Assembly: GCA_947172645.1 (NCBI GenBank)
Contig: CAMWBY010000011.1
Location: 1 to 64,000 of the forward strand
Direction of reading: 5' to 3'
DNA: 64,000 nucleotides
Origin: an uncultured Lachnospiraceae bacterium
GTDB lineage: Bacteria; Bacillota; Clostridia; Lachnospirales; Lachnospiraceae
Position numbers and translations under genes: made by a program. The number at the start of each line of letters is the position of its first letter. The stretch's first letter is position 1. The notes below the pieces were generated by a model. It was not told the DNA's origin. It ran no database searches and saw only the letters and a program-made list of their open reading frames with translations. Positions 1 through 64,000 of this stretch are shown here, in pieces.

Positions 1-20
1 ATAAATCATAAAATTTCTGT

Positions 21-69
21 AAATTTTAAAGTGCAGTGGAATTTACTTCTGCACTAGAATTTAAAATTT
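21..69. repeat. AT-rich inverted repeat downstream of the HNH gene
   Basis: Left arm AAATTTTAAA-GTGCAG (21-36) and right arm CTGCAC-TAGAA-TTTAAAATTT (49-69) are complementary apart from a 5-nt bulge. The element lies about 50 nt beyond the stop of the minus-strand HNH gene and could act as its terminator, although no clean T-run follows. It matches in style the many short palindromes at 1194-3125. Confidence 0.5.
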
Positions 70-123
70 CAAGTCAGCCTTTTATACATCCCATTCAATG
101 TCTATATCTACATCCTAAAAATT

Positions 124-1125
124 TCAACCTTCAATATATGGCCTTACTTCAAATCTCAACAGCGCATCATATACCCTCTTCGGTACTTTATTCTTATACT
201 TATCAGCCATAATCAATATATCAGCCTGTTTATGCCTTTTATATTCCTCAAATGCTTCTTCGGGTGTCCTCCAATAGGACAACCGGATTACTTCATCATG
301 ACCATATGGTTTAATCTCTCCATAATACATTTTCATTTTACTGTCATACCTTACCCCTAACGGCAAATCCATCCTCGCATTCTTCCATACTGACCTATGC
401 TTCTTGCAGTTAGACAACATCGTATTCAATGTCTGGGGAATGATACAGCATTTATCAGGCGCGTACTCTTTATTACCCTGGAACAATAAATCTTTATCAA
501 CTGCCATAGATTCACCATCACATTCATAATATTCCGCACTCCACCACTCCGCAAATGCATCCTTGTCATTCAGCCATAAATCGCACATAAAGGAACCGTT
601 CTTATCCTCATAGCACCGAATATAAATGCCATTCCAGATGGAATATGCAGCATTGGATTTCAGGGTAATATATGGTATGTATTCCTGTTGTCTGCCTAAT
701 TCCTCTACAAGCATAATCCCGCGCTGCAAATCCATATATTCTTCATTGCTTACCCAGATAAGGTTCCTGTAATAGCAATTATTCTTATCCCTGTCAATGT
801 GCCATATTTTGTTATAGTCATATGAATTTTCAAGGAAGTGCTCTGCAACTAATTTATCTGTATAGGTATCAATCTTTTTATCTATGCCACTAAGCGTATA
901 ATGTGCATAACCTGTTTTGTGCATATAGAAATTATTTCGTAGGTTATTTACCATTCGTCCATAGTTTGATAACCAATAATTATTTGTCTCATTTACCAAC
1001 ACAAATACTTCATCATTTGAAATCAATTCTATTCCTGATTTCTTAATATCCAGCACCCCTTTATCTGCTATAGATAAATACTCTTTAAATTCTTTTCTCT
1101 GTTCTAATTTCTTTTTGCTACTCAT
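124..1125 (-). CDS. HNH homing-type endonuclease (NUMOD4/HNH_3-like)
   Basis: 333-aa protein. Residues about 50-58 carry WLSNYGRM, the NUMOD4-type motif. Residues about 109-124 carry the HNH_3 signature H-x-D-x4-N-x4-R-N-L (HIDRDKNN, then RNLIW). The C-terminal third (GVRYD, then YWRTPEEAFEEYK) resembles the small C-terminal domains of phage HNH proteins. Such enzymes nick or cut DNA and are usually free-standing mobile endonucleases of phages and plasmids. The ATG at 1125 was chosen, with GAAAGGAA about 15 nt upstream; an in-frame GTG at 1185 has no ribosome site. It is the last gene seen at the left edge of an AT-rich block, and all its neighbours are on the same strand. The target is unknown. 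Confidence 0.75.
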   Translation of the reverse strand: MSSKKKLEQRKEFKEYLSIADKGVLDIKKSGIELISNDEVFVLVNETNNYWLSNYGRMVNNLRNNFYMHKTGYAHYTLSGIDKKIDTYTDKLVAEHFLENSYDYNKIWHIDRDKNNCYYRNLIWVSNEEYMDLQRGIMLVEELGRQQEYIPYITLKSNAAYSIWNGIYIRCYEDKNGSFMCDLWLNDKDAFAEWWSAEYYECDGESMAVDKDLLFQGNKEYAPDKCCIIPQTLNTMLSNCKKHRSVWKNARMDLPLGVRYDSKMKMYYGEIKPYGHDEVIRLSYWRTPEEAFEEYKRHKQADILIMADKYKNKVPKRVYDALLRFEVRPYIEG

Positions 1126-1193
1126 TTTTACTATAAAAATTCCTTTCGATATATCTTTAGATAGCCAACACAAAATCGTGTTCACTAATATTT

Positions 1194-3125
1194 GAGCATC
1201 CAGATTTGTATGCTCCGATTCCTATTCATAATAAAAGAGAGTCCAGAACAAGACTCCCTGATATAATCCAATATTCAATTGTATGTTTTCCCCAAAATTG
1301 GGGAATCTCAATTCTGCGAAACCGTGATATAACGGCTCCAAAATGGGGGACATTGTTTTCCTCCACTTGTGGGGGAAAGAATATCGCAACCATTTTAAAA
1401 GGGTTGCTTGCATCCAAAACTGGACACATCTTTTCGCCTAGAACCTGACAATTAGACCACCATGGACTAATCCATGTAATCCATACAAATTTGCAGTTGT
1501 ACCACCGTGGGACTACTTTTATACACTTCTGTGGAAAACTCAACACTTTGTAGGTGCTGAGTTTAAACCCTTCGCAAGATTTAAGGTTTTTTACTTTGAA
1601 CAGAAATAGGTTTTTCTCAAAACTAGAGAAATCTTTTATAATATCTGACTATCCAATTTTGGATAGTAAAGCCCTCAAGGAATAATCGCTGATAACTCAA
1701 ACGGTATAATCATTTCGATTGTCATTAACAAAGAACGAATTTATTTTATCAAACACCATAAAAGGATTGCTTATCAGATTTTCAGATATGCATACTATGC
1801 ACTTTAGAATCACCAGAATTAGCTGAAGGAAATTTTTCCTTGGGGTTTTATCCAAACGGAAGTATTTTTTATAAGACTTCCATTACATAAAGGGCTATAA
1901 CAAATCATTATACACCAATATATTCAGTCCTACATAATGTCTGATTCTAACGTGAAATTATTTCCAATTAGAAAATTTCATTCTGCATGTTTCAAATCAT
2001 CCAAAATAGAGAATTAAGAATTTTCGACCACATATGGGCGACTAAGTTAAACTTAGCCCGTTTACTTATGGACAATTCTGTCCAACCGTGATAACAACCG
2101 TACCTACAGGTACACACCAGTTACCCACGGGGAACCATCGTCTCACGGGACTATGGTATGTCGCATAATACCACCCACCCGAATATTTCATACTGGCAGC
2201 AGGTATTGTGTCATAGTGTCACAACCTTTGTAAAATGCTGAAATTACAGTTGTCACCACAGGACAACCATTGCCAAAAGTGATTCGTTGTCCACAGAGGA
2301 CAACACTTTCCATATTTACGGAATCTGTTTGAACCGAAAACGTATATTTTTAGGAGAAGCCCAAATTGGTATCACCGATTATGTTTCCATTGTGAGAAGT
2401 TGATTAATCCGACATCTGGAATAATACCCTGATTCAAACCGTAATTATTAGGGTTTGATTTTCTAAGGCCGCATTTCGCGCCTTTAGGCTCTGCAATTGT
2501 CAAAAGTTTTGCTTTTGCTTTCTAAAGTTGCATTTAACAACTCTTAAATTAACTAGTTTCATGATAATTTTGATTTCCCTTTTTGGAGAATCAAGTTTTT
2601 ATTTTGCCCCTTTTGAATTTACTTGTTTTCAAGGATGTAAATATTCTTTACACCCTTTACCATTTCACTTTCAAGGTAACTGCCAGTGACCTCCACATAA
2701 TCCTTCCAATCGGACTAATCGGCGAATAACCGTATATTTCAAAAGATACGCTTATAATGCGTACTCTAAAATTTTCGGGGGACGTTACAATATAGCCATC
2801 CTTATAAGGTATGTAAACCTTTGTACCTACTGAAAATAAATGTCCACGATGGACATAATACAGTTTCCCTTCAAAGGGGTATCGCGAAACGTTATAGCCC
2901 TATTAATAGTCGGAAAATCCCATCTATACATATGTGCCACAAATGGCTGCGTCAATTTTGTCGAAGCCGTACTTTTTTGTGTATGTTGAATATAAATATT
3001 ACTATGTCCTTTGAAAGCTAATGTACTGTTTACGCTCTCACTCCAATCGAAGTGTAACCGTAATTTTACAGTAGTGTCTAATTTGACGCACCTTTCATAT
3101 TTTCAGGGGGTACAAAATTTTGTAC
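1194..3125. other. Gene-free 1.9-kb array of short perfect inverted repeats (candidate origin or structured RNA)
   Basis: No ORF here has a plausible start and ribosome site. The stretch is packed with short palindromes. Examples: 1194-1215, 1288-1305 (TTCCCCAA/TTGGGGAA), 1357-1378, 1386-1407, 1413-1424, 1461-1476, 1537-1563, 1613-1631, 1648-1667 (ACTATCCA/TGGATAGT), 1826-1841, 1858-1881, 1954-1979, 2042-2056, 2070-2083, 2100-2113, 2134-2157, 2249-2267, 2286-2304, 2434-2458, 2747-2763, 2800-2809, 2841-2855 and 3110-3125. Stems are 5-10 bp and many loops are 1-7 nt. Sequences differ from one another, so this is not a direct-repeat array. GTTGTC/GACAAC pairs at 2249-2304 recur in front of the initiator-like gene at 4552-4601. 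It may be a replication origin with initiator sites or a large folded RNA. Confidence 0.6.
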
Positions 3126-3211
3126 TGCCTCAATTGAATTTAAATGCTTCTTCAATAAATATAGGGGGGTGTCTTTTTTAGCCACTACCCTACACGACAC
3201 TTTTACTTTCA

Positions 3212-4504
3212 TCAATGCAGATCATCTGTATCAATAAATTCTAAATCCTTTCCAGTAACACAAAATAACTCATAGCCGATTTTACGACCATGAGATTCAT
3301 TAATGTTTATATCATCTGTCTTGGATGATATAATATCCTGTTTTGGTGCTTCCGAATTTTTCGGAGACACCACTTTGCATGGTTCATCCTGTCCCACACA
3401 ATCAATGTTTACTAATGGTAGGTTCATTTGAACCTCACCTTCTGTAGGCATGTCCAATATTTCTTCTATAGGGAAATCAATAGGTTCTCCCCAGTTATCA
3501 TCATTATTTAAGAAATCAAACTGTTCAAAGACACTTTCATCTTTAATCTGAAACTCTAATTTCTCGACCCATCTTCCATCGCTAGCTGTCATATATTCTT
3601 GCACACGTTTTGCAGCAATTTCCTGTTGTAGTGTTCTATTCTTATTGGTAATATATTTTTGCACTTTTCTAATCGTTTCTTTGTCATATGTATCACCGTA
3701 TCCATCACTGATACGATTATAAATTTGAGCTAAACGCCTATTATTATCTGCCTGTTCTTTATTTTTCTGCGTTAGCGAGATTTTATGTTGGACACCGTAC
3801 CAATTTTCATAATTTGATGCATATTCCTCACAGGCACCCTTATCCACATATCTACTGTAACAGTTTTTAATCTGCCTTAATTTATCGCCATCACGTACCT
3901 TGTCATTACTCTTATAAATATAAATTATCTTGATTGTAGATAGAATTTCGTTATATCTAATACAAGTCCTTGGTGAAATATCCGCTTGTGATGCAATAAA
4001 TTCCATAGACATAGTTCCAATCCTGCCTTGTAACTTTCTCATATTTTTAGACCAGTTAAATGTACTTACTACTGCAACAAAGTATTTCAGCATAGAAATC
4101 TTTTTCTTCATAATCTCATTACAGCTTAAAATTATATGTACTTCATTTGGAAATATTGTTACAAACTGCTCTTTCTCCGTATCCAGATACATACTTGAAA
4201 AATCAAGGAGATATTCATTGGACATTTTGGTGCTGAAATCCTGTAATATTTTAATCACATTGGCAAGTTGTAATTCAAAAATACCCCTCTGCAATGAATC
4301 AAGGAATACTTTTTCATATTTCTCTTGTGAACCTATAAGGGTATATGCCATCCTGTTTACAGACACACAATCCACTTCTGATGATTTGTTATATAACGAA
4401 ATACTTTCATCCATTATTGTTCTTAATGCTATGTATGCCAATACACCATCTTGTGTTAAATTAAATCCTGTAACCAAATCTTTCTTCAAAAACAATTTAT
4501 CCAC
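3212..4504 (-). CDS. Winged-helix protein, putative plasmid/phage replication initiator
   Basis: 430 aa, GTG start with AGGAG 8 nt upstream. Residues about 160-200 (GTMSMEFIASQADISPRT, then IRYNEILSTIKIIYIYK) read as a winged helix-turn-helix of the kind found in Firmicutes phage and plasmid replication or primosome proteins. The residues before it (ISMLKYFVAVVSTFNW) fit the preceding helix. The C-terminal 150 residues are acidic and probably flexible. It lies directly beside the hairpin-dense region and has inverted repeats with the same GTTGTC/GACAAC motif in its own promoter region. That pattern suggests an initiator that also regulates itself, which is inference. The alternative is a transcription regulator. 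No family name can be given with certainty. Confidence 0.5.
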   Translation of the reverse strand: MDKLFLKKDLVTGFNLTQDGVLAYIALRTIMDESISLYNKSSEVDCVSVNRMAYTLIGSQEKYEKVFLDSLQRGIFELQLANVIKILQDFSTKMSNEYLLDFSSMYLDTEKEQFVTIFPNEVHIILSCNEIMKKKISMLKYFVAVVSTFNWSKNMRKLQGRIGTMSMEFIASQADISPRTCIRYNEILSTIKIIYIYKSNDKVRDGDKLRQIKNCYSRYVDKGACEEYASNYENWYGVQHKISLTQKNKEQADNNRRLAQIYNRISDGYGDTYDKETIRKVQKYITNKNRTLQQEIAAKRVQEYMTASDGRWVEKLEFQIKDESVFEQFDFLNNDDNWGEPIDFPIEEILDMPTEGEVQMNLPLVNIDCVGQDEPCKVVSPKNSEAPKQDIISSKTDDININESHGRKIGYELFCVTGKDLEFIDTDDLH

Positions 4505-4551
4505 TTTTTGTGCTCCTTTTTTATTCTTTTTTTATGCTATTTTTCTAGTGT

Positions 4552-4627
4552 GACAACTACCCCTCAAAAATGGCTATGGTTGTCCAAAATATGGTGACAA
4601 CAGGACAGATAGAATGGCCATAGTTGG
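4552..4627. promoter_or_regulatory. Nested inverted repeats in front of the initiator-like gene
   Basis: GACAAC at 4552, then GGCTATGG (4572-4579) pairing with CCATAGTT (4618-4625), and inside it GTTGTC (4579-4584) pairing with GACAAC (4596-4601). The position just upstream of the GTG start at 4504 suits an operator. The hexamer is the same as that in the palindromes at 2249-2304. Confidence 0.5.
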
Positions 4628-4711
4628 CACACTTATAAGTAAGAGATAATTAGTAAGTAAGAGAATTAGATATAGGAGAGACTCATTTGCAATGAGTTAC
4701 CCTTTCCAAAT

Positions 4712-4891
4712 CTAATTTTTCTCATATCCTTTTATTACTTCTTCTATATAGTTTTCTTTCTTAAAAATAAATACACTTCTTTTACCATCCTCATCTGTTC
4801 TGTCTGGTTTAATATCTACAATAGTAAATCCATTCTTTAATAAATTCCTTGCTAGCTTTGCTGTAAAGATTACAATTGTATTTTTCTCCAT
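4712..4891 (-). CDS. Small DUF5659-like protein
   Basis: 59 aa, ATG start with AGAAGGAG 10 nt upstream. The order of motifs (FTAKLARNLLKNGF, then DIKPD, then SVFIFKKENYIEEVIKGY) resembles the DUF5659 family of small Clostridia mobile-element proteins, whose function is unknown. It lies between the initiator-like and GIY-YIG genes. A short palindrome (4681-4697) follows its stop and could be a weak terminator. The family assignment is from memory of the pattern. Confidence 0.6.
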   Translation of the reverse strand: MEKNTIVIFTAKLARNLLKNGFTIVDIKPDRTDEDGKRSVFIFKKENYIEEVIKGYEKN

Positions 4892-4924
4892 GGGTTACTG
4901 ACTCCTTCTATGCACTTTTACATC

Positions 4925-5755
4925 TTAATTTAATATCTCTATTGCCTTATTCTCTATTTCCTGTAATGATTTATCATTTAATGCTGGAATCCAATATGCT
5001 GTATCTGATTGTTTTGTATATGGAAAATCAAAAGTATAATCTCCTATAGAGCAATCTAACATTCCACAATCCTTATGAATTGCTAAACTATTTAGCTGAT
5101 CTACTGATTTTTTAATTGTTTTATCTATGCAAATTACATCATAATCAGTATCAGACATTCTTTCAGAACAAATGGAATCCTCATATGAATAATGTACTGT
5201 TTCTTCTGGCATACACTGAATCAATACTTCTAAATCAGCTTTATCTATCAATGATAAATATGTAGGACATTTTTCTTGTAGTATTTCCATATCACATAAT
5301 ATCTTCTTATTATCCTGTAATTCAGATTTGAAACGCTTCAATATTTCTGCTTCATACATGACATCTGCCCTGTTAGGTTCTTTCCTGTTTGGATTCTCTG
5401 TCAGGAAATTTGTATATACTTTTTCATAACGATACCCATAATTGGATTCTGCATATAACCTGATCCATGTTGGATTTTTGATTAGTGCAAAATATTCTAA
5501 ATCCACATCTTCATCAATCTTGCCATTGTCATTAAATTCTGGCTGATACTTTGCAATCTCATATTGCTCATACATATATGCTTCTGTCCTGCTTCTAAAT
5601 TCTGTATAATCTACATATAAAACTTGGTTATAGCAGTAACCTCCCAAATGTCCGTGTTCAAAATGTTGTCTTAATCTTTTGAATAAATCACCACAACTAC
5701 CTATGTAAATTATCTCTTCATCTTTATTGAGAAATTTGTATACATATCCTTTCAA
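4925..5755 (-). CDS. GIY-YIG nuclease domain protein
   Basis: 276 aa, TTG start with AAGGTGG about 6 nt upstream. The first 85 residues form a GIY-YIG domain: GYVYKF, IIYIGSCGDLFKRLRQH (the YIG and Arg motifs) and YMYEQYEIAKYQPEFN with the catalytic Glu and Asn region. The rest is unfamiliar, with an acidic middle (YEDSICSERMSDTDYD). Proteins of this type cut one DNA strand and are common as selfish nucleases on phages. With the HNH and Rha/nuclease genes it makes three different nuclease folds in 7 kb. The role of the C-terminal part is unknown. Confidence 0.75.
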   Translation of the reverse strand: MKGYVYKFLNKDEEIIYIGSCGDLFKRLRQHFEHGHLGGYCYNQVLYVDYTEFRSRTEAYMYEQYEIAKYQPEFNDNGKIDEDVDLEYFALIKNPTWIRLYAESNYGYRYEKVYTNFLTENPNRKEPNRADVMYEAEILKRFKSELQDNKKILCDMEILQEKCPTYLSLIDKADLEVLIQCMPEETVHYSYEDSICSERMSDTDYDVICIDKTIKKSVDQLNSLAIHKDCGMLDCSIGDYTFDFPYTKQSDTAYWIPALNDKSLQEIENKAIEILN

Positions 5756-5791
5756 GCTACACCACCTTATTATTTTTTACATGGTAAACTT

Positions 5792-5896
5792 GGAGTCCAA
5801 TGATAATTACAAGACTCCATAGTACCATTTCTACATTTCATTATTCAGTTTTTAATCATTATTTATTGGAATCTCATTGTGCAGACTCGCACAGTG
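5792..5896. repeat. Two hairpins in the gap in front of the GIY-YIG gene
   Basis: GGAGTC (5792-5797) pairs with GACTCC (5813-5818). CATTGTGC (5875-5882) pairs with GCACAGTG (5889-5896) with one G-T wobble. Both lie upstream of the GIY-YIG start and are similar in style to the palindromes at 1194-3125. They could be operators or leader structures. Confidence 0.4.
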
Positions 5897-5962
5897 AAAT
5901 GGTTGACAGTTATTAGAATTTCTTGAATTTTGGCATTATAAATTATTCTATTTTACATCATC

Positions 5963-6244
5963 TTATCTGGAACTATACTCCACATCCAACCATTTCAGAT
6001 AAGCAATCCACATAGTTGTTTCACTTACATTATTAGCTGCTCCAACATTAATCAAATCCTGAAGCATAACTTCATCAGCTAGCTTATCTTTACGGTTTTC
6101 GACATGTTCCTTCATCATTTTATCAAGCATAGCGCACTGTTCATCCCATTCTTTCTGAGAAAGTAGTGCTAGTTCATTATTGATTTCTTCATCTGAAATC
6201 TGGTTTTTTGTTACTACCTTTGCCATTTCGTATTGCATATTCAT
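5963..6244 (-). CDS. Hypothetical protein of the mobile block
   Basis: 93 aa, ATG start (a second ATG lies two codons later) with AAAGGAG about 11 nt upstream. It is charged and mostly helical (EEINNELALLSQKEWDEQCAMLDKMMKEHVENRKDKL). The C-terminus (ETTMWIAYLKWLDVEY) is hydrophobic but too short for a membrane protein. I recognise no family. Codon use and AT content match its neighbours, so it belongs to the accessory block. Confidence 0.55.
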   Translation of the reverse strand: MNMQYEMAKVVTKNQISDEEINNELALLSQKEWDEQCAMLDKMMKEHVENRKDKLADEVMLQDLINVGAANNVSETTMWIAYLKWLDVEYSSR

Positions 6245-6371
6245 GTTATTTTGTTCTCCTTTTTGTTTCTGTTTATTTGATTTAATTTTTATGTAATTGT
6301 AATCAATTGACTCACAACCAAATGATTGTCTCCTATGCTTTTAACCACCACCAAATTGTGGGCGTTAGATT

Positions 6372-6881
6372 TCATGCGCTTTTATATAATTCTTTTGCAA
6401 TCCTTGCTATGGCACATCCACAACTCGTACCTTCATTTACTCTTATAAATTTACAATGTATTTTGTTCTCTATGTACTTCTGTCTTATTAAATCTTTATC
6501 CTTTTTATATTTATGTTCTTCTTCGTCAATTTCTATTGCAGTATTATATCGGGGAATATATAAATCTATCCTATAATTATCAACTGGATATTGCTCTATA
6601 TAATCCATATTTATTTCATTTAAGAAGTCTTCTATCTCATTCAGATATTTATACTCAAACCTTGCGGAACGAACATCATATTTGAATCTGTTCTTTATAA
6701 TATCAGCACCCATATCATCTATATCATATTGTTTTAAACATCTGCCATCTTTTGAAATATAGGAACTTTTCATAAAATATTTGGAAAGTTCAGGATTTTT
6801 CTTTGTGATTCTACCTATTGTTCTTAATATACTGTTATGTCGTTTTTTATATCTTATTGCTATTTCTCTACTGTTTGTCAA
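6372..6881 (-). CDS. Rha-like phage protein fused to a restriction-fold nuclease domain
   Basis: 169 aa. Residues 1-62 (TNSREIAIRYKKRHNSILRTI, then SSYISKDGRCLKQYDID) match the Rha phage-regulator pattern, in which an N-terminal motif of this kind precedes a short DNA-binding region. Residues about 95-165 look like a PD-(D/E)XK fold: YPVDNYRIDLYIP, then IEIDEEEHKYKKD, then RQKYIENK and FIRVNEG, close to DUF559/Vsr-type proteins (candidate metal ligands D106, E117, D119). Start is TTG at 6881, because a stop lies eight codons upstream. GGAG is 14 nt away, so the ribosome site is poor. The fusion suggests a phage regulator or nuclease; function is inferred only. Confidence 0.6.
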   Translation of the reverse strand: MTNSREIAIRYKKRHNSILRTIGRITKKNPELSKYFMKSSYISKDGRCLKQYDIDDMGADIIKNRFKYDVRSARFEYKYLNEIEDFLNEINMDYIEQYPVDNYRIDLYIPRYNTAIEIDEEEHKYKKDKDLIRQKYIENKIHCKFIRVNEGTSCGCAIARIAKELYKSA

Positions 6882-7049
6882 AATTGTTTTATCATCTCCA
6901 ATCTATATTTCTACAAATAAAAAGAAGATTGCTTAATAAAGTAACCTTCATAACTCAAAGCATATAAAATTTCCTGGTCATTCTCATTACTCGTTAAGTA
7001 TGGAAACATTTCACTCCGCACTTTTGTGGAGTCATTCTCGTCACTTTTT

Positions 7050-7334
7050 CTAATTAGCCACAAAATAATCAATCGACTTCCTAATCCTCTCCATCTCATT
7101 ACTGTAAATCCTATATGCCATATTCTTCGCTGATTCTATAGAATCATACTTTTCAGGCTGTAACCTCCTGAGACTGCCTTTACCAAAACAATACAGATAA
7201 TACTTATCCTCTTTTGGCTCATGGTTAATCCGGAATTCCATCTTGATTACACCACATAGGTTGATCTCACAATGACTGCATACAGTAACTCCGTCTGATA
7301 CAATATCTTTCCATTCCAAATCTTTGAACTGCAT
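7050..7334 (-). CDS. Hypothetical small protein
   Basis: 94 aa, ATG start with GGAG 7 nt upstream; the start is 15 nt beyond the stop of the Cys-rich ORF at 7350-7529, so the two are probably translated together. There is one CxxC-like pair (CSHCEINLC) near the N-terminus and a stretch that may bind nucleic acid (YLYCFGKGSLRRLQPEKYDSI, shown here in part). I recognise no family. It belongs to the phage or plasmid-like block by composition and strand. Confidence 0.55.
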   Translation of the reverse strand: MQFKDLEWKDIVSDGVTVCSHCEINLCGVIKMEFRINHEPKEDKYYLYCFGKGSLRRLQPEKYDSIESAKNMAYRIYSNEMERIRKSIDYFVAN

Positions 7335-7349
7335 ATAATGTCTCCTACA

Positions 7350-7529
7350 CTAATTTTTTCTTAATGGACACCATTCAGGACTTTCATCCGACAACTTACC
7401 AACACTCAATTTTCCCATATCGTCAGTTCTGTCTGGATGGTCACAATAATAAATTTTCTTACCGTAATCATACTTTTTCATATAATCACATTCAGTACAA
7501 TTATGTATTATATTATCATTTAATCCCAT
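7350..7529 (-). CDS. Small Cys-rich (zinc-ribbon-like) phage-type protein
   Basis: 59 aa, ATG start with AGGGGG about 10 nt upstream. The Cys pattern is C-x2-C near residue 11, YYCDHPDRTDDMGK in the middle and a C-terminal EWCPLRKN. Short proteins ending in an (E)WCPL motif are common in Clostridia prophages and plasmids; they probably bind zinc, and their function is unknown. It sits 17 nt downstream of HU and 15 nt upstream of the 94-aa gene in an apparent operon. Confidence 0.6.
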   Translation of the reverse strand: MGLNDNIIHNCTECDYMKKYDYGKKIYYCDHPDRTDDMGKLSVGKLSDESPEWCPLRKN

Positions 7530-7546
7530 ATGTACCTATCCCCCTG

Positions 7547-7828
7547 TCACTCTTCTATCTTGTCTGTAAGCGTCTCACTCGCATAGAATCTCATCTTCTT
7601 ATGTTCTGGGATAGTACAAATCTCCCCGCTTAATGGGCTCCTGCATATTTTCTCTTTATAAGTCTTCATTTCAAACCGTCCAAACCCTTTTATCATCACT
7701 TTTTCATCCTCATCCATGCAGTCCAGGAGCGTTTCGATAAATAATTCAAGCCCCCTCCTGGCCTCCTTCTTGGTGATGCCACCTGTCTCCGCCATCCTGT
7801 CTATAAATTCTTTCTTAAGTACTGACAT
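7547..7828 (-). CDS. HU/IHF-family DNA-binding protein
   Basis: 93 aa, about the normal HU length. The N-terminal helices (KKEFIDRMAETGGITKKEARRGLELFIETLLDCM) and the saddle (EKVMIKGFGRFEMK) are clear. The usual arm consensus GRNPxTG is replaced by ICRSPLSGEIC, so the DNA-bending arm is divergent and carries two Cys. ATG start with GGAG 8 nt upstream. Its place in the AT-rich block suggests the element's own nucleoid protein, used in recombination or origin function, and not the host HU. Confidence 0.85.
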   Translation of the reverse strand: MSVLKKEFIDRMAETGGITKKEARRGLELFIETLLDCMDEDEKVMIKGFGRFEMKTYKEKICRSPLSGEICTIPEHKKMRFYASETLTDKIEE

Positions 7829-7847
7829 TATATTTCTCCTTCCTTTC

Positions 7848-8285
7848 TTATGTTCTCACTGAAAACCCTTTGCTTTTCAAGTAATCCGTTGCTAATTTCA
7901 ATAGTTCTCCGTTACTCACTGTATTATCAATCGTATCCTGCCATACATGGGGCTTGTGGTCTACTTCCATGCCTCCATGAAGACCTTCATTACTCCACTT
8001 TGCCACCTGATAACCAGATACATTCCGGTAACCGTCCAAAGAATCATAATCAATATATACTCTTGCCCGGACACCGCCTTTATACGGCTGCGCATCTACT
8101 TTGACTGCCGAATGCAGAAAATCCAGTGTCCTCTGGTAGCTTGATGGGTCATAACCTGCATAATAATCCTGTAGGAAATAATTCAGCGTCTCATATACCC
8201 GCTCTGCCAGCTGGTCTGTCATTTTCAATAATACCGACTGCAATGCCTTTGATAATTCTTTCATGTTTCTTACGTGTACTGCCAT
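7848..8285 (-). CDS. Phage HK97 gp10-like protein
   Basis: 145 aa, ATG start with GGGAG 8 nt upstream; this start was preferred to one nine codons upstream. The layout (MKELSKALQSVLLKM, a tyrosine-rich turn YYAGYDPSSYQRT, then YKGGVRARVYID and QVAKWSNEGLHGG) resembles the HK97 gp10/neck or tail-completion family of phages, which also turn up alone on mobile elements. No other structural genes are visible in the window. It overlaps the cold-shock gene by 95 bp. The assignment is moderate. Confidence 0.5.
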   Translation of the reverse strand: MAVHVRNMKELSKALQSVLLKMTDQLAERVYETLNYFLQDYYAGYDPSSYQRTLDFLHSAVKVDAQPYKGGVRARVYIDYDSLDGYRNVSGYQVAKWSNEGLHGGMEVDHKPHVWQDTIDNTVSNGELLKLATDYLKSKGFSVRT

Positions 8286-8499
8286 GTGTTCTTCTCCCTT
8301 CTGCCGCTTCAATTACTATGATATTTTTCGCATTGTAATCACTTCTGTCATTCTGAAATGATTTAAAAAATACATAATAGCCAGAATCAATGCATTCACC
8401 TTTTAAATTTGAGTGATGAAGAAAATATGTGTTGCCATCGTCACCTCTAATAAATCCATATCCCCTGTCATAGTAATATCTTGTTATCTTTCCGAACAA
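8191..8499 (-). CDS. Cold-shock domain protein with C-terminal basic tail
   Basis: 102 aa, TTG start with a full AAGGAGG 8 nt upstream. Residues 1-65 are an OB-fold cold-shock domain (GKITRYYYDRGYGFIRGDD, then YFLHHSNLKG) that holds the RNP1-like GYGFI and a substituted RNP2 (YFLHHS). The tail (RRTHGSTRKKHER) is basic. It binds single-stranded nucleic acid by family; in this setting it may act in phage or plasmid gene control. The last 95 bp overlap the gp10-like gene in another frame, so the tail may be an overprinted extension. It is the first gene of the minus-strand block. Confidence 0.7.
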   Translation of the reverse strand: MFGKITRYYYDRGYGFIRGDDGNTYFLHHSNLKGECIDSGYYVFFKSFQNDRSDYNAKNIIVIEAAEGRRTHGSTRKKHERIIKGIAVGIIENDRPAGRAGI

Positions 8500-8853
8500 T
8501 AATCAGACCTCCTTTTTGATTTTCTTTAATTTGTTATTGGCTATGAAATTGTCATTTTAAGTTAAAGTGGAATTGTGAATATGAAATAATGTTTACAAGT
8601 TACATTTAGATACTCCTGTGACGCTTTGTGAAGCTCATACAGAGGATTTAGAATTGGTTATGGTATATTTTGTGATTCACTGCTAAACCACATAAATAAG
8701 CCCTCTACCAATCATGTAAATACGATTAATAGAGGACTTATTTAAATGTCCTAGCAATATATTCACTTATCACGATGTACAGAATTTTCTCCTTTCCTTA
8801 CGATTTTTAATCGAACATATGTTAGATTACTTTTTTGATTACCTCGAAAATAC
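8500..8853. other. Gene-free border between the mobile block and the tRNA operon
   Basis: I see no gene here. It contains one long stem-loop (8694-8743): AAATAAG with CTTATTT, CCTCTA with TAGAGG, and AATC with GATT in one imperfect hairpin. It may be a terminator or an operator of the block. No copy of the tRNA 3' end was found at the other side, so no attachment site can be named. Confidence 0.6.
8694..8743. repeat. Long stem-loop at the block border
   Basis: Outer arms AAATAAG/CTTATTT and inner arms CCTCTA/TAGAGG and AATC/GATT form a nearly continuous stem of about 17 bp. No T-run follows on either strand, so a protein site or processing signal is as likely as a terminator. Confidence 0.5.
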
Positions 8854-8892
8854 AAAAAGCCCGGAACGCTTGATTTTACAAGGATTCTGGAC
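8854..8892 (-). terminator. Terminator of the tRNA-Val/tRNA-Met operon
   Basis: On the minus strand an imperfect stem (AGTCCAGAA/TTCCGGGCT, CTTG/CAAG) with a 6-nt loop is followed by TTTTTG. It begins 11 nt after the tRNA-Met 3' end. Confidence 0.75.
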
Positions 8893-8902
8893 TTCTTTTA
8901 AA

Positions 8903-8976
8903 TAGCGAGAGGGGGACTTGAACCCTCAACACTACGGGTATGAACCGTATGCTCTAGCCAGCTGAGCTATCTCGCC
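8903..8976 (-). tRNA. tRNA-Met (CAT), elongator type
   Basis: Cloverleaf fits: acceptor GGCGAGA with TCTCGCT (G1-U72 wobble as in bacterial elongator tRNA-Met), D-arm GCTC/GAGC, anticodon stem TACGG/CCGTA around TTCATAC, T-arm GAGGG TTCAAGT CCCCC with one A-C mismatch. Discriminator A; CCA is not encoded. Second gene of the two-tRNA operon. Confidence 0.95.
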
Positions 8977-9017
8977 ATATTTATTTATAAAGGATACCAA
9001 TCGGATATCCAATAAAC

Positions 9018-9090
9018 TGGGGCCTATAGGGCTCGAACCTATGACCCTCTGCTTGTAAGGCAGATGCTCTCCCAGCTGAGCTAAGACCCC
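9018..9090 (-). tRNA. tRNA-Val (TAC)
   Basis: Acceptor GGGGTCT with AGGCCCC, D-arm GCTC/GAGC, anticodon stem TCTGC/GCAGA around CTTACAA, T-arm ATAGG/CCTAT. Discriminator A; CCA is not encoded. It is 41 nt upstream of tRNA-Met. Confidence 0.95.
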
Positions 9091-9096
9091 ATTTCT

Positions 9097-9122
9097 GAGC
9101 GGGTCACTTCCGCAACCCGCTC
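9097..9122 (-). other. Leader hairpin of the tRNA operon
   Basis: GAGCGGGT pairs perfectly with ACCCGCTC around a 10-nt loop. It lies between the promoter and tRNA-Val and so starts at about the first transcribed base. It may guide 5' processing or protect the leader. Confidence 0.6.
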
Positions 9123-9126
9123 TGCT

Positions 9127-9156
9127 AGTATACAATCTTTTGCCATAACTTGTCAA
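9127..9156 (-). promoter_or_regulatory. Promoter of the tRNA operon
   Basis: TTGACA, 18-nt spacer, TATACT on the minus strand: near-perfect sigma-A boxes, about 35 nt upstream of tRNA-Val. Confidence 0.85.
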
Positions 9157-9210
9157 GTAGTTTTACAAATTTTTTTGATAATAAATTTTTTCGCTATTAG
9201 CGATATATTT

Positions 9211-9288
9211 GTGACAGTTCAGCCATGCCATTCATAAGTCACCCAAATATACATTTTGGACAATATATGACTGATTGACCGGTGACTT
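9211..9288. repeat. Dispersed intergenic repeat, copy 1
   Basis: About 80% identical over 78 bp to 40160-40238, with AGCCATGCCATTCATAA shared exactly. It holds the inverted repeat AAGTCACC (9236-9243)/GGTGACTT (9281-9288). Both copies lie downstream of minus-strand genes, so it may act in 3'-end formation. Confidence 0.75.
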
Positions 9289-9348
9289 ATTTCATTTTTA
9301 TCTCACCGTTTCCTCCTGATAATCTTCATCTCCCGGTCAATATCTTCC

Positions 9349-10173
9349 TCAATCCGCCATCAGGATTTCTTCCGCCATATCAAGCATTTCTTCACTATTT
9401 AAATCCAGGTCAAATCCAAGCAACTCATAGTACAGCCCGTCTTTCTCCCATCTTACATCCGTCAATTTCGTAATCTCTATCTCGTCGCTTCCATAAGAGA
9501 TAAAATAATTATCTTTCTGTTCATTCGCCTTGTCTTCCTCAGTCAATTCATAGGAGGCCGGAACAAACTTATAAGTATACTCGTCACACCTTACCAAAAC
9601 ATCCCCACATGTCCTGGTTGCGTCAGGCTGCTTGGAAATAACCAATTCTTCTACCCGTTGCTGGATATACAAATCGATATCCTTATCGTCTCTTGTATAT
9701 GAAATTTGCATGGTCGGCATATGATAGAGCTTATTGTCCTCTTCCCCATAGGCTTCCAGTTCGTTTATATTAATGTCTTCAAAAGAGTAGCCATTTGTGA
9801 ATTGTTCCACACTGTCTACCGCATACCCCAGTTTCTCTTCCGCTTTCTCCAAATCCGCATAATCCGTATATGTCGGAGTTGCACTGCCACTAATGTTAAT
9901 CCGTACACTCTTCCCTGCAACTACTGTAATTCCTGACACAAGCAGACACGCCGCTGCCACAATAATGCCTATTTTCTTCATACTCCTATGTCTCATATTC
10001 ATCCTCCATTCTTGCCCGTCCTGCGAATTTGTCCGCAAGTGCAAAGTTTTCGCCTGCTTTTTGCAGATTGACTCGTCAATCCTGCATTTCAATTGTTCCG
10101 AAGCAGAAATGTCGTCACATTCCTTTGTAAGCGCTGCCCTTATCTTGCTGTCGAAGTCCTGTTCCGCCCACAT
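9349..10173 (-). CDS. Membrane protein, probable anti-sigma partner of the ECF sigma factor
   Basis: 274 aa. The N-terminal part (DFDSKIRAALTKECDDIS, then LKCRIDESICKK) is cytoplasmic and resembles the sigma-binding head of Clostridia anti-sigma proteins. One membrane span follows (IGIIVAAACLLVSGITVVAG, about residues 68-87), then a 190-residue outer domain without Cys-rich motifs. It lies 43 nt downstream of the sigma gene. The ATG at 10173 has AAGGGAG 7 nt upstream; an ATG six codons earlier lacks a site. A segment coding NSQDGQEW (about residues 47-54) matches a dispersed repeat also found before ispG, and it creates an internal GGAGG-ATG pair that could give a shorter product. Confidence 0.65.
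   Translation of the reverse strand: MWAEQDFDSKIRAALTKECDDISASEQLKCRIDESICKKQAKTLHLRTNSQDGQEWRMNMRHRSMKKIGIIVAAACLLVSGITVVAGKSVRINISGSATPTYTDYADLEKAEEKLGYAVDSVEQFTNGYSFEDININELEAYGEEDNKLYHMPTMQISYTRDDKDIDLYIQQRVEELVISKQPDATRTCGDVLVRCDEYTYKFVPASYELTEEDKANEQKDNYFISYGSDEIEITKLTDVRWEKDGLYYELLGFDLDLNSEEMLDMAEEILMAD
10001..10030. repeat. Dispersed 30-bp repeat inside the anti-sigma gene
   Basis: 26 of 30 bases match 46265-46294 in front of ispG. On the minus strand the conserved parts are AAATTCGCAGG and GCAAGAATGG followed by a GGAT. In the anti-sigma gene it is in frame; before ispG it is the ribosome-site region. Confidence 0.75.
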
Positions 10174-10216
10174 ATCAATTCTCCCTTCCATACAGTCTCT
10201 TTACCATTGCCAGTGG

Positions 10217-10762
10217 TCAATTCACCAACATTTTCTCCATCCGCTTCCTGGCTGTATGCAACCTGGATTTTACCGTTCCCTCCATAATCCCGAGTGCCTG
10301 TGCAATCTCCTTCACCGAAAGCATATTATAATAATGCATGACTACAACCACCCTCAGTTTTACCGGAAGCGCTTTCACGGCCATGGCAATCATTTCCGCC
10401 TCTTCCTGTCGTATGATTTTATCCAGGGAAGAAATATCTATCCGGTTTTCCATCCGTATAACGGCCTCGTCGTCAGGAATCTCCCGTTTCCTCTTCCTTC
10501 CAGCCTTGTAAGCCGTCCGCACAAGAATCTGCATCATCCAAGGCTTAAATCCGCTGTCATTCTTTAGTTCCCGTATATGCAGCCAGACTTTCACAAAGGT
10601 TTCCTGCGTCACGTCCTCACTGTCCGACAGATTCCCGGTAATTAAATATGCCGTCCGGATTGCCATATCCTTGTATTTTTCATACAGTCCGTCAAAGGCC
10701 TCTTTGCTGCCCTCTTTCAACTGCACTACCAGATTTTCTTCCTTCAAAATATCTTCTCCCAT
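10217..10762 (-). CDS. RNA polymerase ECF-type sigma factor
   Basis: 181 aa from the ATG at 10762. Region 2 (FDGLYEKYKDMAIRTAYLI, then SEDVTQETFVKVW) and region 4 (KALPVKLRVVVVMHYY, then SVKEIAQALGIMEGTVKSRLH) are both clear, as in sigma-V/W type factors. It directs RNA polymerase to stress promoters and is usually held by the membrane protein encoded next. The upstream in-frame ATG at 10849 is unlikely because a promoter lies between the two. No good ribosome site precedes 10762, so the start is uncertain and translation may be nearly leaderless. Confidence 0.85.
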   Translation of the reverse strand: MGEDILKEENLVVQLKEGSKEAFDGLYEKYKDMAIRTAYLITGNLSDSEDVTQETFVKVWLHIRELKNDSGFKPWMMQILVRTAYKAGRKRKREIPDDEAVIRMENRIDISSLDKIIRQEEAEMIAMAVKALPVKLRVVVVMHYYNMLSVKEIAQALGIMEGTVKSRLHTARKRMEKMLVN

Positions 10763-10780
10763 GTCTTTTTCGGTGCACCT

Positions 10781-10814
10781 ATTATAAAGAGTCTTTTCAT
10801 TCCAAAAAGGTTCA
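10781..10814 (-). promoter_or_regulatory. Likely promoter of the ECF sigma operon
   Basis: On the minus strand TGAACC is followed after 16 nt by ACTC, which fits an ECF-type autoregulated promoter. TATAAT at 10781-10786 could also serve a sigma-A promoter. The start codon is 19 nt downstream. Confidence 0.5.
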
Positions 10815-10912
10815 CATTTTTGCAAAATTTTTCTGTATTTTCCAAACAATCTTTTCTAAAAAACTTTAACATATGAAAACCTCCCCTGTGTTCTATTCAT
10901 TAGGAAAAGTCA

Positions 10913-10971
10913 AATACCCCGCTGCAAGCAATGGGGCATCAAGCTTGAAGCGCCCCAAGGGGCGGGGTATT
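10913..10971. repeat. Structured palindromic intergenic element
   Basis: A 10-bp perfect stem AATACCCCGC/GCGGGGTATT closes an inner region with GGGGC/GCCCC and TCAAGCTTGA. Compound hairpins of this kind are common intergenic repeats in Lachnospiraceae (recalled, not searched). It lies between argS and the sigma gene. Confidence 0.7.
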
Positions 10972-10999
10972 CGACCCTCGCGGCATTCACCAAATACCT

Positions 11000-11270
11000 A
11001 AACCAACCTTCGGTTGGTTTTATGCACGGTACTTGGCTCATTGCTCGCGAAAATAAATATCCGAATCAAAAAAGAAGCAATCTTCCACGTTTCCGTAAAA
11101 AATTGCCTCTCCTTAATAATAATGTCAAGCGGCAGGATTACATCCCCTCCGCTCCGGTTCTTGCCAACCACGCGCCACCGGCGCATAGCACTGCCGTCGC
11201 CAAACGTCCAAACCAACCAATGGCCCGTTTTTAAGCACGGTGCTTGCCTCATTGCTCGCGGAAATAAAAA
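11000..11270. repeat. Two direct repeat copies with hairpin, downstream of argS
   Basis: 11000-11058 and 11212-11270 align at about 80%: both begin AAACCAACC and share CACGGT, CTCATTGCTCGCG and AAATAAA. Copy 1 holds a perfect stem with a TTCG loop (11001-11020). No gene is present between them. This looks like a partial duplication of an intergenic repeat. Confidence 0.65.
11001..11021. terminator. Tetraloop hairpin, possible argS terminator
   Basis: AACCAACC-TTCG-GGTTGGTT is perfect, followed by TT on the plus strand and by TTTAGG on the minus strand. The T-runs are short, so termination is only likely. Confidence 0.45.
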
Positions 11271-11272
11271 CC

Positions 11273-13054
11273 TTACATCCTATCAGGCGCCGAAAATCCA
11301 AGCAAATCAATACAAGTTTCAAGCACTTCCTTCGCCAACGCCAACAACGCAATCCAGCCTGACTTCTTCTGCCCGTCTTCCTCCGTCAGAATCTTCGTCT
11401 CATGGTAGAAATGGTTAAACGCATTGGCAAGGTCATAAATATATGCACAGATTCTATGGGGCGCGATTTCTTCATAGGCCGCTTCTATCGTAGCGTTGAA
11501 TTTCGCCACCTCCAACATCAGGCTCTTCTCAGAGCCGTTGACGGCTTCACGGATAAGCGCATCAGCCAGTATGCCGCCCTGCTCTGCATACTTATTTAAG
11601 ATAGATTTAATGCGCACAATGGTATAAAGAATATACGGCCCAGTGTCCCCCTCAAAGGAAGTGAACCTGTCCATATCGAATATATAGTCCTTAGAAGCCT
11701 GATTAGACAAATCGCCGTACTTAATCGCCGCAAGCCCTACAATCTTTGCCGTGTCCACAGCCTCCTCCATATCGATTTCATAGCCCTTCTGGCCTGCATT
11801 CTCCTGAATCTTGCGTATCATCTCCTCGTTAATCTCACGGATAAGATTCTCCAGGCGCATGACGCCGCCTTCCCTGGTTTTAAAAGGCTTCCCATCCTTG
11901 CCGTTCATCGTGCCGAATCCGATATGGACAAGTTCCGTATCTGCATCCACCAGTCCGGTTTTCCGCGCGCAGCGAAATACCTGTTCAAAATACAGCGACT
12001 GCCTCTTATCTGTCAGATAAATCATTTTGTCGGGATGATAATGCGCCATACGGTCCATGATAGTTGCCAGGTCAGTGGTATTGTATAGGGACGCCCCATC
12101 CGATTTTAAAATCATGCAGGGCGGCACCTCTTTCGTATCCGTCTCTTCCTTGACATCCACCACAAGAGCGCCGTCGCTCTCATAAGCATAGCCGCCCTTT
12201 TTCATATCCTCCACCATGCCGGGGATGATGTCATGTACGTCCGATTCGCCTTTCCAGAGGTCAAATTCCACATCCAGATTATCATAATTTTTCTTAAGGT
12301 CCGCCACCGACACATCCATGATATGTTTCCAGAGGGCACGGTAACCGCGCACGCCGCTCTGCAGCCTGTAGGTCGCCTCCATGGCATCGGCCTTGTATGC
12401 CTCGTCTTCCTTGGATTTAGCGCTGGCCGTGGGGTAGATTTCCTCCAGTTCCGAGATGGTAAACGGAGCTTCCAAAGGATAGTCCCCTTCATATGAACTG
12501 TCAAAATAGACCAAATCAGGCTGTCTCTTCTGAAGCTCCGTAATTATAAGCCCCATCTGAAGCCCCCAATCGCCCATATGGATATCTCCAATAGCGTCAT
12601 GCCCCGCATAGCGGCAGATACGCTTAATGCTCTCTCCGATGATAGCGGAACGCAGATGCCCTACATGAAGCGGTTTCGCCACATTTGGCCCGCCATAATC
12701 GATAATAATCTTCTTCGTCTTCTCCGGCGTTTCCAAACCGAGTTTCTTGCTTGTCTGCATCCGGCGCAGATAGTCCCTGACAAACGATTCTTTCAGCTTC
12801 ATATTCAGAAATCCCGGCGCCACAGCCGACACTTCCGACAAAACTTCGCTCCCTGCCAGCTTCTCCGACACTTCCTGTGCAATCGCAAGCGGCGCCTTAT
12901 GGTATTTCTTCGCCCCGGCCATGGCCCCGTTACACTGGTATTCACATAAATCAGGCCTGTTGGACAAGGTAACCCGTCCAAGCTGCGCGTCATATCCCGC
13001 CGCCTCAAACGCTCTCATCATTTCTTCCGAAATCAAATCCAATATCTTCTGCAT
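11273..13054 (-). CDS. argS: Arginyl-tRNA synthetase
   Basis: 593 aa, normal class I ArgRS length. The N-terminal add-1 domain spans about residues 1-110, then VAKPLHVGHLRSA holds the HIGH motif (about 130-133), followed by IGDIHMGDWGLQMG. The KMSKS position is the divergent GKPFKTREGG, usual for ArgRS of this group. The C-terminus is the DALR anticodon-binding domain (ANAFNHFYHETKIL). It charges tRNA-Arg in the cytosol. ATG start with TGAGG 5 nt upstream; that site overlaps the stop of the 29-aa ORF in front, so the two are probably coupled. Confidence 0.97.
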   Translation of the reverse strand: MQKILDLISEEMMRAFEAAGYDAQLGRVTLSNRPDLCEYQCNGAMAGAKKYHKAPLAIAQEVSEKLAGSEVLSEVSAVAPGFLNMKLKESFVRDYLRRMQTSKKLGLETPEKTKKIIIDYGGPNVAKPLHVGHLRSAIIGESIKRICRYAGHDAIGDIHMGDWGLQMGLIITELQKRQPDLVYFDSSYEGDYPLEAPFTISELEEIYPTASAKSKEDEAYKADAMEATYRLQSGVRGYRALWKHIMDVSVADLKKNYDNLDVEFDLWKGESDVHDIIPGMVEDMKKGGYAYESDGALVVDVKEETDTKEVPPCMILKSDGASLYNTTDLATIMDRMAHYHPDKMIYLTDKRQSLYFEQVFRCARKTGLVDADTELVHIGFGTMNGKDGKPFKTREGGVMRLENLIREINEEMIRKIQENAGQKGYEIDMEEAVDTAKIVGLAAIKYGDLSNQASKDYIFDMDRFTSFEGDTGPYILYTIVRIKSILNKYAEQGGILADALIREAVNGSEKSLMLEVAKFNATIEAAYEEIAPHRICAYIYDLANAFNHFYHETKILTEEDGQKKSGWIALLALAKEVLETCIDLLGFSAPDRM

Positions 13055-13061
13055 TTTTGCC

Positions 13062-13151
13062 TCACTTCCGCGCTGCTTCTGTCTTCGCTTCGTTGGGACA
13101 GCCCATGGAACAATCTTGTGCCTGACAGCGCACAGTCACAAATTCCATCAT
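13062..13151 (-). CDS. Tiny Cys-containing ORF in front of argS
   Basis: 29 aa with three Cys (C9, C14, C18) and a basic end (EAKTEAARK). Its TGA is 7 nt before the argS start and lies in the argS ribosome site, so ribosomes ending here could re-initiate on argS. A weak AGTGG lies about 8 nt before its ATG. It could be a leader peptide or a small metal-binding protein; chance is not excluded. I recognise no family. Confidence 0.35.
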   Translation of the reverse strand: MMEFVTVRCQAQDCSMGCPNEAKTEAARK

Positions 13152-13295
13152 TTAAATTACCACTTTAAACCTTTTCATAAAGGTGAAACAAAGGCGTCCC
13201 ATCTTCTTCCACAGCTTTTGCGATATGAATGCCCTGTTTCGCAGTAATCATTCCACTCTACATATTTGACGGTTCCCCGCATGATATCTGTTGGC

Positions 13296-13961
13296 TCAAT
13301 CTCTGCGGGAATACACGCATCCACAATAATCCTGCCTGTACAACCCATATTCCTTCGATAATTCAATGGAGCGTTTATACCCGTCCCGTTTCTTGAAATC
13401 CGAAGGGAGCCACGCCACGCCATACTCCGCCGCAAGTTTTTCACCGATTTCATTCAACTTGGCGGCATTTTTCAAAGGGCTTATGGAAAGCGTTGTCGTA
13501 AAATAGTCATAGTTTCCCGCCTTCGCCCGGCCGGCTGTCTCCCTAAGCCTGAGTGCATAACAGGCAAAGCAACGCTCGCCGCCCTCCGGGCACTGCTCCA
13601 ACCCTCTGGCAATTTCGTAGAAACGTTGCGGCTCGTAATCGCCCTCCAGAACCTCTATCCGGTATCCTGCGCTCTGTCTTTTTTCCGTTTTTTCATTATA
13701 CGCCGCAATCAGACGCTTCTGCTCCGCTACCCGCTTACGGTACTCGTCCTCCTCGGTAATATTGGGATTATAATAAAAAACCGTAATCCGGAAATACATC
13801 CGCAGATACGCTAACACATAGCTGCTGCAAGGCGCGCAGCAGCTATGGAGAAAAAGTCTCGGAACCGGTTCCTTGCCCGGACTGCCCTGCCCTTCTATCG
13901 AGCGGGCGCATAAATTGTCTATGATTTTGTCTAATTCTTTCTGGTAGTTCCTGCTGTTCAT
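13296..13961 (-). CDS. queH: Epoxyqueuosine reductase QueH
   Basis: 221 aa. It matches the QueH (DUF208) family: LHSCCAPCSSYVLAYL near residue 38 with the Cys pair, FYYNPNI, a middle FACYALRLRETA, STTLSISP-like TTTLSISPLKN, and the C-terminal QDYCGC. The Cys ligate an iron-sulfur and a further iron centre. The enzyme does the last step of queuosine synthesis, reducing epoxyqueuosine in tRNA, and replaces QueG in many anaerobes. The ribosome site is weak. It follows carB by 51 bp and is probably in the same transcript. A further short stretch (13152-13295) to the next gene holds nothing convincing. Confidence 0.92.
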   Translation of the reverse strand: MNSRNYQKELDKIIDNLCARSIEGQGSPGKEPVPRLFLHSCCAPCSSYVLAYLRMYFRITVFYYNPNITEEDEYRKRVAEQKRLIAAYNEKTEKRQSAGYRIEVLEGDYEPQRFYEIARGLEQCPEGGERCFACYALRLRETAGRAKAGNYDYFTTTLSISPLKNAAKLNEIGEKLAAEYGVAWLPSDFKKRDGYKRSIELSKEYGLYRQDYCGCVYSRRD

Positions 13962-14012
13962 AACCCGGTTACCTGCCTGATGCCATTCGGTTAAATTTCT
14001 ATCCCTTGCGTC

Positions 14013-17000
14013 CTACTTCCCGCGCCTGGCGATAGTCGCGATGTCGATTAGCGTCATCTCCCCCTGGGAAGCGGCGTTCTCCAGACTGGACACCAAAGCC
14101 GTAGCCGTATCCATCGCCGTGATACAGTTCACACCAGTCTCGATGGCCGTCCGGCGGATTAAGAAACCGTCCCTGCTCTTGTCCCGTCCCTGGGTCGGCG
14201 TATCGATTACCAAATCAATCTTATGGCCTAAAATCAAATCCATCACCGTGGGGGATTCCTGCTGTATTTTATTGACTTTCCTCGCCTTGACGCCTGCTTC
14301 ATTCAAAACAGCCGCCGTACTTCTGGTAGCGTAAATGATATAACCCAGCTTCTCAAAACGGCGGGCTACCTCGATGGCCTCGCCTTTATCCGCATCCTTG
14401 ACGGTGATAATCATCTGCTTATGCTTGGGCAGGTTGATGCCTGCGCCCAGGAACGCCTTGTAAAGCGCTTCGTTGAAAGTCTTTGCAATACCGAGACATT
14501 CCCCTGTAGACTTCATCTCCGGCCCTAAGCTAATCTCCGCGCCCCGGATTTTCTCAAAGGAAAATACCGGCATCTTGATGGCAAAATAGTCCGCCGCAGG
14601 CTGTAAGCCCGGCTCGTAACCTAAGTCGCGGATTTTCTTGCCGATAATGACTTCCGTTGCCAAATCAACGATAGGAATCCCCGTCACCTTACTAATATAA
14701 GGCACCGTCCGGGACGACCTTGGATTCACCTCAATCACATATACTTCATCACCCATGGCAATAAACTGTATATTGATAAGCCCGATAACATGGAGCGCCT
14801 TTGCAAGTCTCCTGGAATATTCCGCAATCGTCTCCTTGACCTTCTCGCTGACCGTGGGCGCCGGATAGACGGAAATACTGTCGCCGGAATGCACGCCCGT
14901 CCGCTCGATATGCTCCATGATGCCCGGAATCAGGATATCCGTGCCGTCGCATACCGCGTCCACCTCAAGCTCTTTGCCCTGCAAATATTTGTCCACCAGA
15001 ATCGGGTGGTCCTGCTCATAGCGGTTAATCACCGCCATAAATTCCTCGATTTCCTGGTCGGAAAGCGCAATCTGCATCCCTTGTCCGCCGAGCACATAGG
15101 AAGGACGCACAAGCACCGGATAACCCAATCTGTTGGCTACCGCCTTGGCTTCCTCTGCGGTATACACCGTACCGCCTGCCGCCCTGGGAATCTCCGTCTC
15201 TTCCAGGATTTTATCGAAAAGCTCCCTGTCTTCCGCTGCGTCCACATCCTCCGCTCTCGTGCCCAGAATCGGCACGCCCATCTTCATAAGGCTCTCTGTC
15301 AGCTTGATTGCCGTCTGCCCGCCGAACTGCACCACCGCGCCGTCAGGTTTCTCCACATTGACAATATTCTCCACATCCTCCGGGGTCAGCGGTTCGAAAT
15401 AAAGTTTGTCTGCAATATCAAAATCCGTACTTACCGTCTCCGGGTTGTTGTTGATGATAATCGTCTCATAGCCTTCTTTTGCAAATGCCCAGGTGGCATG
15501 GACAGAACAGTAATCGAACTCGATTCCCTGTCCGATACGAATTGGCCCTGAACCAAGGACTAACACCTTTTTCTTCGGATGGCTCTCCTCCACTTCCGTC
15601 TCGGAACCGAACACCGAATAGTAGTAGGGCGTACTCGCCGCAAACTCTGCCGCACATGTATCTACCATCTTAAACGCCGCCACGATGCCGTTATCGTAGC
15701 GCATCTTCTTGATTTCATCTTCCGTCTTTCCGGTTAATCTGGCAATCACCGTATCCGGAAATTCGATTTTCTTGGCCTCTTTCAACAATTCAACCGTCAG
15801 AGGGCCCTGCTCCAGCGCCGCCTCCATCTCCGTCAGGATAGCAATCTTATCAATAAACCAATGGTCAACCATGGTAATCTCATGGATGGTATCATAGTCC
15901 ACGCCCTTGCGGATTGCCTCGGCAATGATATAGATTCTCTGGTCGTCCACCACTTTCATCCGCTCTTTCAGCTCTTCCGCGGAAAGCTCCGAGAAGTCAT
16001 AGCTGCGCAGGCAGTCCACATGCTGTTCCAGGGAACGGATTGCCTTCATCAGCGCGCCCTCGAAGTTGTCGCCGATGCTCATCACCTCTCCGGTGGCTTT
16101 CATCTGCGTCGTAAGCGTGCGCTTTGCCGTAATAAATTTATCAAAAGGCAGTCTTGGAATCTTCACCACGCAGTAGTCAAGGGTAGGCTCGAAGCTGGCA
16201 TAGGTTTTCCCCGTGATAGCGTTTTTAATTTCATCCAGCGTATAGCCCAGCGCAATCTTCGCCGCCACCTTGGCTATAGGATACCCGGTAGCCTTGGAGG
16301 CCAATGCGGAAGAGCGGCTCACACGGGGATTTACCTCGATGACACAGTATTCAAAACTGGTCGGATGCAGCGCAAACTGCACATTGCAGCCCCCCGTGAT
16401 GCCAAGTTCATTGATGATATTGAGTGCCGAGCTTCTCAGCATCTGATACTCTTTGTCTCCAAGCGTCTGGGAAGGGGCCACCACGATACTGTCGCCCGTA
16501 TGTACCCCCACCGGGTCGATATTTTCCATATTACACACTGTGATACAGTTGCCCGCGCCGTCCCGCATCACTTCATACTCAATCTCTTTCCACCCGGCAA
16601 TGCAGCGTTCTACCAGAACCTGCCCCACCCTGGAAAGCCTGAGGCCGTTGGCAAGAATCTCTTCCAGCTGTACCTGGTTATGAGCTATGCCGCCGCCGGA
16701 ACCGCCCAGGGTATAAGCGGGACGCAGTACGACCGGATAGCCTATTTTACTGGCAAAAGCCACACCGTCCTCAATATTTTCCACCACAAGGGAAGGCGCG
16801 CAGGGCTCCCCGATTTTCTCCATTGTTTCCTTGAACTCCAGACGGTCTTCCGCCTTCTTAATCGTCTTGGCGGTAGTGCCAAGCAGCGTCACGCCGTGCG
16901 CCGCCAAAAAACCTGACTCATCCAGTTCCATCCCCAGGTTAAGCCCCGCCTGGCCGCCCATGTTGGGAAGCAGACTGTCCGGTTTCTCTTTTATGATAAT

Positions 17001-17228
17001 CTGTTCGATAACCTTCGTCGTGAGCGGCTCGATATATACCTTATCAGCGATATCCCCATCGGTCATAATGGTCGCCGGATTGGAGTTCACAAGAATGACC
17101 TCCATGCCTTCTTCTTTCAGGGAACGGCACGCCTGGGTGCCCGCGTAGTCAAACTCTGCCGCCTGCCCAATCACAATCGGCCCTGAGCCAATCACCAGTA
17201 CTCTCTTAACATTCGGATTCTTCGGCAT
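14013..17228 (-). CDS. carB: Carbamoyl-phosphate synthase large chain
   Basis: 1071 aa, full length. There are two homologous halves, each with an ATP-grasp domain: VLVIGSGPIVIGQAAEFDY near residue 10 and VLVLGSGPIRIGQGIEFDY near 555. ATP-grasp loops LGGSGGGIA and VLGGQGMQIA and conserved EVNPR (twice) are present. The last 140 residues are the MGS-like allosteric domain (QGRDKSRDGFLIRRTAIE). It makes carbamoyl phosphate from bicarbonate, ATP and ammonia supplied by CarA, for pyrimidine and arginine synthesis. It lies 123 bp downstream of carA and shares its promoter. Confidence 0.98.
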   Translation of the reverse strand: MPKNPNVKRVLVIGSGPIVIGQAAEFDYAGTQACRSLKEEGMEVILVNSNPATIMTDGDIADKVYIEPLTTKVIEQIIIKEKPDSLLPNMGGQAGLNLGMELDESGFLAAHGVTLLGTTAKTIKKAEDRLEFKETMEKIGEPCAPSLVVENIEDGVAFASKIGYPVVLRPAYTLGGSGGGIAHNQVQLEEILANGLRLSRVGQVLVERCIAGWKEIEYEVMRDGAGNCITVCNMENIDPVGVHTGDSIVVAPSQTLGDKEYQMLRSSALNIINELGITGGCNVQFALHPTSFEYCVIEVNPRVSRSSALASKATGYPIAKVAAKIALGYTLDEIKNAITGKTYASFEPTLDYCVVKIPRLPFDKFITAKRTLTTQMKATGEVMSIGDNFEGALMKAIRSLEQHVDCLRSYDFSELSAEELKERMKVVDDQRIYIIAEAIRKGVDYDTIHEITMVDHWFIDKIAILTEMEAALEQGPLTVELLKEAKKIEFPDTVIARLTGKTEDEIKKMRYDNGIVAAFKMVDTCAAEFAASTPYYYSVFGSETEVEESHPKKKVLVLGSGPIRIGQGIEFDYCSVHATWAFAKEGYETIIINNNPETVSTDFDIADKLYFEPLTPEDVENIVNVEKPDGAVVQFGGQTAIKLTESLMKMGVPILGTRAEDVDAAEDRELFDKILEETEIPRAAGGTVYTAEEAKAVANRLGYPVLVRPSYVLGGQGMQIALSDQEIEEFMAVINRYEQDHPILVDKYLQGKELEVDAVCDGTDILIPGIMEHIERTGVHSGDSISVYPAPTVSEKVKETIAEYSRRLAKALHVIGLINIQFIAMGDEVYVIEVNPRSSRTVPYISKVTGIPIVDLATEVIIGKKIRDLGYEPGLQPAADYFAIKMPVFSFEKIRGAEISLGPEMKSTGECLGIAKTFNEALYKAFLGAGINLPKHKQMIITVKDADKGEAIEVARRFEKLGYIIYATRSTAAVLNEAGVKARKVNKIQQESPTVMDLILGHKIDLVIDTPTQGRDKSRDGFLIRRTAIETGVNCITAMDTATALVSSLENAASQGEMTLIDIATIARRGK

Positions 17229-17351
17229 TTCTCTCCTCCATCATCTATTCATATACTCCCGGAATCTTAATAGAGACTCAGAAAGTACATATTTCTCATA
17301 TCTGCTTCGTCGTACTTAGCGCGCTGTATTCTTTACAGTCTTCGCACAACT

Positions 17352-18536
17352 TTATGCTTTCTTCATCATTTTAATAAACCGCTCAAACAAATCCCCGGAA
17401 TCCTGAGGCCCAGGGCAGGCTTCGGGATGGAACTGCACCGTAAAGATATTCTTTCCTGTATAGGACAGTCCCTCGTTAGTCCCGTCATTGACATTAATAA
17501 AGGCAGGAACCGCCACCTGCGGGTCCAGCTTGTCCATATCCACAACATAGCCATGGTTCTGGGAAGAAATATAGACCCTTCCGGTCTCCAAATCCTTGAC
17601 CGGATGGTTGCCGCCTCTGTGACCGTATTTCATCTTAAACGTATCCGCCCCTGTGGCAAGAGCCATCAATTGATGTCCCAGGCAGATTGCAAAAATAGTA
17701 ATGTCCGTATCATACAGCTTCTTAATCTCGGCAATCACCTCTGTACATTCTTTCGGGTCGCCAGGCCCGTTGCTGAGCATAATCCCGTCAGGTTTCGACG
17801 CAATAATCTCCTCCGCCTTGGTGCCTGCCGGGTAAACCGTCACATCGCATCCCCTTGCCGCAAGGGATTTCGCAATATTATCCTTTGCGCCCAAATCAAG
17901 CAGCGCAACTTTCAGGCCCTGTCCTGTTAAGGAGCGCACCATGCTTGGTTTTTTCTCCCGGACGCCGTTCTCGTAATCCTCTCTCTTAAACTGTGAGCTG
18001 CCTGATACCGGCCCGTTATCTGACAATGCCTTGGCTCCTGACAAGGTATATTTTTCTTTACAGGTGACAATCTCCACTACCTTACCGGTGGTATATGCTT
18101 TCAATTTCGGAATAACTTCTTCCGCCCGAAAATTCCCGTCGGTAGTAATCATGCCGTTCATTGTGCCCTTTTCCCTGAGAATCTTCGTGAGCGCCCGGGT
18201 GTCAATCCCCGCTATGCCTGGCACGCCGTTCTCCTCCAGGAACTGCTGTATTGTCATGTCACATCGGAAATTGCTCGGAATACGGCTCAGTTCCCGGACA
18301 ATCAACGCGTCCGGCCATGGCCTGCGCGATTCCATGTCTTCCCTGCAGATACCGTAGTTGCCGATTAACGGATACGTCATACAGACTGCCTGTCCCGCAT
18401 AGGACGGGTCCGTCAACACTTCCAGATACCCCGCCATAGAAGTATTAAATACAATTTCGCTGATAATCTCTTTCTGCGCACCGATGTGCGTTCCCTCAAA
18501 AATAGTCCCGTCTTCCAAAATTAAGAACGCCTTCAT
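17352..18536 (-). CDS. carA: Carbamoyl-phosphate synthase small chain
   Basis: 394 aa, slightly longer than usual. The N-terminal CPSase domain (LILEDGTIFEGTHIGA, then TSMAGYLEVLTDPSYAGQ) and a C-terminal class I glutamine amidotransferase with FAICLGHQLM (nucleophile Cys) and QFHPEA (His, Glu) are intact. Between the two is an added charged stretch (ALSDNGPVSGSSQFKRED, then YENGVREKK) of about 30 residues. It releases ammonia from glutamine and passes it to CarB. The ATG lies behind a GAGAGGAAACGGGTGACAG leader. It is first in the carA-carB(-queH) operon. Confidence 0.97.
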   Translation of the reverse strand: MKAFLILEDGTIFEGTHIGAQKEIISEIVFNTSMAGYLEVLTDPSYAGQAVCMTYPLIGNYGICREDMESRRPWPDALIVRELSRIPSNFRCDMTIQQFLEENGVPGIAGIDTRALTKILREKGTMNGMITTDGNFRAEEVIPKLKAYTTGKVVEIVTCKEKYTLSGAKALSDNGPVSGSSQFKREDYENGVREKKPSMVRSLTGQGLKVALLDLGAKDNIAKSLAARGCDVTVYPAGTKAEEIIASKPDGIMLSNGPGDPKECTEVIAEIKKLYDTDITIFAICLGHQLMALATGADTFKMKYGHRGGNHPVKDLETGRVYISSQNHGYVVDMDKLDPQVAVPAFINVNDGTNEGLSYTGKNIFTVQFHPEACPGPQDSGDLFERFIKMMKKA

Positions 18537-18582
18537 TCTGTCACCCGTTTCCTCTCAAAATAATCTTTCGCATAATCGTTTT

Positions 18583-18611
18583 ATTATAGCATAGGAGTCT
18601 ACTTCCTTCAA
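18583..18611 (-). promoter_or_regulatory. Promoter of the carA operon
   Basis: TTGAAG, 17-nt spacer, TATAAT on the minus strand, with about 40 nt of leader. No PyrR-type attenuator fits in a leader this short. Confidence 0.8.
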
Positions 18612-18653
18612 TTACAAAAAAGATGCCGTTACCTTTTTTCTTTCCTTTTATAA

Positions 18654-19862
18654 TTAGGGTGTCAAATCGCAGTACAACATGGAGATGGCGGGTACAACCG
18701 GCTGCGTCTCAATCAGCGACGCCGGAATCCTACAGTCCCCGAAAAGCCTGCCGTAAACCGTAATCATATCGCCCTCCAAAATCAATGTCCCGCTATCTTC
18801 CCTGTCATCCCTGATAATATAGTATCTCTCAAAACCTTCCTTTTCTTCCGCCATACACAGATAATATATATGTTCGTCAAACAGACCGCCGCCAATCTGA
18901 CGGATAATCTGCGCTTCCACTATAACTGAAGTGTCCAGATATGTTTCCTGTTCTCTGAGTAACGCTTTGTAATCGACATATACGCATTCTTCACGAAACG
19001 CGGCTTCCTTGGCGTCTGCATCCAGTTTTTTCGTGTCCGCCGCGGCGCTTTCCTTAGATTCTTCCTGTTTTTCTTCTTCTATAATGCCGTCTTCTTCCAA
19101 CATCTCCTGCTTCTTTTCATCGGCTATGTCGCTTGTCCCAGAGGCTTCCTGCTTCTTCTCCTCCGCTACGTCGCTTGACTTAGAAACTCCCTGTTGCTTC
19201 TCCTCTGCTTCATCGCTTGACTTAGAAACTTCCTGCTTCTTCTCTTCTGCTGCGTCGCTTGTCTTAGAAACTTCCTGCTTCTTTTCTTCTACTGCACCGC
19301 TTGTCTTAGAGACTTCCTGCTTCCTCTCTTCTGTTTCATCGCTTGTCTTAGAGGCTTCCTGCTTCTTTTCTTCTACTGCGCCGGTTTCCTTGGAGCCGGC
19401 ATCGTCACCGGATACTTTCACATCCCCGGCCACCGTGGCGCCGGAAATTTTCCCCGCCTCCACCAAAACCATATCCGTGCTTGTCCCCGATGCATCAGAC
19501 GCCGACATGGCAGGAGCCAATACCGTACTTTTAGCAATCCATCCAGGTATCGCCGAACCGTCAATAAGCCCCCAATATGCGGACAGGCAGTAGCTTCCCA
19601 ATCCGATTGCCACCACCGCCAGAATTGCCGTAACAGTTTTTAAGAACCAATGGCTCTTCAGGCTCATTTTACAGTTTGGGCATATTTTTGCTTTCTTCGG
19701 AATCATGACACGGCAATATTTGCACTCTTTCAACTCCACATCCGCCGCAAAACTATACGTCTGCCGTATGGAATTGTTTTTGTCCCCCGCCGTATCCTTT
19801 CCCGCCTGCTCCGTTGTTATTCTAGCCGCGCTATTTTCATTTGTTTCATTGGATACTTCCAT
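18654..19862 (-). CDS. Membrane-anchored zinc-ribbon protein with 14-residue repeats
   Basis: 402 aa from the ATG at 19862, whose GGAGGG lies 5 nt upstream (a longer reading from 19952 lacks a site). Residues 47-64 are a zinc ribbon, C-x2-C-x10-C-x2-C (CKYC, CPNC). One span follows (about 73-97, FLKTVTAILAVVAIGLGSY). Then come eight tandem 14-residue units of the type AVEEKKQEVSKTSD (about 161-275), highly charged and probably a spacer or coiled stalk. The C-terminal 100 residues are a folded OB-like domain (VIVEAQIIRQI, then GTLILEGDMITVYG). The function is unknown; the ribbon faces the cytosol and the rest is probably outside. Confidence 0.8.
   Translation of the reverse strand: MEVSNETNENSAARITTEQAGKDTAGDKNNSIRQTYSFAADVELKECKYCRVMIPKKAKICPNCKMSLKSHWFLKTVTAILAVVAIGLGSYCLSAYWGLIDGSAIPGWIAKSTVLAPAMSASDASGTSTDMVLVEAGKISGATVAGDVKVSGDDAGSKETGAVEEKKQEASKTSDETEERKQEVSKTSGAVEEKKQEVSKTSDAAEEKKQEVSKSSDEAEEKQQGVSKSSDVAEEKKQEASGTSDIADEKKQEMLEEDGIIEEEKQEESKESAAADTKKLDADAKEAAFREECVYVDYKALLREQETYLDTSVIVEAQIIRQIGGGLFDEHIYYLCMAEEKEGFERYYIIRDDREDSGTLILEGDMITVYGRLFGDCRIPASLIETQPVVPAISMLYCDLTP
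19038..19382. repeat. Tandem 42-bp coding repeats
   Basis: Eight copies of a 42-bp unit inside the zinc-ribbon gene, each coding about EEKKQEVSKTSDxx. Copies differ by several bases, so the array is old or under repair by slippage. Confidence 0.8.
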
Positions 19863-20030
19863 ATTTCCCTCCATGCCAGAGCAGTTTACTGCGATAATGT
19901 ACTGTAAACAGCGCCCCAAATCTTTTGTAAAAAACGTTGCCAGGCACCACACTCATTGTACTGTAATTTACATATATCGTCAATCAAAGTCCCGTCGCAG
20001 GCCGCCGGATATCCTGTGCCGGTTTAGAGA

Positions 20031-20071
20031 AAAGACCTCCCGCAGGGAATCTACCCTGCCATGAGGTCTTT
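20031..20071 (-). terminator. Terminator after purL
   Basis: AAAGACCTC pairs perfectly with GAGGTCTTT and an inner GCAGGG/CCCTGC extends the stem. On the minus strand TTTTCTC follows. Confidence 0.85.
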
Positions 20072-20079
20072 CATCTGCA

Positions 20080-23000
20080 TTATTTAAAATATGCCACGCC
20101 GGACTCAAAAATCTTCATATCCTGCTCGCCGTAAATATTGACTGCCACGCCGTCCCCTCTTCTTTCGGAATGCGCCATCTTGCCAAACACACGCCCGTCG
20201 GGAGACGTAATACCTTCGATGGAAGCATAGGAACCGTTAATATTCCACTCCTCGTCCATGGATATCTTACCGTCGATATCCGCATACTGAGTAGCTACCT
20301 GCCCATTCGCAAACAGCTTGTCAATCCACTCCTGCGGCGCTACAAAACGACCTTCACCATGGGACGCCGGGTTAACATAAATATTTCCCAAAACCGCTCC
20401 CTGCAGCCACGGGGACTTGTCGGATACTACTTTGAGACAAACCATCTTAGAAATATGACGGTTAACCGTGTTGAAAGTCAAAGTCGGGGAGTCTTCCTTC
20501 TGTCCCACAATCTCTCCGTAAGGCACAAGCCCCAACTTAATCAGAGCCTGGAAGCCGTTGCAGATGCCAAGCGCCAGTCCGTCCCTCTCGTTTAACAGCT
20601 TGCTCACCGCCTCTTTTATTTTCTCATTCTGGAAAGCGGTGGCAAAGAATTTCGCGGAACCGTCAGGTTCGTCGCCTGCCGAGAAGCCGCCGGGGAACAT
20701 GATAATCTGTGCCTGATTGATTGCTTTGCCAAACTCTTCCACGCTCTCCCTGATATCCGCAGCCGTCAGGTTCTTAAACACTTTCGTAACCACATCCGCG
20801 CCCGCGCGTTCAAAAGCCATACCGCTGTCATATTCGCAGTTTGTCCCCGGGAATACAGGGATAAACACCGTAGGCCTGGCCACTTTATTCTTACATACAT
20901 AAATATTCTTGGCCTCGTACAGCCTGGACGACACTTCGCTCTTATCCTTGCCCGCCGTGTAGGGGAATACTTTATCCAGTTTACCGGTCCATGCCTGCAG
21001 CGCTTCTTCCATGGGGATAACCACATCGCCATAAACAAACGCAGGCTGTTTCGTCACCGTACCGATTACCGTATAGTCCGGGCCGCCGGCCAACGCGCCC
21101 ATCGCTTCGCCCGTAGTTCCACACACATCCGCGCCCGCCTGGCCTGACGCCAGTTCTTCTGCCGCCGCCGCAGGCATTTCCGCCAGAATTTCTCCTAAAC
21201 CGTTGTCAAAAAGAGTCTCCGCCGCAAGCCCCTCTTCCACCGCTACGCCAAATTTATTTCCAAAGGCCATCTTGCTGGCAGCCGCAGCCACACCCTTAGC
21301 GTCCAGCGCATAAGCCGCTACAATCTTCTTTTCTGACATCAATGTCAGTATTGTGTCATACACTTTCATGACATTTTTATAAACCGGCAGGCCGTATTCG
21401 TCCCTCGCAATATGGAACCGCACCAGTTTATCCCCTGCCTGTTTCAATTCCGGCGTCACAATATTGCGCTGTCTGCTAATATCCACCGCAAAAGAGACAA
21501 GCGTGGGCGGCACGTCAATATCATTAAACGTGCCGGACATGGAATCCTTACCGCCGATAGAAGGCAGGCCGTAACCCATCTGGGCGTCATACGCCCCCAA
21601 AAGCGCCGCAAAAGGCTGGCTCCATCTTGCCGCATCCTCGCTCATTCTCCTGAAATATTCCTGGAATGTAAAGCGGATAGTCTTGTAATCCCCTCCGTTT
21701 GCCACAATCTTCGCCATAGACTCCGTCACCGCATAGATTGCGCCGTGATATGGGCTCCAACTGGACAGATAGGGATCGAACCCGTAACTCATCATCGTCA
21801 CGGTATCTGTTTTCCCTTTTAAGACAGGCAGTTTGGCAACCATCGCCTGTGTCTGTGTCAACTGGTATTTTCCGCCGTAAGGCATATATACGCTTCCCGC
21901 GCCGATGGAAGCGTCAAATGTCTCCACCAGACCTTTCTGGGAGCATACATTCAAATCGTTCAAAAGGGCAAGCCATGCCTTCTTCACATCCTTGTCCCTC
22001 AACGCCTGGGCCACCGCGGGCGTGGCAATCTTTGTCAGATAATCGTCCTCTTTCTTTGGCATTTCCACCGCCACCGACGTCTCCTGGTGAGCGCCGTTGG
22101 TGTCAAGGAATGCCCTGGAAATATTGACGATTTCCTTCCCGCGCCATCTAAGGACAAGTCTGGGTTCTTTCGTCACCACCGCAACTTCCACCGCTTCCAG
22201 GTTTTCTTCCGCGGCATAGCCAAGGAAAGCGTCCACGTCCTTCGGCGCAACCACCACAGCCATCCTCTCCTGGGACTCCGAGATTGCCAACTCCGTGCCG
22301 TCCAAGCCCGCATATTTCTTGGGAACCTTGTCAAGCTCCACCACAAGACCGTCCGCCAATTCACCGATGGCTACGGACACGCCGCCCGCACCGAAATCAT
22401 TGCACTTCTTGATAAGCCTGCTGACTTCCTCTCTCCGGAAAAGCCTCTGAATCTTGCGTTCCGTAGGCGCGTTGCCTTTCTGCACCTCCGCGCCGCATGT
22501 CTCGATGGAGCTTTCCGTATGCACCTTGGAAGAGCCTGTGGCGCCGCCGCAGCCGTCGCGCCCTGTCCTGCCGCCTAAAAGGATGATGACATCATCCGGG
22601 TCTGACGTCTCCCTGATGACATTTTTACGCGGCGCCGCACCCATGACAGCGCCAATCTCCATTCTTTTCGCCACATAGTCGGGATGGTAAATCTCCTTCA
22701 CAAGACCGGTGGCAAGCCCAATCTGGTTACCGTAGGAAGAATAACCGCTTGCCGCGCCCCGCACCAACTTTTTCTGAGGCAGTTTTCCCTTCAGCGTATC
22801 CGCCACCGGCACCGTAGGGTCGGCTGCCCCTGTCACGCGCATCGCCTGATACACGTAACCGCGCCCCGACAGCGGGTCACGGATTGCGCCGCCCAGGCAC
22901 GTAGCCGCGCCGCCAAAAGGCTCTATTTCCGTAGGATGGTTGTGCGTCTCATTCTTGAAAAAGACTAACCATTCTTCCGTCTCCTTTTTATCGCCATAGT

Positions 23001-23937
23001 CCATCTCCACCGGAACGACTACGGAGCAGGCATTAATCTCGTCCGACTGCTCCATGTCGTCAAGTTTCCCGTCCTTCTTTAACTTGCGCATTGCCATCAG
23101 CGCCAAATCCATCAGACAGACGAACTTGTCCTGCCTGCCCGCATAAATCTCTTCCCTGACAGCCAGATAATTTTCATAAGTCTTCTCTATCGGTTTCTTA
23201 TAGAATCCTTCCTCGAAAGATACCTCTTTTAACTCCGTGGAAAAAGTGGTATGACGGCAATGGTCCGACCAATATGTATCAAGCACACGGATTTCCGTCA
23301 TAGTAGGGTCCCTATGCTCTTCATCCCTGTAATAATTCCGGATATGTAAAAAGTCTTTAAACGTCATGGCAAGCCCCAGAGAATCATAGAGCTTCTTAAA
23401 TTCCTCTTCCGGCATAGATGCAAACCCGTCAAAGACCGCCACATCCGCAGGTTCGTCATAATTAGTGACAAGCGTGTCAGGTTTAACCATATCCGTCTCT
23501 CTGGAATCTACCGGATTGATACAATACGCCTTAATCTTCTCAAATTCCCCATCGGAAATATCACCCGTTATTAAATATGTGACCGCCGTTTTGATAAGCG
23601 GCTCCTCGTCCTCCTTCAGGAATTTCACGCACTGTACTGCGGAATCCGCCCTCTGGTCAAACTGTCCCGGGAGATATTCCACGCTGAATACTCTTCCATC
23701 AGCGGGAATCTCGAATGTCTCTTCATATAATATATCCACCGGCGGCTCCGAGAAAACAGTCCTGCATGCCCTCTCAAAAACCTCCTCCGACAGATTCTCC
23801 ACATCATAGCGGATTAATACCCGAACATCCCTTACCCCGCCAATCCCGAGATAACTGTCAATCTCCTCCATAAGTTCCTTCGCCTTCACCGCAAAGGGTT
23901 CTTTCTTCTCCACATAAATCCGCTTCACGTTTCCCAT
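20080..23937 (-). CDS. purL: Phosphoribosylformylglycinamidine synthase, single-chain
   Basis: 1285 aa. It fuses PurS-like, PurL and PurQ parts in one chain, as in the Clostridia/gamma-proteobacterial type. The FGAR/ATP-binding core holds SDHCRHTTFSTEL, NETHNHPTEIEPFGGAATC, GGRTGRDGCGGATGSS and SIGGKDSMSGTF. The amidotransferase domain at the C-terminus has FPGGFSAGD, LGICNGFQALIKLG (nucleophile Cys) and a terminal SHGEGRF. It converts FGAR to FGAM in purine synthesis with glutamine and ATP. ATG start behind AAGGAGAAAACAGC. It has its own promoter and terminator and stands alone. Confidence 0.97.
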   Translation of the reverse strand: MGNVKRIYVEKKEPFAVKAKELMEEIDSYLGIGGVRDVRVLIRYDVENLSEEVFERACRTVFSEPPVDILYEETFEIPADGRVFSVEYLPGQFDQRADSAVQCVKFLKEDEEPLIKTAVTYLITGDISDGEFEKIKAYCINPVDSRETDMVKPDTLVTNYDEPADVAVFDGFASMPEEEFKKLYDSLGLAMTFKDFLHIRNYYRDEEHRDPTMTEIRVLDTYWSDHCRHTTFSTELKEVSFEEGFYKKPIEKTYENYLAVREEIYAGRQDKFVCLMDLALMAMRKLKKDGKLDDMEQSDEINACSVVVPVEMDYGDKKETEEWLVFFKNETHNHPTEIEPFGGAATCLGGAIRDPLSGRGYVYQAMRVTGAADPTVPVADTLKGKLPQKKLVRGAASGYSSYGNQIGLATGLVKEIYHPDYVAKRMEIGAVMGAAPRKNVIRETSDPDDVIILLGGRTGRDGCGGATGSSKVHTESSIETCGAEVQKGNAPTERKIQRLFRREEVSRLIKKCNDFGAGGVSVAIGELADGLVVELDKVPKKYAGLDGTELAISESQERMAVVVAPKDVDAFLGYAAEENLEAVEVAVVTKEPRLVLRWRGKEIVNISRAFLDTNGAHQETSVAVEMPKKEDDYLTKIATPAVAQALRDKDVKKAWLALLNDLNVCSQKGLVETFDASIGAGSVYMPYGGKYQLTQTQAMVAKLPVLKGKTDTVTMMSYGFDPYLSSWSPYHGAIYAVTESMAKIVANGGDYKTIRFTFQEYFRRMSEDAARWSQPFAALLGAYDAQMGYGLPSIGGKDSMSGTFNDIDVPPTLVSFAVDISRQRNIVTPELKQAGDKLVRFHIARDEYGLPVYKNVMKVYDTILTLMSEKKIVAAYALDAKGVAAAASKMAFGNKFGVAVEEGLAAETLFDNGLGEILAEMPAAAAEELASGQAGADVCGTTGEAMGALAGGPDYTVIGTVTKQPAFVYGDVVIPMEEALQAWTGKLDKVFPYTAGKDKSEVSSRLYEAKNIYVCKNKVARPTVFIPVFPGTNCEYDSGMAFERAGADVVTKVFKNLTAADIRESVEEFGKAINQAQIIMFPGGFSAGDEPDGSAKFFATAFQNEKIKEAVSKLLNERDGLALGICNGFQALIKLGLVPYGEIVGQKEDSPTLTFNTVNRHISKMVCLKVVSDKSPWLQGAVLGNIYVNPASHGEGRFVAPQEWIDKLFANGQVATQYADIDGKISMDEEWNINGSYASIEGITSPDGRVFGKMAHSERRGDGVAVNIYGEQDMKIFESGVAYFK

Positions 23938-23983
23938 GCTGTTTTCTCCTTATTTGCTCTTAGGCTGTATCGCTTCATCTTTT

Positions 23984-24012
23984 ATTATGCCAAACAATCC
24001 CCCATATTTCAA
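23984..24012 (-). promoter_or_regulatory. Promoter of purL
   Basis: TTGAAA, 17-nt spacer, CATAAT on the minus strand, overlapping the stop of the LysM gene. The leader is about 40 nt, too short for a purine riboswitch. Confidence 0.65.
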
Positions 24013-25562
24013 TCAAAGTTTTCCGGCGCGCATTTTCTCCCATCATACTCCCTCGCCGAAGGCACAGTCACCTTCTGCCCAGGATAAATGAAATTCGGGT
24101 CAGGGAAGAACGTCATCTCACCGCTCGTCTCATCATAAAGCTTCATCTGCGGATACACATACTGCGTCCCCGCATACCGCTCTGCAATCTTCGAGAGGGA
24201 CTCTCCTTCCTTCACCACATGCAGGTATGGCACGCCCCGGAAGGTCTGCATCATACCGGACAGCGACAGGCGGCAGGTCGATTTGTCTTCCGCCTCCTTC
24301 CGTATGCGGGACGCCAAATAATATCCCTCATCCGGCTTCTCCATCAGAGGAACCGCCAGCGTAACCTCATAGTCCATCGTCTCGCCCTGCCATACAAGAT
24401 AATCATAATAATATTCTTCCTGTCTGCGGCAGCTCCAATCCACCGCCGCATCCGCTCCCCGTGGCACCAACAGGGCAGCTCCCTGTTCCTCCACGAAGCG
24501 TTTCACCGCCTCCTCTGTCGCAAAAGAATCCCCTCTGATTTGCTGAATCCAGACTTCCCCTTTGTCTTTCACGGGGTCTTCCATGAGCTGCCAGAGATTC
24601 TCCACCGCCCCATCAATCCGGTAATGCGCGTCGTCCCAGTCCCACACTTCCCCCTGCGCAAGAGTTACCCGGGTAATATCAATGTAGACAAGCATAAGCT
24701 CTTCCCCGTTATCCGCCTCCGTATACAAGGCATAATCCACATCCCACCAACTCGTCTGGTCCTCCTGTCTGAGCGTAGTTCCCGCATTCACAAGACGCAG
24801 CGTGTATTCCCGACTAAACGGGTCAATCTCAGGGAAACGCATAAGCAGTCCGGCAATCTCGTCGTTCAGATAACCCGAATCCACAAGCTGCCTCGTCACA
24901 TCAATTCCTCCGTTAAACGCTGCGCAGTCGTTACCGATTAAGTCAATATTATCCAACCGCTGCCTCGCTTCCCATTCCCCTTCCCCGAAAAGCTCCGTAG
25001 AAAAGTTCGGCACACCGAAACACCTGGAACCGCCATCCGGCACGAAAAACTGCGCGGTATTGATATGGATGGAAATACCCTCTTCTTTGCGCGCGCTGCC
25101 ATCCTCCTGTAAAAGATAGACGGCGTCTGAGCCCGTGTCAACCAACGTCGTCATCCGCACAAAAATACTGTCATCCTCCTGTTTCTCCCTGCGCTGTTCT
25201 TCCACGACGGCAAGCTCCAACTCGCTTTCCGGCGGAAGCTCGTCCACAATTTCAATGCGCAGCGTTCCCTGCTCTTCTCCCTTCTTCTCCTTGTTCTGCT
25301 CTCCCTGCATATCCCCTGGCAGGAAATCCGACGCGTACAAATCTTCGCTGTCCGCCTCCGCCTGTATGCCGTCTTTTGCCAAAATATCTTCCGGCGCCGT
25401 ATCCCCGTCCCCCACCGCCATCGTGCACAGCCAGATTGACGCCGCCCCGGCCACCGCCGTAAACATCTTCACACCATCCATAATTACCGTCAAAGGCTCC
25501 CTCTTCCCAAGCAATTCTTCTATAATATAATCATATACGTTATTGCCGTTTTCTTCCCGCAC
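24009..25562 (-). CDS. LysM-domain protein with N-terminal membrane anchor
   Basis: 517 aa from a GTG at 25562 with GGGGGA about 7 nt upstream. A hydrophobic stretch near the start (LTVIMDGVKMFTAVAGAASIWLCTMAVG) may be a signal anchor. An acidic Glu-rich linker follows, then a middle domain of unknown kind with FVPDGGSRCFGVPNFS and WWDVDYALYTEADNG. A second part has LLVPRGADAAVDWSC. The C-terminal LysM (about 460-510) reads HVVKEGESLSKIAERYAG and DPNFIYPGQKVTVP. It probably binds peptidoglycan in the cell wall. The middle is of no family I can name. The start is less certain than the rest. Confidence 0.7.
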   Translation of the reverse strand: MREENGNNVYDYIIEELLGKREPLTVIMDGVKMFTAVAGAASIWLCTMAVGDGDTAPEDILAKDGIQAEADSEDLYASDFLPGDMQGEQNKEKKGEEQGTLRIEIVDELPPESELELAVVEEQRREKQEDDSIFVRMTTLVDTGSDAVYLLQEDGSARKEEGISIHINTAQFFVPDGGSRCFGVPNFSTELFGEGEWEARQRLDNIDLIGNDCAAFNGGIDVTRQLVDSGYLNDEIAGLLMRFPEIDPFSREYTLRLVNAGTTLRQEDQTSWWDVDYALYTEADNGEELMLVYIDITRVTLAQGEVWDWDDAHYRIDGAVENLWQLMEDPVKDKGEVWIQQIRGDSFATEEAVKRFVEEQGAALLVPRGADAAVDWSCRRQEEYYYDYLVWQGETMDYEVTLAVPLMEKPDEGYYLASRIRKEAEDKSTCRLSLSGMMQTFRGVPYLHVVKEGESLSKIAERYAGTQYVYPQMKLYDETSGEMTFFPDPNFIYPGQKVTVPSAREYDGRKCAPENFD

Positions 25563-25599
25563 TCCCCGTCCCCCTGATATTTTGCATGAAAAGGCCTGT

Positions 25600-25627
25600 A
25601 AAAAAAGTTGGCCCGGCGGCCAACTTT
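25600..25627 (-). terminator. Terminator of the TetR gene
   Basis: AAAGTTGGC/GCCAACTTT perfect stem with a 6-nt loop, then TTTT on the minus strand. Confidence 0.8.
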
Positions 25628-25629
25628 GC

Positions 25630-25652
25630 AAGAATTTGCTTCACAAATTCTT
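25630..25652. repeat. Perfect 9-bp hairpin next to the terminator
   Basis: AAGAATTTG-cttca-CAAATTCTT. A close relative (AAGAATCTG-tttcg-CAAATTCTT) lies at 61529-61551, so this may be a dispersed element. Confidence 0.55.
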
Positions 25653-25732
25653 ATACCCCGGAGCAACCCAGAGTATCTTATTCCATGGCGGATGTGCAAA
25701 TCCTCTGTACGCCGCACGCCGCCTCCGTCTCT

Positions 25733-26317
25733 CTATGTATCAATCAGCAGCCCTTCCATAATATACAAAAGCTGCTCGTCCACCATCTTCTCCGTAATGC
25801 CAAAAGTCTGCGAATTAATCTTCATTCCTTCCAACACATACATAATATTGCAGGCCGTACCTTTCGGGTTCTCGCAGTAGAACTCCCCGGTCGCAATCCC
25901 CGCCTCAATCAGCTTCACTAAGACCTTGACGCCCGCATCGAACTGCCTGCGCAGCGTATTGTTCTTATCTTCCAAGCCATGCTCGAAAAAATATTCATAG
26001 ACCGCAACAGTCAAGTTGCTTTTCTTCTGTAAAAGTTCTTTCTTCTGCTCTTTCAGGAAAAGAGTCAGGATATCCGCCGCCGTATCTTCCTCCGAAATCT
26101 GCCCGGTAAAGACATCGTCCGTCTCTTCCGCTTCCATCTGCAATATATCCAGAAGAATCTGCTCCGTACTGTCAAAATACAAATAAAGCCCGCCCCGGCT
26201 GATTCCGCACGCCTCCACGATATCCTTCATCGTCACGTTTTTAAAGCCCTTCTCAACAAACACCTTCCTCGCCGTGTCCAGAATATATTTTTTCTTCTGC
26301 GCTGATTTCTCTCCCAT
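25733..26317 (-). CDS. TetR-family transcription regulator
   Basis: 194 aa. The N-terminal helix-turn-helix is clear (ILDTARKVFVEKGFKNVTMKD, then IVEACGISRGGLYLYF). The rest is an all-helical ligand-binding part (LLDILQMEAEETDDVF, then VKVLVKLIEAGIATGEF, then INSQTFGITEKMVDEQLLY). Such proteins repress a nearby exporter or enzyme in response to a small molecule. The next genes on the same strand are a LysM protein downstream and the 154-aa protein upstream; neither is an exporter, so the target is unknown. A good terminator follows. Confidence 0.9.
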   Translation of the reverse strand: MGEKSAQKKKYILDTARKVFVEKGFKNVTMKDIVEACGISRGGLYLYFDSTEQILLDILQMEAEETDDVFTGQISEEDTAADILTLFLKEQKKELLQKKSNLTVAVYEYFFEHGLEDKNNTLRRQFDAGVKVLVKLIEAGIATGEFYCENPKGTACNIMYVLEGMKINSQTFGITEKMVDEQLLYIMEGLLIDT

Positions 26318-26373
26318 GCCGCTTTCGTTTCCTTTTCCTTCTCTTACTTTCTATACCCCTGGCATACCGCAGG

Positions 26374-26838
26374 TCATACCATCGGTTTATCCCAAAATTC
26401 TATGTTCTGTTTCATCTTGCGGACAATGTTCAGGAATATCCTGTTATACACTGCCTCTGTCCAAAGCCTGCCCTTCGTCATGCCTCCCAGGACATACTTG
26501 GACAGAATCCCCTTCAGGACATCCATCTCCATAATACCCGCCCGGTCAATCGCGTTCAGCTCGTCTTTCACTGTGCGGAATCTGTATCTGGAATAAATAT
26601 AGGGATAATTCCGGTCCAAAAGCGTCGTTCTCTGTACTTCTTTGATAAAGCTCATCAATGTGCCGTCGTATACCGGAAAAGGAATCGAATGCCCCTTGAT
26701 GCCGGAACCCTCGAAATTCTCCGCCACGCTGGTTCCCGCCTTCTCTTCCAGCCACGGAAGATAACGGATAAGCCTCTCCACATCCGGTTTATATGTATTG
26801 ACTACATGCTGTCTATATACAAGGTCTTCCTTCTCCAT
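26374..26838 (-). CDS. Conserved Clostridia protein of unknown function
   Basis: 154 aa. It has a charged N-terminus (VNTYKPDVERLIRYLPWLE), a core (FPVYDGTLMSFIKEVQRTTLL), then DRNYPYIYSRYRFRT and a C-terminal GILSKYVLGGMTKGRLWTEA. I recall similar proteins as widespread in Lachnospiraceae, perhaps under DUF6508; this is not verified. It has no signal or span, so it is cytosolic. It lies 57 bp upstream of the TetR gene on the same strand and may be co-transcribed with it. Confidence 0.6.
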   Translation of the reverse strand: MEKEDLVYRQHVVNTYKPDVERLIRYLPWLEEKAGTSVAENFEGSGIKGHSIPFPVYDGTLMSFIKEVQRTTLLDRNYPYIYSRYRFRTVKDELNAIDRAGIMEMDVLKGILSKYVLGGMTKGRLWTEAVYNRIFLNIVRKMKQNIEFWDKPMV

Positions 26839-27075
26839 ATAGATTCCTTCCCCTCACTCTTTTGTCATACAGCGCCAGGCAGACGCCCCATATACTGTAT
26901 ATAGCTATATTTTCTGCCGCTGACAATCCTGTCAACACCTCTGTCATTTATTCTAGCATACTTTTTTTAAAAGTACAGCACAAAATACCCTCTCACTTCT
27001 TGTGCAACTTGCCGGGTTATCTATACGATAACCTGGATAACGGCGGACGAAAAAAATCCAGGTGACATTCTTTCC
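26839..27075. other. Divergent intergenic region with an inverted repeat
   Basis: No gene. GGTTATC (27015-27021) pairs with GATAACC (27027-27033) around TATAC, about 45 nt in front of the plus-strand -35 box; it could be an operator for the 756-aa gene. On the minus strand a TAGAAT-like -10 for the 154-aa gene is weak. Confidence 0.5.
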
Positions 27076-27104
27076 TTGTATTTATGGTGCAATCGTAGTA
27101 CACT
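27076..27104 (+). promoter_or_regulatory. Promoter of the 756-aa protein gene
   Basis: TTGTAT (27076-27081), 17-nt spacer, TACACT (27099-27104). Transcription would start just past the first leader hairpin arm. Confidence 0.65.
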
Positions 27105-27105
27105 G

Positions 27106-27164
27106 AATACAGCGGCGAAAAACGCTGTATTTGATATATAAGAGGGTTCCTGCCAACCGGCAGG
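27106..27164 (+). promoter_or_regulatory. Two-hairpin mRNA leader
   Basis: AATACAGCG pairs perfectly with CGCTGTATT (27106-27131), then CCTGCC with GGCAGG around AACC (27149-27164). The ribosome site GAAGGGGG lies right after. It may set mRNA stability or translation; it does not match a c-di-GMP or other riboswitch pattern I know. Confidence 0.5.
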
Positions 27165-27179
27165 CGAAGGGGGTATATT

Positions 27180-29450
27180 ATGGCTGTGAAAGAATTTCCT
27201 GCGGGAACAACTCTGGTCCAAAGCGAACAGGCAATCACCGCGCTTCACTTGATTGCAAAAGGCACTGTCCGCGCCACCTATCCGGGTGGTGAATACTATT
27301 TAAGCAAAGGGGACGTAATCGGGGTATGCGAGCTCCATTTCGGTTCCTACCTCGTCACATACCATGCGGAAGAGGCGGTGTCCATCGCGTCCTACCCATA
27401 TTCTAAAGCGCAGCTTGCCAATATTATGCGCTCCAATACGGAAATGGCGGACTTAATCATCACTTCCATGTTCAAACAAATCCGTGAAATCTTAGACCAG
27501 TATGAACTTGCATGTTTTGACTGTGATAACTTCTACCATTACCTGACGGACAGCTATTCCGAATATCTGTCTTTCTGTAAAAAACATGGCATTTCCGCCA
27601 GGTCTCTTCCTGCTCTGGAGACATTGACCGAGCTGGTTCTGGAAGATGATGTATCAGCCTGGATGAACGGCTATTATTCTCAGTTATGTAAACTTGTAAC
27701 ACGCACACCTGTCAAAGGCCAAGACCCTGATTTCCTGTTGGGCCTTCTCTCCAAGGCAAGTCAGGACATCCAACAGGTATTCTCCGTATGCCGTGTCCTT
27801 TATGACTATAAATCCGATATTACCAACCTGCTGATGAGCGAGAACCGCCTGGATTTCTTCGACCTCTATGCAAGCCTGTTGTATAAAGTCGGTTCCCATG
27901 CAGACGATTCCACATCCATCATCGCCGCGATTTCCAAAATGATGATTCAGTTGGAAAGCCAACCGTCCATCGACAAGGAAATGTATGCGCAGCGTGTCGG
28001 GGAATACAAGGAACGGCTCAACAATTTAGATAAACAGCCTGCCGAAACCCCGGATGGCGAATCAAAGCCTGCAGCCGACAGCGCTCCGGATATTAACGGC
28101 TCACTGGAGATAATCCTGGATTATGCCAAAGTGGATGAAGAGACAGCCAACGCTTTCCGCAGCGCAATCCAGCAGTACAGCAAAATGAGTGACAAGAACA
28201 ATTCCGACGACTCCTCCAGAAGGCTTCGCCTGAACATTACCAAACTGTTCTATCAGGTTTACGAGAAAGCCTTTATGAAGAGTCTGAATGATTTCGATAT
28301 ACCAAAAGTGCTTAAGATGTTCTTTAATTTCGGATATGTGGATGAACATCTGGCGGGTATGGAAAACGCGGCTTACCTCTACTCTATCGTAGACAAACTA
28401 CCCACCGACCCTTCCAGAAAAGTTTACACCATATACGAATGGCTGCATGCCATCCATGACGGTAAGAAGGCGCCCAGCCGTAACGAATTCGACACCGATT
28501 ACCAGGCTTATGTACATGAGCAGAAGATATCCGGTAAAATTTCCGCTGCGGACGAAGCCGCTATGCTGAAAGATACGAACAAGCAGGTATTATTCGAGCT
28601 CCAGAATATGTTCCAGACAGTCAACAAGATTACATTCGGGCGAATCAGCAGCTTCTGCCCGGTATTCTCGGAACATAACGTCTTAAAGGAACTGGATAAA
28701 GCCCTCGTCTCCGCCGACAATGTGGAGCAGGCGTTCAAGCATATCCGCTCTGTCGATTTCAGCGCGTACTACCGCGAGGTAATTTATACCAATCCCGCTC
28801 TTGGCATTGGCAAAGAGTACGTCAGCGTGGAGATTCTCCCTGACCTGATTCTAATGCCGAACGTAGGCGTCAGAGGCGTTATGTGGCAGGAAATTGAAGG
28901 TCGTAAGCGTACCACGCCTTCCCGTATGATGATATCCCTCTTCCAGATGGAAGACCTGACAAATATACTCGTAAGGCTTAGCGGCGACTACCGTTGGGAG
29001 ATGTGCAAGCGTATACAGGGAGCCCGGTGGAACGACATCTCGGAGGCATCCCTCACAAGCGAATATTTCGATTATATCCAGTTCTACAAGAAAAACCGCG
29101 ACCTTTCTGCAGATGCCAAAGATAAGATTAAGCTTAACATGCAGAAAGCCAAGAACAGTTTCAAGGAAATGTTTATCAGGGATTATGAATCCTGGGTTCT
29201 GTATGAAGGCGCAGGTTCCCCGCGTCTGAACAAGATTGCAAGAGCCATCCTCTTTACTTACTGTCCGTTCTCCAAGGAGATTCGCGACAAACTAAAGATG
29301 AACCCGCTTTACAAGGAAACAATGGAGCGCTATGACATCAAACTTGGACAGCGCATCCACCACTATAATAACCTGTTCCAGAAACTGAAAAATATCGGCG
29401 CGGAAATCCCGCCGGAGATTCAGGCCCAGAGAGATTTCCTGGGGTATTAA
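27180..29450 (+). CDS. Large protein with N-terminal cyclic-nucleotide-binding-like domain
   Basis: 756 aa. The first 110 residues are a cNMP-type jelly roll (FPAGTTLVQSEQAITALHLIAKG, cut here, then GGEYYLSKGDVIGVCELHFG), but the phosphate-binding cassette is not the usual RxAxV form. The remaining 640 residues show no family I know and are mostly helical. There is a Glu/Lys-rich region near 270-300 and a tail (NNLFQKLKNIGAEIPPEIQ). No DNA-binding or membrane part is seen. It stands alone on the plus strand with its own promoter and leader. A cytosolic regulator that senses a nucleotide is possible; this is inference. Confidence 0.8.
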   Translation: MAVKEFPAGTTLVQSEQAITALHLIAKGTVRATYPGGEYYLSKGDVIGVCELHFGSYLVTYHAEEAVSIASYPYSKAQLANIMRSNTEMADLIITSMFKQIREILDQYELACFDCDNFYHYLTDSYSEYLSFCKKHGISARSLPALETLTELVLEDDVSAWMNGYYSQLCKLVTRTPVKGQDPDFLLGLLSKASQDIQQVFSVCRVLYDYKSDITNLLMSENRLDFFDLYASLLYKVGSHADDSTSIIAAISKMMIQLESQPSIDKEMYAQRVGEYKERLNNLDKQPAETPDGESKPAADSAPDINGSLEIILDYAKVDEETANAFRSAIQQYSKMSDKNNSDDSSRRLRLNITKLFYQVYEKAFMKSLNDFDIPKVLKMFFNFGYVDEHLAGMENAAYLYSIVDKLPTDPSRKVYTIYEWLHAIHDGKKAPSRNEFDTDYQAYVHEQKISGKISAADEAAMLKDTNKQVLFELQNMFQTVNKITFGRISSFCPVFSEHNVLKELDKALVSADNVEQAFKHIRSVDFSAYYREVIYTNPALGIGKEYVSVEILPDLILMPNVGVRGVMWQEIEGRKRTTPSRMMISLFQMEDLTNILVRLSGDYRWEMCKRIQGARWNDISEASLTSEYFDYIQFYKKNRDLSADAKDKIKLNMQKAKNSFKEMFIRDYESWVLYEGAGSPRLNKIARAILFTYCPFSKEIRDKLKMNPLYKETMERYDIKLGQRIHHYNNLFQKLKNIGAEIPPEIQAQRDFLGY

Positions 29451-29477
29451 TTATCCGGTCTGTGCCGCCCTGTCAAG

Positions 29478-29575
29478 AAGGCTGTCGCAAAGTGACACTG
29501 TTCTACAATATATAGTTTCGTGTTATGCATACTAAAACTATATATTGTAAATATGTCATATTTTGCAGCAGCCTT
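29478..29575. repeat. 98-bp palindromic element downstream of the 756-aa gene
   Basis: Outer arms AAGGCTG/CAGCCTT, then GCAAA/TTTGC and TGACA/TGTCA, and an inner perfect 15-bp stem (29504-29518 with 29535-29549) around a 16-nt loop. TTTTTC follows on the plus strand, so it can also end the gene's transcript. It looks like a miniature element. Confidence 0.7.
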
Positions 29576-29870
29576 TTTCTTTTCTGGACAATCTTATCCC
29601 ATAGCCCGGTAAAAATACTCCCGCCTATCCCCAGATGCCTTCTCCGCATCCTATATTTCCCCTTCCGGAGCTAAAGCAACATATTTTTAAATTGGCGGCA
29701 TATATCGTCTTTTTTTTCCGTTTTTTTCTTGTGTTGGCTAATATAGTTTTATCTTTTTGTAATATAATTATAGACTCTGTCGAAAAAAAATATTATAGTA
29801 ATTACAGGCTTGATTACGGAAGTCAAGTCGGTTATAGCAATTCCGGAAGAATTCCCCTTTTACACAAGCG
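29576..29870. other. Gene-free AT-rich stretch
   Basis: No ORF with a ribosome site; T-rich runs and TATAAT-like strings occur but no gene is placed to use them. I see nothing further. Confidence 0.6.
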
Positions 29871-29903
29871 AAAACCTCGAAGGAACGGAACCTTCGAGGT
29901 TTT
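29871..29903 (-). terminator. Terminator of the GH53 operon
   Basis: A perfect 13-bp stem, AAAACCTCGAAGG/CCTTCGAGGTTTT, around 7 nt. T-runs exist on both sides, so it can end transcription both ways; it lies 20 nt after the GH53 stop. Confidence 0.9.
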
Positions 29904-29922
29904 TGTTTGTGCTGCTATTCTC

Positions 29923-31044
29923 TTAGTATTTATTTGGCATATTTCTGTAGTCCCGTATCGCTTCCAAAGCCGGCAGCGCATTCCCGTCATAATCGAAAAG
30001 CGCCTGGTTCGCCCACTCATTGCCGCAGGGACCTTTTTCCTCAATATAGGACAATGCCCCTTCCGTCGCCCAACCCGAACCGGCCACAGGAAGCCACGCC
30101 GGCTCCCAATAAAAGAACCCTCTGCATTTCTTCCCCGGTACCTGGTCTATGACGCCAAATAACGCCTGCATAAACGCTTTCTGCCCTTCTCTGCTCATGG
30201 GAAAAGCAAGTTTTTCCACCAATTCCGGTTTTGTGGCGTATCCCTTACGTTCTCCCGGAGATAGCTTCTCATAGGAGGCATAGTCCTCCATGGTAAATCC
30301 CATGGACACTTCCGCAATCACCAGTTCCTTGCCATAACGCTGCGCCAAATCATTCATGTTGTCCTGCAAATCTTTCAGGCTTCCATGCCAGAACGGATAG
30401 TAGGACAGCCCAATGACCTGAAAATCTTCTCCCCGCTCTATATAATGGTCAAACCAATCCCTGTACATCGCTCCGTTTCCGCCGTTGTCCAAATGAATCA
30501 TAACCGGAACGCCACCGTCCACCGCCCGCACGCCGCGGATGCCTGCGCTGATAAACCGGGCCAGGTTATCATATTCCGGCAGTTTTCCAAGAGGCCATAG
30601 CATACCGTTGGTCAACTCATTCCCGACCTGAATCATATCAGGAAAAAGTCCTTCCCCCTTCATGGCAAGCAACGTATCCTTCGTGTAGTGATAGACCGCC
30701 TCTTCCAACTGCCCTGCATCCATGCCGCGCCATGCCTTAGGCACTCTCTGCTTGCCAGGGTCCGCCCAGAAGTCGCTGTACTGTATATCCAATAGCACAT
30801 CCATGCCGTGACTGTGCGCACGCCTCGCCAGTTCAATCGTGGTGGGCAGGTCATTGGTGCCTGCCCCGTAAGGTTCCCCGTCTTCCGTATACGGGTCGTT
30901 CCACAGGCGCAGACGCACCGCATTTGTCCCATAGCTTCCAAGAATATCAAATACATCCTTTTCCACGCCATGGTCATAAAATTTACCGCCAAGGCTCTCC
31001 ACTTCCTTGACCGTGGATATGTCCATTCCCTTATAAAATTTCAT
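29923..31044 (-). CDS. GH53 arabinogalactan endo-beta-1,4-galactanase
   Basis: 373 aa from the ATG at 31044, with GGAGG 5 nt upstream. The GH53 barrel is plain: FYKGMDISTVKEVE, NAVRLRLWNDPY, DVLLDIQYSDFWADPGKQ, VGNELTNGMLWPLG with the acid/base Glu143, and ELVIAEVSMGF with the nucleophile Glu245. No signal peptide is present, so it works inside the cell on imported galactan oligosaccharides, unlike the usual secreted galactanases. It comes after a small zinc ribbon and a large glycan-related gene in one operon. Confidence 0.92.
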   Translation of the reverse strand: MKFYKGMDISTVKEVESLGGKFYDHGVEKDVFDILGSYGTNAVRLRLWNDPYTEDGEPYGAGTNDLPTTIELARRAHSHGMDVLLDIQYSDFWADPGKQRVPKAWRGMDAGQLEEAVYHYTKDTLLAMKGEGLFPDMIQVGNELTNGMLWPLGKLPEYDNLARFISAGIRGVRAVDGGVPVMIHLDNGGNGAMYRDWFDHYIERGEDFQVIGLSYYPFWHGSLKDLQDNMNDLAQRYGKELVIAEVSMGFTMEDYASYEKLSPGERKGYATKPELVEKLAFPMSREGQKAFMQALFGVIDQVPGKKCRGFFYWEPAWLPVAGSGWATEGALSYIEEKGPCGNEWANQALFDYDGNALPALEAIRDYRNMPNKY

Positions 31045-31063
31045 GACAGCCTCCATTTCCGAG

Positions 31064-31282
31064 TCAGTCAAAATCAAACTTCGTAAACCGCTTCATCGCA
31101 TCCTTATACCGGAACCGCACCAACTCGTTTTTCTCCAACACATCCTCTTCCGTCCCCACATACTGACAGCGGATGCAATGGTATTCTTTTTTATCCTTAT
31201 CATAAAACATATCGATGTCCAAATCTCTCATAAAGCAAGAAGGGCACCTATAATTTAATTTGCCTTTGCCAGATTGAGCCAT
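31064..31282 (-). CDS. Small zinc-ribbon protein
   Basis: 72 aa, ATG start with GGAGG 10 nt upstream, overlapping the end of the previous gene by 28 bp. It has CPSC near residue 13 and CIRC near residue 36, a treble-clef-like ribbon with a charged tail (RFRYKDAMKRFTKFDFD). It probably binds zinc and nucleic acid or protein. The tight overlap shows that it is translated with the glycan gene. The function is unknown. Confidence 0.7.
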   Translation of the reverse strand: MAQSGKGKLNYRCPSCFMRDLDIDMFYDKDKKEYHCIRCQYVGTEEDVLEKNELVRFRYKDAMKRFTKFDFD

Positions 31283-33093
31283 GTCGCAAACACCTCCTTA
31301 TCTTTTAACTTGGTCGTATACCCCAACGTAAACATCGGTGAGAAAGCGTAGCCTTCTTTGATATAGCCTACCGCGTCCTTCTTCTCACTGCTGATGGATA
31401 CTCTCGTCTCTATCTGAGGCACGACGGCTACCGCCTCCGTCGCCCCTTTCATCTGCGCCTCACGGCATCTGTATGCATAGTCAATCTTCTCTGTATCGGT
31501 CCCGTCGGTGACAGACAGCACAATGCCCGTCATATCCTCGGAATACTCCGTGGTGCCGTAACATGCCACCATATATTCATTCATCTCCACTTCCGCATCG
31601 GGATTGCTCATCTCCAAGACAGTTCTTTCTATTTTAATATTGGAGCTTCCCTCCTCGAAATACATCTTCGTCTGGAGTTTCACTGTCAAATCATAAAATT
31701 CGATATCCACCGGGTCCAGTGTCAGTATTCTCGTATTGCCCTCCTGGGAGAAATGGGCTTTCGTCCTGCACAGGCACAAATCCACTTCCTCACCGTTGTA
31801 CGTCAGTTTCGCGCTTCTCACGGTTCCTTCCCCCGCATAATGGGTGAAATAACCTGCCCTATATTTCTCCTGGATTAAGAACGGATAGGATGCGTCCGTC
31901 ACATGCTTCGTGCCAATCCCCACCGGCCATTCCAACTTCGCTGCGTAGGGGCGCAAATCCACGATGGCGCCACCCTGGTCCATATTCGCGCACACCCGCA
32001 TATAGGGGTCGCAGTACCAGAATAACTGTTTATCCGAGCCGTACAGGATGTCTCTCCAAAGCGCACACTCCGGTTCTGTGAGCCGCCTGTTCGCACGGTA
32101 AAAATCCGCAAACTCAGCCATCGTCATATCATCCAGCCTGCCCTCTTTCTTAAGCTTCCCATAATATGCCATGCCGTCCTCGTAAGATTTCAAAAGAAGC
32201 TCATAAGGAGCCTCCCAACGCCCCATCTTATTCATCCAGCCAGGTCCTACAAACATCATATTGTAAGCATAGCCGTTGTTATATCTGGCCAAGTCCCGAT
32301 ACTGGTCAATCAGATTATACAGATATGGATACTCCCACGTCTTAGAGTCATAGCTCATACTCCGCAGCACATTCTGCGGATGGGTTCCGAAGTTGGAGCC
32401 GTTACCGTCATAGCAGGCAATCAAATCCCGGGACAAATGCGGAATCGCCACAATGCCGCTGTCCTCCGCTTCATTGGCCGCCGGCGCATGTACATTCTGC
32501 TTGCTGGGAATCCAAGGCGCCCAAGGGCCGCCATCCATAAAGGTATACCAGGAATTGTTACACGTATGGTAGGCTTTCGGCCCTTCCTCCCAACAAGTGG
32601 CCACGGCGCACTTCACCATGGGATATTTTTCCTTAATATAATTCACCAGGTCTGCATCCATGTAATAAGACCCCGTAGACTCCGGGTAAAAACCGAACCT
32701 GTCATGGAACTTGCCAAACACATCGTCCACGATAGATTTCTTATCTTCCATCGAGAACATCCAGATACAGAAATCCTTCGTCTTATACTTCTCCCGAAAT
32801 TCCTCGCAGGGAAGTCCCAGCAAAGACAATGCAATCTCGTCTCCATATTTCTCATGGTCCTCCTTGGCAAGCCCTACCGCCTCGTCGTTAAATAAGGAAG
32901 CGTATGTCATCTGAATCGTCGTCTTCAGTCCGTTCTTGTGTGCAATCGCCTGCTGCGTCTTGAAGATATCCAGAGATTCTGTCAACAACTCTTTTCTCCC
33001 TATGTCTTCTTCCTTGCCGTGCCCGGTTACCTTCTCCGCATACTCAGGAACCATCTCCGGCCGATGGATGATGTTAACAATAAACTTATCCAT
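31255..33093 (-). CDS. Large putative carbohydrate-active protein (possibly DUF3863/DUF3864-like)
   Basis: 612 aa, ATG start with GGAGG about 9 nt upstream. The N-terminal half looks like a barrel related to polysaccharide deacetylase/GH57 folds: FIVNIIHRPEMVPEYA, then FGFYPESTGSYYMDADLVNY, then CAVATCWEEGPKAYHTCNNS. The C-terminal third is beta-rich (LTYNGEEVDLCLC, then IKIERTVLEMSNPDAEVEM), as in sugar-binding domains. I recall related proteins under DUF3863, which I cannot confirm. No signal, so cytosolic. Its place next to a GH53 gene and a LacI regulator suggests action on the same glycan. It has its own promoter. Confidence 0.6.
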   Translation of the reverse strand: MDKFIVNIIHRPEMVPEYAEKVTGHGKEEDIGRKELLTESLDIFKTQQAIAHKNGLKTTIQMTYASLFNDEAVGLAKEDHEKYGDEIALSLLGLPCEEFREKYKTKDFCIWMFSMEDKKSIVDDVFGKFHDRFGFYPESTGSYYMDADLVNYIKEKYPMVKCAVATCWEEGPKAYHTCNNSWYTFMDGGPWAPWIPSKQNVHAPAANEAEDSGIVAIPHLSRDLIACYDGNGSNFGTHPQNVLRSMSYDSKTWEYPYLYNLIDQYRDLARYNNGYAYNMMFVGPGWMNKMGRWEAPYELLLKSYEDGMAYYGKLKKEGRLDDMTMAEFADFYRANRRLTEPECALWRDILYGSDKQLFWYCDPYMRVCANMDQGGAIVDLRPYAAKLEWPVGIGTKHVTDASYPFLIQEKYRAGYFTHYAGEGTVRSAKLTYNGEEVDLCLCRTKAHFSQEGNTRILTLDPVDIEFYDLTVKLQTKMYFEEGSSNIKIERTVLEMSNPDAEVEMNEYMVACYGTTEYSEDMTGIVLSVTDGTDTEKIDYAYRCREAQMKGATEAVAVVPQIETRVSISSEKKDAVGYIKEGYAFSPMFTLGYTTKLKDKEVFATWLNLAKAN

Positions 33094-33174
33094 GTTTTCC
33101 TGTCCTCCGTTTTGTTCTGACTAAGTTAGTTGTTTGGTAATTTTCACTTTGCGCAATCGGTTGTTCATAAACCA

Positions 33175-33203
33175 AGAATATCAAAGTGCACAGAAAAAGT
33201 CAA
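33175..33203 (-). promoter_or_regulatory. Promoter of the glycan operon
   Basis: TTGACT, 17-nt spacer, TATTCT on the minus strand. The leader of about 75 nt contains TTGCGCAA, which could be part of a LacI-family site. Confidence 0.75.
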
Positions 33204-33217
33204 CTTATTTTTAACAT

Positions 33218-33241
33218 CTAAAAAAACGAGCACAGCTCGTT
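33218..33241 (-). terminator. Terminator after the acetyltransferase gene
   Basis: AACGAGC/GCTCGTT perfect stem with a 3-nt loop, then seven T on the minus strand. A second hairpin (33244-33264, GAGTTCCGC/GCGGACTC) lies just before it. Confidence 0.85.
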
Positions 33242-33277
33242 TGCGAGTTCCGCTTCGCGGACTCGAATAGTCCGGGA

Positions 33278-33296
33278 ACTTTCCTATAAAGTAAAA
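33278..33296. repeat. 19-bp dispersed repeat, copy 1
   Basis: Identical over 19 bp to 61690-61708 (core TTTCCTATAAAGT). Both copies lie beside terminator hairpins. Confidence 0.7.
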
Positions 33297-33335
33297 TAAA
33301 CATCCCCTCTCATCAAAGTTGGGATGCTTATCTCG

Positions 33336-34127
33336 TCATTTTCTATTTTCCTCTATCCATTTCACAGCAAAGTCTACCAGTGCCCTTTGGCTCATCATGG
33401 AAAGATTACCATTTCCTAAAGATACATGGCGCGCCTTCCCTGTCTGCTCGAATGCCTCTCCTATTGCTGAAAAATCTTCTCCGTCTACAGCTAATGTCTC
33501 ATAGGATTTCCATATGCGCTGTCCGTTAAGCCGTATGGCGCTGCTTTCTATGACCGTATGCTTACTTGGATATTCAGCCCTCGCATCCGCTAAATGAAGG
33601 GAGGTATTCTTGTCATAGCCGACTCCAATCAGTAATACATACCCATCAAGTTCATACAGCCTGCCAATGGGCGAGCTGTCGCCAAAAATATCCGACAAGT
33701 CATGATTTTCTGTCAGATACTGCGCATAACGTCCCCTTGCCGCTACTGACCTTGCAGGATGCTCGCTTCTAAGTGTCCCCGGCCACTGCCGAAACATTTC
33801 TGATACGGCGCCCATTGTATTTGTGGGTGTAATCCGTTTGTCATAAGCAGGTATGTATTCACGTATGACGGGCCACCATTCCTCCGGTTCCTGCCAGTAA
33901 ACGCCTGCCGACGGGTCTAAATTCTTCCATGACTGTGTCGGCATCATAATCGTACCTTCATCGCCAACGCTCTCAATCAATGCTTCAATAACTGACTGTG
34001 CGCCGCCGCACACATAACCCAGGCTGTTCAACGACGTATGCACCATAACGGCCTGCCCCTTTTGGACGCCAACAGCTTTCAAAGCAGTTTTTATATCGTG
34101 GGGCGTTACCAATTTTCTTTTTTCCAT
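33336..34127 (-). CDS. AAC(3)-fold N-acetyltransferase
   Basis: 263 aa from the ATG at 34127, with GGAGG 9 nt upstream. It has the aminoglycoside 3-N-acetyltransferase (antibiotic_NAT, YokD-like) fold: VMVHTSLNSLGYVCGGAQS, EGTIMMPTQSW, SEHPARSVAARG with the catalytic His, and LLIGVGYDKNTSLHLADA. It uses acetyl-CoA. Setting it in a carbohydrate operon with a LacI regulator, it more likely acts on an amino sugar or other housekeeping amine than as antibiotic resistance; this is inference. It lies 102 bp downstream of the LacI gene. Confidence 0.85.
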   Translation of the reverse strand: MEKRKLVTPHDIKTALKAVGVQKGQAVMVHTSLNSLGYVCGGAQSVIEALIESVGDEGTIMMPTQSWKNLDPSAGVYWQEPEEWWPVIREYIPAYDKRITPTNTMGAVSEMFRQWPGTLRSEHPARSVAARGRYAQYLTENHDLSDIFGDSSPIGRLYELDGYVLLIGVGYDKNTSLHLADARAEYPSKHTVIESSAIRLNGQRIWKSYETLAVDGEDFSAIGEAFEQTGKARHVSLGNGNLSMMSQRALVDFAVKWIEENRK

Positions 34128-34229
34128 CCTATTCTTCCTCCAATCTACCTTGCAGCAGTTGTAATAATAATAAGATGAACCATGACAAATAGCAAAGGTT
34201 AAACGCATAACCAATAACAAAATTTAATC

Positions 34230-35243
34230 TCATTCTTTGTGCATTTTTACGCTGCGCACACTGTCACGCTCTATGAGAGTTACAGGCAGCATCACACTTT
34301 TATCTCTGCAGCCTCCATTTCGTAACTGGTTCAACATTTTAACTGCCAAAGCCGCCCTTTGCTTGTAATCTTGTTTTATCGTGGTCAATGCCGGTACAAA
34401 CTTTTCGCTATCCCTCACATCGTCAAACCCAACTACCGATATATCCTCTGGAACAGATATCCCCACATTTTTCAGGAATTGAATAAAATCCATTGCATAA
34501 TCATCGGACACTGCAAAGACTGCCGAATATTTTTTTATTTTACTTAAATGTTCCATGTAAAAACTGGCGCGCACTTCCCGCTCTATAGGAATAACCATAA
34601 GTTCTGCGTTTGGAATCTCGCTTTTTAATCCCATAAATCTTTCTATATCCATGCAAATATTATTATCCGATATACAAAGCACATCCCTATGCCCCCTATT
34701 TCTCAGATAACGTCCGGCCTGTGCCCCGCCATCAAAGTGATTGACCTCAATATTTACAAGATTTCCGGAACTTTCCATATATCCGTCATAGACTACAAAC
34801 GGAATATGCATCTGTTCCCTCAATTTTTTATAATCCTGTTCACAATAGCCAATGAGCACCATTCCCTCCATATTCCACATGGAAGCAAACTTGGGAATTT
34901 CATCCCATTTATCATTCACTTTAAGCATAAGGAATTTTCCTGCCCGCTCTATCTCTTTTGCCAGTGCATTCACCGATGCGGAAATAAACTCATCCTCCAG
35001 TGTGTGTCCTTCGTATTTTTCATGGTCATTGATAACCACCCCGATAATTTTAGAATCATTCTGAGCTAAAAGTATCCCTGCCATACTCGGAATATACTGT
35101 CTCTCTTCCAAAAGCTGCTGCACACGTTTCACCGTTTCGTCTGATATTTTCTTTGTCTTCCCATGAATAACGTTCGATACGGTAGCGGTACTCACTCCCA
35201 GTTCGTCGGCAATATCGACAATCCTGATTCTTCCATTCTCCAT
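34230..35243 (-). CDS. LacI-family transcription regulator
   Basis: 337 aa. Residues 6-30 are the helix-turn-helix (IRIVDIADELGVSTATVSNVIHG) followed by the hinge. The sugar-binding part has GMVLIGY, FDGGAQAGRYLRNRGHRD and EDISVVGFDDVRDSEKF. It probably controls the acetyltransferase and the glycan genes downstream and releases DNA on binding a sugar. Its spacing from the next gene (102 bp) suits a common transcript. ATG start with GGAGG 6 nt upstream. Confidence 0.92.
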   Translation of the reverse strand: MENGRIRIVDIADELGVSTATVSNVIHGKTKKISDETVKRVQQLLEERQYIPSMAGILLAQNDSKIIGVVINDHEKYEGHTLEDEFISASVNALAKEIERAGKFLMLKVNDKWDEIPKFASMWNMEGMVLIGYCEQDYKKLREQMHIPFVVYDGYMESSGNLVNIEVNHFDGGAQAGRYLRNRGHRDVLCISDNNICMDIERFMGLKSEIPNAELMVIPIEREVRASFYMEHLSKIKKYSAVFAVSDDYAMDFIQFLKNVGISVPEDISVVGFDDVRDSEKFVPALTTIKQDYKQRAALAVKMLNQLRNGGCRDKSVMLPVTLIERDSVRSVKMHKE

Positions 35244-35420
35244 ATAAGAATCCTCCCTTTACCGTATATGTACTCTCGGAATCTCTTTATACCTGATTAT
35301 GTGAGAGAATTTTTTGTCAAATGTGCTGTCCGTAAAAGTTTCATCTTCATCAAATTTATGCGACAGCATATAGTATTTCAGAATTGATTATGAATTCCTA
35401 AAATCATCTTGAAACAAAAT

Positions 35421-35461
35421 AAAAAATGCTACAAACCGCTTAAAATCAGGGGTTTCTAGCA
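35421..35461 (-). terminator. Terminator of the tRNA-Glu gene
   Basis: TGCTA-g-AAACC pairs with GGTTT-g-TAGCA around 13 nt, then TTTTTTATTTT on the minus strand. Confidence 0.85.
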
Positions 35462-35493
35462 CTTCTTAGGGTTGGGCTGTTATAAACAGTCAA

Positions 35494-35565
35494 CAGCTCG
35501 TAGGGGAATCGAACCCCTGTTTCCGCCGTGAGAGGGCGGCGTCTTAACCGCTTGACCAACGAGCC
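35494..35565 (-). tRNA. tRNA-Glu (CTC)
   Basis: Acceptor GGCTCGT with ACGAGCT (G1-U72 wobble), D-arm GTC/GAC, anticodon stem CCGCC/GGCGG around CTCTCAC, T-arm AGGGG TTCGATT CCCCT. Discriminator G; CCA not encoded. The CTC anticodon is the rarer of the Glu forms. Confidence 0.95.
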
Positions 35566-35584
35566 ATCTGCTTACCACTTGATT

Positions 35585-35613
35585 ATTCTATTACACTTTC
35601 TTAAAAAAAGCAA
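35585..35613 (-). promoter_or_regulatory. Promoter of tRNA-Glu
   Basis: TTGCTT, 17-nt spacer, TAGAAT on the minus strand, 20 nt upstream of the tRNA. Confidence 0.7.
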
Positions 35614-35637
35614 GTACTTTTTTTAATTTTTTCAAAT

Positions 35638-36408
35638 TTACAGAACTTTACTCAGGAAATCAATCGTCCGCGCCTCCTTCGGATGGTCAAGCACCTCTTC
35701 AGGCGTACCCTGCTCTACGATATAACCGCCCTCCATGAAGATAACACGGCTTGCCACCTCACGCGCAAAACCAATTTCATGGGTGACTACTACCATGGTC
35801 ATGCCTTCTTTTGCAAGCTCTTTCATAACGGCCAAAACCTCGCCGACCATCTCCGGGTCAAGCGCACTGGTAGGCTCATCAAAAAGCATAATATCCGGAT
35901 TCATCTCAAGCGCCCGCGCAATCGCCACACGCTGTTTCTGCCCGCCAGACAATTGGCTGGGATATGCCTCCGCCTTATCGGCAAGCCCAACACGCTCCAA
36001 CAGCTCGAATGCCTTCTGCTTCGCAGCCTCCTTGGACAAAGTTTTCAGGTGTACCGGTGCAAGAGTCATGTTTTTCAGTACAGACAGATGATTAAACAGA
36101 TTAAAATGCTGGAATACCATGCCGATATTCTCACGCACCTTATTGATATCCGTGTGCTTGTCAGTGACATCATGTCCATCAATAATAATCTGCCCGGATG
36201 TCACTGTCTCCAATTGGTTGAGGCATCTCAAAAACGTAGATTTACCGCTGCCGGAAGGTCCAATCAGCACCACAACCTCACCCTCTGTAACTTCCAGGCT
36301 AATATCTTTAATGACTTCCAACGGACCGAAATTCTTTTTCAGGTTTCTAACCGAAATTTTATTCTGCGCAGAAACATCGCTGCTGTCAAGATTCCTACTA
36401 TCTGCCAC
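35638..36408 (-). CDS. Polar amino-acid ABC transporter, ATP-binding protein
   Basis: 256 aa, GTG start at 36408 with AGGAGG 7 nt upstream; the TTG at 36426 is less likely. Walker [11 protein letters not shown]-loop MVFQHFNLF, signature LSGGQKQR and Walker [13 protein letters not shown], then THEIGFA. It matches the GlnQ/HisP group. It drives uptake with the permease and binding protein encoded just upstream. The first 20 residues ([16 protein letters not shown]) are an added tail. The start overlaps the permease by 11 bp, so the two are coupled. Confidence 0.95.
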
Positions 36409-37066
36409 GGTTAATCCTCCTCTCAATCCTCTTGGAAACCTTGCTTAAGGTGATAATCACAATCATGTACATAATTGCCACAACCGCCCATGCCTGCAAA
36501 TTCTTAAACGTATTGCCCATAATCGTCTTACCCACATTAGTCAGCTCCGGGAAACCGATTGCGGAAAGAATAGAAGTATCCTTTAACGTAATAATAAACT
36601 GGTTGATAATCGAAGGAATCATTGTACGAATTGCCTGCGGCACGACAATCAGAGCCATGCCTGCACTGTATGACAATCCAAGGCTCCTGCCTGCCTCCAT
36701 CTGCCCTCTGTCCACACTCTGGATACCCGCCCGGATAATCTCAGCCATATACGCGCCACAGTTTAAAGACAAGGTAATCGTGCCTGCCATAAGAGGTTCC
36801 AGTTTAAAACTCGTAAAACCCATCTGCTGTATTCCCTGAGGCACGCCGAAATAAATAAAATACGCAAGCACAATCAGCGGAACACCACGTATCGCATCAA
36901 CATATACAGTACCGATAAAATTAAGAATCCTGTTATGCCCCACATTCATCAGTCCGAAAATCATACCGATTATCATAGCGAATACCAATGAAAGTACCGT
37001 CAAAAGCACCGTCTGCCCCAATGCCTTAACAAGCACCATACCGTATGTCTGAATTATCATTATCAT
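36398..37066 (-). CDS. Polar amino-acid ABC transporter, permease
   Basis: 222 aa with about five spans ([19 protein letters not shown], then [14 protein letters not shown], then [14 protein letters not shown]). The EAA loop reads [21 protein letters not shown]. This is the His/Glu/Gln/Arg permease type. One permease gene is present, so it probably forms a homodimer. It overlaps the ATPase gene and lies 286 bp downstream of the binding protein, with a strong hairpin in the gap. Confidence 0.94.
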
Positions 37067-37220
37067 AGGGTAAATCTCTCCTTATCTTTTATATAGTCTC
37101 CTGAACGTTCTCTGTACCCTTTTGCAGGAAAAATCCAGAAAACTATTATATATCTCTCCTGTATCCTTCGGAAAAAACGGCTCTGTGAGACATTCTTTCC
37201 GAAAGAAACAGCTAACAGAA

Positions 37221-37264
37221 CATATTCCAATCAGTAACATATGTATTATCCTGATTGGAATATG
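37221..37264. repeat. Intercistronic hairpin between binding protein and permease
   Basis: CATATTCCAATCAG and CTGATTGGAATATG form a perfect 14-bp stem around 16 nt. No T-run follows. It probably stabilises the upstream mRNA so that more binding protein is made than permease. Confidence 0.65.
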
Positions 37265-37352
37265 CATCCGTCCTGCTTGAAACCCAATCACAACTTCTCA
37301 TCGATTGATTGCAAAAGCCGCCACCTTGCTTATGCAGAGTGAAAAACCGCTC

Positions 37353-38240
37353 TTATTCGCCTAAGTATTTTGCAATAATCTCGTCATATTTTCCGTTTGC
37401 CTTGATATTTGCAAGCCCTGCATTGAACATGTCAAGCAATTCCTTATTGCTCTCGTTCATAATCGCAAAACCGTAAGGTGCGCCTTCGCTCTCCATCCCT
37501 TCCGGAATGACAAGCGCCAGACTGCCGATTTTGATAGAATCAGCCATAATCGGTGTGTCTTCCACACATGCCGCGGAGTTACCTAAGAGAACATCCTGAT
37601 ACATAGTCGGTGAATCTTCAAATACGGTTGTTGTAAAACCGTACTCATCTTTCAGGCTGTTTGCAAAATCCATACCGGCCGTACCATTTTTAACGGCTAC
37701 GTTCTTACCTGCTAAGTCTTCGAAACTCTTAATATCGCTGCCCTCGGCAACAACAAATGTCTGTGTCGCATTGTAATACCCGTCGGAGAACATCCAACCG
37801 GAATCGATACGCTCCTGCTTAATCGTTGCGCCTGCAATAATTGCATCCGCCTGGCCCGCCTGCACTGCTGCCACAGCCGCATCCCAGCCAAGACTGTTCA
37901 ATTCATACTCAAATCCCTGGTCTTCCGCAATCGCTGCAAGGATGTCCACATCAATTCCTACAAACTCACCCTGTTCGTTGGTGAACTCAAAAGGACGGAA
38001 CACAGTATCTGTTGCAATTGTCCATACCTTATCGCCTGTAGATGCGTTCTCCTCAGAATCAGCCGCCGCTTCTTCACCTGCAGTGTCTGCCTCTGCATCG
38101 CCTGCTGCCTCTTCCTGTGCAGGAGCGTCCGCCGTATCTGCCTCCGCTTCATTTGTCTGTGCGCCCCCATTATCGGAACCGCATGCCACCATACTAAAGG
38201 CCATACATCCGACGAGTGCCATTGCTAACAATTTTTTCAT
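37353..38240 (-). CDS. Amino-acid ABC transporter, substrate-binding lipoprotein
   Basis: 295 aa. Lipobox VGCMAFSMVACGS gives Cys20. Residues about 21-68 are an Ala/Glu/Asp-rich linker (EAEADTADAPAQEEAAG). The periplasmic-binding type 3 domain follows: IATDTVFRPFEFTNEQGEF, VGIDVDILAAIAED, NSLGWDAAVAAVQAGQ and DAIIAGATIKQERID. By family it binds glutamine, cystine or a like amino acid outside the membrane. ATG with AATGGAGG about 6 nt upstream. Confidence 0.95.
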   Translation of the reverse strand: MKKLLAMALVGCMAFSMVACGSDNGGAQTNEAEADTADAPAQEEAAGDAEADTAGEEAAADSEENASTGDKVWTIATDTVFRPFEFTNEQGEFVGIDVDILAAIAEDQGFEYELNSLGWDAAVAAVQAGQADAIIAGATIKQERIDSGWMFSDGYYNATQTFVVAEGSDIKSFEDLAGKNVAVKNGTAGMDFANSLKDEYGFTTTVFEDSPTMYQDVLLGNSAACVEDTPIMADSIKIGSLALVIPEGMESEGAPYGFAIMNESNKELLDMFNAGLANIKANGKYDEIIAKYLGE

Positions 38241-38280
38241 AAAAAATCCTCCATTTCTATGGCAAATGCCCTATTAACAT

Positions 38281-38313
38281 CAAAGACGGTGTTATCCTGC
38301 CACACCGTCTTTG
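38281..38313 (-). promoter_or_regulatory. Leader hairpin of the amino-acid transporter operon
   Basis: CAAAGACGGTGT pairs perfectly with ACACCGTCTTTG around 9 nt, 7 nt after the expected start of transcription. It may be an operator or an mRNA-protecting structure. Confidence 0.6.
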
Positions 38314-38326
38314 ATGCCTATTGTCT

Positions 38327-38355
38327 AGTATATGGATTTTACTACCGCTTGTCAA
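38327..38355 (-). promoter_or_regulatory. Promoter of the amino-acid transporter operon
   Basis: TTGACA, 17-nt spacer, TATACT on the minus strand: consensus-quality sigma-A boxes. Confidence 0.85.
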
Positions 38356-38360
38356 GACGC

Positions 38361-38380
38361 ATTGTATACAACTATACAAT
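38361..38380. promoter_or_regulatory. Perfect palindrome upstream of the promoter
   Basis: ATTGTATA-CAAC-TATACAAT, 8 bp each side, 5 nt beyond the -35 box. A good candidate binding site for an activator or repressor. Confidence 0.5.
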
Positions 38381-38471
38381 TATTTTGGCAAAGTGTTATC
38401 ATTCGTACTTATCTTATCGAACAGAATGACTACCTATGAGTGCTTATGCAACCTAAATTCTCAAGCTCCTG

Positions 38472-39164
38472 TCAACCGAACACTTTCGTTTTCACTTCCC
38501 GCATATCTGATTCCAGTTTACGCACCTTAATCGAAAGTATTTCAACCTCTTTGCTTGGTTTCATGGCCTCGTGGAGATTCCTGGACAAGTCAAGATGCCC
38601 TTCCGCCACACGTTGGATATTGACATATATTTCATTCTCCAGAATCAGGTGAATAGCAGTAATCTTCCGGTCAAGTGTCTGTACCTCGCCTTTCACTTCC
38701 CGCATATCTGCTTTTAGGTCTTCCACATCTGCTTTCACGCCTTGCATGTCCTTCTTCAAACCTTGTACGTCTTCCTTCAGAACACATATATCCGCCTTTA
38801 CTTCCCGCATCTCTTCCTTCAGGCCTTCCACATCTGCTTTTACGTCTTGCATGTCCTTCTTCAAGCCTTGTACGTCCTCCTTCAGGACACACACATCTGC
38901 TTTTACTTCCTGCATCTCTTTTTTCAGGCCTTCCACATCTGCTTTTACGCCTCGCATGTCTTCCTTCAAGCCTTGTACGTCTTCCTTCAGAACACATATA
39001 TCCGCTTTTACTTCCCGCATGTCTTCCTTTAGGCCTTCCACATCTGCTTTCACTTCCTGCATCTCTTCCTTCAAGCCCTGCATGTCTTCCTTTAAAACGC
39101 GCATGTCGCTTTTCATGCCCTGCATTTCCGACAGGATTAAATCAAGTTTTTCGTTTTCAGTCAT
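38472..39164 (-). CDS. Long coiled-coil protein with 35-residue repeats
   Basis: 230 aa from the ATG at 39164, with AAGGAG 8 nt upstream (a start at 39278 has a weaker site). After MTENEKLDLILSEMQGMK come three units of 35 residues of the type VKADVEGLKEDMREVK, then ADICVLKEDVQGLKEDM, five heptads each, giving an unbroken coiled coil of about 150 residues. The C-terminus (LDRKITAIHLILENEIYVNIQR) resembles tail parts seen in similar Clostridia proteins. No signal or span. The partner is unknown. Confidence 0.75.
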   Translation of the reverse strand: MTENEKLDLILSEMQGMKSDMRVLKEDMQGLKEEMQEVKADVEGLKEDMREVKADICVLKEDVQGLKEDMRGVKADVEGLKKEMQEVKADVCVLKEDVQGLKKDMQDVKADVEGLKEEMREVKADICVLKEDVQGLKKDMQGVKADVEDLKADMREVKGEVQTLDRKITAIHLILENEIYVNIQRVAEGHLDLSRNLHEAMKPSKEVEILSIKVRKLESDMREVKTKVFG

Positions 39165-39327
39165 ATTGCCCGCTCCTTTCCCATTCTGAGATATTCTCTG
39201 GAAACCATCCACAAAAATATACCTAAACATGATTTCAGGAATATATTTCCCTACAACAGTAACCACGCCGCCATGCATACCGCCTTTTCCTCATTCCATA
39301 CGATATGATACCGTTCTGCATAGTTGT

Positions 39328-39356
39328 ATTGTAGCATGGAAAGAATACTTAATCAA
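39328..39356 (-). promoter_or_regulatory. Promoter of the coiled-coil gene
   Basis: TTGATT, 17-nt spacer, TACAAT on the minus strand, giving a leader of about 155 nt. Confidence 0.7.
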
Positions 39357-39434
39357 CTATAAATTAATATATTTATTAACGTTATTTCGTTTATCCCTCT
39401 CAGTCCTTTTTCTAATACTGCTCTTCCTATATCG

Positions 39435-40025
39435 CTAAATTCCTTCTGCCGCCGCAAGAATCAGCTCCACAGCCTTATCAATCCCAAGTTTTTCCGTGTT
39501 TAATGTCAAGTCAAAATTGCGCGCGTCTCCGTATGCACACTTGGTATAATATTCACAATATTTTTTCCTCGCCTTATCCACCGCTCTGACATCATTGGCC
39601 ACCTGGTCTGCCGGAACCTGGTCCATCATGGCCGTCATACGCCTCACACGCCATTGGAATCCTGCGTGGATAAACACATTCAAGCAATGGTCAAACTCGC
39701 GAAGGATATAGTCGCCGTTTCTTCCCACAATCACACAGCTCTCCTTATTCGCCAACTCGCGGATGGCGTCCAACTGTGCCTGCCACAGCTCTTCCTCCAA
39801 CGGCTTATTATAAAAGTCAAACAAACTCTGGGCAAACCCGAAGTTCTTCGGAACACGCTCATCCCACTTACGCACCTGCTCCGGGCTTAAGCTCTTGCAG
39901 GCAAGGACAGTCTTGAAAATAATGTCCTTATCGTAATATTCAATTCCCAGTTCTTTCGCTACCCGCTTGCCGATTTCTCCGCCGCCTGCACCGAACTCTC
40001 TACCGATTGTGATAATTTTCCTCAT
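39435..40025 (-). CDS. Cytidylate-kinase-like protein
   Basis: 196 aa. P-loop GREFGAGGGEIGKRVA, then LGIEYYDKDII and VIVGRNGDYIL, and FIHAGFQWRVRRMTA. This is the cytidylate-kinase-like family that is distinct from Cmk and common in Clostridia, with no proven substrate. It is cytosolic. ATG start with GGGAGG about 9 nt upstream. A hairpin lies in its leader. Confidence 0.85.
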   Translation of the reverse strand: MRKIITIGREFGAGGGEIGKRVAKELGIEYYDKDIIFKTVLACKSLSPEQVRKWDERVPKNFGFAQSLFDFYNKPLEEELWQAQLDAIRELANKESCVIVGRNGDYILREFDHCLNVFIHAGFQWRVRRMTAMMDQVPADQVANDVRAVDKARKKYCEYYTKCAYGDARNFDLTLNTEKLGIDKAVELILAAAEGI

Positions 40026-40050
40026 ATACTTGTCCTCCCTCTTTATGATA

Positions 40051-40086
40051 TGTACTCTCAGGGTACAAAGAAACCACGAGAGTACA
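40051..40086 (-). promoter_or_regulatory. Hairpin in the leader of the kinase-like gene
   Basis: TGTACTCTC pairs with GAGAGTACA (9 bp) around 18 nt, 26 nt in front of the start codon. An operator or leader structure is possible. TATATGTACTCTC also occurs near 35265. Confidence 0.45.
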
Positions 40087-40159
40087 TTGATATACGTCTA
40101 CAATTATCTTACCATGTCACTCCCCACTTTACAAAGAAATCCCGCCGACTTACAAAATC

Positions 40160-40238
40160 GTAACAATTCAGCCATGCCATTCATAAATCACCAGAATATA
40201 CATTTTGGCCAATAATATTACTGATTGACTGGCGAACT
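40160..40238. repeat. Dispersed intergenic repeat, copy 2
   Basis: About 80% identical to 9211-9288. It ends where the polC stop codon lies (40240), so it forms the very 3' end of the polC mRNA. The 8-bp inverted repeat of copy 1 is decayed here. Confidence 0.75.
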
Positions 40239-40239
40239 A

Positions 40240-43200
40240 CTACACAAAATCAAACAGACTAATCTGATTGGATTCCGGCAGATTCCCCAAAAGCCCCAGG
40301 CTGCTCATCAAATCCACAATCGTCTTCGACGCTTTGGTGCGCTGCCGGAAATCATCCTTACTTAAAAACGGCCCGTCTTTGGTTGCCTCCACAATGGCAT
40401 CCGCCGCTTTTTCCCCCAATCCGTCTATACTGCTTAGCGACGGCATCAGCTTGCCCTCCACAATCTGAAACAACCTGGACTGCGCCGAGAAAATATCAAT
40501 CGGAACAAAATCAAATCCTCTGGCATACATCTCCTGCACAATCTTCATATCTTTATAGCTGTCCTGCTCTTTCTTGGAAAGTTCATCGCTCCTGCGCTTG
40601 TAATCCGCCATCACGGCTTCCAGATGAGCCTGTCCCTGGCACATGGCTTCATAGGAGAAAGCCGACGCGCGGATGCTGAAATAAGCCGCATAATAAGCCA
40701 AAGGATAATTAATCTTGCAGTATGCGATTCTCCACGCCATCATGACATAAGCCGCCGCATGGGCCTTGGGGAACATGTATTTAATTTTCTTGCAGGAACC
40801 GATGTACCAGTCCGGCACATCCTGCGCCTTCATGGCCTCAATCCACTCGTCTTTCAGCCCTTTTCCCTTACGCACACTCTCCATAATCGTAAAAGAGAGG
40901 GAGGGCTCCACCCCTTTTTGCATCAGATAAATCATGATATCGTCACGACAGCAGATTGCCGTGGAAATCGTCGCTTTTCCTTCTTCAATCAACGTCTGGG
41001 CATTGCCAAGCCACACATCCGTTCCGTGGGACAGTCCCGATATACGCACCAAATCCGTGAAGCATTTCGGCTTGGCGTCGATTACCATCTGGATAACAAA
41101 TTCCGTGCCAAACTCGGGTATGCCAAGACACCCAAGCTTACAGCCCCCTATCTGCTCCGGCGTAATGCCAAGCGCCTCCGTAGACTGGAAAAGGGACATC
41201 ACTTGTTTATCATCCAGAGGAATCGTGACCGGGTCAATATCAGTCATATCCTGCAACATACGTATCATGGTCGGATCATCATGTCCCAGTATATCAAGTT
41301 TCAACAAGTTATGGTCGATAGAGTGATAGTCGAAATGGGTTGTGACAATATCTGTCGTCATATCGTTGGCAGGGTGTTGCACCGGGGTAAAAGAGTTGAT
41401 GTCCTCCCCCACAGGCAATACCACGATACCACCCGGATGCTGTCCGGTACTCCTACGGATACCGGTACATCCTGTGACAATACGGTTAATCTCACAGACC
41501 CGCTTATGCTTGCCCCGTTCCTCGTAATAATTCCGCACATAGCCGAAGGCCGTCTTGTCCGCCAGCGTACCGATTGTGCCTGCACGGTAAGTCTGTCCGC
41601 TGCCGAAAATCACCTCCGTATACTTATGCGCCTTACTCTGGTATTCCCCGGAAAAATTTAAGTCGATATCCGGTTCCTTATCCCCTTTAAATCCCAGGAA
41701 TGTCTCAAAGGGAATGTCAAACCCCTCTTTTCTGAGCGGCGTACCGCACACCGGGCAGTCCTTGTCCGGCATATCACATCCGGCGCCGCCACCGTATGCC
41801 CGGACTTCCTCCGACTCAAAATCATAATAGTGGCAGTTCGGGCACAGATAATGGGGGCTTAAGGAATTTACCTCCGTAATCCCCGCCATATTGGCCACAA
41901 AAGAACTCCCAACCGAGCCACGGGAACCTACCAGGTAACCGTCCTCCACCGACTTCCACACAAGCTTCTGGGCGATGATGTACATTACCGCAAAACCGTT
42001 GGAAATAATAGAGTGCAGTTCCTTCTCCAACCTATCCTCCACAATCTTCGGAAGCGTCTCCCCGTACAGCTCATGGGCTTTATTATAACAGATTTCAGTC
42101 AGCTGCCTGTCGCTGTCCTCGATGACCGGCGGACATTTATCGGGACGTACCGGGGACATGACGTCAATCATGTCCGCAATCAGGTTGGTATTGGTAATCA
42201 CCACTTCCTCCGCCTTATCGCTCCCCAGATAGGCAAATTCCTCCAACATTTCCTCGGTGGTGCGCAAATATAAGGGCGCCTGGTTGTCCGCATCGGGAAA
42301 TCCCTGCCCCGCCATAATAATGCGGCGGTATACCTCGTCCTCCGGGTTCAGGAAATGCACGTCGCAAGTCGCCACCACAGGCTTATGGAACTGCTCCCCC
42401 AGATGCACAATCTTACGGTTGACTTCCATAATATCCTCCGCGGAATTGATATTCGGTATCCTGTCGGAAGCAATCATAAATTTGTTGTTGCCAAGGGGCT
42501 GTATTTCCAGATAATCATAGAAATCCACTAACCTGGCAATCTCTGTGTCCGGCCTTCCTTCTAAGAGCGCGCGGTACAGCTCGCCCGCCTCACAGGCGCT
42601 GCCCACAATCAGCCCTTCCCGATACTCATTCAGAAGACTCTTGGGAATCCTGGGCCTTCTTGCAAAATAGGTCAGGTGGGACATGGAAATGAGCCTGTAC
42701 AAGTTCATCCGCCCTACATTGTTTTTTGCCAAAATAATGCCATGATAAGTGGGAAGTTTCTTGATAATGGCCGGGCTTGCCTTCCCCTTCTCATTTATTT
42801 GGGCAAGAGTCGTAATCCCGTCCTTCTCCATCATGGCAATCAATTTTACGAAAATTTCCGCCGTCGCCTCCGCGTCGTCCACCGCCCTGTGATGGTTTAA
42901 TAAAGATACCCCCAGTGTCTTCGCCACTGCATCCAGCGTATGCTTGGCCTGGGCAGGCAGCATAACTCTCGCCATTCCCACCGTATCTATGTAAGTAAAA
43001 TCATGCTCTATTCCCTGCCTGTTGCAGTTTTCCATGATAAAACTCATATCAAACCCTGCATTGTGGGCCACCAACATGCAGCCTTCGCAAAACTGCAAAA
43101 ACTGCGGCAGCACGCTCTCAATCTTCTCCGCGTCCACCACCATGTCATCCCTGATGCTCGTCAGTTTCTCGATTTCAAAAGGAATAGGCACTTCCGGATT

Positions 43201-44961
43201 CACAAACGTGGAAAAATGGTCCACAATCTTACCATTGCACACCTTCACCGCACCAATCTCTATGATACGGTTTTCCACCGGAGAAAACCCGGTCGTCTCG
43301 ATATCAAAAACAACAAAATCCTGTCTGAAATCCTGTCCCTTGTCATTGGTGGCAATCTCGTGTAAATCATCCACAAAATAGGCTTCCACGCCATAGATGA
43401 CCTTAAAGAAATCCTGCTTGTCGGGTTCCGGCTCCCCCGCTTCCTTGCGTTTTGCTTTCTCCGCCTTCCACAGGTCTTCCCACACATGGTTAGCGTCCGG
43501 GAAAGACTGCGCCACACCGTGGTCTGTGATGGCAATGGCAGGATGCCCCCACTTATAAGCCCGCTTCACGATATCCTTCGCCTCAGACACGCCGTCCATG
43601 TCGCTCATCTTCGTATGGCAGTGCAGCTCCACACGCTTGCGTGCACTTGTGTCCATACGGGATACCGTGAAATCCGGTATCTTTTTTACCCCAGTAAGGG
43701 AACCGATGGTCAGCTCATGGTCGAACTTGTCCATCATTGTCATGCCTTTTATTTTCACGAATGCACCGGGCTTCATGCCGTCCGTTATCTCTCCCACCTG
43801 CTCATTGTGGGCAAAAAGCTTGATGGTCATGGTATCCGTAAAATCCGTCACATCGTAGATTAAAATGGAGCGTTCATTCTTAATCTCTCGCTTATCCATA
43901 CTGATAATCTTGCCCCGGATGACGACCTCTCCCATCTCTCCGATAATATCGCTGATAGGCATAGCCTCCTCGTCAAAATCCCTGCCATAGAGCACATCCG
44001 GGTTGTCGGAACGCTTGACGGCACGCTTAAAATCAGTCTTTCTTCCCATATCTTTAGTACGTCCGCCCGGCTCTCTCATCCTGACGCCCGGTCCTCCCGC
44101 TCTCGTACCAAAGTCGCGCACTGCCTTACCTGTTCCGGCTTCTGCCCCTGCCTCGGCTGCCGCACCTGCAATCCTGACATTCTCCTGTCCCGCCGCGTTC
44201 CTGCCGCCAGAATTTCCGCTCTTGCCATCGGAAACGCCCTGCACAGATGCGCCCTGCGCCGCATAAAAACTGTCCGCCCCGCCGGATAACTGCCCCGGCT
44301 GCCCCGCATAGTCCGGGACATACCCGTCCTGCTGCCCTGCATAGTCCCCATACGCCGAAGGTTCCTGTCCTTCCCTGCGGTATCCTGCCCTGGCCGAAAT
44401 CTCCGCAATCTGCATGGCAAGCCTGTGCTCGTCCTCCTTCTTATATTTGCCTACGGCACATTCTTTATAAGCCGCCTGCACTTCCACCGAAAAACCACAG
44501 CGCTCGTTACAGATTTTCTCCAGAATGCGGATTAATTCCTCCGCCCTGCTCTTCCCGAGCACAGTGTCTTCCATCGTAAGAAGCAGCGTCTCTTCCCCGG
44601 TAAATTCCAAGTCCGCCTTTTTAAAAAGATTGTATTCCACAGGAGAATATTCCCGCAATTCCTGTAAAATACTGTCGCGGTAAACCTCCATCAACTTCTC
44701 TGGCGTATACTGCGCAGAAAGTCGGAATTTCTCGTAAATCTTGATAACCATCGAGACATTCGGAAAAAACTGTTTCTTTATCTCCCCTTCCACCCGGAAT
44801 ACATCTTCCTTCTGAATCAGCCTGTCCGAAGAAATATAGACGCGCAGAAAGTCCTTCCGTTTCGTGGAAGATACCTTCTCCACCGTAACCTGCCCATACA
44901 AATCCTTTAAACCCGTATCTAATTTTAAAGTGGGGAACACATCAAAGAATTTCTTGCCCAT
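40240..44961 (-). CDS. polC: DNA polymerase III alpha subunit, Gram-positive PolC
   Basis: 1573 aa. N-terminal domain 1-200; an Ala/Gly-rich linker (about 200-305) unusual in length; OB domain (about 335-430, VVIRGKIISMDKREIKNERS); PHP domain (RVELHCHTKMSDMDG, near 444) which is split by the proofreading exonuclease (FVVFDIETTGFSPVE, near 550). After it come a zinc knuckle (CPNCHYYDF, then CDMPDKDCPVCG) and the palm with KEPDIDLNFSGEYQ. The finger and tail end in LGLLGNLPESNQISLFDFV. It copies the chromosome. It follows ispG by 243 bp, filled by a palindromic element. Confidence 0.97.
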   Translation of the reverse strand: MGKKFFDVFPTLKLDTGLKDLYGQVTVEKVSSTKRKDFLRVYISSDRLIQKEDVFRVEGEIKKQFFPNVSMVIKIYEKFRLSAQYTPEKLMEVYRDSILQELREYSPVEYNLFKKADLEFTGEETLLLTMEDTVLGKSRAEELIRILEKICNERCGFSVEVQAAYKECAVGKYKKEDEHRLAMQIAEISARAGYRREGQEPSAYGDYAGQQDGYVPDYAGQPGQLSGGADSFYAAQGASVQGVSDGKSGNSGGRNAAGQENVRIAGAAAEAGAEAGTGKAVRDFGTRAGGPGVRMREPGGRTKDMGRKTDFKRAVKRSDNPDVLYGRDFDEEAMPISDIIGEMGEVVIRGKIISMDKREIKNERSILIYDVTDFTDTMTIKLFAHNEQVGEITDGMKPGAFVKIKGMTMMDKFDHELTIGSLTGVKKIPDFTVSRMDTSARKRVELHCHTKMSDMDGVSEAKDIVKRAYKWGHPAIAITDHGVAQSFPDANHVWEDLWKAEKAKRKEAGEPEPDKQDFFKVIYGVEAYFVDDLHEIATNDKGQDFRQDFVVFDIETTGFSPVENRIIEIGAVKVCNGKIVDHFSTFVNPEVPIPFEIEKLTSIRDDMVVDAEKIESVLPQFLQFCEGCMLVAHNAGFDMSFIMENCNRQGIEHDFTYIDTVGMARVMLPAQAKHTLDAVAKTLGVSLLNHHRAVDDAEATAEIFVKLIAMMEKDGITTLAQINEKGKASPAIIKKLPTYHGIILAKNNVGRMNLYRLISMSHLTYFARRPRIPKSLLNEYREGLIVGSACEAGELYRALLEGRPDTEIARLVDFYDYLEIQPLGNNKFMIASDRIPNINSAEDIMEVNRKIVHLGEQFHKPVVATCDVHFLNPEDEVYRRIIMAGQGFPDADNQAPLYLRTTEEMLEEFAYLGSDKAEEVVITNTNLIADMIDVMSPVRPDKCPPVIEDSDRQLTEICYNKAHELYGETLPKIVEDRLEKELHSIISNGFAVMYIIAQKLVWKSVEDGYLVGSRGSVGSSFVANMAGITEVNSLSPHYLCPNCHYYDFESEEVRAYGGGAGCDMPDKDCPVCGTPLRKEGFDIPFETFLGFKGDKEPDIDLNFSGEYQSKAHKYTEVIFGSGQTYRAGTIGTLADKTAFGYVRNYYEERGKHKRVCEINRIVTGCTGIRRSTGQHPGGIVVLPVGEDINSFTPVQHPANDMTTDIVTTHFDYHSIDHNLLKLDILGHDDPTMIRMLQDMTDIDPVTIPLDDKQVMSLFQSTEALGITPEQIGGCKLGCLGIPEFGTEFVIQMVIDAKPKCFTDLVRISGLSHGTDVWLGNAQTLIEEGKATISTAICCRDDIMIYLMQKGVEPSLSFTIMESVRKGKGLKDEWIEAMKAQDVPDWYIGSCKKIKYMFPKAHAAAYVMMAWRIAYCKINYPLAYYAAYFSIRASAFSYEAMCQGQAHLEAVMADYKRRSDELSKKEQDSYKDMKIVQEMYARGFDFVPIDIFSAQSRLFQIVEGKLMPSLSSIDGLGEKAADAIVEATKDGPFLSKDDFRQRTKASKTIVDLMSSLGLLGNLPESNQISLFDFV

Positions 44962-44995
44962 CCGTCCGCCTCTTTTCTTATTGATTAGGTAACTG

Positions 44996-45194
44996 CGGAA
45001 CTCATCTTCATGTTAATATCATTGTGCAGATAGCATAACCATAAACAGACCCTTGGAAAACGTTGGTACTTGGCGAGGTGAAAAGTTGCATAGCAACTTT
45101 CGAGCCTAGTACCACTACGTTTGGAACGGAGCGCAAGCGTGTCTGTGTTGGTATGCTATTTGTGCAATTTCGATAAACCGAAAAGAGTTCCGCA
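44996..45194. repeat. 200-bp nested palindromic element between ispG and polC
   Basis: Outer arms TGCGGAACTC (44996-45005)/GAGTTCCGCA (45185-45194). Inside them are TTGTGCA and GCATA-type arms, ACAGAC (45047-45052)/GTCTGT (45141-45146), GGTACT (45065-45070)/AGTACC (45108-45113) and AAAGTTGC/GCAACTTT around ATA. The whole gap can fold on itself. It resembles a miniature inverted-repeat element or a structured RNA. Confidence 0.75.
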
Positions 45195-45204
45195 ATGACT
45201 TATA

Positions 45205-46257
45205 CTATACCCAGTTCAAAAGCTCCTCGCGCAAAGTATCCAACAACTGATTCTCAGGAACTTTTTTCACAATCTCACCCTTCTTAATGAGGAGGCCCTC
45301 GCCAAGTCCGCCTGCAATGCCGATGTCCGCCTCCTTCGCCTCACCGGGCCCATTGACGGCGCATCCCATCACGGCCACCTTAATGTCCAGGGGTATGTCC
45401 ACCACCATCTCCTCCACCTGATTGGCAAGACCAATCAAATCAATGCGTGTTCTTCCACATGTAGGGCAGGACACCACCTCAATTCCCCCTTGGCGCAGTC
45501 CCAGGGTACGCAGAATCAGCTTGGCGGACTTAATCTCCTCCACCGGGTCACCTGTTAAGGACACACGGATTGTATCACCGATTCCCTGATTCAGTATTAA
45601 CCCTAACCCTATGGCAGACTTTATGTTTCCGCTCGTCACTGTGCCTGCCTCGGTGATGCCAACATGAAGGGGATAGGAAGTCTTCTTTGCCAGTATTTCA
45701 TGAGCCTCCACACACATCATCACATCGGATGATTTAATGCTGATGACAAGATTGTCATATCCAAGCTCTTCGATGATGCCAACCTTGTCAAGGGCGCTCT
45801 CCACAAGTCCCTGCGCTGTCACGCCATGGTACTTCTCCACCAGTTGCCGCTCCAACGAACCGCTGTTGACGCCCACACGGATGGGAATCCCTCGCTCTTT
45901 CGCCGCCGCAACCACAGCTGCAACCTTGTCTCTGTCTCCGATATTCCCCGGATTGATGCGAATCTTATCCGCCCCGTTTTCCATGGCGGCAATCGCCATC
46001 TTGTAATCAAAGTGGATGTCCGCCACAAGGGGAATGTGTATCTGTTCTTTAATCTTCTTTAACGCTTCCGCCGCTTCCATGGTGGGCACCGTACAGCGGA
46101 TAATCTCACAGCCCGCCTTCTCCAGACGCAGTATCTGTGCCACCGTCGCTTCCACGTCTTCCGTCTTCGTATTCGTCATAGACTGGATAAGGACAGGGTT
46201 TCCACCCCCGATGATTCTGTCGCCAATTTTTATTTCCTTCGTATTGTCACGATACAT
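45205..46257 (-). CDS. ispG: 4-Hydroxy-3-methylbut-2-enyl diphosphate synthase
   Basis: 350 aa from the ATG at 46257. The TIM-barrel half starts [21 protein letters not shown] (cut here), with [13 protein letters not shown] and [12 protein letters not shown]. The C-terminal half holds the Fe4S4 ligands in [14 protein letters not shown] and [16 protein letters not shown]. It makes HMBPP in the MEP isoprenoid path. GGGGG lies 9 nt upstream of the ATG. A second in-frame start, GTG at 46398, has AAGGAAGGG 4 nt away and would add 47 residues coded by a dispersed repeat (including NSQVEQEW), so a longer form cannot be ruled out. Confidence 0.95.
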
Positions 46258-46264
46258 AATAATA

Positions 46265-46346
46265 ATCCCCCATTCTTGCTCAACCTGCGAATTTAGGCAG
46301 CGCTGAAAGCGCTTTGGCACTAAATTTGCGTCCGAATTTATTCGGA
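46265..46346. repeat. Dispersed palindromic repeat in the ispG leader
   Basis: Its first 30 bases match 10001-10030 at 26 positions. It also has AGCGCT-ga-AAGCGCT and the perfect stem GTCCGAAT-tt-ATTCGGAC (46329-46346). The end near ispG supplies the GGGGG ribosome site. Confidence 0.7.
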
Positions 46347-46496
46347 CACAGAACTTTGTTCGGACAGTGAAACAATCTTCCGTATATGGATTTTTCACAC
46401 GATTCCCTTCCTTTTAAGATTCTGGTATGAAAAAATGTTGTCATAAGATTACACTGGCAAATTGCACAGAAGGCATCTTTTGACACTCTGGTTTTG

Positions 46497-46565
46497 ATTA
46501 TAAAACATAGCGCCCTTAAGCCAATGTCATTTCTTTAGTCCAGTACACAGCTTACCGAAATGACA
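46497..46565 (-). promoter_or_regulatory. Promoter of ispG with upstream palindrome
   Basis: TATAAT (46497-46502) and TTGGCT (46519-46524) 16 nt apart on the minus strand, giving a leader of about 230 nt. Beyond it TGTCATTTC (46525-46533) pairs with GAAATGACA (46557-46565). No other gene lies between 46258 and 46755. Confidence 0.6.
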
Positions 46566-46664
46566 CTGCGCCTTAAGTTCTGTCTTTTATGATACCACAC
46601 ATCCCCCGGAAAAGTATACACCCAGAAAGCTCTATTCATTGCAGGCAAAACAACACAAAGAATT

Positions 46665-46702
46665 TTAAAAGAAGCTTAAAAAATATTTAATAAACCTATA
46701 AT
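46665..46702 (+). promoter_or_regulatory. Promoter with three 11-bp-spaced direct repeats for the ABC transporter
   Basis: TTAAAA at 46665, TTAAAA at 46676 and TTAATA at 46687, then TATAAT at 46697-46702. The 11-bp phase and overlap with the -35 region fit binding by an OmpR-type response regulator, as in lantibiotic and bacitracin immunity systems. No such regulator is coded nearby. Confidence 0.6.
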
Positions 46703-46755
46703 GCATTTATGGTAAGCTATTTGTAATTTTGGAAAATAACGGTATGGAGGACAAC

Positions 46756-47679
46756 TTGAAACAAGAATACATCATCCGGACAGATAAATTAGGAAAAAGG
46801 TATGGCTCCCAATGGGCAGTCAGGCAAATAGATATCCATGTCCCAGCAGGCCAAATATACGGCCTTCTTGGGCGAAACGGTGCCGGGAAGACAACGATTA
46901 TGAAAATGCTGTTAGGCCTGACAAAGCAATCAAGCGGAAGCATCTTCCTTTTCCGACAAGAAGTCACTAAGTACGAAGAAGACATCTATTGCCGCATCGG
47001 CAGTTCGATTGAAACACCAGGCTTTTATCCTAACATGACTGCGAAGGAAAATTTGTCTGTTTTTTCAAGGCTGCGCGGTAAAACCGATTACCGTAGAATA
47101 CAGAATGCGCTCGATGTCGTGGGCCTGCCTTACCATGGGAAAAAAGTCTTTGCAGAATACTCATTGGGGATGAAACAGAGGCTGGCCATTGCAAATGCCA
47201 TGATGAACGAGCCTGAACTTCTGATTTTGGACGAACCCACAAACGGGCTTGACCCTATCGGCATTGCCCAAATGCGGACGCTTCTCAAAGAATTAAGCCA
47301 CAACCATGGAAAAACAATTCTCATATCCAGCCACCAACTATCAGAGATGGAGCAATTGGTTGACTGGGTTGGGATTATCCACGAGGGTAAAATGTTGGAG
47401 GAATGCTCTTATCAGGAGCTAAAGGAAAAAGAGCATCCGTATATTCGCTTGAAAACGGCGCCTTTAGAGCAAGCGTGCCAATATCTGTCTGACGTCATGC
47501 ACATCAACCATTTTACTGTAAAAGATGGCACAATATTTGTTCACGATTTGAAATACAGCACTCTGGATATAAACCAAAAACTTTTTTCGGCAGGAATCGG
47601 CGTATCCGAAATTACGATATGCCGGGATAACTTAGAAAATCATTTCAAAGAGCTGACAGGGGGTATTGGCATTGCGTAA
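46756..47679 (+). CDS. ABC transporter ATP-binding protein, antibiotic-immunity type
   Basis: 307 aa from a TTG at 46756, with GGAGG 5 nt upstream; an ATG 12 nt earlier lacks a site. Walker A GRNGAGKTT, signature YSLGMKQRL, Walker B LLILDEPTNGLD, then SSHQLSEMEQLVDWVGII. The signature YSLGMKQ and the C-terminal domain are those of BcrA/lantibiotic-protection ATPases. It works with the permease encoded next (8-nt overlap) to expel or exclude peptide antibiotics. The gene is on the plus strand, against most neighbours. Confidence 0.9.
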   Translation: MKQEYIIRTDKLGKRYGSQWAVRQIDIHVPAGQIYGLLGRNGAGKTTIMKMLLGLTKQSSGSIFLFRQEVTKYEEDIYCRIGSSIETPGFYPNMTAKENLSVFSRLRGKTDYRRIQNALDVVGLPYHGKKVFAEYSLGMKQRLAIANAMMNEPELLILDEPTNGLDPIGIAQMRTLLKELSHNHGKTILISSHQLSEMEQLVDWVGIIHEGKMLEECSYQELKEKEHPYIRLKTAPLEQACQYLSDVMHINHFTVKDGTIFVHDLKYSTLDINQKLFSAGIGVSEITICRDNLENHFKELTGGIGIA

Positions 47680-48403
47680 CGCATTTTTTTCTGAAATCAT
47701 GAAGTTACGAAAAAATAAAATATCATGGATTGGAACAATGATAGTTGCCCTGGTACCCTTTCTCCTGATTTTAAAAAGTCTGTACCTTGACCCGCAGCGG
47801 GGAGGATATATGGATTGGTTCATGACGGTATCCATGTTAAATACGCTTACATTCCCTATCATAAGCGGTTTTGTCATCACTGCCATTGTCCAAAGGGAAT
47901 ATCAGGAAAAAACATTGCGGAATATCCTGAGTGCCCCCATATCAAAGGAAAACTTTGCCATAGCAAAATTAACCGTGTGGTTCCTATGGTATCTGACTAC
48001 TCTATTTGTGACAGAATTGATTGTAATAACGGGATTTTTCATCCTTTTCCCCGATGAGTTTACCTCCGGCAATTTGCACTGTACTATTTATTTATATTCG
48101 CAGACAAGTATATACTCCTTTGTTTCACTGCTTCCTGTTTTCTGGATAACGATATGTCAGAAATTACTTTTTTACCCGTCTATGCTTGTCACATTGGGGT
48201 TCACCGCACTCCAAATGGCCGGATTGCAGGTTGCAGAAGAGCTCGTATTACCGGCAAGTATCTGTCCCTGGACGGCGGTATCCGTTTCCGGCATGGCAGG
48301 TTTTGGCACGCCCTACTGGAAAATATGCACGGTTTCCATCTTCGTCTGTGGGATAGTTGGATTGATTGGAGCATTCCTCTCGTTGAAAAAGCAAGAACTA
48401 TGA
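47672..48403 (+). CDS. ABC-2 type permease, antibiotic-immunity transporter
   Basis: 243 aa, TTG start at 47672 with AGGGGG 8 nt upstream. It has six likely spans, including IGTMIVALVPFLLILKSLY, FPIISGFVITAIV, FVTELIVITGFFILF and FVCGIVGLIGAFLSL. It fits the ABC-2/BcrB-like half-permeases of lantibiotic immunity. It partners the ATPase. A single permease suggests a homodimer, unlike LanFEG with two. Confidence 0.85.
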   Translation: MRNAFFSEIMKLRKNKISWIGTMIVALVPFLLILKSLYLDPQRGGYMDWFMTVSMLNTLTFPIISGFVITAIVQREYQEKTLRNILSAPISKENFAIAKLTVWFLWYLTTLFVTELIVITGFFILFPDEFTSGNLHCTIYLYSQTSIYSFVSLLPVFWITICQKLLFYPSMLVTLGFTALQMAGLQVAEELVLPASICPWTAVSVSGMAGFGTPYWKICTVSIFVCGIVGLIGAFLSLKKQEL

Positions 48404-48441
48404 ATGAAATACACCGATTTTGGCATAAAATTTCCACTCAC

Positions 48442-49251
48442 CTATACCAACTGTAAAACCCTCGCTTCAATCTCCTTTAAATCGTCCATCGACAACAACG
48501 GTATATAATGCGCAATTTTTTCAAGCGGCATCTCTCTGTCTTTAATTATCCTTTCCGCTGTTTCTATAGCATTTTCTAATGCTGCCTCGTTTCTCATATC
48601 GTCCAAAATTTTACTCATAGCTGCCTCTCCTTCCTTATCCTGTTTGAAATACCTTGCCCGTTTTGCAAGTACTTCATGATTCATATCATCGGGATTGGTA
48701 CATGAAAAATCATGCATTAACCTTCCGACCTCATCATCTCCCCTATATTTGCCATTCACGTACAGAATATGCGAACCATCGCCAAACAATACTTTATTTT
48801 CCCCAACCGCAACATATCTCTCTACTGGATATATCGGCTGATTTCCTTTCATTACATCATTTTCCGTAATAAAAATAATATAACTGTCGGGAATATTCTC
48901 CGTGTCATCTCCCGGTTTTAATATATGTGCGTCTAGCAAACTACTGTTATACCTTGCCCTTTTTGCTCCTGCGCCTGCGTCTGACCTCTGTATTTCCACA
49001 TTAAATTCTTTATCGGTACTGTCAACCGCATGGACATCTAAAACGACGGAACGTCCCTGCAAATTTTTCATCAGTTCCTGCGTCCGAACCGATTTAATCT
49101 TAATATCCTTCCGTCCTAAGACAATCCTAAGTATCAGTTCCACACCCTCAAAATTATCTGCAAGACAGACACTCATGAACTCGTCGTCCATATACCGCAG
49201 TAATTTCAAACGCTGTAAGTCCTGTCTATGTGTATGTTCCTTTGTATTCAA
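48442..49251 (-). CDS. Rpn/PD-(D/E)XK nuclease family protein
   Basis: 269 aa. The N-terminal core carries the PD-(D/E)XK pattern: VVLDVHAVDSTDKEFNVEIQ (Asp, then E-x-Q), after which comes RARYNSSLLDAHILKPG and SYIIFITENDVM. This is the group of Rpn/YhgA-like and so-called putative transposase nucleases that are widespread and multicopy in Lachnospiraceae. Function: DNA cleavage promoting recombination (family knowledge). The C-terminal EGEAAMSKILDDMRNEA is typical. A convergent ABC gene ends 38 bp away. Confidence 0.85.
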   Translation of the reverse strand: MNTKEHTHRQDLQRLKLLRYMDDEFMSVCLADNFEGVELILRIVLGRKDIKIKSVRTQELMKNLQGRSVVLDVHAVDSTDKEFNVEIQRSDAGAGAKRARYNSSLLDAHILKPGDDTENIPDSYIIFITENDVMKGNQPIYPVERYVAVGENKVLFGDGSHILYVNGKYRGDDEVGRLMHDFSCTNPDDMNHEVLAKRARYFKQDKEGEAAMSKILDDMRNEAALENAIETAERIIKDREMPLEKIAHYIPLLSMDDLKEIEARVLQLV

Positions 49252-49355
49252 AAAGAGTCCTCACTTCTGTCATTTATATTATACAGCACACTTTATCTAT
49301 TGAAAACCAAATATCATAAAAGCATCCAATCACATGCAAAGCTGAACTGCTACAA

Positions 49356-50300
49356 TCACATCTCCGTCAACCACACCTGCTTCTCCACCGCCCTGATAAA
49401 AGACCTTCTCCGGAAGCGACGCATTTTGCCCCCACACCTGTCTAAATCCCGCCTGATTTCTCCTACTACCTGATAGCGCAGCGCGGGATTCTCCTGGATA
49501 CACTTTCGGATAATGCGCTCTATCCTGTCCGGTATAAGAGGTTGGTAATCCCATGTACTCAACAATGTGTAGGGCGGCCTTGCAGGCTCCGCTCCTGTTA
49601 CCATGTAATAGAGCACCTTGCCAAGCGCATAAATATCGCTTCTCTCGTCCGCATATGCCTTCCGCCGGGGATATTCTGACACTTTCTCAACGCTCCGCCT
49701 ATTCTCTCCCAAACATACCTTTTCTTCTTGCCCGAACTGCTCCGGCGCCCCGTATCCCGGCGTAGCCGCCATTACCCTGTCTGCCTTCCCACCGAAACTA
49801 CGTCTTTGTGCTGCACCGAAGTCTATCAGTTTCAGCCGCCCGTCCGGACAGACCATAATATTGCCCGGTTTCAGGTCACGGTAAACAACCGGCGGCTTAC
49901 GCGTATGCAGATATTCCAGAATATCCAAAAGCTGTCCCGTCCACGCACATGCCGTATCCTTCTCCACATATCCATTCCGCTCTATGTACTCATGCAGCGT
50001 AATGCCTTGAACGTATTCCATCACCAAATAACAAGAGCCATTCTTCCACAGCAAATCATGAACCACCGGTAACATAGGATGCTGCAAATGCTTTAAGAAA
50101 TCCGCTTCCTTGGCGTGATTGTCAGACTCTATCCTTTCCTCATGACATCCATGAACCTCTTTCACTGCCACCAGGCGTTGCAATGCCTCATCCCTTGCCA
50201 AATACACACTGCCTTCCCCTCCCTGTCCAAGCGGTTTTATAATAGTATATTTTCCAACCTTTCCTGTCTCATTACCTTTTATTGTTTCATCTATACCCAT
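49356..50300 (-). CDS. Serine/threonine protein kinase without membrane domain
   Basis: 314 aa from the ATG at 50300, with GGAGGG 5 nt upstream. Hanks-type kinase: glycine loop GQGGEGSVY, VAVKEV with the Lys, VYRDLKPGNIMVC (catalytic Asp, Asn), LIDFGAA, and APEQFG. After the kinase comes a basic tail (GGKMRRFRRRSFIRAV) and no span or PASTA repeats. So it is soluble, unlike PrkC. It probably pairs with the PP2C gene upstream. A 40-residue stretch of Lys/Glu (EEKVCLGENRRSVEKVSEY) sits in the C-lobe and is an insert. Confidence 0.93.
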   Translation of the reverse strand: MGIDETIKGNETGKVGKYTIIKPLGQGGEGSVYLARDEALQRLVAVKEVHGCHEERIESDNHAKEADFLKHLQHPMLPVVHDLLWKNGSCYLVMEYVQGITLHEYIERNGYVEKDTACAWTGQLLDILEYLHTRKPPVVYRDLKPGNIMVCPDGRLKLIDFGAAQRRSFGGKADRVMAATPGYGAPEQFGQEEKVCLGENRRSVEKVSEYPRRKAYADERSDIYALGKVLYYMVTGAEPARPPYTLLSTWDYQPLIPDRIERIIRKCIQENPALRYQVVGEIRRDLDRCGGKMRRFRRRSFIRAVEKQVWLTEM

Positions 50301-50452
50301 ATTTTCCCTCCATTCCAAAATATTATTTATTCCCGCCACCAATCGCCAAATGTCTTGTTTCTTGCAGCAAAGTCTTTGATTCAACGAACAGTGCCAGGAA
50401 ATTTCATAATGCCCGGCGCGTCCGAACGAACTGAACTGCCATATGCCGTCTC

Positions 50453-51193
50453 TCACTGAAAGGCCTTCACATAAACTGCAGACAGATTATCCCTCTCGCC
50501 ACGCTTCATACATGCATTGCCAATTTCCCTCAGTCTGCGTGTAATCTGCTCTTCATCGGTGATGCGTTCCGGCGACAGGACATCGGCTAACTCTTCTTCC
50601 ATGACGCAATGGCGGAATCCGTCGCTGCACAGGAGCACCGCCTGTCCTGCCTGCAATGTCCCCATCCGAAAATCCGGTCTTTCATAATCGAAGCTGCCCA
50701 CACATTTTGTCAGCCTATTTCTGCCATACACATGGTCGCACGTCATGCGCACAGCCTCGGCAAACAACTGCCCACGCACTTTGCGCCCGGACAGGCGATA
50801 GGCCCTGCTGTCCCCCAAATGCCAGAGAAGATAAGTCTTTTCCCAGACTAACAACACTGTCATGGTCGTTCCTAGCCGAAGATTTTCCTTTTTGCCATAT
50901 GCAAGAAATTGCTCCTGCATATGGTATACGAGCCTGTCCAATGAACGCCTGACCACCCAATACGGTTTCTTTTTACGCACGGCCCGAATCAATGACTCAT
51001 AGAACCATTCCTGCAAACGCCGTGTCACATAGCCGCTTGCCGCCTCGCCCTGCGTAAGCCCGCCCATTCCGTCGCAGACTGCCGCCATAACCACCCTGCC
51101 ACGGGCAGTAAGCACTTGCAGAAGCGCCACAGAATCCTCGTTCCTATCCGCCACGCTGCCACGTTCCCAATATACACCTGTCAGATATTTCAC
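50453..51193 (-). CDS. PP2C-type protein phosphatase
   Basis: 246 aa. Metal and catalytic motifs: RNEDS, VCDGMGGLTQGE, GTTMTVLL, HLGDSRAYRL, LLCSDGFRH and GERDNLSA. It removes phosphate from Ser/Thr residues in the cytosol and most likely opposes the kinase encoded 152 bp downstream. The ATG start has GGAG 8-10 nt upstream. Its own promoter (51338-51366) and three leader hairpins precede it. Confidence 0.93.
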   Translation of the reverse strand: MKYLTGVYWERGSVADRNEDSVALLQVLTARGRVVMAAVCDGMGGLTQGEAASGYVTRRLQEWFYESLIRAVRKKKPYWVVRRSLDRLVYHMQEQFLAYGKKENLRLGTTMTVLLVWEKTYLLWHLGDSRAYRLSGRKVRGQLFAEAVRMTCDHVYGRNRLTKCVGSFDYERPDFRMGTLQAGQAVLLCSDGFRHCVMEEELADVLSPERITDEEQITRRLREIGNACMKRGERDNLSAVYVKAFQ

Positions 51194-51252
51194 TCCTGTT
51201 CCTGCTCCTCCTTCCCAATCCTAAAACGTCTTATTTCTAAATATGGAATATT

Positions 51253-51328
51253 GCGGGAATCCCGCCGAATCTGCACCCTGGGAATAAAGATTCCAGGGCT
51301 AGAATAAAATGGGGTACCGAACTACCCC
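51253..51328. promoter_or_regulatory. Three hairpins in the PP2C leader
   Basis: GCGGGA-a-TCCCGC (51253-51265), CCCTGG/CCAGGG (51276-51298) and GGGGTA/TACCCC (51311-51328). They lie in the leader of the phosphatase gene on the minus strand and may control translation or be dispersed elements. Confidence 0.5.
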
Positions 51329-51337
51329 GATAAGACT

Positions 51338-51366
51338 ATTATATATCATCATAAAATATAATACAA
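51338..51366 (-). promoter_or_regulatory. Promoter of the PP2C-kinase operon
   Basis: TTGTAT, 17-nt spacer, TATAAT on the minus strand. Confidence 0.75.
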
Positions 51367-51422
51367 GCAATTATTTTTTTATCGTTTTCTGTAGCGGAAT
51401 AGTACAGGGCTGAACTGTTACT

Positions 51423-51740
51423 CTACAGCTTTTCCAACGCTTCTTCTTTTGTATACGCCCCCACATAGGAAACTTTTGCCTTATCAATTTCCGGAATTTC
51501 AAAACACATCTTACAAGAAATATCATCGCCGGCGATGTAAAAGACATTTGTACCTTGTTTCAACGCAATCTCTTTATCTGTCCAAAACATGCCATATACG
51601 TTTTCGGTTCCTGCTTTTAATTCAAAAGAAGTTTTCTCGTTGCTGCCATTTAAATAATAGCCCCATATTGCGCCTTCCTTTTCCCTTGTGGTATAAGAAT
51701 AGTGCACGGTAGCTTCCATATCTTCCAGTAATTTTTGCAT
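51423..51740 (-). CDS. Small protein of unknown function
   Basis: 105 aa. It has a short amphipathic start (MQKLLEDMEATVHYSYTT), a core (IWGYYLNGSNEKTSFELKAGT, cut) and an acidic end. CKMC near residue 77 holds the only two Cys. I recognise no family. It follows rseP by 97 bp on the same strand and comes before the PP2C promoter, so it may be the last gene of the rseP operon. No signal peptide. Confidence 0.5.
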   Translation of the reverse strand: MQKLLEDMEATVHYSYTTREKEGAIWGYYLNGSNEKTSFELKAGTENVYGMFWTDKEIALKQGTNVFYIAGDDISCKMCFEIPEIDKAKVSYVGAYTKEEALEKL

Positions 51741-51837
51741 TTCATCTACCGCCTCTCATTACTTTTTACTATATTCTAGCATCTATTACCCCGGAAATCT
51801 TTGTAGGTTTTCTTAAATTTTTTTTAAATGATAACAC

Positions 51838-52986
51838 TCAACCCACCAACTTCATAATATCATTGTACATAATAAACACCATCAGCACCATAAACACCAC
51901 AAGCCCTGCGAAATGAATCAGTCCCTCCTTCTCCGGGGCAATCGGTTTCCCGCGGACTACCTCCACAAACAAAAACAGAAGCCGCCCGCCGTCCAGGGCC
52001 GGAAGCGGAAGCAGGTTCAAGATACCCAGATTGACAGACAGCAGGATGACAATCTGCAGCATCGTGAGAATCGCCGACATCGTCCCATAACTCTCCTCCG
52101 CCTGGTCATAGCTCTCCCCAACATACTGCGCGATGCCGATAGGCCCGGACACATCGTCCTTCGTCGCCTGACCGCTGACAAGCATTCCCAGACTTTTGTA
52201 CGTCATCTTAACGAAAAATTCCACTTCATAGAAACCATACTGGAATACCTGGAACGGATTACACTCCAGATATTCGCCCGCATCCCTGATTCCGATAAAG
52301 TATCTCCCTGCCTGCGCGTCATAACGAGGCGTCACGCTGACCGCACCCTTTATGCCGTCACGCTCATAGTGAATCTCAAGCGGTTCACCCTGGTTGAGAG
52401 CAGCGATGACAGACACCTCCCTGAAAAAATGAATCCTCTCATGGTTAATCTTCGTAATCACATCGCCCGGCTGCAGCCCTGCGTCTTTTGCCGCAGAGTT
52501 CTCAGTCAGCTCTCCCACCACGGGCAGGTCAGCCCCCGAAAAAGCCGTCAAAATAACAGCCACCACAAACGCCAGTATAAAATTGAAGAACGGCCCTGCA
52601 AAAACCGAGGCAATCCGCTTCCACACGCCCGCCTCCGTAAATGCAATCCCCGGCGCTTCCATCCTGTCCGCGTAAACGGGTTCATCTCCCGGCAGCGGCG
52701 CCTCATACCCGAAATCTGCCCTGCGTCTTAGGCCGCCGGACTCTTCTTTGTCCCCCTGCTCTATGATGCCGTCTTCACCGTCATACATACATGCGCCGCC
52801 AAACGGAAGAAGCTTCAAAGAATACTTGATGCCATTCTTTCGAAATGCAAAGATTGTAGGCCCCATCCCGACAGAAAATTCCAATACGCGGATTCCATTC
52901 TTACGGGCAATGATAAAGTGTCCGAACTCGTGGGAAATGACCACCACGCCAAATATAATTAAAAATAAGATAATCGTCCTAACCAA
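51838..52986 (-). CDS. rseP: Site-2 protease RseP/YluC
   Basis: 382 aa from a TTG at 52986, 4 nt after the dxr stop, with GGAG about 7-8 nt upstream; earlier starts overlap dxr. HEFGH is the zinc-binding HExxH in the first span. One PDZ domain (VVGELTENSAAKDAGLQPGD) follows, then NLLPLPALDGGR with the third zinc ligand Asp, and two final spans. It cuts anti-sigma factors and other membrane proteins inside the membrane, perhaps including the ECF partner at 9349-10173. An extra loop with DRMEAPGIAFTEAG precedes the second span. Confidence 0.93.
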   Translation of the reverse strand: MVRTIILFLIIFGVVVISHEFGHFIIARKNGIRVLEFSVGMGPTIFAFRKNGIKYSLKLLPFGGACMYDGEDGIIEQGDKEESGGLRRRADFGYEAPLPGDEPVYADRMEAPGIAFTEAGVWKRIASVFAGPFFNFILAFVVAVILTAFSGADLPVVGELTENSAAKDAGLQPGDVITKINHERIHFFREVSVIAALNQGEPLEIHYERDGIKGAVSVTPRYDAQAGRYFIGIRDAGEYLECNPFQVFQYGFYEVEFFVKMTYKSLGMLVSGQATKDDVSGPIGIAQYVGESYDQAEESYGTMSAILTMLQIVILLSVNLGILNLLPLPALDGGRLLFLFVEVVRGKPIAPEKEGLIHFAGLVVFMVLMVFIMYNDIMKLVG

Positions 52987-52990
52987 AATG

Positions 52991-54139
52991 CTACTCTCCA
53001 AACTTCTGCTTAATATACTCATAGGCAGCCGCCTCTGCCTCAAGAACCTGCTCCAACGTCGGATTGTCAATCACCTTATGCGCTTCCATCGAGCTTTCGA
53101 TTAACTCCGGTATCTGCAAGAAGGTAATCTTTTTCTGTAAAAACAAAGCGACAGCTTTCTCGTTTGCCGCATTGAACACGGTAGGCAGAGAACCGCCCCG
53201 CCGCGCCGCCCTATAGGCAAGCTCTAGCCCCCGGAAGGTATCCGTGTCCGGTTCCTCGAAAGTAAGCTGCTTTAACCGGAAGAAGTCCACACGCCCCGTA
53301 TCCATAGGCCGCCTGTCAGGATAGAAAAGCGCATATTGGATAGGAAGCTTCATGTCCGGTACGCCAAGCTGCGCCATAATGCCGCCGTCCACATACTCCA
53401 CCGCCGAATGGATGATGCTCTGAGGATGCACCACCACCTGAATCCGGTCAAGGTCTACGTCAAACAGCCACTTTGCCTCCATCACCTCCAATCCCTTATT
53501 CACAAGGGATGCGGAATCGATGGTGACCTTTTTGCCCATCGACCAGTTAGGATGCTTCAAGGCATCCTCCACCGTCATGGATGCAAGCTGTTCCCTCGTC
53601 TTCCCCCTAAACGGCCCCCCTGACGCCGTCAAAAGAATCTTGTTTACCCGCTCTTTGTTTTCCCCATGCATGGACTGGAAGATTGCACTGTGTTCACTGT
53701 CCACAGGCAGGATTTGTACGCCCATTTTAGCAGCCAGCGGCATAATAATGTGCCCTGCCGTCACAAGCGTCTCCTTATTGGCCAAGGCGATAGTCTTGCC
53801 CTGTTCGATGGCGGCAATGGTAGGCCTGATACCAATCATCCCCACAATCGCCGTAACCAATACATCCGACTCTTCACAGGCCGCCACATCCACGAGCCCA
53901 TCCATCCCATAGGCCACCTGCACGGGAAAATCACCCAGCCTGACGCGCAAGTCCTTGGCCGCCTCTTCTGTCCACATCGCCACAAGCCTGGGCCGAAATT
54001 CCCTCACCTGCTTTTCCATCAGCTCCGTATTCGCCCCGGCTGCCATAGCCACCACCTGTAAATCAGGCTCTTTTCTCACAATTTCCAATGTCTGTGTGCC
54101 AATCGAGCCTGTGGAGCCCAATATCGCTATCTTCTTCAT
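52991..54139 (-). CDS. dxr: 1-Deoxy-D-xylulose-5-phosphate reductoisomerase
   Basis: 382 aa. NADPH site GSTGSIGTQTLEIV, metal and substrate residues SEHSAIFQSMHGEN, LTASGGPFRG, PNWSMGKKVTID and NLGLEVMEAKWLFD-like KGLEVMEAKWLFD. It makes MEP, the first committed step to isoprenoids. It lies between cdsA and rseP, as in many Bacillota. A GTG/ATG start with AGGTGT nearby is accepted; the length is normal. Confidence 0.97.
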   Translation of the reverse strand: MKKIAILGSTGSIGTQTLEIVRKEPDLQVVAMAAGANTELMEKQVREFRPRLVAMWTEEAAKDLRVRLGDFPVQVAYGMDGLVDVAACEESDVLVTAIVGMIGIRPTIAAIEQGKTIALANKETLVTAGHIIMPLAAKMGVQILPVDSEHSAIFQSMHGENKERVNKILLTASGGPFRGKTREQLASMTVEDALKHPNWSMGKKVTIDSASLVNKGLEVMEAKWLFDVDLDRIQVVVHPQSIIHSAVEYVDGGIMAQLGVPDMKLPIQYALFYPDRRPMDTGRVDFFRLKQLTFEEPDTDTFRGLELAYRAARRGGSLPTVFNAANEKAVALFLQKKITFLQIPELIESSMEAHKVIDNPTLEQVLEAEAAAYEYIKQKFGE

Positions 54140-54214
54140 ATCCGTACACCTTTCTGCCTACCTGCAACCATATTCCTATCTGCCTTCTCACAGGCTCCCA
54201 AACATGTAAATATC

Positions 54215-55093
54215 TCAGCCAATCCCCCCGCCCAGGCTTGCCATCACAGCCAGCCCTATATAAATAAGCGGCGCGGCAATAATAACACTGTCAAAACGGT
54301 CCATAATGCCGCCGTGCCCCGGAATCAGTTTCCCATAATCTTTCATGCCATGGTCTCTCTTGACCGCCGACGCCGCCAGGTCTCCCACCATAGACACCAA
54401 CGCTCCCGCCGCGCCGAGCACAGCCGCAAGCAGAAGCGGAATACTTGCATCCGTGTACTTATTAATTGCAAAATGAGTGTAAAGGACAAACAAAAGCGCG
54501 GCTCCAAGCACACCGCCCACCGCTCCTTCCACGGATTTCTTCGGGCTGAGCTTAGGCGTCATCTTATGCCTGCCGATTAACACGCCCACCGCATAAGCGC
54601 ATGTATCGCTGCCCCAGGAACACAGGAATACGAACCACACCAGATAGTTCCCCTGGGCGAACCCTTCCCTGGAAAGATATATAAATGAAAGCATAACCGG
54701 CGCATACAGCCAGGAAAACATTGCCGCCATTATCTGCGGCGCTTTATAAGACGGAAAAGTAAAAACATAGACGAATAAAAACAGAATCAGGCAGACGGAA
54801 ATCATAATCATTATGATTGGATAGGCCTGCATCCGCCCGTAATCTCCCTGCCCGTCTTGTGGAAACACAATAAAAAGCAGGACATAATAGAGCGCCGTCA
54901 TCAATATGCCCACCAGTTCCGGCGCATTATATTTCTTGCCTTCCGTATGTACACCGCAGGCTTTTGTCAATTCGCCGTAGGCAATCACGGATATGGCACA
55001 CAATATGGCCGCAAGCACACCGCCGCCGGACAGAATCGTCACAAGCGCAATGATGACCAACAAAATACCACTGAGCAATCTCGTCCTAAACAT
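54215..55093 (-). CDS. cdsA: Phosphatidate cytidylyltransferase
   Basis: 292 aa with about eight spans. The C-terminal signature SAVKRDHGMKDYGKLIPGHGG, cut here as KRDHGMKDYGKLIPGHGGIM, and MDRFDS are those of CdsA. It makes CDP-diacylglycerol for phospholipids in the membrane. The start has AAAGGAA about 10 nt upstream. It lies 18 bp after uppS. Confidence 0.95.
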   Translation of the reverse strand: MFRTRLLSGILLVIIALVTILSGGGVLAAILCAISVIAYGELTKACGVHTEGKKYNAPELVGILMTALYYVLLFIVFPQDGQGDYGRMQAYPIIMIMISVCLILFLFVYVFTFPSYKAPQIMAAMFSWLYAPVMLSFIYLSREGFAQGNYLVWFVFLCSWGSDTCAYAVGVLIGRHKMTPKLSPKKSVEGAVGGVLGAALLFVLYTHFAINKYTDASIPLLLAAVLGAAGALVSMVGDLAASAVKRDHGMKDYGKLIPGHGGIMDRFDSVIIAAPLIYIGLAVMASLGGGIG

Positions 55094-55110
55094 ATCCCGG
55101 TTCCTTTCTG

Positions 55111-55827
55111 CTATTCCTTCACCATACCGTAGCGTCTGTCTCTCTTATTATATGCCTCAACTGCCTTCTCTAATTCTTCTTTGGAAAAATCCGGCCATGC
55201 CACCGGCGTAAAATACAGCTCCGTGTACGCAAGCTGCCACAACAAAAAATTAGAGATGCGCTGCTCGTTACACGTGCGGATTAACAGGTCAGGGTCCGGA
55301 AGCCCCTGGGTATCCAGCACAGCGTTCACTGTATCTTCCGTAATCTCTTCCGCGGACAGCTTTCCTTCCGCCGCCTCTCCCGCAAGCCGTTTCACGGCAC
55401 GCACAATCTCATCCCTTCCGCCATAGTTGATGGCTATCTGGAAATGCAGGCCCGTATTGTCCTTCGTGGCTTGCTCCAACTGCTCCATGCGTTTCCTGAT
55501 ATCCTCATCCAACCTTGTCTTGTCACCGATAATCCGCACGCACATATTATTTTTGGCTGCCGTTTTTAAACATGTCTTCATATAATTGCGAAGAAGGCCC
55601 ATCAAGGCATTCACCTCATCCTCCGGCCTGTTCCAGTTCTCCGTGCTGAACGCATACACCGTCAGGTACTGAATGCCCATGCGGTATGCCTCCTCACAGA
55701 TGACTTCAACCGTTTTCGCCCCCTGCACATGCCCGTAATTGCGCGGCATACCCTTGCTTTTCGCCCATCTGCCGTTACCGTCCAGGATAATTGCCACATG
55801 GTTCGGAACCGTCATACCTTCCTTCAT
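55111..55827 (-). CDS. uppS: Undecaprenyl diphosphate synthase
   Basis: 238 aa from the ATG at 55827 with GGGGAT about 7 nt upstream. VAIILDGNGRWAKSKGMPR is the substrate motif with catalytic Asp; then YAFSTENWNRP and LLIRTCNEQRISNFLLWQ, where the usual SGE of LIRTSGE reads CNE. DFSKEELEKAVEAY ends it. It makes the C55 lipid carrier for peptidoglycan from isoprenoids made by ispG and dxr. The TCNE in place of TSGE is a substitution to note. Confidence 0.96.
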   Translation of the reverse strand: MKEGMTVPNHVAIILDGNGRWAKSKGMPRNYGHVQGAKTVEVICEEAYRMGIQYLTVYAFSTENWNRPEDEVNALMGLLRNYMKTCLKTAAKNNMCVRIIGDKTRLDEDIRKRMEQLEQATKDNTGLHFQIAINYGGRDEIVRAVKRLAGEAAEGKLSAEEITEDTVNAVLDTQGLPDPDLLIRTCNEQRISNFLLWQLAYTELYFTPVAWPDFSKEELEKAVEAYNKRDRRYGMVKE

Positions 55828-55946
55828 AGTAATCCCCATGCCTTTCTGTAAAGATTTATTATTAGGAAAAAGGGACAACAGAACCCCGGTTCTGTCAGCC
55901 CCTCTCTATACTCCGCCTATAACCAAACACCCTGCGGCCTCTATGC

Positions 55947-56498
55947 CTACACGGTAATAATCTCTTTGGATTTCTCGTCCACAAGTTTATCGATATCCTT
56001 GATAAACTTGTCAGTCAGTTTCTGAAGTTTCTCTTCCAATTCCTTGGCCTCATCCTCGGAAATCTCTGATTTACCCAGTTTCTTGAAAGCGTCGTTGCCG
56101 TCGCGCCGCACATTGCGGATAGCCACTTTGCTCTCCTCACCGCGCTTCTTGACGTCTTTTACCAGTTCCTTACGACGTTCCTCGGTCAGCTCCGGAAATA
56201 CAAGACGGATTAAAGAACCGTCATTGGAAGGCGTAATGCCTACATCCGACATCATAATCGCTTTCTCGATACTTTTTATTAACGTCTTCTCCCAAGGTGC
56301 AATCTGAATCACCCTGGGTTCCGGTACCGTAATATTTCCTACCTGCTGAATCGGCGTGGGCGTACCATAGTAATCCACTTTGATTTTGTCCAGTACATGC
56401 GGGTTCGCCCGTCCTGCCCTTATCGCAGCCAAATCGCCCGCAAGATAATCATACGCCTTCTTCATCTTATCTTCATAAGGTTTTAATCTTGCATCCAT
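55947..56498 (-). CDS. frr: Ribosome recycling factor
   Basis: 183 aa from the ATG at 56498, with GGAGG 8 nt upstream; a TTG five codons before it is inside that site and is rejected. RAGRANPHVLDKIKVDYYG, TPIQQVGNITVPEPR and a helical end (VKKRGEESKVAIRNVRRDGND) are typical. It frees ribosomes from mRNA after termination, with EF-G. Lies 77 bp downstream of pyrH. Confidence 0.97.
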   Translation of the reverse strand: MDARLKPYEDKMKKAYDYLAGDLAAIRAGRANPHVLDKIKVDYYGTPTPIQQVGNITVPEPRVIQIAPWEKTLIKSIEKAIMMSDVGITPSNDGSLIRLVFPELTEERRKELVKDVKKRGEESKVAIRNVRRDGNDAFKKLGKSEISEDEAKELEEKLQKLTDKFIKDIDKLVDEKSKEIITV

Positions 56499-56575
56499 AC
56501 TGTAATCCTCCAACCTTTATACTTGCACGCCCGGCGCCCGGCCGTGTTTACCGGTATCCCAGGCGTACACACTGC

Positions 56576-57271
56576 CTATACGGTCACCTTCGTGCCGTTA
56601 AACTCACCCTTGACGGCATTCACAATACTGTTCTCTTCATTCAGCCCGAATACCCACATCGGCATCTTATTGTCCCTTGCAAGGATAGAGGCTGTCATAT
56701 CTACCACCTGTAAATTCTTCTCGATTACCTCGTCAATCGAAACTTCATCGTATTTCTTCGCGTCCGGATTACTGCGCGGGTCGCCGTCGTAGACGCCGTC
56801 CACCGCTTTTGCAAGCAGAATGACATCCGCATCCACCTCCACCGCACGAAGCACTACTCCCGTATCCGTCGAAAAATAAGGATGCCCCGTACCGCCTGCA
56901 AAGAAAACAACCGTACCCTTTGAGAAATATTTGTTCGCACGGTCTTTGGAAAACAGCTTCGTGAAAGAACCGCACTCAAAAGGTGTCAGAACGCTTGTCG
57001 CCATGCCCATTGACCTGCATATCTCAGAGACGTAAATACAATTCATAATCGTGGCAAGCATACCAATCTGATCCGCCTTCGTCCTGTCAATGTTCTCACT
57101 GGAACGTCCACGCCAGAAATTGCCCCCGCCGATTACGATACCTACCTGGACGCCGTCATCGACCAGTTCTTTAATCTGCGCGGCCACACCGCGCACTGTC
57201 TCCTCGTCGAATCCGGTCTTCTTGCTGCCCGCCAATGCTTCCCCACTCAGTTTCAACAGTATTCGCCGCAT
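56576..57271 (-). CDS. pyrH: UMP kinase
   Basis: 231 aa. ILLKLSGEALAG at the start, VGIVIGGGNFWRGR, DQIGMLATIMN, VVFFAGGTGHPYFSTDT and DGVYDGDP are all in place. The amino-acid kinase fold phosphorylates UMP. It is next to frr as in most bacteria. Upstream here is a bactofilin gene and not the rpsB-tsf pair seen in many others. Confidence 0.97.
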   Translation of the reverse strand: MRRILLKLSGEALAGSKKTGFDEETVRGVAAQIKELVDDGVQVGIVIGGGNFWRGRSSENIDRTKADQIGMLATIMNCIYVSEICRSMGMATSVLTPFECGSFTKLFSKDRANKYFSKGTVVFFAGGTGHPYFSTDTGVVLRAVEVDADVILLAKAVDGVYDGDPRSNPDAKKYDEVSIDEVIEKNLQVVDMTASILARDNKMPMWVFGLNEENSIVNAVKGEFNGTKVTV

Positions 57272-57310
57272 AGTTTCCCTTCTCCTGCTTTCTATTTTGG
57301 TCCTTCCGGC

Positions 57311-58288
57311 TTATTTGCTTTTCTTCTTAAACTCTTCGAAGAAGGATACCGGGTTCACGTCTGCATAGCACTGTGAACATAATCCTTCGATAACCGCGCC
57401 GTTATTAATCTGGACGGACTTAGATTTGATATTGCCCATAACAATCGCCGTCGTATCTAAAATAACCGGTCCCTGCACGTCGATATCACCCTTTACCGCG
57501 CCCGCAACGACTGCGCTTGCCGCCATGATATTACCGATAACAACCGAACTCTGTCCAATCTTAACGCTGCCCTGGCTGTTCACTTCACCGACAATCTTCG
57601 CACCTTCCGCATATATCTCCGCCGCCTTGGAATCTCCCTGGATAGTTCCTGTAATATTCAGCTTGCCATAAATATCCAGATTACCGTTGACAGTTCCGAT
57701 AAGTTCCATGGAACCCTGGGACACGATGTCGCCTGTGATTGTCATTCCCTCTGTTACTACTGCCGTCTCGTCTACCGCTACCCGGTTAACCGGCGCCTGT
57801 ACCTGTTCCTGTGTTTGTGCCTGTGCGTCCATTTTCTCCTCTTCCTCTCCACTTAATTCAGATATTGTATCCTCCGGCTCTTCTTCCACTGCCGCCAGTT
57901 CAGCCTCCGGCTCCGGCGAAGCTGCCTGCACCGGCGCTTCAGCAAGGATATCCTGCACTTCCGGCTCCTCAAAAAGAGCAGGCTCAGGTGTCTGCTCCGG
58001 TTCTGCTGCCGGGGCGTCATCCATAATCTGTCCCAACTGGCCAGGTGAAAGCACCTCTTCCTCCAACTCATCCCAATCAGCGGCTGCCGGCTCATCCAAT
58101 TTATCCAACATGCTGCTTAAATCCAGGGAATCCATCGTATCCGCCATGTTTCCGTCCGCAAGCTGTCCTCCCGCTAACGCTCCGTCCGCCTGCGCACTGC
58201 CTGCCATAGCGGCATCCAACGCCTCTTCCGGCATCAGCTCATTCACAGCTTGTGATAAGTCTTCTTTCAAATCTGAGAAAAAACCCAT
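57311..58288 (-). CDS. Bactofilin (polymer-forming cytoskeletal protein)
   Basis: 325 aa from the ATG at 58288, with GGAGG 8 nt upstream. Residues 1-170 are Ala/Glu/Pro-rich and disordered. From about 180 the bactofilin beta-helix is clear: EGMTITGDIVSQGSMELIG, TVNGNLDIYGKLNITG, KIVGEVNSQGSVKIG and SSVVIGNIMAASAVVAG. The end (GLCSQCYADVNPVSFFEEF) has two Cys. It polymerises at the membrane and often acts in cell-wall shape. It lies 18 bp after the NodB deacetylase gene, which suggests a joint role. Confidence 0.9.
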   Translation of the reverse strand: MGFFSDLKEDLSQAVNELMPEEALDAAMAGSAQADGALAGGQLADGNMADTMDSLDLSSMLDKLDEPAAADWDELEEEVLSPGQLGQIMDDAPAAEPEQTPEPALFEEPEVQDILAEAPVQAASPEPEAELAAVEEEPEDTISELSGEEEEKMDAQAQTQEQVQAPVNRVAVDETAVVTEGMTITGDIVSQGSMELIGTVNGNLDIYGKLNITGTIQGDSKAAEIYAEGAKIVGEVNSQGSVKIGQSSVVIGNIMAASAVVAGAVKGDIDVQGPVILDTTAIVMGNIKSKSVQINNGAVIEGLCSQCYADVNPVSFFEEFKKKSK

Positions 58289-58306
58289 TCTCACATCCTC
58301 CATTCT

Positions 58307-59284
58307 TTAGTCATTGCTTATATGGTGAACCCGCTCCGTATCATCTGTAATCGGAACGAGCTTCGTATCTTCCATCGCCTGAATCGTCTCTATCAGCTTC
58401 GGCAGCGCCTCCACCGTAGAATTCTTACCGGCGGCATCATGCATTAATATAATCGCTTCGTCATATTCCGGCAGCTTCACGGTGCAGTTTCTGATAATAT
58501 CCTGGGGACTGATATAGGAACTGGCGGCGTCGCCCGACGAAATATTCCAGTCAAAATATGACATGTCCTGTTCGTCAAGATATGCAATCAAATCATGCAT
58601 GTCCACCCTGCTTACCGTATTGCTGCTCCCGCCCGGAAATCTGCAATATCTGCACCAAACCCCTGTCGTGTCATACAGAAATTCCTGCAGCTTGCGCAAA
58701 TCCGAACTAAAGCTCTCCACCGACTGGTAGATTTCATTGTATTTATGGCTGTAGGAATGCATCGCAAGCGTATGCCCTTCTTCCACAATCCTTTTATATA
58801 ACGGCTGATATTCTTCTTCCTCTTTCCCCACGACAAAGAAAGTCGCCTTCACGTCGTACTCAGCCAATATATCCAATATGCGGTTCGTATTACTGCTTGG
58901 CCCATCGTCAAAAGTAAGGTAAACCCTGCGTACGTCCGCATCTTCCTCTGATGAATCTCCGCCGGCTATATCAGTTCTTTTGAACTCATCCACCCCGGAC
59001 GCCGTATAAAGCGACGGCTCCACATCGGTCTCGGAATCTTCCGTATCGGTTTCAGAACCCCCCGTGATTTCTGCATCTGCCCGCCCGGGGACAGATATTG
59101 CTGCTGCCGCCCGCACTTCGCGCAATTCTTTCTTAACCATATGCAGCCTGATTCCCAGGAAAATACATAATGCCATAAGAATCAGTATCGTGGAAAGCGG
59201 AACGATAATAATCAACATCCTTAACCGACGCAGCCGCCTCTTTTTCTGCAGCCTGGCTTCCTGTTCGGCGTCTGTCTGTGCCAT
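58307..59284 (-). CDS. Membrane-anchored polysaccharide deacetylase (NodB family)
   Basis: 325 aa. A span near the start (LIIIVPLSTILILMALCIFLG) follows a basic Arg/Lys patch. A linker (PGRADAEITGGSETDTEDSE) precedes the NodB domain (about 115-310): YLTFDDGPSSNT (Asp pair), HSYSHKYNEI (zinc His), RFPGGSSNTVS and ILMHDAAG. It removes acetyl groups from peptidoglycan or another glycan outside the cell. First gene of the apparent operon with bactofilin and pyrH. The promoter is not clear. Confidence 0.93.
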   Translation of the reverse strand: MAQTDAEQEARLQKKRRLRRLRMLIIIVPLSTILILMALCIFLGIRLHMVKKELREVRAAAAISVPGRADAEITGGSETDTEDSETDVEPSLYTASGVDEFKRTDIAGGDSSEEDADVRRVYLTFDDGPSSNTNRILDILAEYDVKATFFVVGKEEEEYQPLYKRIVEEGHTLAMHSYSHKYNEIYQSVESFSSDLRKLQEFLYDTTGVWCRYCRFPGGSSNTVSRVDMHDLIAYLDEQDMSYFDWNISSGDAASSYISPQDIIRNCTVKLPEYDEAIILMHDAAGKNSTVEALPKLIETIQAMEDTKLVPITDDTERVHHISND

Positions 59285-59380
59285 TTCTATCTGCTCCTTA
59301 TTCCAAATTCTCTTATACTATATCACATATGATGGATTCCGAAAAGAAATTTTATGAAAAAAGAAGAAGAAAAATTATCC

Positions 59381-59409
59381 TTGCCAATTTGCCCCATCTT
59401 AGATATGAT
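59381..59409 (+). promoter_or_regulatory. Promoter of the DUF3842 gene
   Basis: TTGCCA (59381-59386), 17-nt spacer, TATGAT (59404-59409). Confidence 0.7.
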
Positions 59410-59434
59410 TATACCCACTGAGGAAACATAAGCT

Positions 59435-59452
59435 ATTGAAACCTGTTTCAAT
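59435..59452. promoter_or_regulatory. 18-bp palindrome just downstream of the DUF3842 promoter
   Basis: ATTGAAAC-ct-GTTTCAAT is perfect and lies about +19 to +36, the place of a repressor site. No regulator gene is adjacent. Confidence 0.55.
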
Positions 59453-59499
59453 GTCCAGGCAAGAGCAAAGAAACTGATTAGGAAAGAAGGTTTGTCTAC

Positions 59500-59913
59500 A
59501 TGAAAATTACAATTATAGACGGGCAAGGCGGACGCATCGGCAAAACCGTCATTGAGCAGATTAAGAAAAAACACGCCGGACTAGAACTGTACGCTATCGG
59601 CACGAACAGCATCGCCACTTCCGCCATGCTCAAAGCAGGCGCCGATTACGGCGCCACCGGCGACAATGCCGTCATCGTCAACGCCGCCGACTCCGATATT
59701 ATCGTCGGCCCTGTAGGCATCGTATTTGCCAACGCCCTCTTAGGCGAGATTACTCCCGCCACTGCCGCCGCCATTGGCGCCAGCAAAGCCTACAAAATCC
59801 TCATTCCCGTAAACAGGTGCAATCACTTTATCGCCGGATGCGCCGAGATGCCCATGGGCGACTACATACGCATCGCCGTGGAAAAGATAGAATCCATCTG
59901 CTTTCCTGTGTAA
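59500..59913 (+). CDS. DUF3842 family protein
   Basis: 137 aa. Starts MKITIIDGQGGRIGKTVIEQI, cut here, then LYAIGTNSIATSAMLKAGAD, DSDIIVGPVGIVFANALLG and IPVNRCNHFIAGCAEMPMG. This is the DUF3842 family, conserved in anaerobic Clostridia and of unknown function. The start looks like a dinucleotide-binding fold and two Cys plus His near the end may bind metal. ATG behind a weak AAAGAAGG. Its own promoter and palindrome precede it. Confidence 0.9.
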   Translation: MKITIIDGQGGRIGKTVIEQIKKKHAGLELYAIGTNSIATSAMLKAGADYGATGDNAVIVNAADSDIIVGPVGIVFANALLGEITPATAAAIGASKAYKILIPVNRCNHFIAGCAEMPMGDYIRIAVEKIESICFPV

Positions 59914-59963
59914 CCTTTACACTTTTATGCAGATGTGCCGCCCAAAATTATGCAGAATGTATA

Positions 59964-59993
59964 TTGTAGGGACTGCCTGTGCTTTGTTAGAAT
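59964..59993 (+). promoter_or_regulatory. Promoter of the 79-aa gene
   Basis: TTGTAG, 18-nt spacer, TAGAAT (59988-59993). Two ATTATGCAGA/TTATGCAGA strings lie just upstream. Confidence 0.5.
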
Positions 59994-60043
59994 ATGGCGG
60001 TAGAAAGAACAGGCGATAGAAACGACGCAGAAAGGAGGAGAAT

Positions 60044-60283
60044 ATGAAAATTTATAACATTGATAACCCTGAGAAATTCCTTGACCTGATTAAACAGTGC
60101 AAGGGACGCGTGGAATTAGTTTCCAAAGACGGCGACCGTCTGAATTTAAAATCCGAACTGACCAAATATCTTGCACTCAGCAAGCTTTTCTCGGACAGCA
60201 CCTTTATCAACGAAATGGAACTGATTGCATCGGAACCCGAAGATGTGATGCTGCTTCTGAATTACATGATGGAAGGAAAGTAA
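60044..60283 (+). CDS. Small conserved protein of unknown function
   Basis: 79 aa, ATG start with AAGGAGG 6 nt upstream, which is a strong site. Charged, soluble, no Cys (CKG at 20 is the only one). EKFLDLIKQCKGRVELVSKD and EPEDVMLLLNYMMEGK are its ends. I recognise no family. The site and its own promoter argue that it is real. It lies beyond DUF3842 on the same strand. Confidence 0.7.
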   Translation: MKIYNIDNPEKFLDLIKQCKGRVELVSKDGDRLNLKSELTKYLALSKLFSDSTFINEMELIASEPEDVMLLLNYMMEGK

Positions 60284-60304
60284 CCGCTTTCCTTCCATCA
60301 TTTT

Positions 60305-60925
60305 CTACAGACACATCACCATGCACTTCTCCCGAATGCCGAACGTATCAAAATATCGGTTTTCCATGGGAATCCATTCCTCCGCAAACCTGCCGTACAT
60401 CTGTACGCCATTGCGGGCAAGTATCCTCTCTTTCTGTTTCCCGGCAGGCAAATCTATAAAAAAACGTACCTGATAGATATCCCCGAAATAAGGATGGCAA
60501 CTATATGCGCCTTCTATAATATTAAGCTTCTTATACGGCACCGTATAGGATTCCCCCAATTCCATCTTCCCGCAGTCGAAACGCCGGTATGTAAACCCCT
60601 GCGCGTCCGCCAGACGGTCAAGCACTTCCTCACGGAAACGCTCATAATCTACATTCCCGCCAGGCTCTGCGTATCTTTCCGGCGTGCGCTGTGCCGTTCT
60701 CAGGAAAAAATCATCCATATGGAAAAGATTGCAGTCGTATACCGACGCAAGCGCTTTGCCCAAAGTTGTCTTCCCGCCGCCGCAGACACCGTCCACCGCC
60801 ACATGAACCTGCCCTGTGTCTCCCGCCTCCTCCATTGCGCGGTCAATAACGGCACAGATGTCCCCCAACTTTGGAATAACGTATGATATTGCCTCATCCA
60901 CTCCCCGTGGTTCTTTAATTTTCAT
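60305..60925 (-). CDS. P-loop kinase related to uridine kinase
   Basis: 206 aa. P-loop VDGVCGGGKTTLGKAL (the Walker A), FHMDDFFLRTAQRTPERYAE, GGNVDYERF and IIEGAYSCHPYFGD with VRFFIDLP. The fold is that of uridine kinase or other phosphate-adding enzymes on small metabolites. Substrate unknown. Its ATG overlaps the stop of the ECF S-component gene by 11 nt, so the two are translated together. It may phosphorylate what that transporter brings in. Confidence 0.85.
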   Translation of the reverse strand: MKIKEPRGVDEAISYVIPKLGDICAVIDRAMEEAGDTGQVHVAVDGVCGGGKTTLGKALASVYDCNLFHMDDFFLRTAQRTPERYAEPGGNVDYERFREEVLDRLADAQGFTYRRFDCGKMELGESYTVPYKKLNIIEGAYSCHPYFGDIYQVRFFIDLPAGKQKERILARNGVQMYGRFAEEWIPMENRYFDTFGIREKCMVMCL

Positions 60926-61457
60926 AGTCCTTCAACACTCCTGCCCTCTTCAATGCGATTATGATAACAGGAATCAAGACTATCTGCAAGATAATTCCCG
61001 GCACTGCGTTGAGAAGCGCGCCGGACAGGAATATCTGCATGGAAAATGCGCTCCCTGCAATACCGTACAACGCTATGCTGACAATTCCCCATACAACCCT
61101 GCCCGCAACCATCGCCCCAAAAAGGCTCACATAAATATAAGGAATCTTCTTAGGCAGCCTGGCATACAAAATACCTGTCACCGCGCCATATACCGCCAAT
61201 TCCACCGCCATTGCCGTGGCGGTAGGCATAATCGGCGGCATACCGAACATGACGCTCCTGAGCAAAGGAGTTGCCAGTCCTACCGCAAGCCCATACTGCC
61301 AGCCACAGATAAAGCCGCACAATAATACCGGAATATGCATCGGCAGAAGCATATTGCCAATCTGCTGAATCTGCCCCGTAAAGAAGGGCAGCACAATCCC
61401 AAGCGCCATAAATAACGCCGATAAAACCAATTTCTTCGTCTGTCTCATCATTTTCAC
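60915..61457 (-). CDS. ECF transporter S component (vitamin uptake)
   Basis: 180 aa with about six spans (LSALFMALGIVLPFFTG, cut; MHIPVLLCGFICGWQYG; AVELAVYGAVTGILYA). The LPMHIPVLLCGFICG motif is typical of S components of energy-coupling-factor transporters. It would take up a vitamin or related small molecule with EcfA and EcfT encoded elsewhere. The substrate cannot be set from sequence alone. It overlaps the kinase gene. Confidence 0.88.
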   Translation of the reverse strand: MKMMRQTKKLVLSALFMALGIVLPFFTGQIQQIGNMLLPMHIPVLLCGFICGWQYGLAVGLATPLLRSVMFGMPPIMPTATAMAVELAVYGAVTGILYARLPKKIPYIYVSLFGAMVAGRVVWGIVSIALYGIAGSAFSMQIFLSGALLNAVPGIILQIVLIPVIIIALKRAGVLKDYEN

Positions 61458-61689
61458 CCTTTGTGTTTATATTTTATCCTTTCTTTTTTCTTTTCCCCTT
61501 CTGCTCTGTTTCTGCGCACTTTTGTAGGAAGAATCTGTTTCGCAAATTCTTGTTGGCATGTTACCCGCCATGGCGTACTTCCCTAATCCTAATAACATAA
61601 AAAAAAATGCTTCGCATTCTTGCGAGATTATAAGTATTCCTTCGGAAAACTTGTCGCAAACTTGTGATTCCATGTCCATCTGACGATGG

Positions 61690-61708
61690 ACTTTCCTATA
61701 AAGTAAAA
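61690..61708. repeat. 19-bp dispersed repeat, copy 2
   Basis: Identical over 19 bp to 33278-33296. It adjoins the next hairpin. Confidence 0.7.
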
Positions 61709-61757
61709 AAGAAGGCACCCTGCATGGTTCCCCATACCCGGTTACCTTCCTGGTAAG
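61707..61757 (-). terminator. Terminator after the Cys/His repeat gene
   Basis: GAAGG/CCTTC closes an imperfect long hairpin with CATGG/CCAT inside, followed by TTTTTT on the minus strand. Confidence 0.65.
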
Positions 61758-61896
61758 CTTAATATCCCTATAAAATCCAACACAAACAATCCATCATGTC
61801 ATATAAAACAGCATATTCCTGTCAATCAGGCGCTTGGCGCCCCCTGCCCGGCTTCTGCCGGCCGTTTATCCTACGCTGCTTATCCTGCCAATCGTT

Positions 61897-62427
61897 CTAC
61901 CAACACCCGTGATGGCCGCGTCCATGATGTCCTCCCCGGCTCTGTGAACGCCCGGTGGTCGCCGGCACACAGGAACCGTCGCAGTACCCGCTGGCATGGT
62001 TATATCCACAGTACGTGCCATGGTCATGAGTATGGTGCCCGGTCTGAGTACATCCCTCCACATAACACACGCCCACCGCCCCGCAGGAACCGTCACAATA
62101 TCCACAGGCATGGTCATAACCGCAATAGGTAGTCTCATTGTGCGTATGATATCCTGTCTGGGTGCATCCCTCCACATAGCAGACGCCGATTGCCCCGCAG
62201 GAACCATCGCAATACCCATCCTCATGGGCATACCCGCAATATGTCGTATCATTATGGACATGCAGACCCACCTGCGTACAATCCTCAACCGTGCAGACTG
62301 TACATACGGCGTCTGTTACTGCTGCCTGTGCCTGACGATGATGTCCGTGAGCCGAGACAGGCATGACAAACATTGCTGAAAGCAAAATGCTGACCGCCCC
62401 CGACGCTAATACCCTTTTCATACGCAT
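61897..62427 (-). CDS. Secreted Cys/His-rich repeat protein (putative metal binding)
   Basis: 176 aa, ATG start with GGAGGG 8 nt upstream. Signal peptide of about 26 residues (LASGAVSILLSAMFVMPVSA). Then three units of about 38 residues: (VCYVEGCTQTGYHTHNETT, then YCGYDHACGYCDGSCG), each with six Cys and three His. The end (GGHHGRGHHGCW) adds His. It most likely binds zinc, copper or another metal outside the cell, or forms a small disulfide domain. I know of similar Lachnospiraceae proteins but no function. It has its own terminator and lies 90 bp downstream of the LacI gene. Confidence 0.8.
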   Translation of the reverse strand: MRMKRVLASGAVSILLSAMFVMPVSAHGHHRQAQAAVTDAVCTVCTVEDCTQVGLHVHNDTTYCGYAHEDGYCDGSCGAIGVCYVEGCTQTGYHTHNETTYCGYDHACGYCDGSCGAVGVCYVEGCTQTGHHTHDHGTYCGYNHASGYCDGSCVPATTGRSQSRGGHHGRGHHGCW

Positions 62428-62517
62428 GTTAGAATCCCTCCATACAAATCAAACGCAATTCCTTCTTATCGTTACTTCATATTCTACTGTCCGCCATATG
62501 CTTTGTCAATACGTATT

Positions 62518-63537
62518 TTACCGATTATGTCGGCGCTTATCCCCGCCGGCAGACTCCCGTATACACACCTCATACCCAAGCAGCGTATGGCTCTCCACCT
62601 CTTCTCCCGCAAGCATCCGCAACAGCAATTCACATGCTTTTCTCCCCAATTGCGCTACGTCGAACTTTATCGACGTGACTGCCGGAATCCTGTTTGCAAG
62701 CGTGGCACTGTCGTAGAAGGATGCAACCTGCATCCGTTCCGGCACTTTCACCTGTCTCGTCTGCAAAGCGTTTAACACGCACCCGCACAGGAAATCATCC
62801 ATGCACAGGATACATTCCGTCCCATCGCCTATGGCTTTCTCCACGATTGCGTCCACCTGGCTGTCGTTTACATTCAGGAAAACTTTCCGGCTGCCGTTCC
62901 AGTTTTTCCGCTTCCCGAAAGCATCCTCGAAACCCTTCAGGCGGCTGCCCGTGACCATATAGCTCTCATCGCCGCCCACCAGGACAATATTGCGGATGCC
63001 GCTGTCAAGCAGCCTGTCCGTCAATTCCCTGCACGCGCCCCGGTGGTCATTGTCCACCTGCACTACCCGCTCATTGTCGGTACTGCCGATTGCCACGAAA
63101 GGTACATCGCTCTTTGTCAAATATCTCATGGGCGCATCATCCGCCAGTGTCCTGGTGAGAATCGCACCGTCAATCTTCCTGTTAGTCACCGCCCGCTCCA
63201 GTTGGGTAATATTATCCGCCGTCACCATGGAGATAAGCACGTCATACCCTCTGGCGGATGCCGCCCTGCTGATGCCCCACATGCAATTCTGGAAAAAAGG
63301 CAGCTCTACAAGATTGTAGTCCCCGGGAATCACCAACCCCAGATTAAAAGTCTTATTCTGCGCCAACCCTTTAGCCACCACATTAGGGCTGTAATGGTGC
63401 TCTTCTATGAAATCCAGGACCCGCCTGCGGGTCTGCTCCCCGATTCTTCCTTTACCCGATATCGCCCGTGAAACAGTCGTCTTGGACACCCCAAGCCTCT
63501 CCGCGATATCCCCTATCGTCAAATTTCTGTCTTCCAT
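62518..63537 (-). CDS. LacI-family transcription regulator
   Basis: 339 aa. HTH at residues 6-30 (LTIGDIAERLGVSKTTVSRAIS), hinge, then NLGLVIPGDYNLVELPFF, VPFVAIGSTDNERVVQV and SVASFYDSATLANRIPAV-like ASFYDSATLANRIPAV. Most similar to sugar-responsive repressors. It is divergent from the GH42 gene at 63713 and an AACGA/TCGTT palindrome lies between them; it probably represses that gene until a galactoside is present. Confidence 0.93.
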   Translation of the reverse strand: MEDRNLTIGDIAERLGVSKTTVSRAISGKGRIGEQTRRRVLDFIEEHHYSPNVVAKGLAQNKTFNLGLVIPGDYNLVELPFFQNCMWGISRAASARGYDVLISMVTADNITQLERAVTNRKIDGAILTRTLADDAPMRYLTKSDVPFVAIGSTDNERVVQVDNDHRGACRELTDRLLDSGIRNIVLVGGDESYMVTGSRLKGFEDAFGKRKNWNGSRKVFLNVNDSQVDAIVEKAIGDGTECILCMDDFLCGCVLNALQTRQVKVPERMQVASFYDSATLANRIPAVTSIKFDVAQLGRKACELLLRMLAGEEVESHTLLGYEVCIRESAGGDKRRHNR

Positions 63538-63579
63538 CGTTCCTCCGGCAGTTTAAAACAAAATCCCGAACCATATCCC

Positions 63580-63608
63580 TTTACTCTGCCCCCGGTATAT
63601 GCTACAAT
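63580..63608 (+). promoter_or_regulatory. Promoter of the GH42 gene
   Basis: TTTACT, 17-nt spacer, TACAAT. Confidence 0.7.
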
Positions 63609-63627
63609 ATCCGCAAAGCAAAACATA

Positions 63628-63641
63628 AACGATTGTTCGTT
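63628..63641. promoter_or_regulatory. LacI-type operator in front of the GH42 gene
   Basis: AACGA-TTGT-TCGTT at about +13 to +26, matching LacI-family half-sites and placed to block transcription. Confidence 0.65.
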
Positions 63642-63712
63642 ACCAGATTAACAAATATCTTACATTTTCGCAAGTGTATACAACCAAAATACTTTTTGAA
63701 AGGCGGCATATT

Positions 63713-64000
63713 ATGGAGACAGACAGACTTTTATTCGGCGTGGCGTATTATGATGAATATTTACCATATGACAGAATCGAAACCGACATGAAGATGATGG
63801 AAAAAGCCGGTATCAATGTCATCCGCATTGCGGAATCTACCTGGAGCACCTGGGAACCCCAGGAAGGCGTGTTCGACTTCACCAGGCTGCACCGGATGTT
63901 ATCCGCCAGCGCCAAACATAACATTTCGGTTATTGTAGGCACGCCGACCTACGCCGTTCCTGCGTGGCTCGCCGCCAAATGCCCCGATGTGATTGCCGAG
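63713..64000 (+). CDS. GH42 beta-galactosidase, N-terminal part (cut by window end)
   Basis: The first 96 residues are visible; the gene runs off the window. FGVAYYDEYLPYDRIETDMK, GINVIRIAESTWSTWEPQEG and VIVGTPTYAVPAWLA are typical GH42 starts. ATG with AAAGG 9 nt upstream. It splits beta-galactosides inside the cell (no signal peptide) and lies behind a LacI operator. Catalytic residues are outside the window. Confidence 0.9.
   Translation, partial: METDRLLFGVAYYDEYLPYDRIETDMKMMEKAGINVIRIAESTWSTWEPQEGVFDFTRLHRMLSASAKHNISVIVGTPTYAVPAWLAAKCPDVIAE

What the first reader, a model, noticed from the sequence alone, without database searches (positions are those of the whole stretch)
1194..3125. 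Dense array of diverse short palindromes in a gene-free 1.9-kb region
More than twenty perfect or near-perfect inverted repeats with 5-10 bp stems lie in a stretch with no credible gene, inside a phage/plasmid-like block. The palindromes differ from one another, so this is neither a CRISPR nor a simple iteron array. Candidates are a replication origin or a large ornate RNA such as the GOLLD/ROOL class of mobile elements.
Basis: partly seen in the sequence, partly recalled or inferred. Interest (0 to 1): 0.78.

Follow-up and report, generated by a model that had tools for sequence, protein, structure and literature searches.

The report
Giant hairpin-rich RNA of phage-like elements
The stretch of odd palindromes appears to encode a roughly 1.9-kilobase non-coding RNA, built from dozens of hairpins, that recurs in phage-like mobile elements of Lachnospiraceae bacteria and matches no catalogued RNA family; its job is unknown.

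Summary
Observation confirmed: 39 perfect inverted repeats with stems >=5 (22 with >=6) against 20.8 and 7.4 in shuffles. The region is non-coding. It is best read as a gene for a structured RNA on the MINUS strand, about 3125 to 1233, ending in a Rho-independent terminator (1233-1260) whose hairpin is kept in 20 of 20 copies folded, with 14 distinct 5' arms. I count 33 distinct full or partial copies, in Lachnospiraceae or loosely named bacterial records and one viral contig. Evidence for RNA: folding below shuffles in 8 of 8 copies tested; G-U over A-C wobbles, 112 to 44; covariation in the 3' core (26 double-change cells against 6.9 under a tree null, 0 of 500). Two other modules show no excess of double changes, and unrestricted all-pairs tests gave no clear helix. 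Rfam 15 has no match at its thresholds. One carrier looks like a 60.6-kb circle with tape-measure, TubZ and RdRP-family polymerase genes. An HNH endonuclease gene follows the RNA. Best reading: a new large ornate phage RNA, like GOLLD/ROOL in kind. Function is inferred.

The parts
1233..3125 (-). gene of the large structured non-coding RNA, about 1.9 kb, read 3125 -> 1233
   Evidence: inverted-repeat excess; homologues with collinear conserved blocks; folding z -3.9 to -10.2 on the sense strand in 8 copies; G-U over A-C asymmetry. The 5' end is inferred from where conservation begins in the P430-bearing copies; no promoter better than chance
1233..1260 (-). Rho-independent terminator, 3' end of the RNA
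   Evidence: pattern scan; 20 of 20 homologous stretches fold with >=7 pairs, 14 distinct 5' arms
1271..1380 (-). core module D3 (four hairpins); source of model R2
   Evidence: alignments A4/A6; covariation; model hits
1484..1543 (-). core module D2b, hairpins with conserved flanks
   Evidence: alignment A14, 14 sequences; pairs not counted
2100..2225 (-). core module D2, ending in a small hairpin with C-G/U-G exchange; source of model R1
2284..2328 (-). core module Dm, two hairpins, 97% of cells paired in 15 sequences
2666..2765 (-). conserved block D1b
   Evidence: conservation profile; 17-sequence block alignment; pairs not counted
2942..3015 (-). conserved 5' block D1
   Evidence: conservation profile; block alignment; pairs not counted
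124..1185 (-). HNH endonuclease gene (353 aa), directly downstream of the RNA terminator
   Evidence: PHROG 953 HNH endonuclease E 1.2e-33; Pfam HNH_3 below its cut-off; an HNH relative follows the RNA in 11 of 11 copies found by model R1 in whole genomes
3212..4504 (-). P430, upstream neighbour; predicted winged-helix-type DNA-binding protein
   Evidence: no curated family match; AlphaFold2 model mean pLDDT 69.7; Foldseek gives no hit at E<=0.001, best hits are eukaryotic winged-helix proteins (E 0.003), plasmid initiator domains at E 0.05-0.13
7547..7828 (-). HU-like protein of the same element
   Evidence: Pfam Bac_DNA_binding E 7.3e-22; cluster found in 20 of 31 loci
7848..8312 (-). p154, conserved element protein of unknown function
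   Evidence: cluster found in 17 of 31 loci
8902..9091 (-). tRNA-Met and tRNA-Val genes next to the element (possible attachment side)
   Evidence: ARAGORN and Rfam; tRNA genes also in L027 and L182 but none in L063, L065, L030, L037, L073, L069; attachment role is inference

Best explanation
Window 3125-1233, minus strand, is the gene of a roughly 1.9-kb structured non-coding RNA carried by a temperate-phage-like element. Supported by sequence: the functional strand is the minus strand, the RNA is made of local hairpins with conserved core modules and variable stretches between them, and it ends in its own terminator before the HNH gene. Inferred: it is transcribed from an own promoter or by run-on from the upstream P430 gene, and works in trans as a large scaffold or structural RNA of the element's life cycle (replication, maintenance or lytic development), in the way proposed for GOLLD and ROOL.
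For: Inverted-repeat excess; 33 distinct full or partial copies, many with collinear conserved blocks; folding z -3.9 to -10.2 on the sense strand in 8 of 8 copies tested against -0.6 to -2.5 in 5 controls; G-U 112 against A-C 44 in one-wobble hairpins over 24 copies, ten shuffles 16-40 and 19-30; D3 covariation 26 double-change cells against 9.9 in column shuffles and 6.9 in a tree-based null, 0 of 500 each; terminator hairpin kept in 20 of 20 with 14 distinct arms; non-coding; phage-like gene content of carriers.
Against: No expression data. The D3 pairs were set by me on sequences of the same family, which favours them; the share of paired cells in D3 was reached by 7 of 500 tree nulls, the number of pair types by 84 of 500 column shuffles, and its first hairpin was left out of the count. 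All-pairs covariation found no pair at E<=0.2 in D2 or D3 and six at E<0.5 over the whole alignment, four of them less than 80% canonical. D2 and Dm pairing is conserved but double changes are at chance. Folding is also low on the opposite strand, as palindromes force. No convincing promoter. An HNH relative always follows the RNA, leaving a cis role open. Rare: model R1 in 6 of 397 family genomes.
Confidence: 0.62

Rival explanations
1. Cis-acting or partner RNA of the HNH gene: a very long 5' leader, or an RNA bound by the HNH protein, or a joint homing cassette in which the endonuclease spreads the RNA gene.
For: An HNH relative directly downstream in 11 of 11 copies found by model R1 in whole genomes (R1 itself was built from copies found partly with HNH as bait). 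HNH-type nuclease genes lie at boundaries of phage exchange (PMC10448857, title and start of abstract seen in a listing).
Against: A strong terminator separates RNA and HNH. HNH relatives occur without a detectable RNA: 28 of 63 HNH loci scanned carry it at E<=0.01. In L182 the HNH frame holds two stops while the RNA modules still score 88 and 91 bits; in G967 only residues 17-115 of a 354-residue relative are matched. 1.9 kb is far longer than usual leaders (recalled).
Confidence: 0.2
2. DNA element: replication origin or partition/recombination site of the element, acting through cruciforms or protein-bound palindromes beside the possibly initiator-like P430.
For: Near-perfect palindromes, several with loops of 0-2; P430 model with winged-helix-like parts and weak hits to plasmid initiators; one carrier appears circular.
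Against: G-U over A-C asymmetry and the sense-only CAGAATTG word (34 to 0) are strand-specific; D3 hairpins covary instead of keeping one binding-site sequence; terminator at one end; in L018, L173 and L174, where the side downstream of P430 is visible, the RNA models find nothing.
Confidence: 0.08
3. Stack of terminators and attenuators limiting read-through between P430 and HNH, without a single folded RNA.
For: Six terminator-like hairpins in 1100-4700 against 1.5 +/- 1.2 in shuffles, five on the minus strand, one of these inside P430.
Against: Conserved blocks between hairpins and a conserved order of modules over 1-2 kb are not needed for this.
Confidence: 0.07

Closest known systems
ROOL RNA (Rumen-Originating, Ornate, Large)
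   Same: large ornate RNA of prophages and phages, also on a Lactobacillus megaplasmid, function unknown (PMC12286853 and PMC5643018, passages read)
   Different: 659 nt and 520 nt in the passages read against about 1.9 kb; no Rfam match here; not in a tRNA island in the window; HNH gene downstream
GOLLD RNA
   Same: [quoted passage not shown] here too the 3' part is the most widely kept
   Different: no Rfam match; many members exceed 800 nt (same passages) against about 1.9 kb
HEARO RNA (HNH endonuclease-associated RNA and ORF)
   Same: structured RNA next to an HNH ORF (recalled; PMC9755519 seen in a listing only)
   Different: that RNA is short and its ORF is a RuvC-HNH RNA-guided nuclease (recalled); here only HNH families were hit and Rfam gave no match
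OLE RNA
   Same: large ornate RNA of Gram-positive anaerobes
   Different: about 600 nt, a ribonucleoprotein complex with known proteins (abstract starts in a listing); no Rfam match

Membership tests
ROOL (Rfam) | match to the family covariance model | tested here: not met
   no hit at gathering score in window or 9 loci; not among the four hits at E<=5 in 1-5000
ROOL (Rfam) | carried by phage or plasmid-like elements | tested here: met
   (two carriers examined)
ROOL (Rfam) | homo-oligomeric RNA nanocage | not testable with these tools
   needs cryo-EM or native gel
GOLLD (Rfam) | match to the family covariance model | tested here: not met
GOLLD (Rfam) | located near phage tRNAs | tested here: not met
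   nearest tRNA genes of the window start at 8902, about 5.8 kb away; no tRNA in 6 carrier loci scanned, tRNA genes in 2
large structured non-coding RNA (kind) | conserved secondary structure with covariation | tested here: met
   D3 module; no excess of double changes in D2 and Dm, nothing clear in all-pairs tests
large structured non-coding RNA (kind) | no coding capacity | tested here: met
large structured non-coding RNA (kind) | transcribed as a discrete RNA | not testable with these tools
   no RNA-seq; terminator present, promoter not found
HEARO / IsrB-IscB omega RNA | adjacent ORF with RuvC-like and HNH domains | tested here: not met
   only HNH or unknown-function families hit
plasmid or phage replication origin | iterons or initiator-bound repeated sites | tested here: inconclusive
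   the inverted repeats listed differ from one another; no dedicated direct-repeat search and no binding data

The most novel reading that the evidence does not exclude
A new class of giant ornate RNA, at about 1.9 kb longer than the OLE, ROOL and GOLLD sizes read here, made by a family of phage-like elements that encode their own RdRP/YonO-family RNA polymerase; it may self-assemble into an RNA particle and is tied to an HNH endonuclease that spreads or uses it.
Probability: 0.3. Interest if true: 0.9.

Novelty: new member of a known kind. Interest (0 to 1): 0.72.

Why it matters
Large structured phage RNAs are few, and why phages make them is open. A further, seemingly unrelated and larger family with 33 full or partial copies in hand, several in named isolates (record titles such as Parablautia muri, Petralouisia muris, Acetatifactor muris), gives a new system for testing whether big phage RNAs share a principle (RNA-only particles, ribosome or tRNA capture, replication control). 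Its steady place upstream of an HNH endonuclease gene offers a functional handle.

Tried and rejected
Rejected: protein-coding gene; known Rfam family; chance; CRISPR or simple iteron array (the palindromes differ). Conjugative element as the general carrier: a T4SS coupling gene (PF02534) lies about 7 kb from the RNA in G381, but none near the copies in KE159636 (G397:C1) and G367:C1; the other carriers' hits were not mapped to the RNA. The integrase list was truncated and not used.

Led nowhere: phage-record searches with 5 kb of DNA and with P430 gave no match. Two DNA patterns in viral contigs gave the two viral carriers already known and one GC-rich contig, L197, without a model match, taken as chance. 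R2 over 295 order-level and R1 over 299 phylum-level genomes found only the window (stricter filters, thin sampling). The 33-bp matches in G157 and G279 had no model match (L025, L026). The first pair count on A13 had a mis-set second helix and was repeated. In one search two of four HNH queries (L027, L055) were cut in a wrong frame; the other two were right, and all four were rerun correctly.

Rows dropped: one search aligned 22 of 27 intervals (without L029, L034, L038, L043, L061); interval starts were set by hand in several loci, so their lengths are rough. Searches used 24 of 27 for hairpins (without L029, L034, L061). A6 used 23 of 26 D3 rows (without L038, L058, L084); A7 21 of 23 D2 rows (without L035, L057); terminator set 20 of 22 regex finds (L070, L076 mis-anchored), five copies of another terminator type folded apart. 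One search used 8 of 27 copies, 900 nt each. Of 66 HNH loci, 63 were scanned with the models (not L089-L091); of 80 viral HNH loci (L093-L172) only six were.

Full report
WHAT WAS CLAIMED AND WHAT IS THERE. In 1194-3125, perfect inverted repeats with stems of at least 6 and loops up to 12 number 22, against 7.4 +/- 2.2 (maximum 13) in 60 dinucleotide shuffles; with stems of at least 5, 39 against 20.8 +/- 3.6. The first three 1.9-kb segments of the window are the densest of the 64 kb. For stems of 8 or more the excess is within the shuffled range. The stretch is flanked on the minus strand by an HNH endonuclease gene (124-1185) and by P430 (3212-4504). In 22 of 22 copies tested the longest ORF is within the range of 30 shuffles; the 106-aa minus-strand ORF of the window is matched in homologues only in short pieces, mostly with stops or in changed frames.

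HOMOLOGUES. DNA search of 299 family genomes matched 6 besides the window's own: three with several blocks (G255, G264, G273), one with a 72-bp block (G176) and two with 33 bp only (G157, G279). A scan of genome contigs with HNH patterns gave 66 loci. In many of them the interval between P430 (or a Phd-Doc pair) and HNH holds collinear pieces of the window region. Two covariance models were built: R1 from module D2 and R2 from module D3. At E<=0.01 one or both match in 28 of 63 of these loci scanned. R1 also found 6 of 397 family genomes, the window's own included, and 4 of 194 relatives of G264, one with three copies. Without duplicates I count 33 distinct full or partial copies: the window, the 28 loci, the viral contig L175, and one further copy each in G381, G967 and G995. 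The titles of the 28 are Lachnospiraceae names, or loose ones such as Clostridia bacterium, Bacterium or uncultured bacterium. R2 in 295 order-level and R1 in 299 phylum-level genomes found only the window.

WHY RNA, AND WHICH STRAND. (1) 900 nt of the window copy and of 7 relatives fold below dinucleotide shuffles on the sense strand (z -3.9 to -10.2), against -0.6 to -2.5 for five control stretches; the opposite strand gives -3.2 to -8.6, as expected of palindromes. (2) Strand: among hairpins of at least 7 pairs with one wobble-type pair, minus-strand G-U cases are 112 and A-C cases 44 over 24 copies; in 10 shuffles they are 16-40 and 19-30. Copies are related, so these are not independent counts. 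(3) The word CAGAATTG, in several cases the loop end of a hairpin, occurs 34 times on the sense strand of 27 intervals and never on the other. (4) Covariation: in D3 (23 copies, 15 pairs that I named; its first hairpin was left out because the sequence alignment shifts there) 26 cells are changed on both sides, against 9.9 +/- 2.8 (0 of 500) in column shuffles and 6.9 +/- 4.3 (0 of 500) under my tree-based null; the share of paired cells, 84%, is reached by 7 of 500 tree nulls, and partner slides give 3-14 double-change cells. In D2 the pairing is conserved (89% of cells; 0 of 500 tree nulls) but double changes are at chance (7 against 6.6). Dm is the same (97% paired, 2 double changes against 1.2). 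All-pairs tests, which demand more, found no pair at E<=0.2 in D2 or D3 and six at E<0.5 in the full alignment, four of them less than 80% canonical; the best inside the RNA is in the terminator (1255 with 1240, 16 of 21 canonical). (5) The 3' end is an intrinsic terminator at 1233-1260: 20 of 20 homologous stretches fold with at least 7 pairs, with 14 distinct 5' arms, and five more copies carry a different, 13-pair terminator. No promoter better than chance was seen (15 found, 16.0 in shuffles), so the 5' end near 3125 is inferred from where conservation begins.

ANATOMY. Going 5' to 3' on the minus strand: D1 (3015-2942), D1b (2765-2666), Dm (2328-2284), D2 (2225-2100), D2b (1543-1484), D3 (1380-1271), terminator (1260-1233). 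Between them lie stretches kept in few copies; the intervals aligned are 729 to 2098 nt long (starts set by hand in several loci, so lengths are rough). After the terminator comes a short leader with hairpins (1194-1215 is one) and the HNH gene.

THE CARRIER. The viral contig IMGVR_UViG_3300006217_002453 (60,674 bp) has identical 77-bp ends, and P430-like reading frames at its two ends (C-terminal part by tblastn; N-terminal part by eye), so I read it as a circle of about 60.6 kb. It encodes a tape-measure protein, a large serine recombinase, a TubZ-like protein, a ClpX-like protein, ParB-like proteins and a polymerase of the RdRP family PF05183; that this family includes YonO of phage SPbeta is recalled (PMC5467207 seen in a listing). 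The region of KE159636 holding the RNA shares tape-measure, polymerase and ParB-like genes. Capsid, portal and terminase proteins of the phage contig L173 had no match in these two carriers, while the polymerase is distantly shared (24% identity). Of 48 plus-strand reading frames listed for G404, 44 were scanned against PHROGs without a capsid or terminase among the families shown; 16 of 41 families were not shown. Whether these carriers form virions is open. tRNA genes lie beside the element in the window, L027 and G381, but none was found in L063, L065, L030, L037, L073 or L069.

MECHANISM. Best supported: a trans-acting large structural RNA of the element. That it is a structured RNA on the minus strand I hold at about 0.9; the whole statement, trans action included, at about 0.6. 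The strongest alternative is a partnership with HNH: an HNH relative follows the RNA in 11 of 11 copies found by model R1 in whole genomes, though its frame has two stops in G381 and only residues 17-115 are matched in G967, and HNH relatives without a detectable RNA are common (35 of 63). The origin reading is disfavoured by the strand asymmetry, though P430 may be a replication protein: its AlphaFold2 model (mean pLDDT 69.7, last third under 50) has winged-helix-like parts, and Foldseek gives no hit at E<=0.001; the best are eukaryotic winged-helix proteins (E 0.003), with plasmid initiator domains at E 0.05-0.13.

KNOWN OR NEW. Rfam 15 has no match at gathering scores in the region (three tRNAs elsewhere in the window), in nine homologous loci (five tRNAs, two pistol ribozymes), and at E<=5 in 1-5000 only four sub-threshold hits, to snR39, Histone3, IS009 and RSV_RNA. 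Listings of literature searches in the held open-access library showed no paper that describes this RNA; subscription papers and supplements were not searchable. PMC8040213 reports microbiome RNA candidates of 27-219 bp (passages), so pieces of this RNA could be in its tables, which I could not open. I therefore file it as a new family of a known kind, not as a member of GOLLD, ROOL, OLE or HEARO.

Noticed in passing
L065:14291-14362 and L073:12967-13039: Pistol ribozymes downstream of the HNH gene in two carriers.
   Followed up: no
L175 with L186-L188 (IMGVR_UViG_3300006217_002453): An apparently circular element of about 60.6 kb with tape measure, RdRP-family polymerase, TubZ-like protein and serine recombinase, in which no capsid or terminase was found; possibly a satellite or a phage with very divergent capsid genes.
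   Followed up: partly
L173, L174, L018: P430 relatives sit shortly before small and large terminase genes, without the RNA; L173 and L019 also hold a capsid-like gene (gene names by eye and by similarity among these contigs).
   Followed up: partly
L041:1727-2104, L070:5210-5545 and others: A Phd-Doc toxin-antitoxin pair between P430 and the RNA; Doc-like cluster in 6 loci, Phd-like in 7.
   Followed up: partly
L182:6995-8008: In complete genome G381 the HNH frame has two in-frame stops while the RNA modules remain recognisable.
   Followed up: partly
G995 (loci L199, L202, L203): One genome carries three copies of the RNA on three contigs.
   Followed up: no
window 4925-5755 and 6372-6881: A GIY-YIG endonuclease gene and a Rha/REase-like fusion gene in the same element.
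   Followed up: no
L027:9122-11665: NACHT/STAND-type ATPase with pentapeptide repeats downstream of HNH, possibly defence-related; its cluster is in 9 loci.
   Followed up: no
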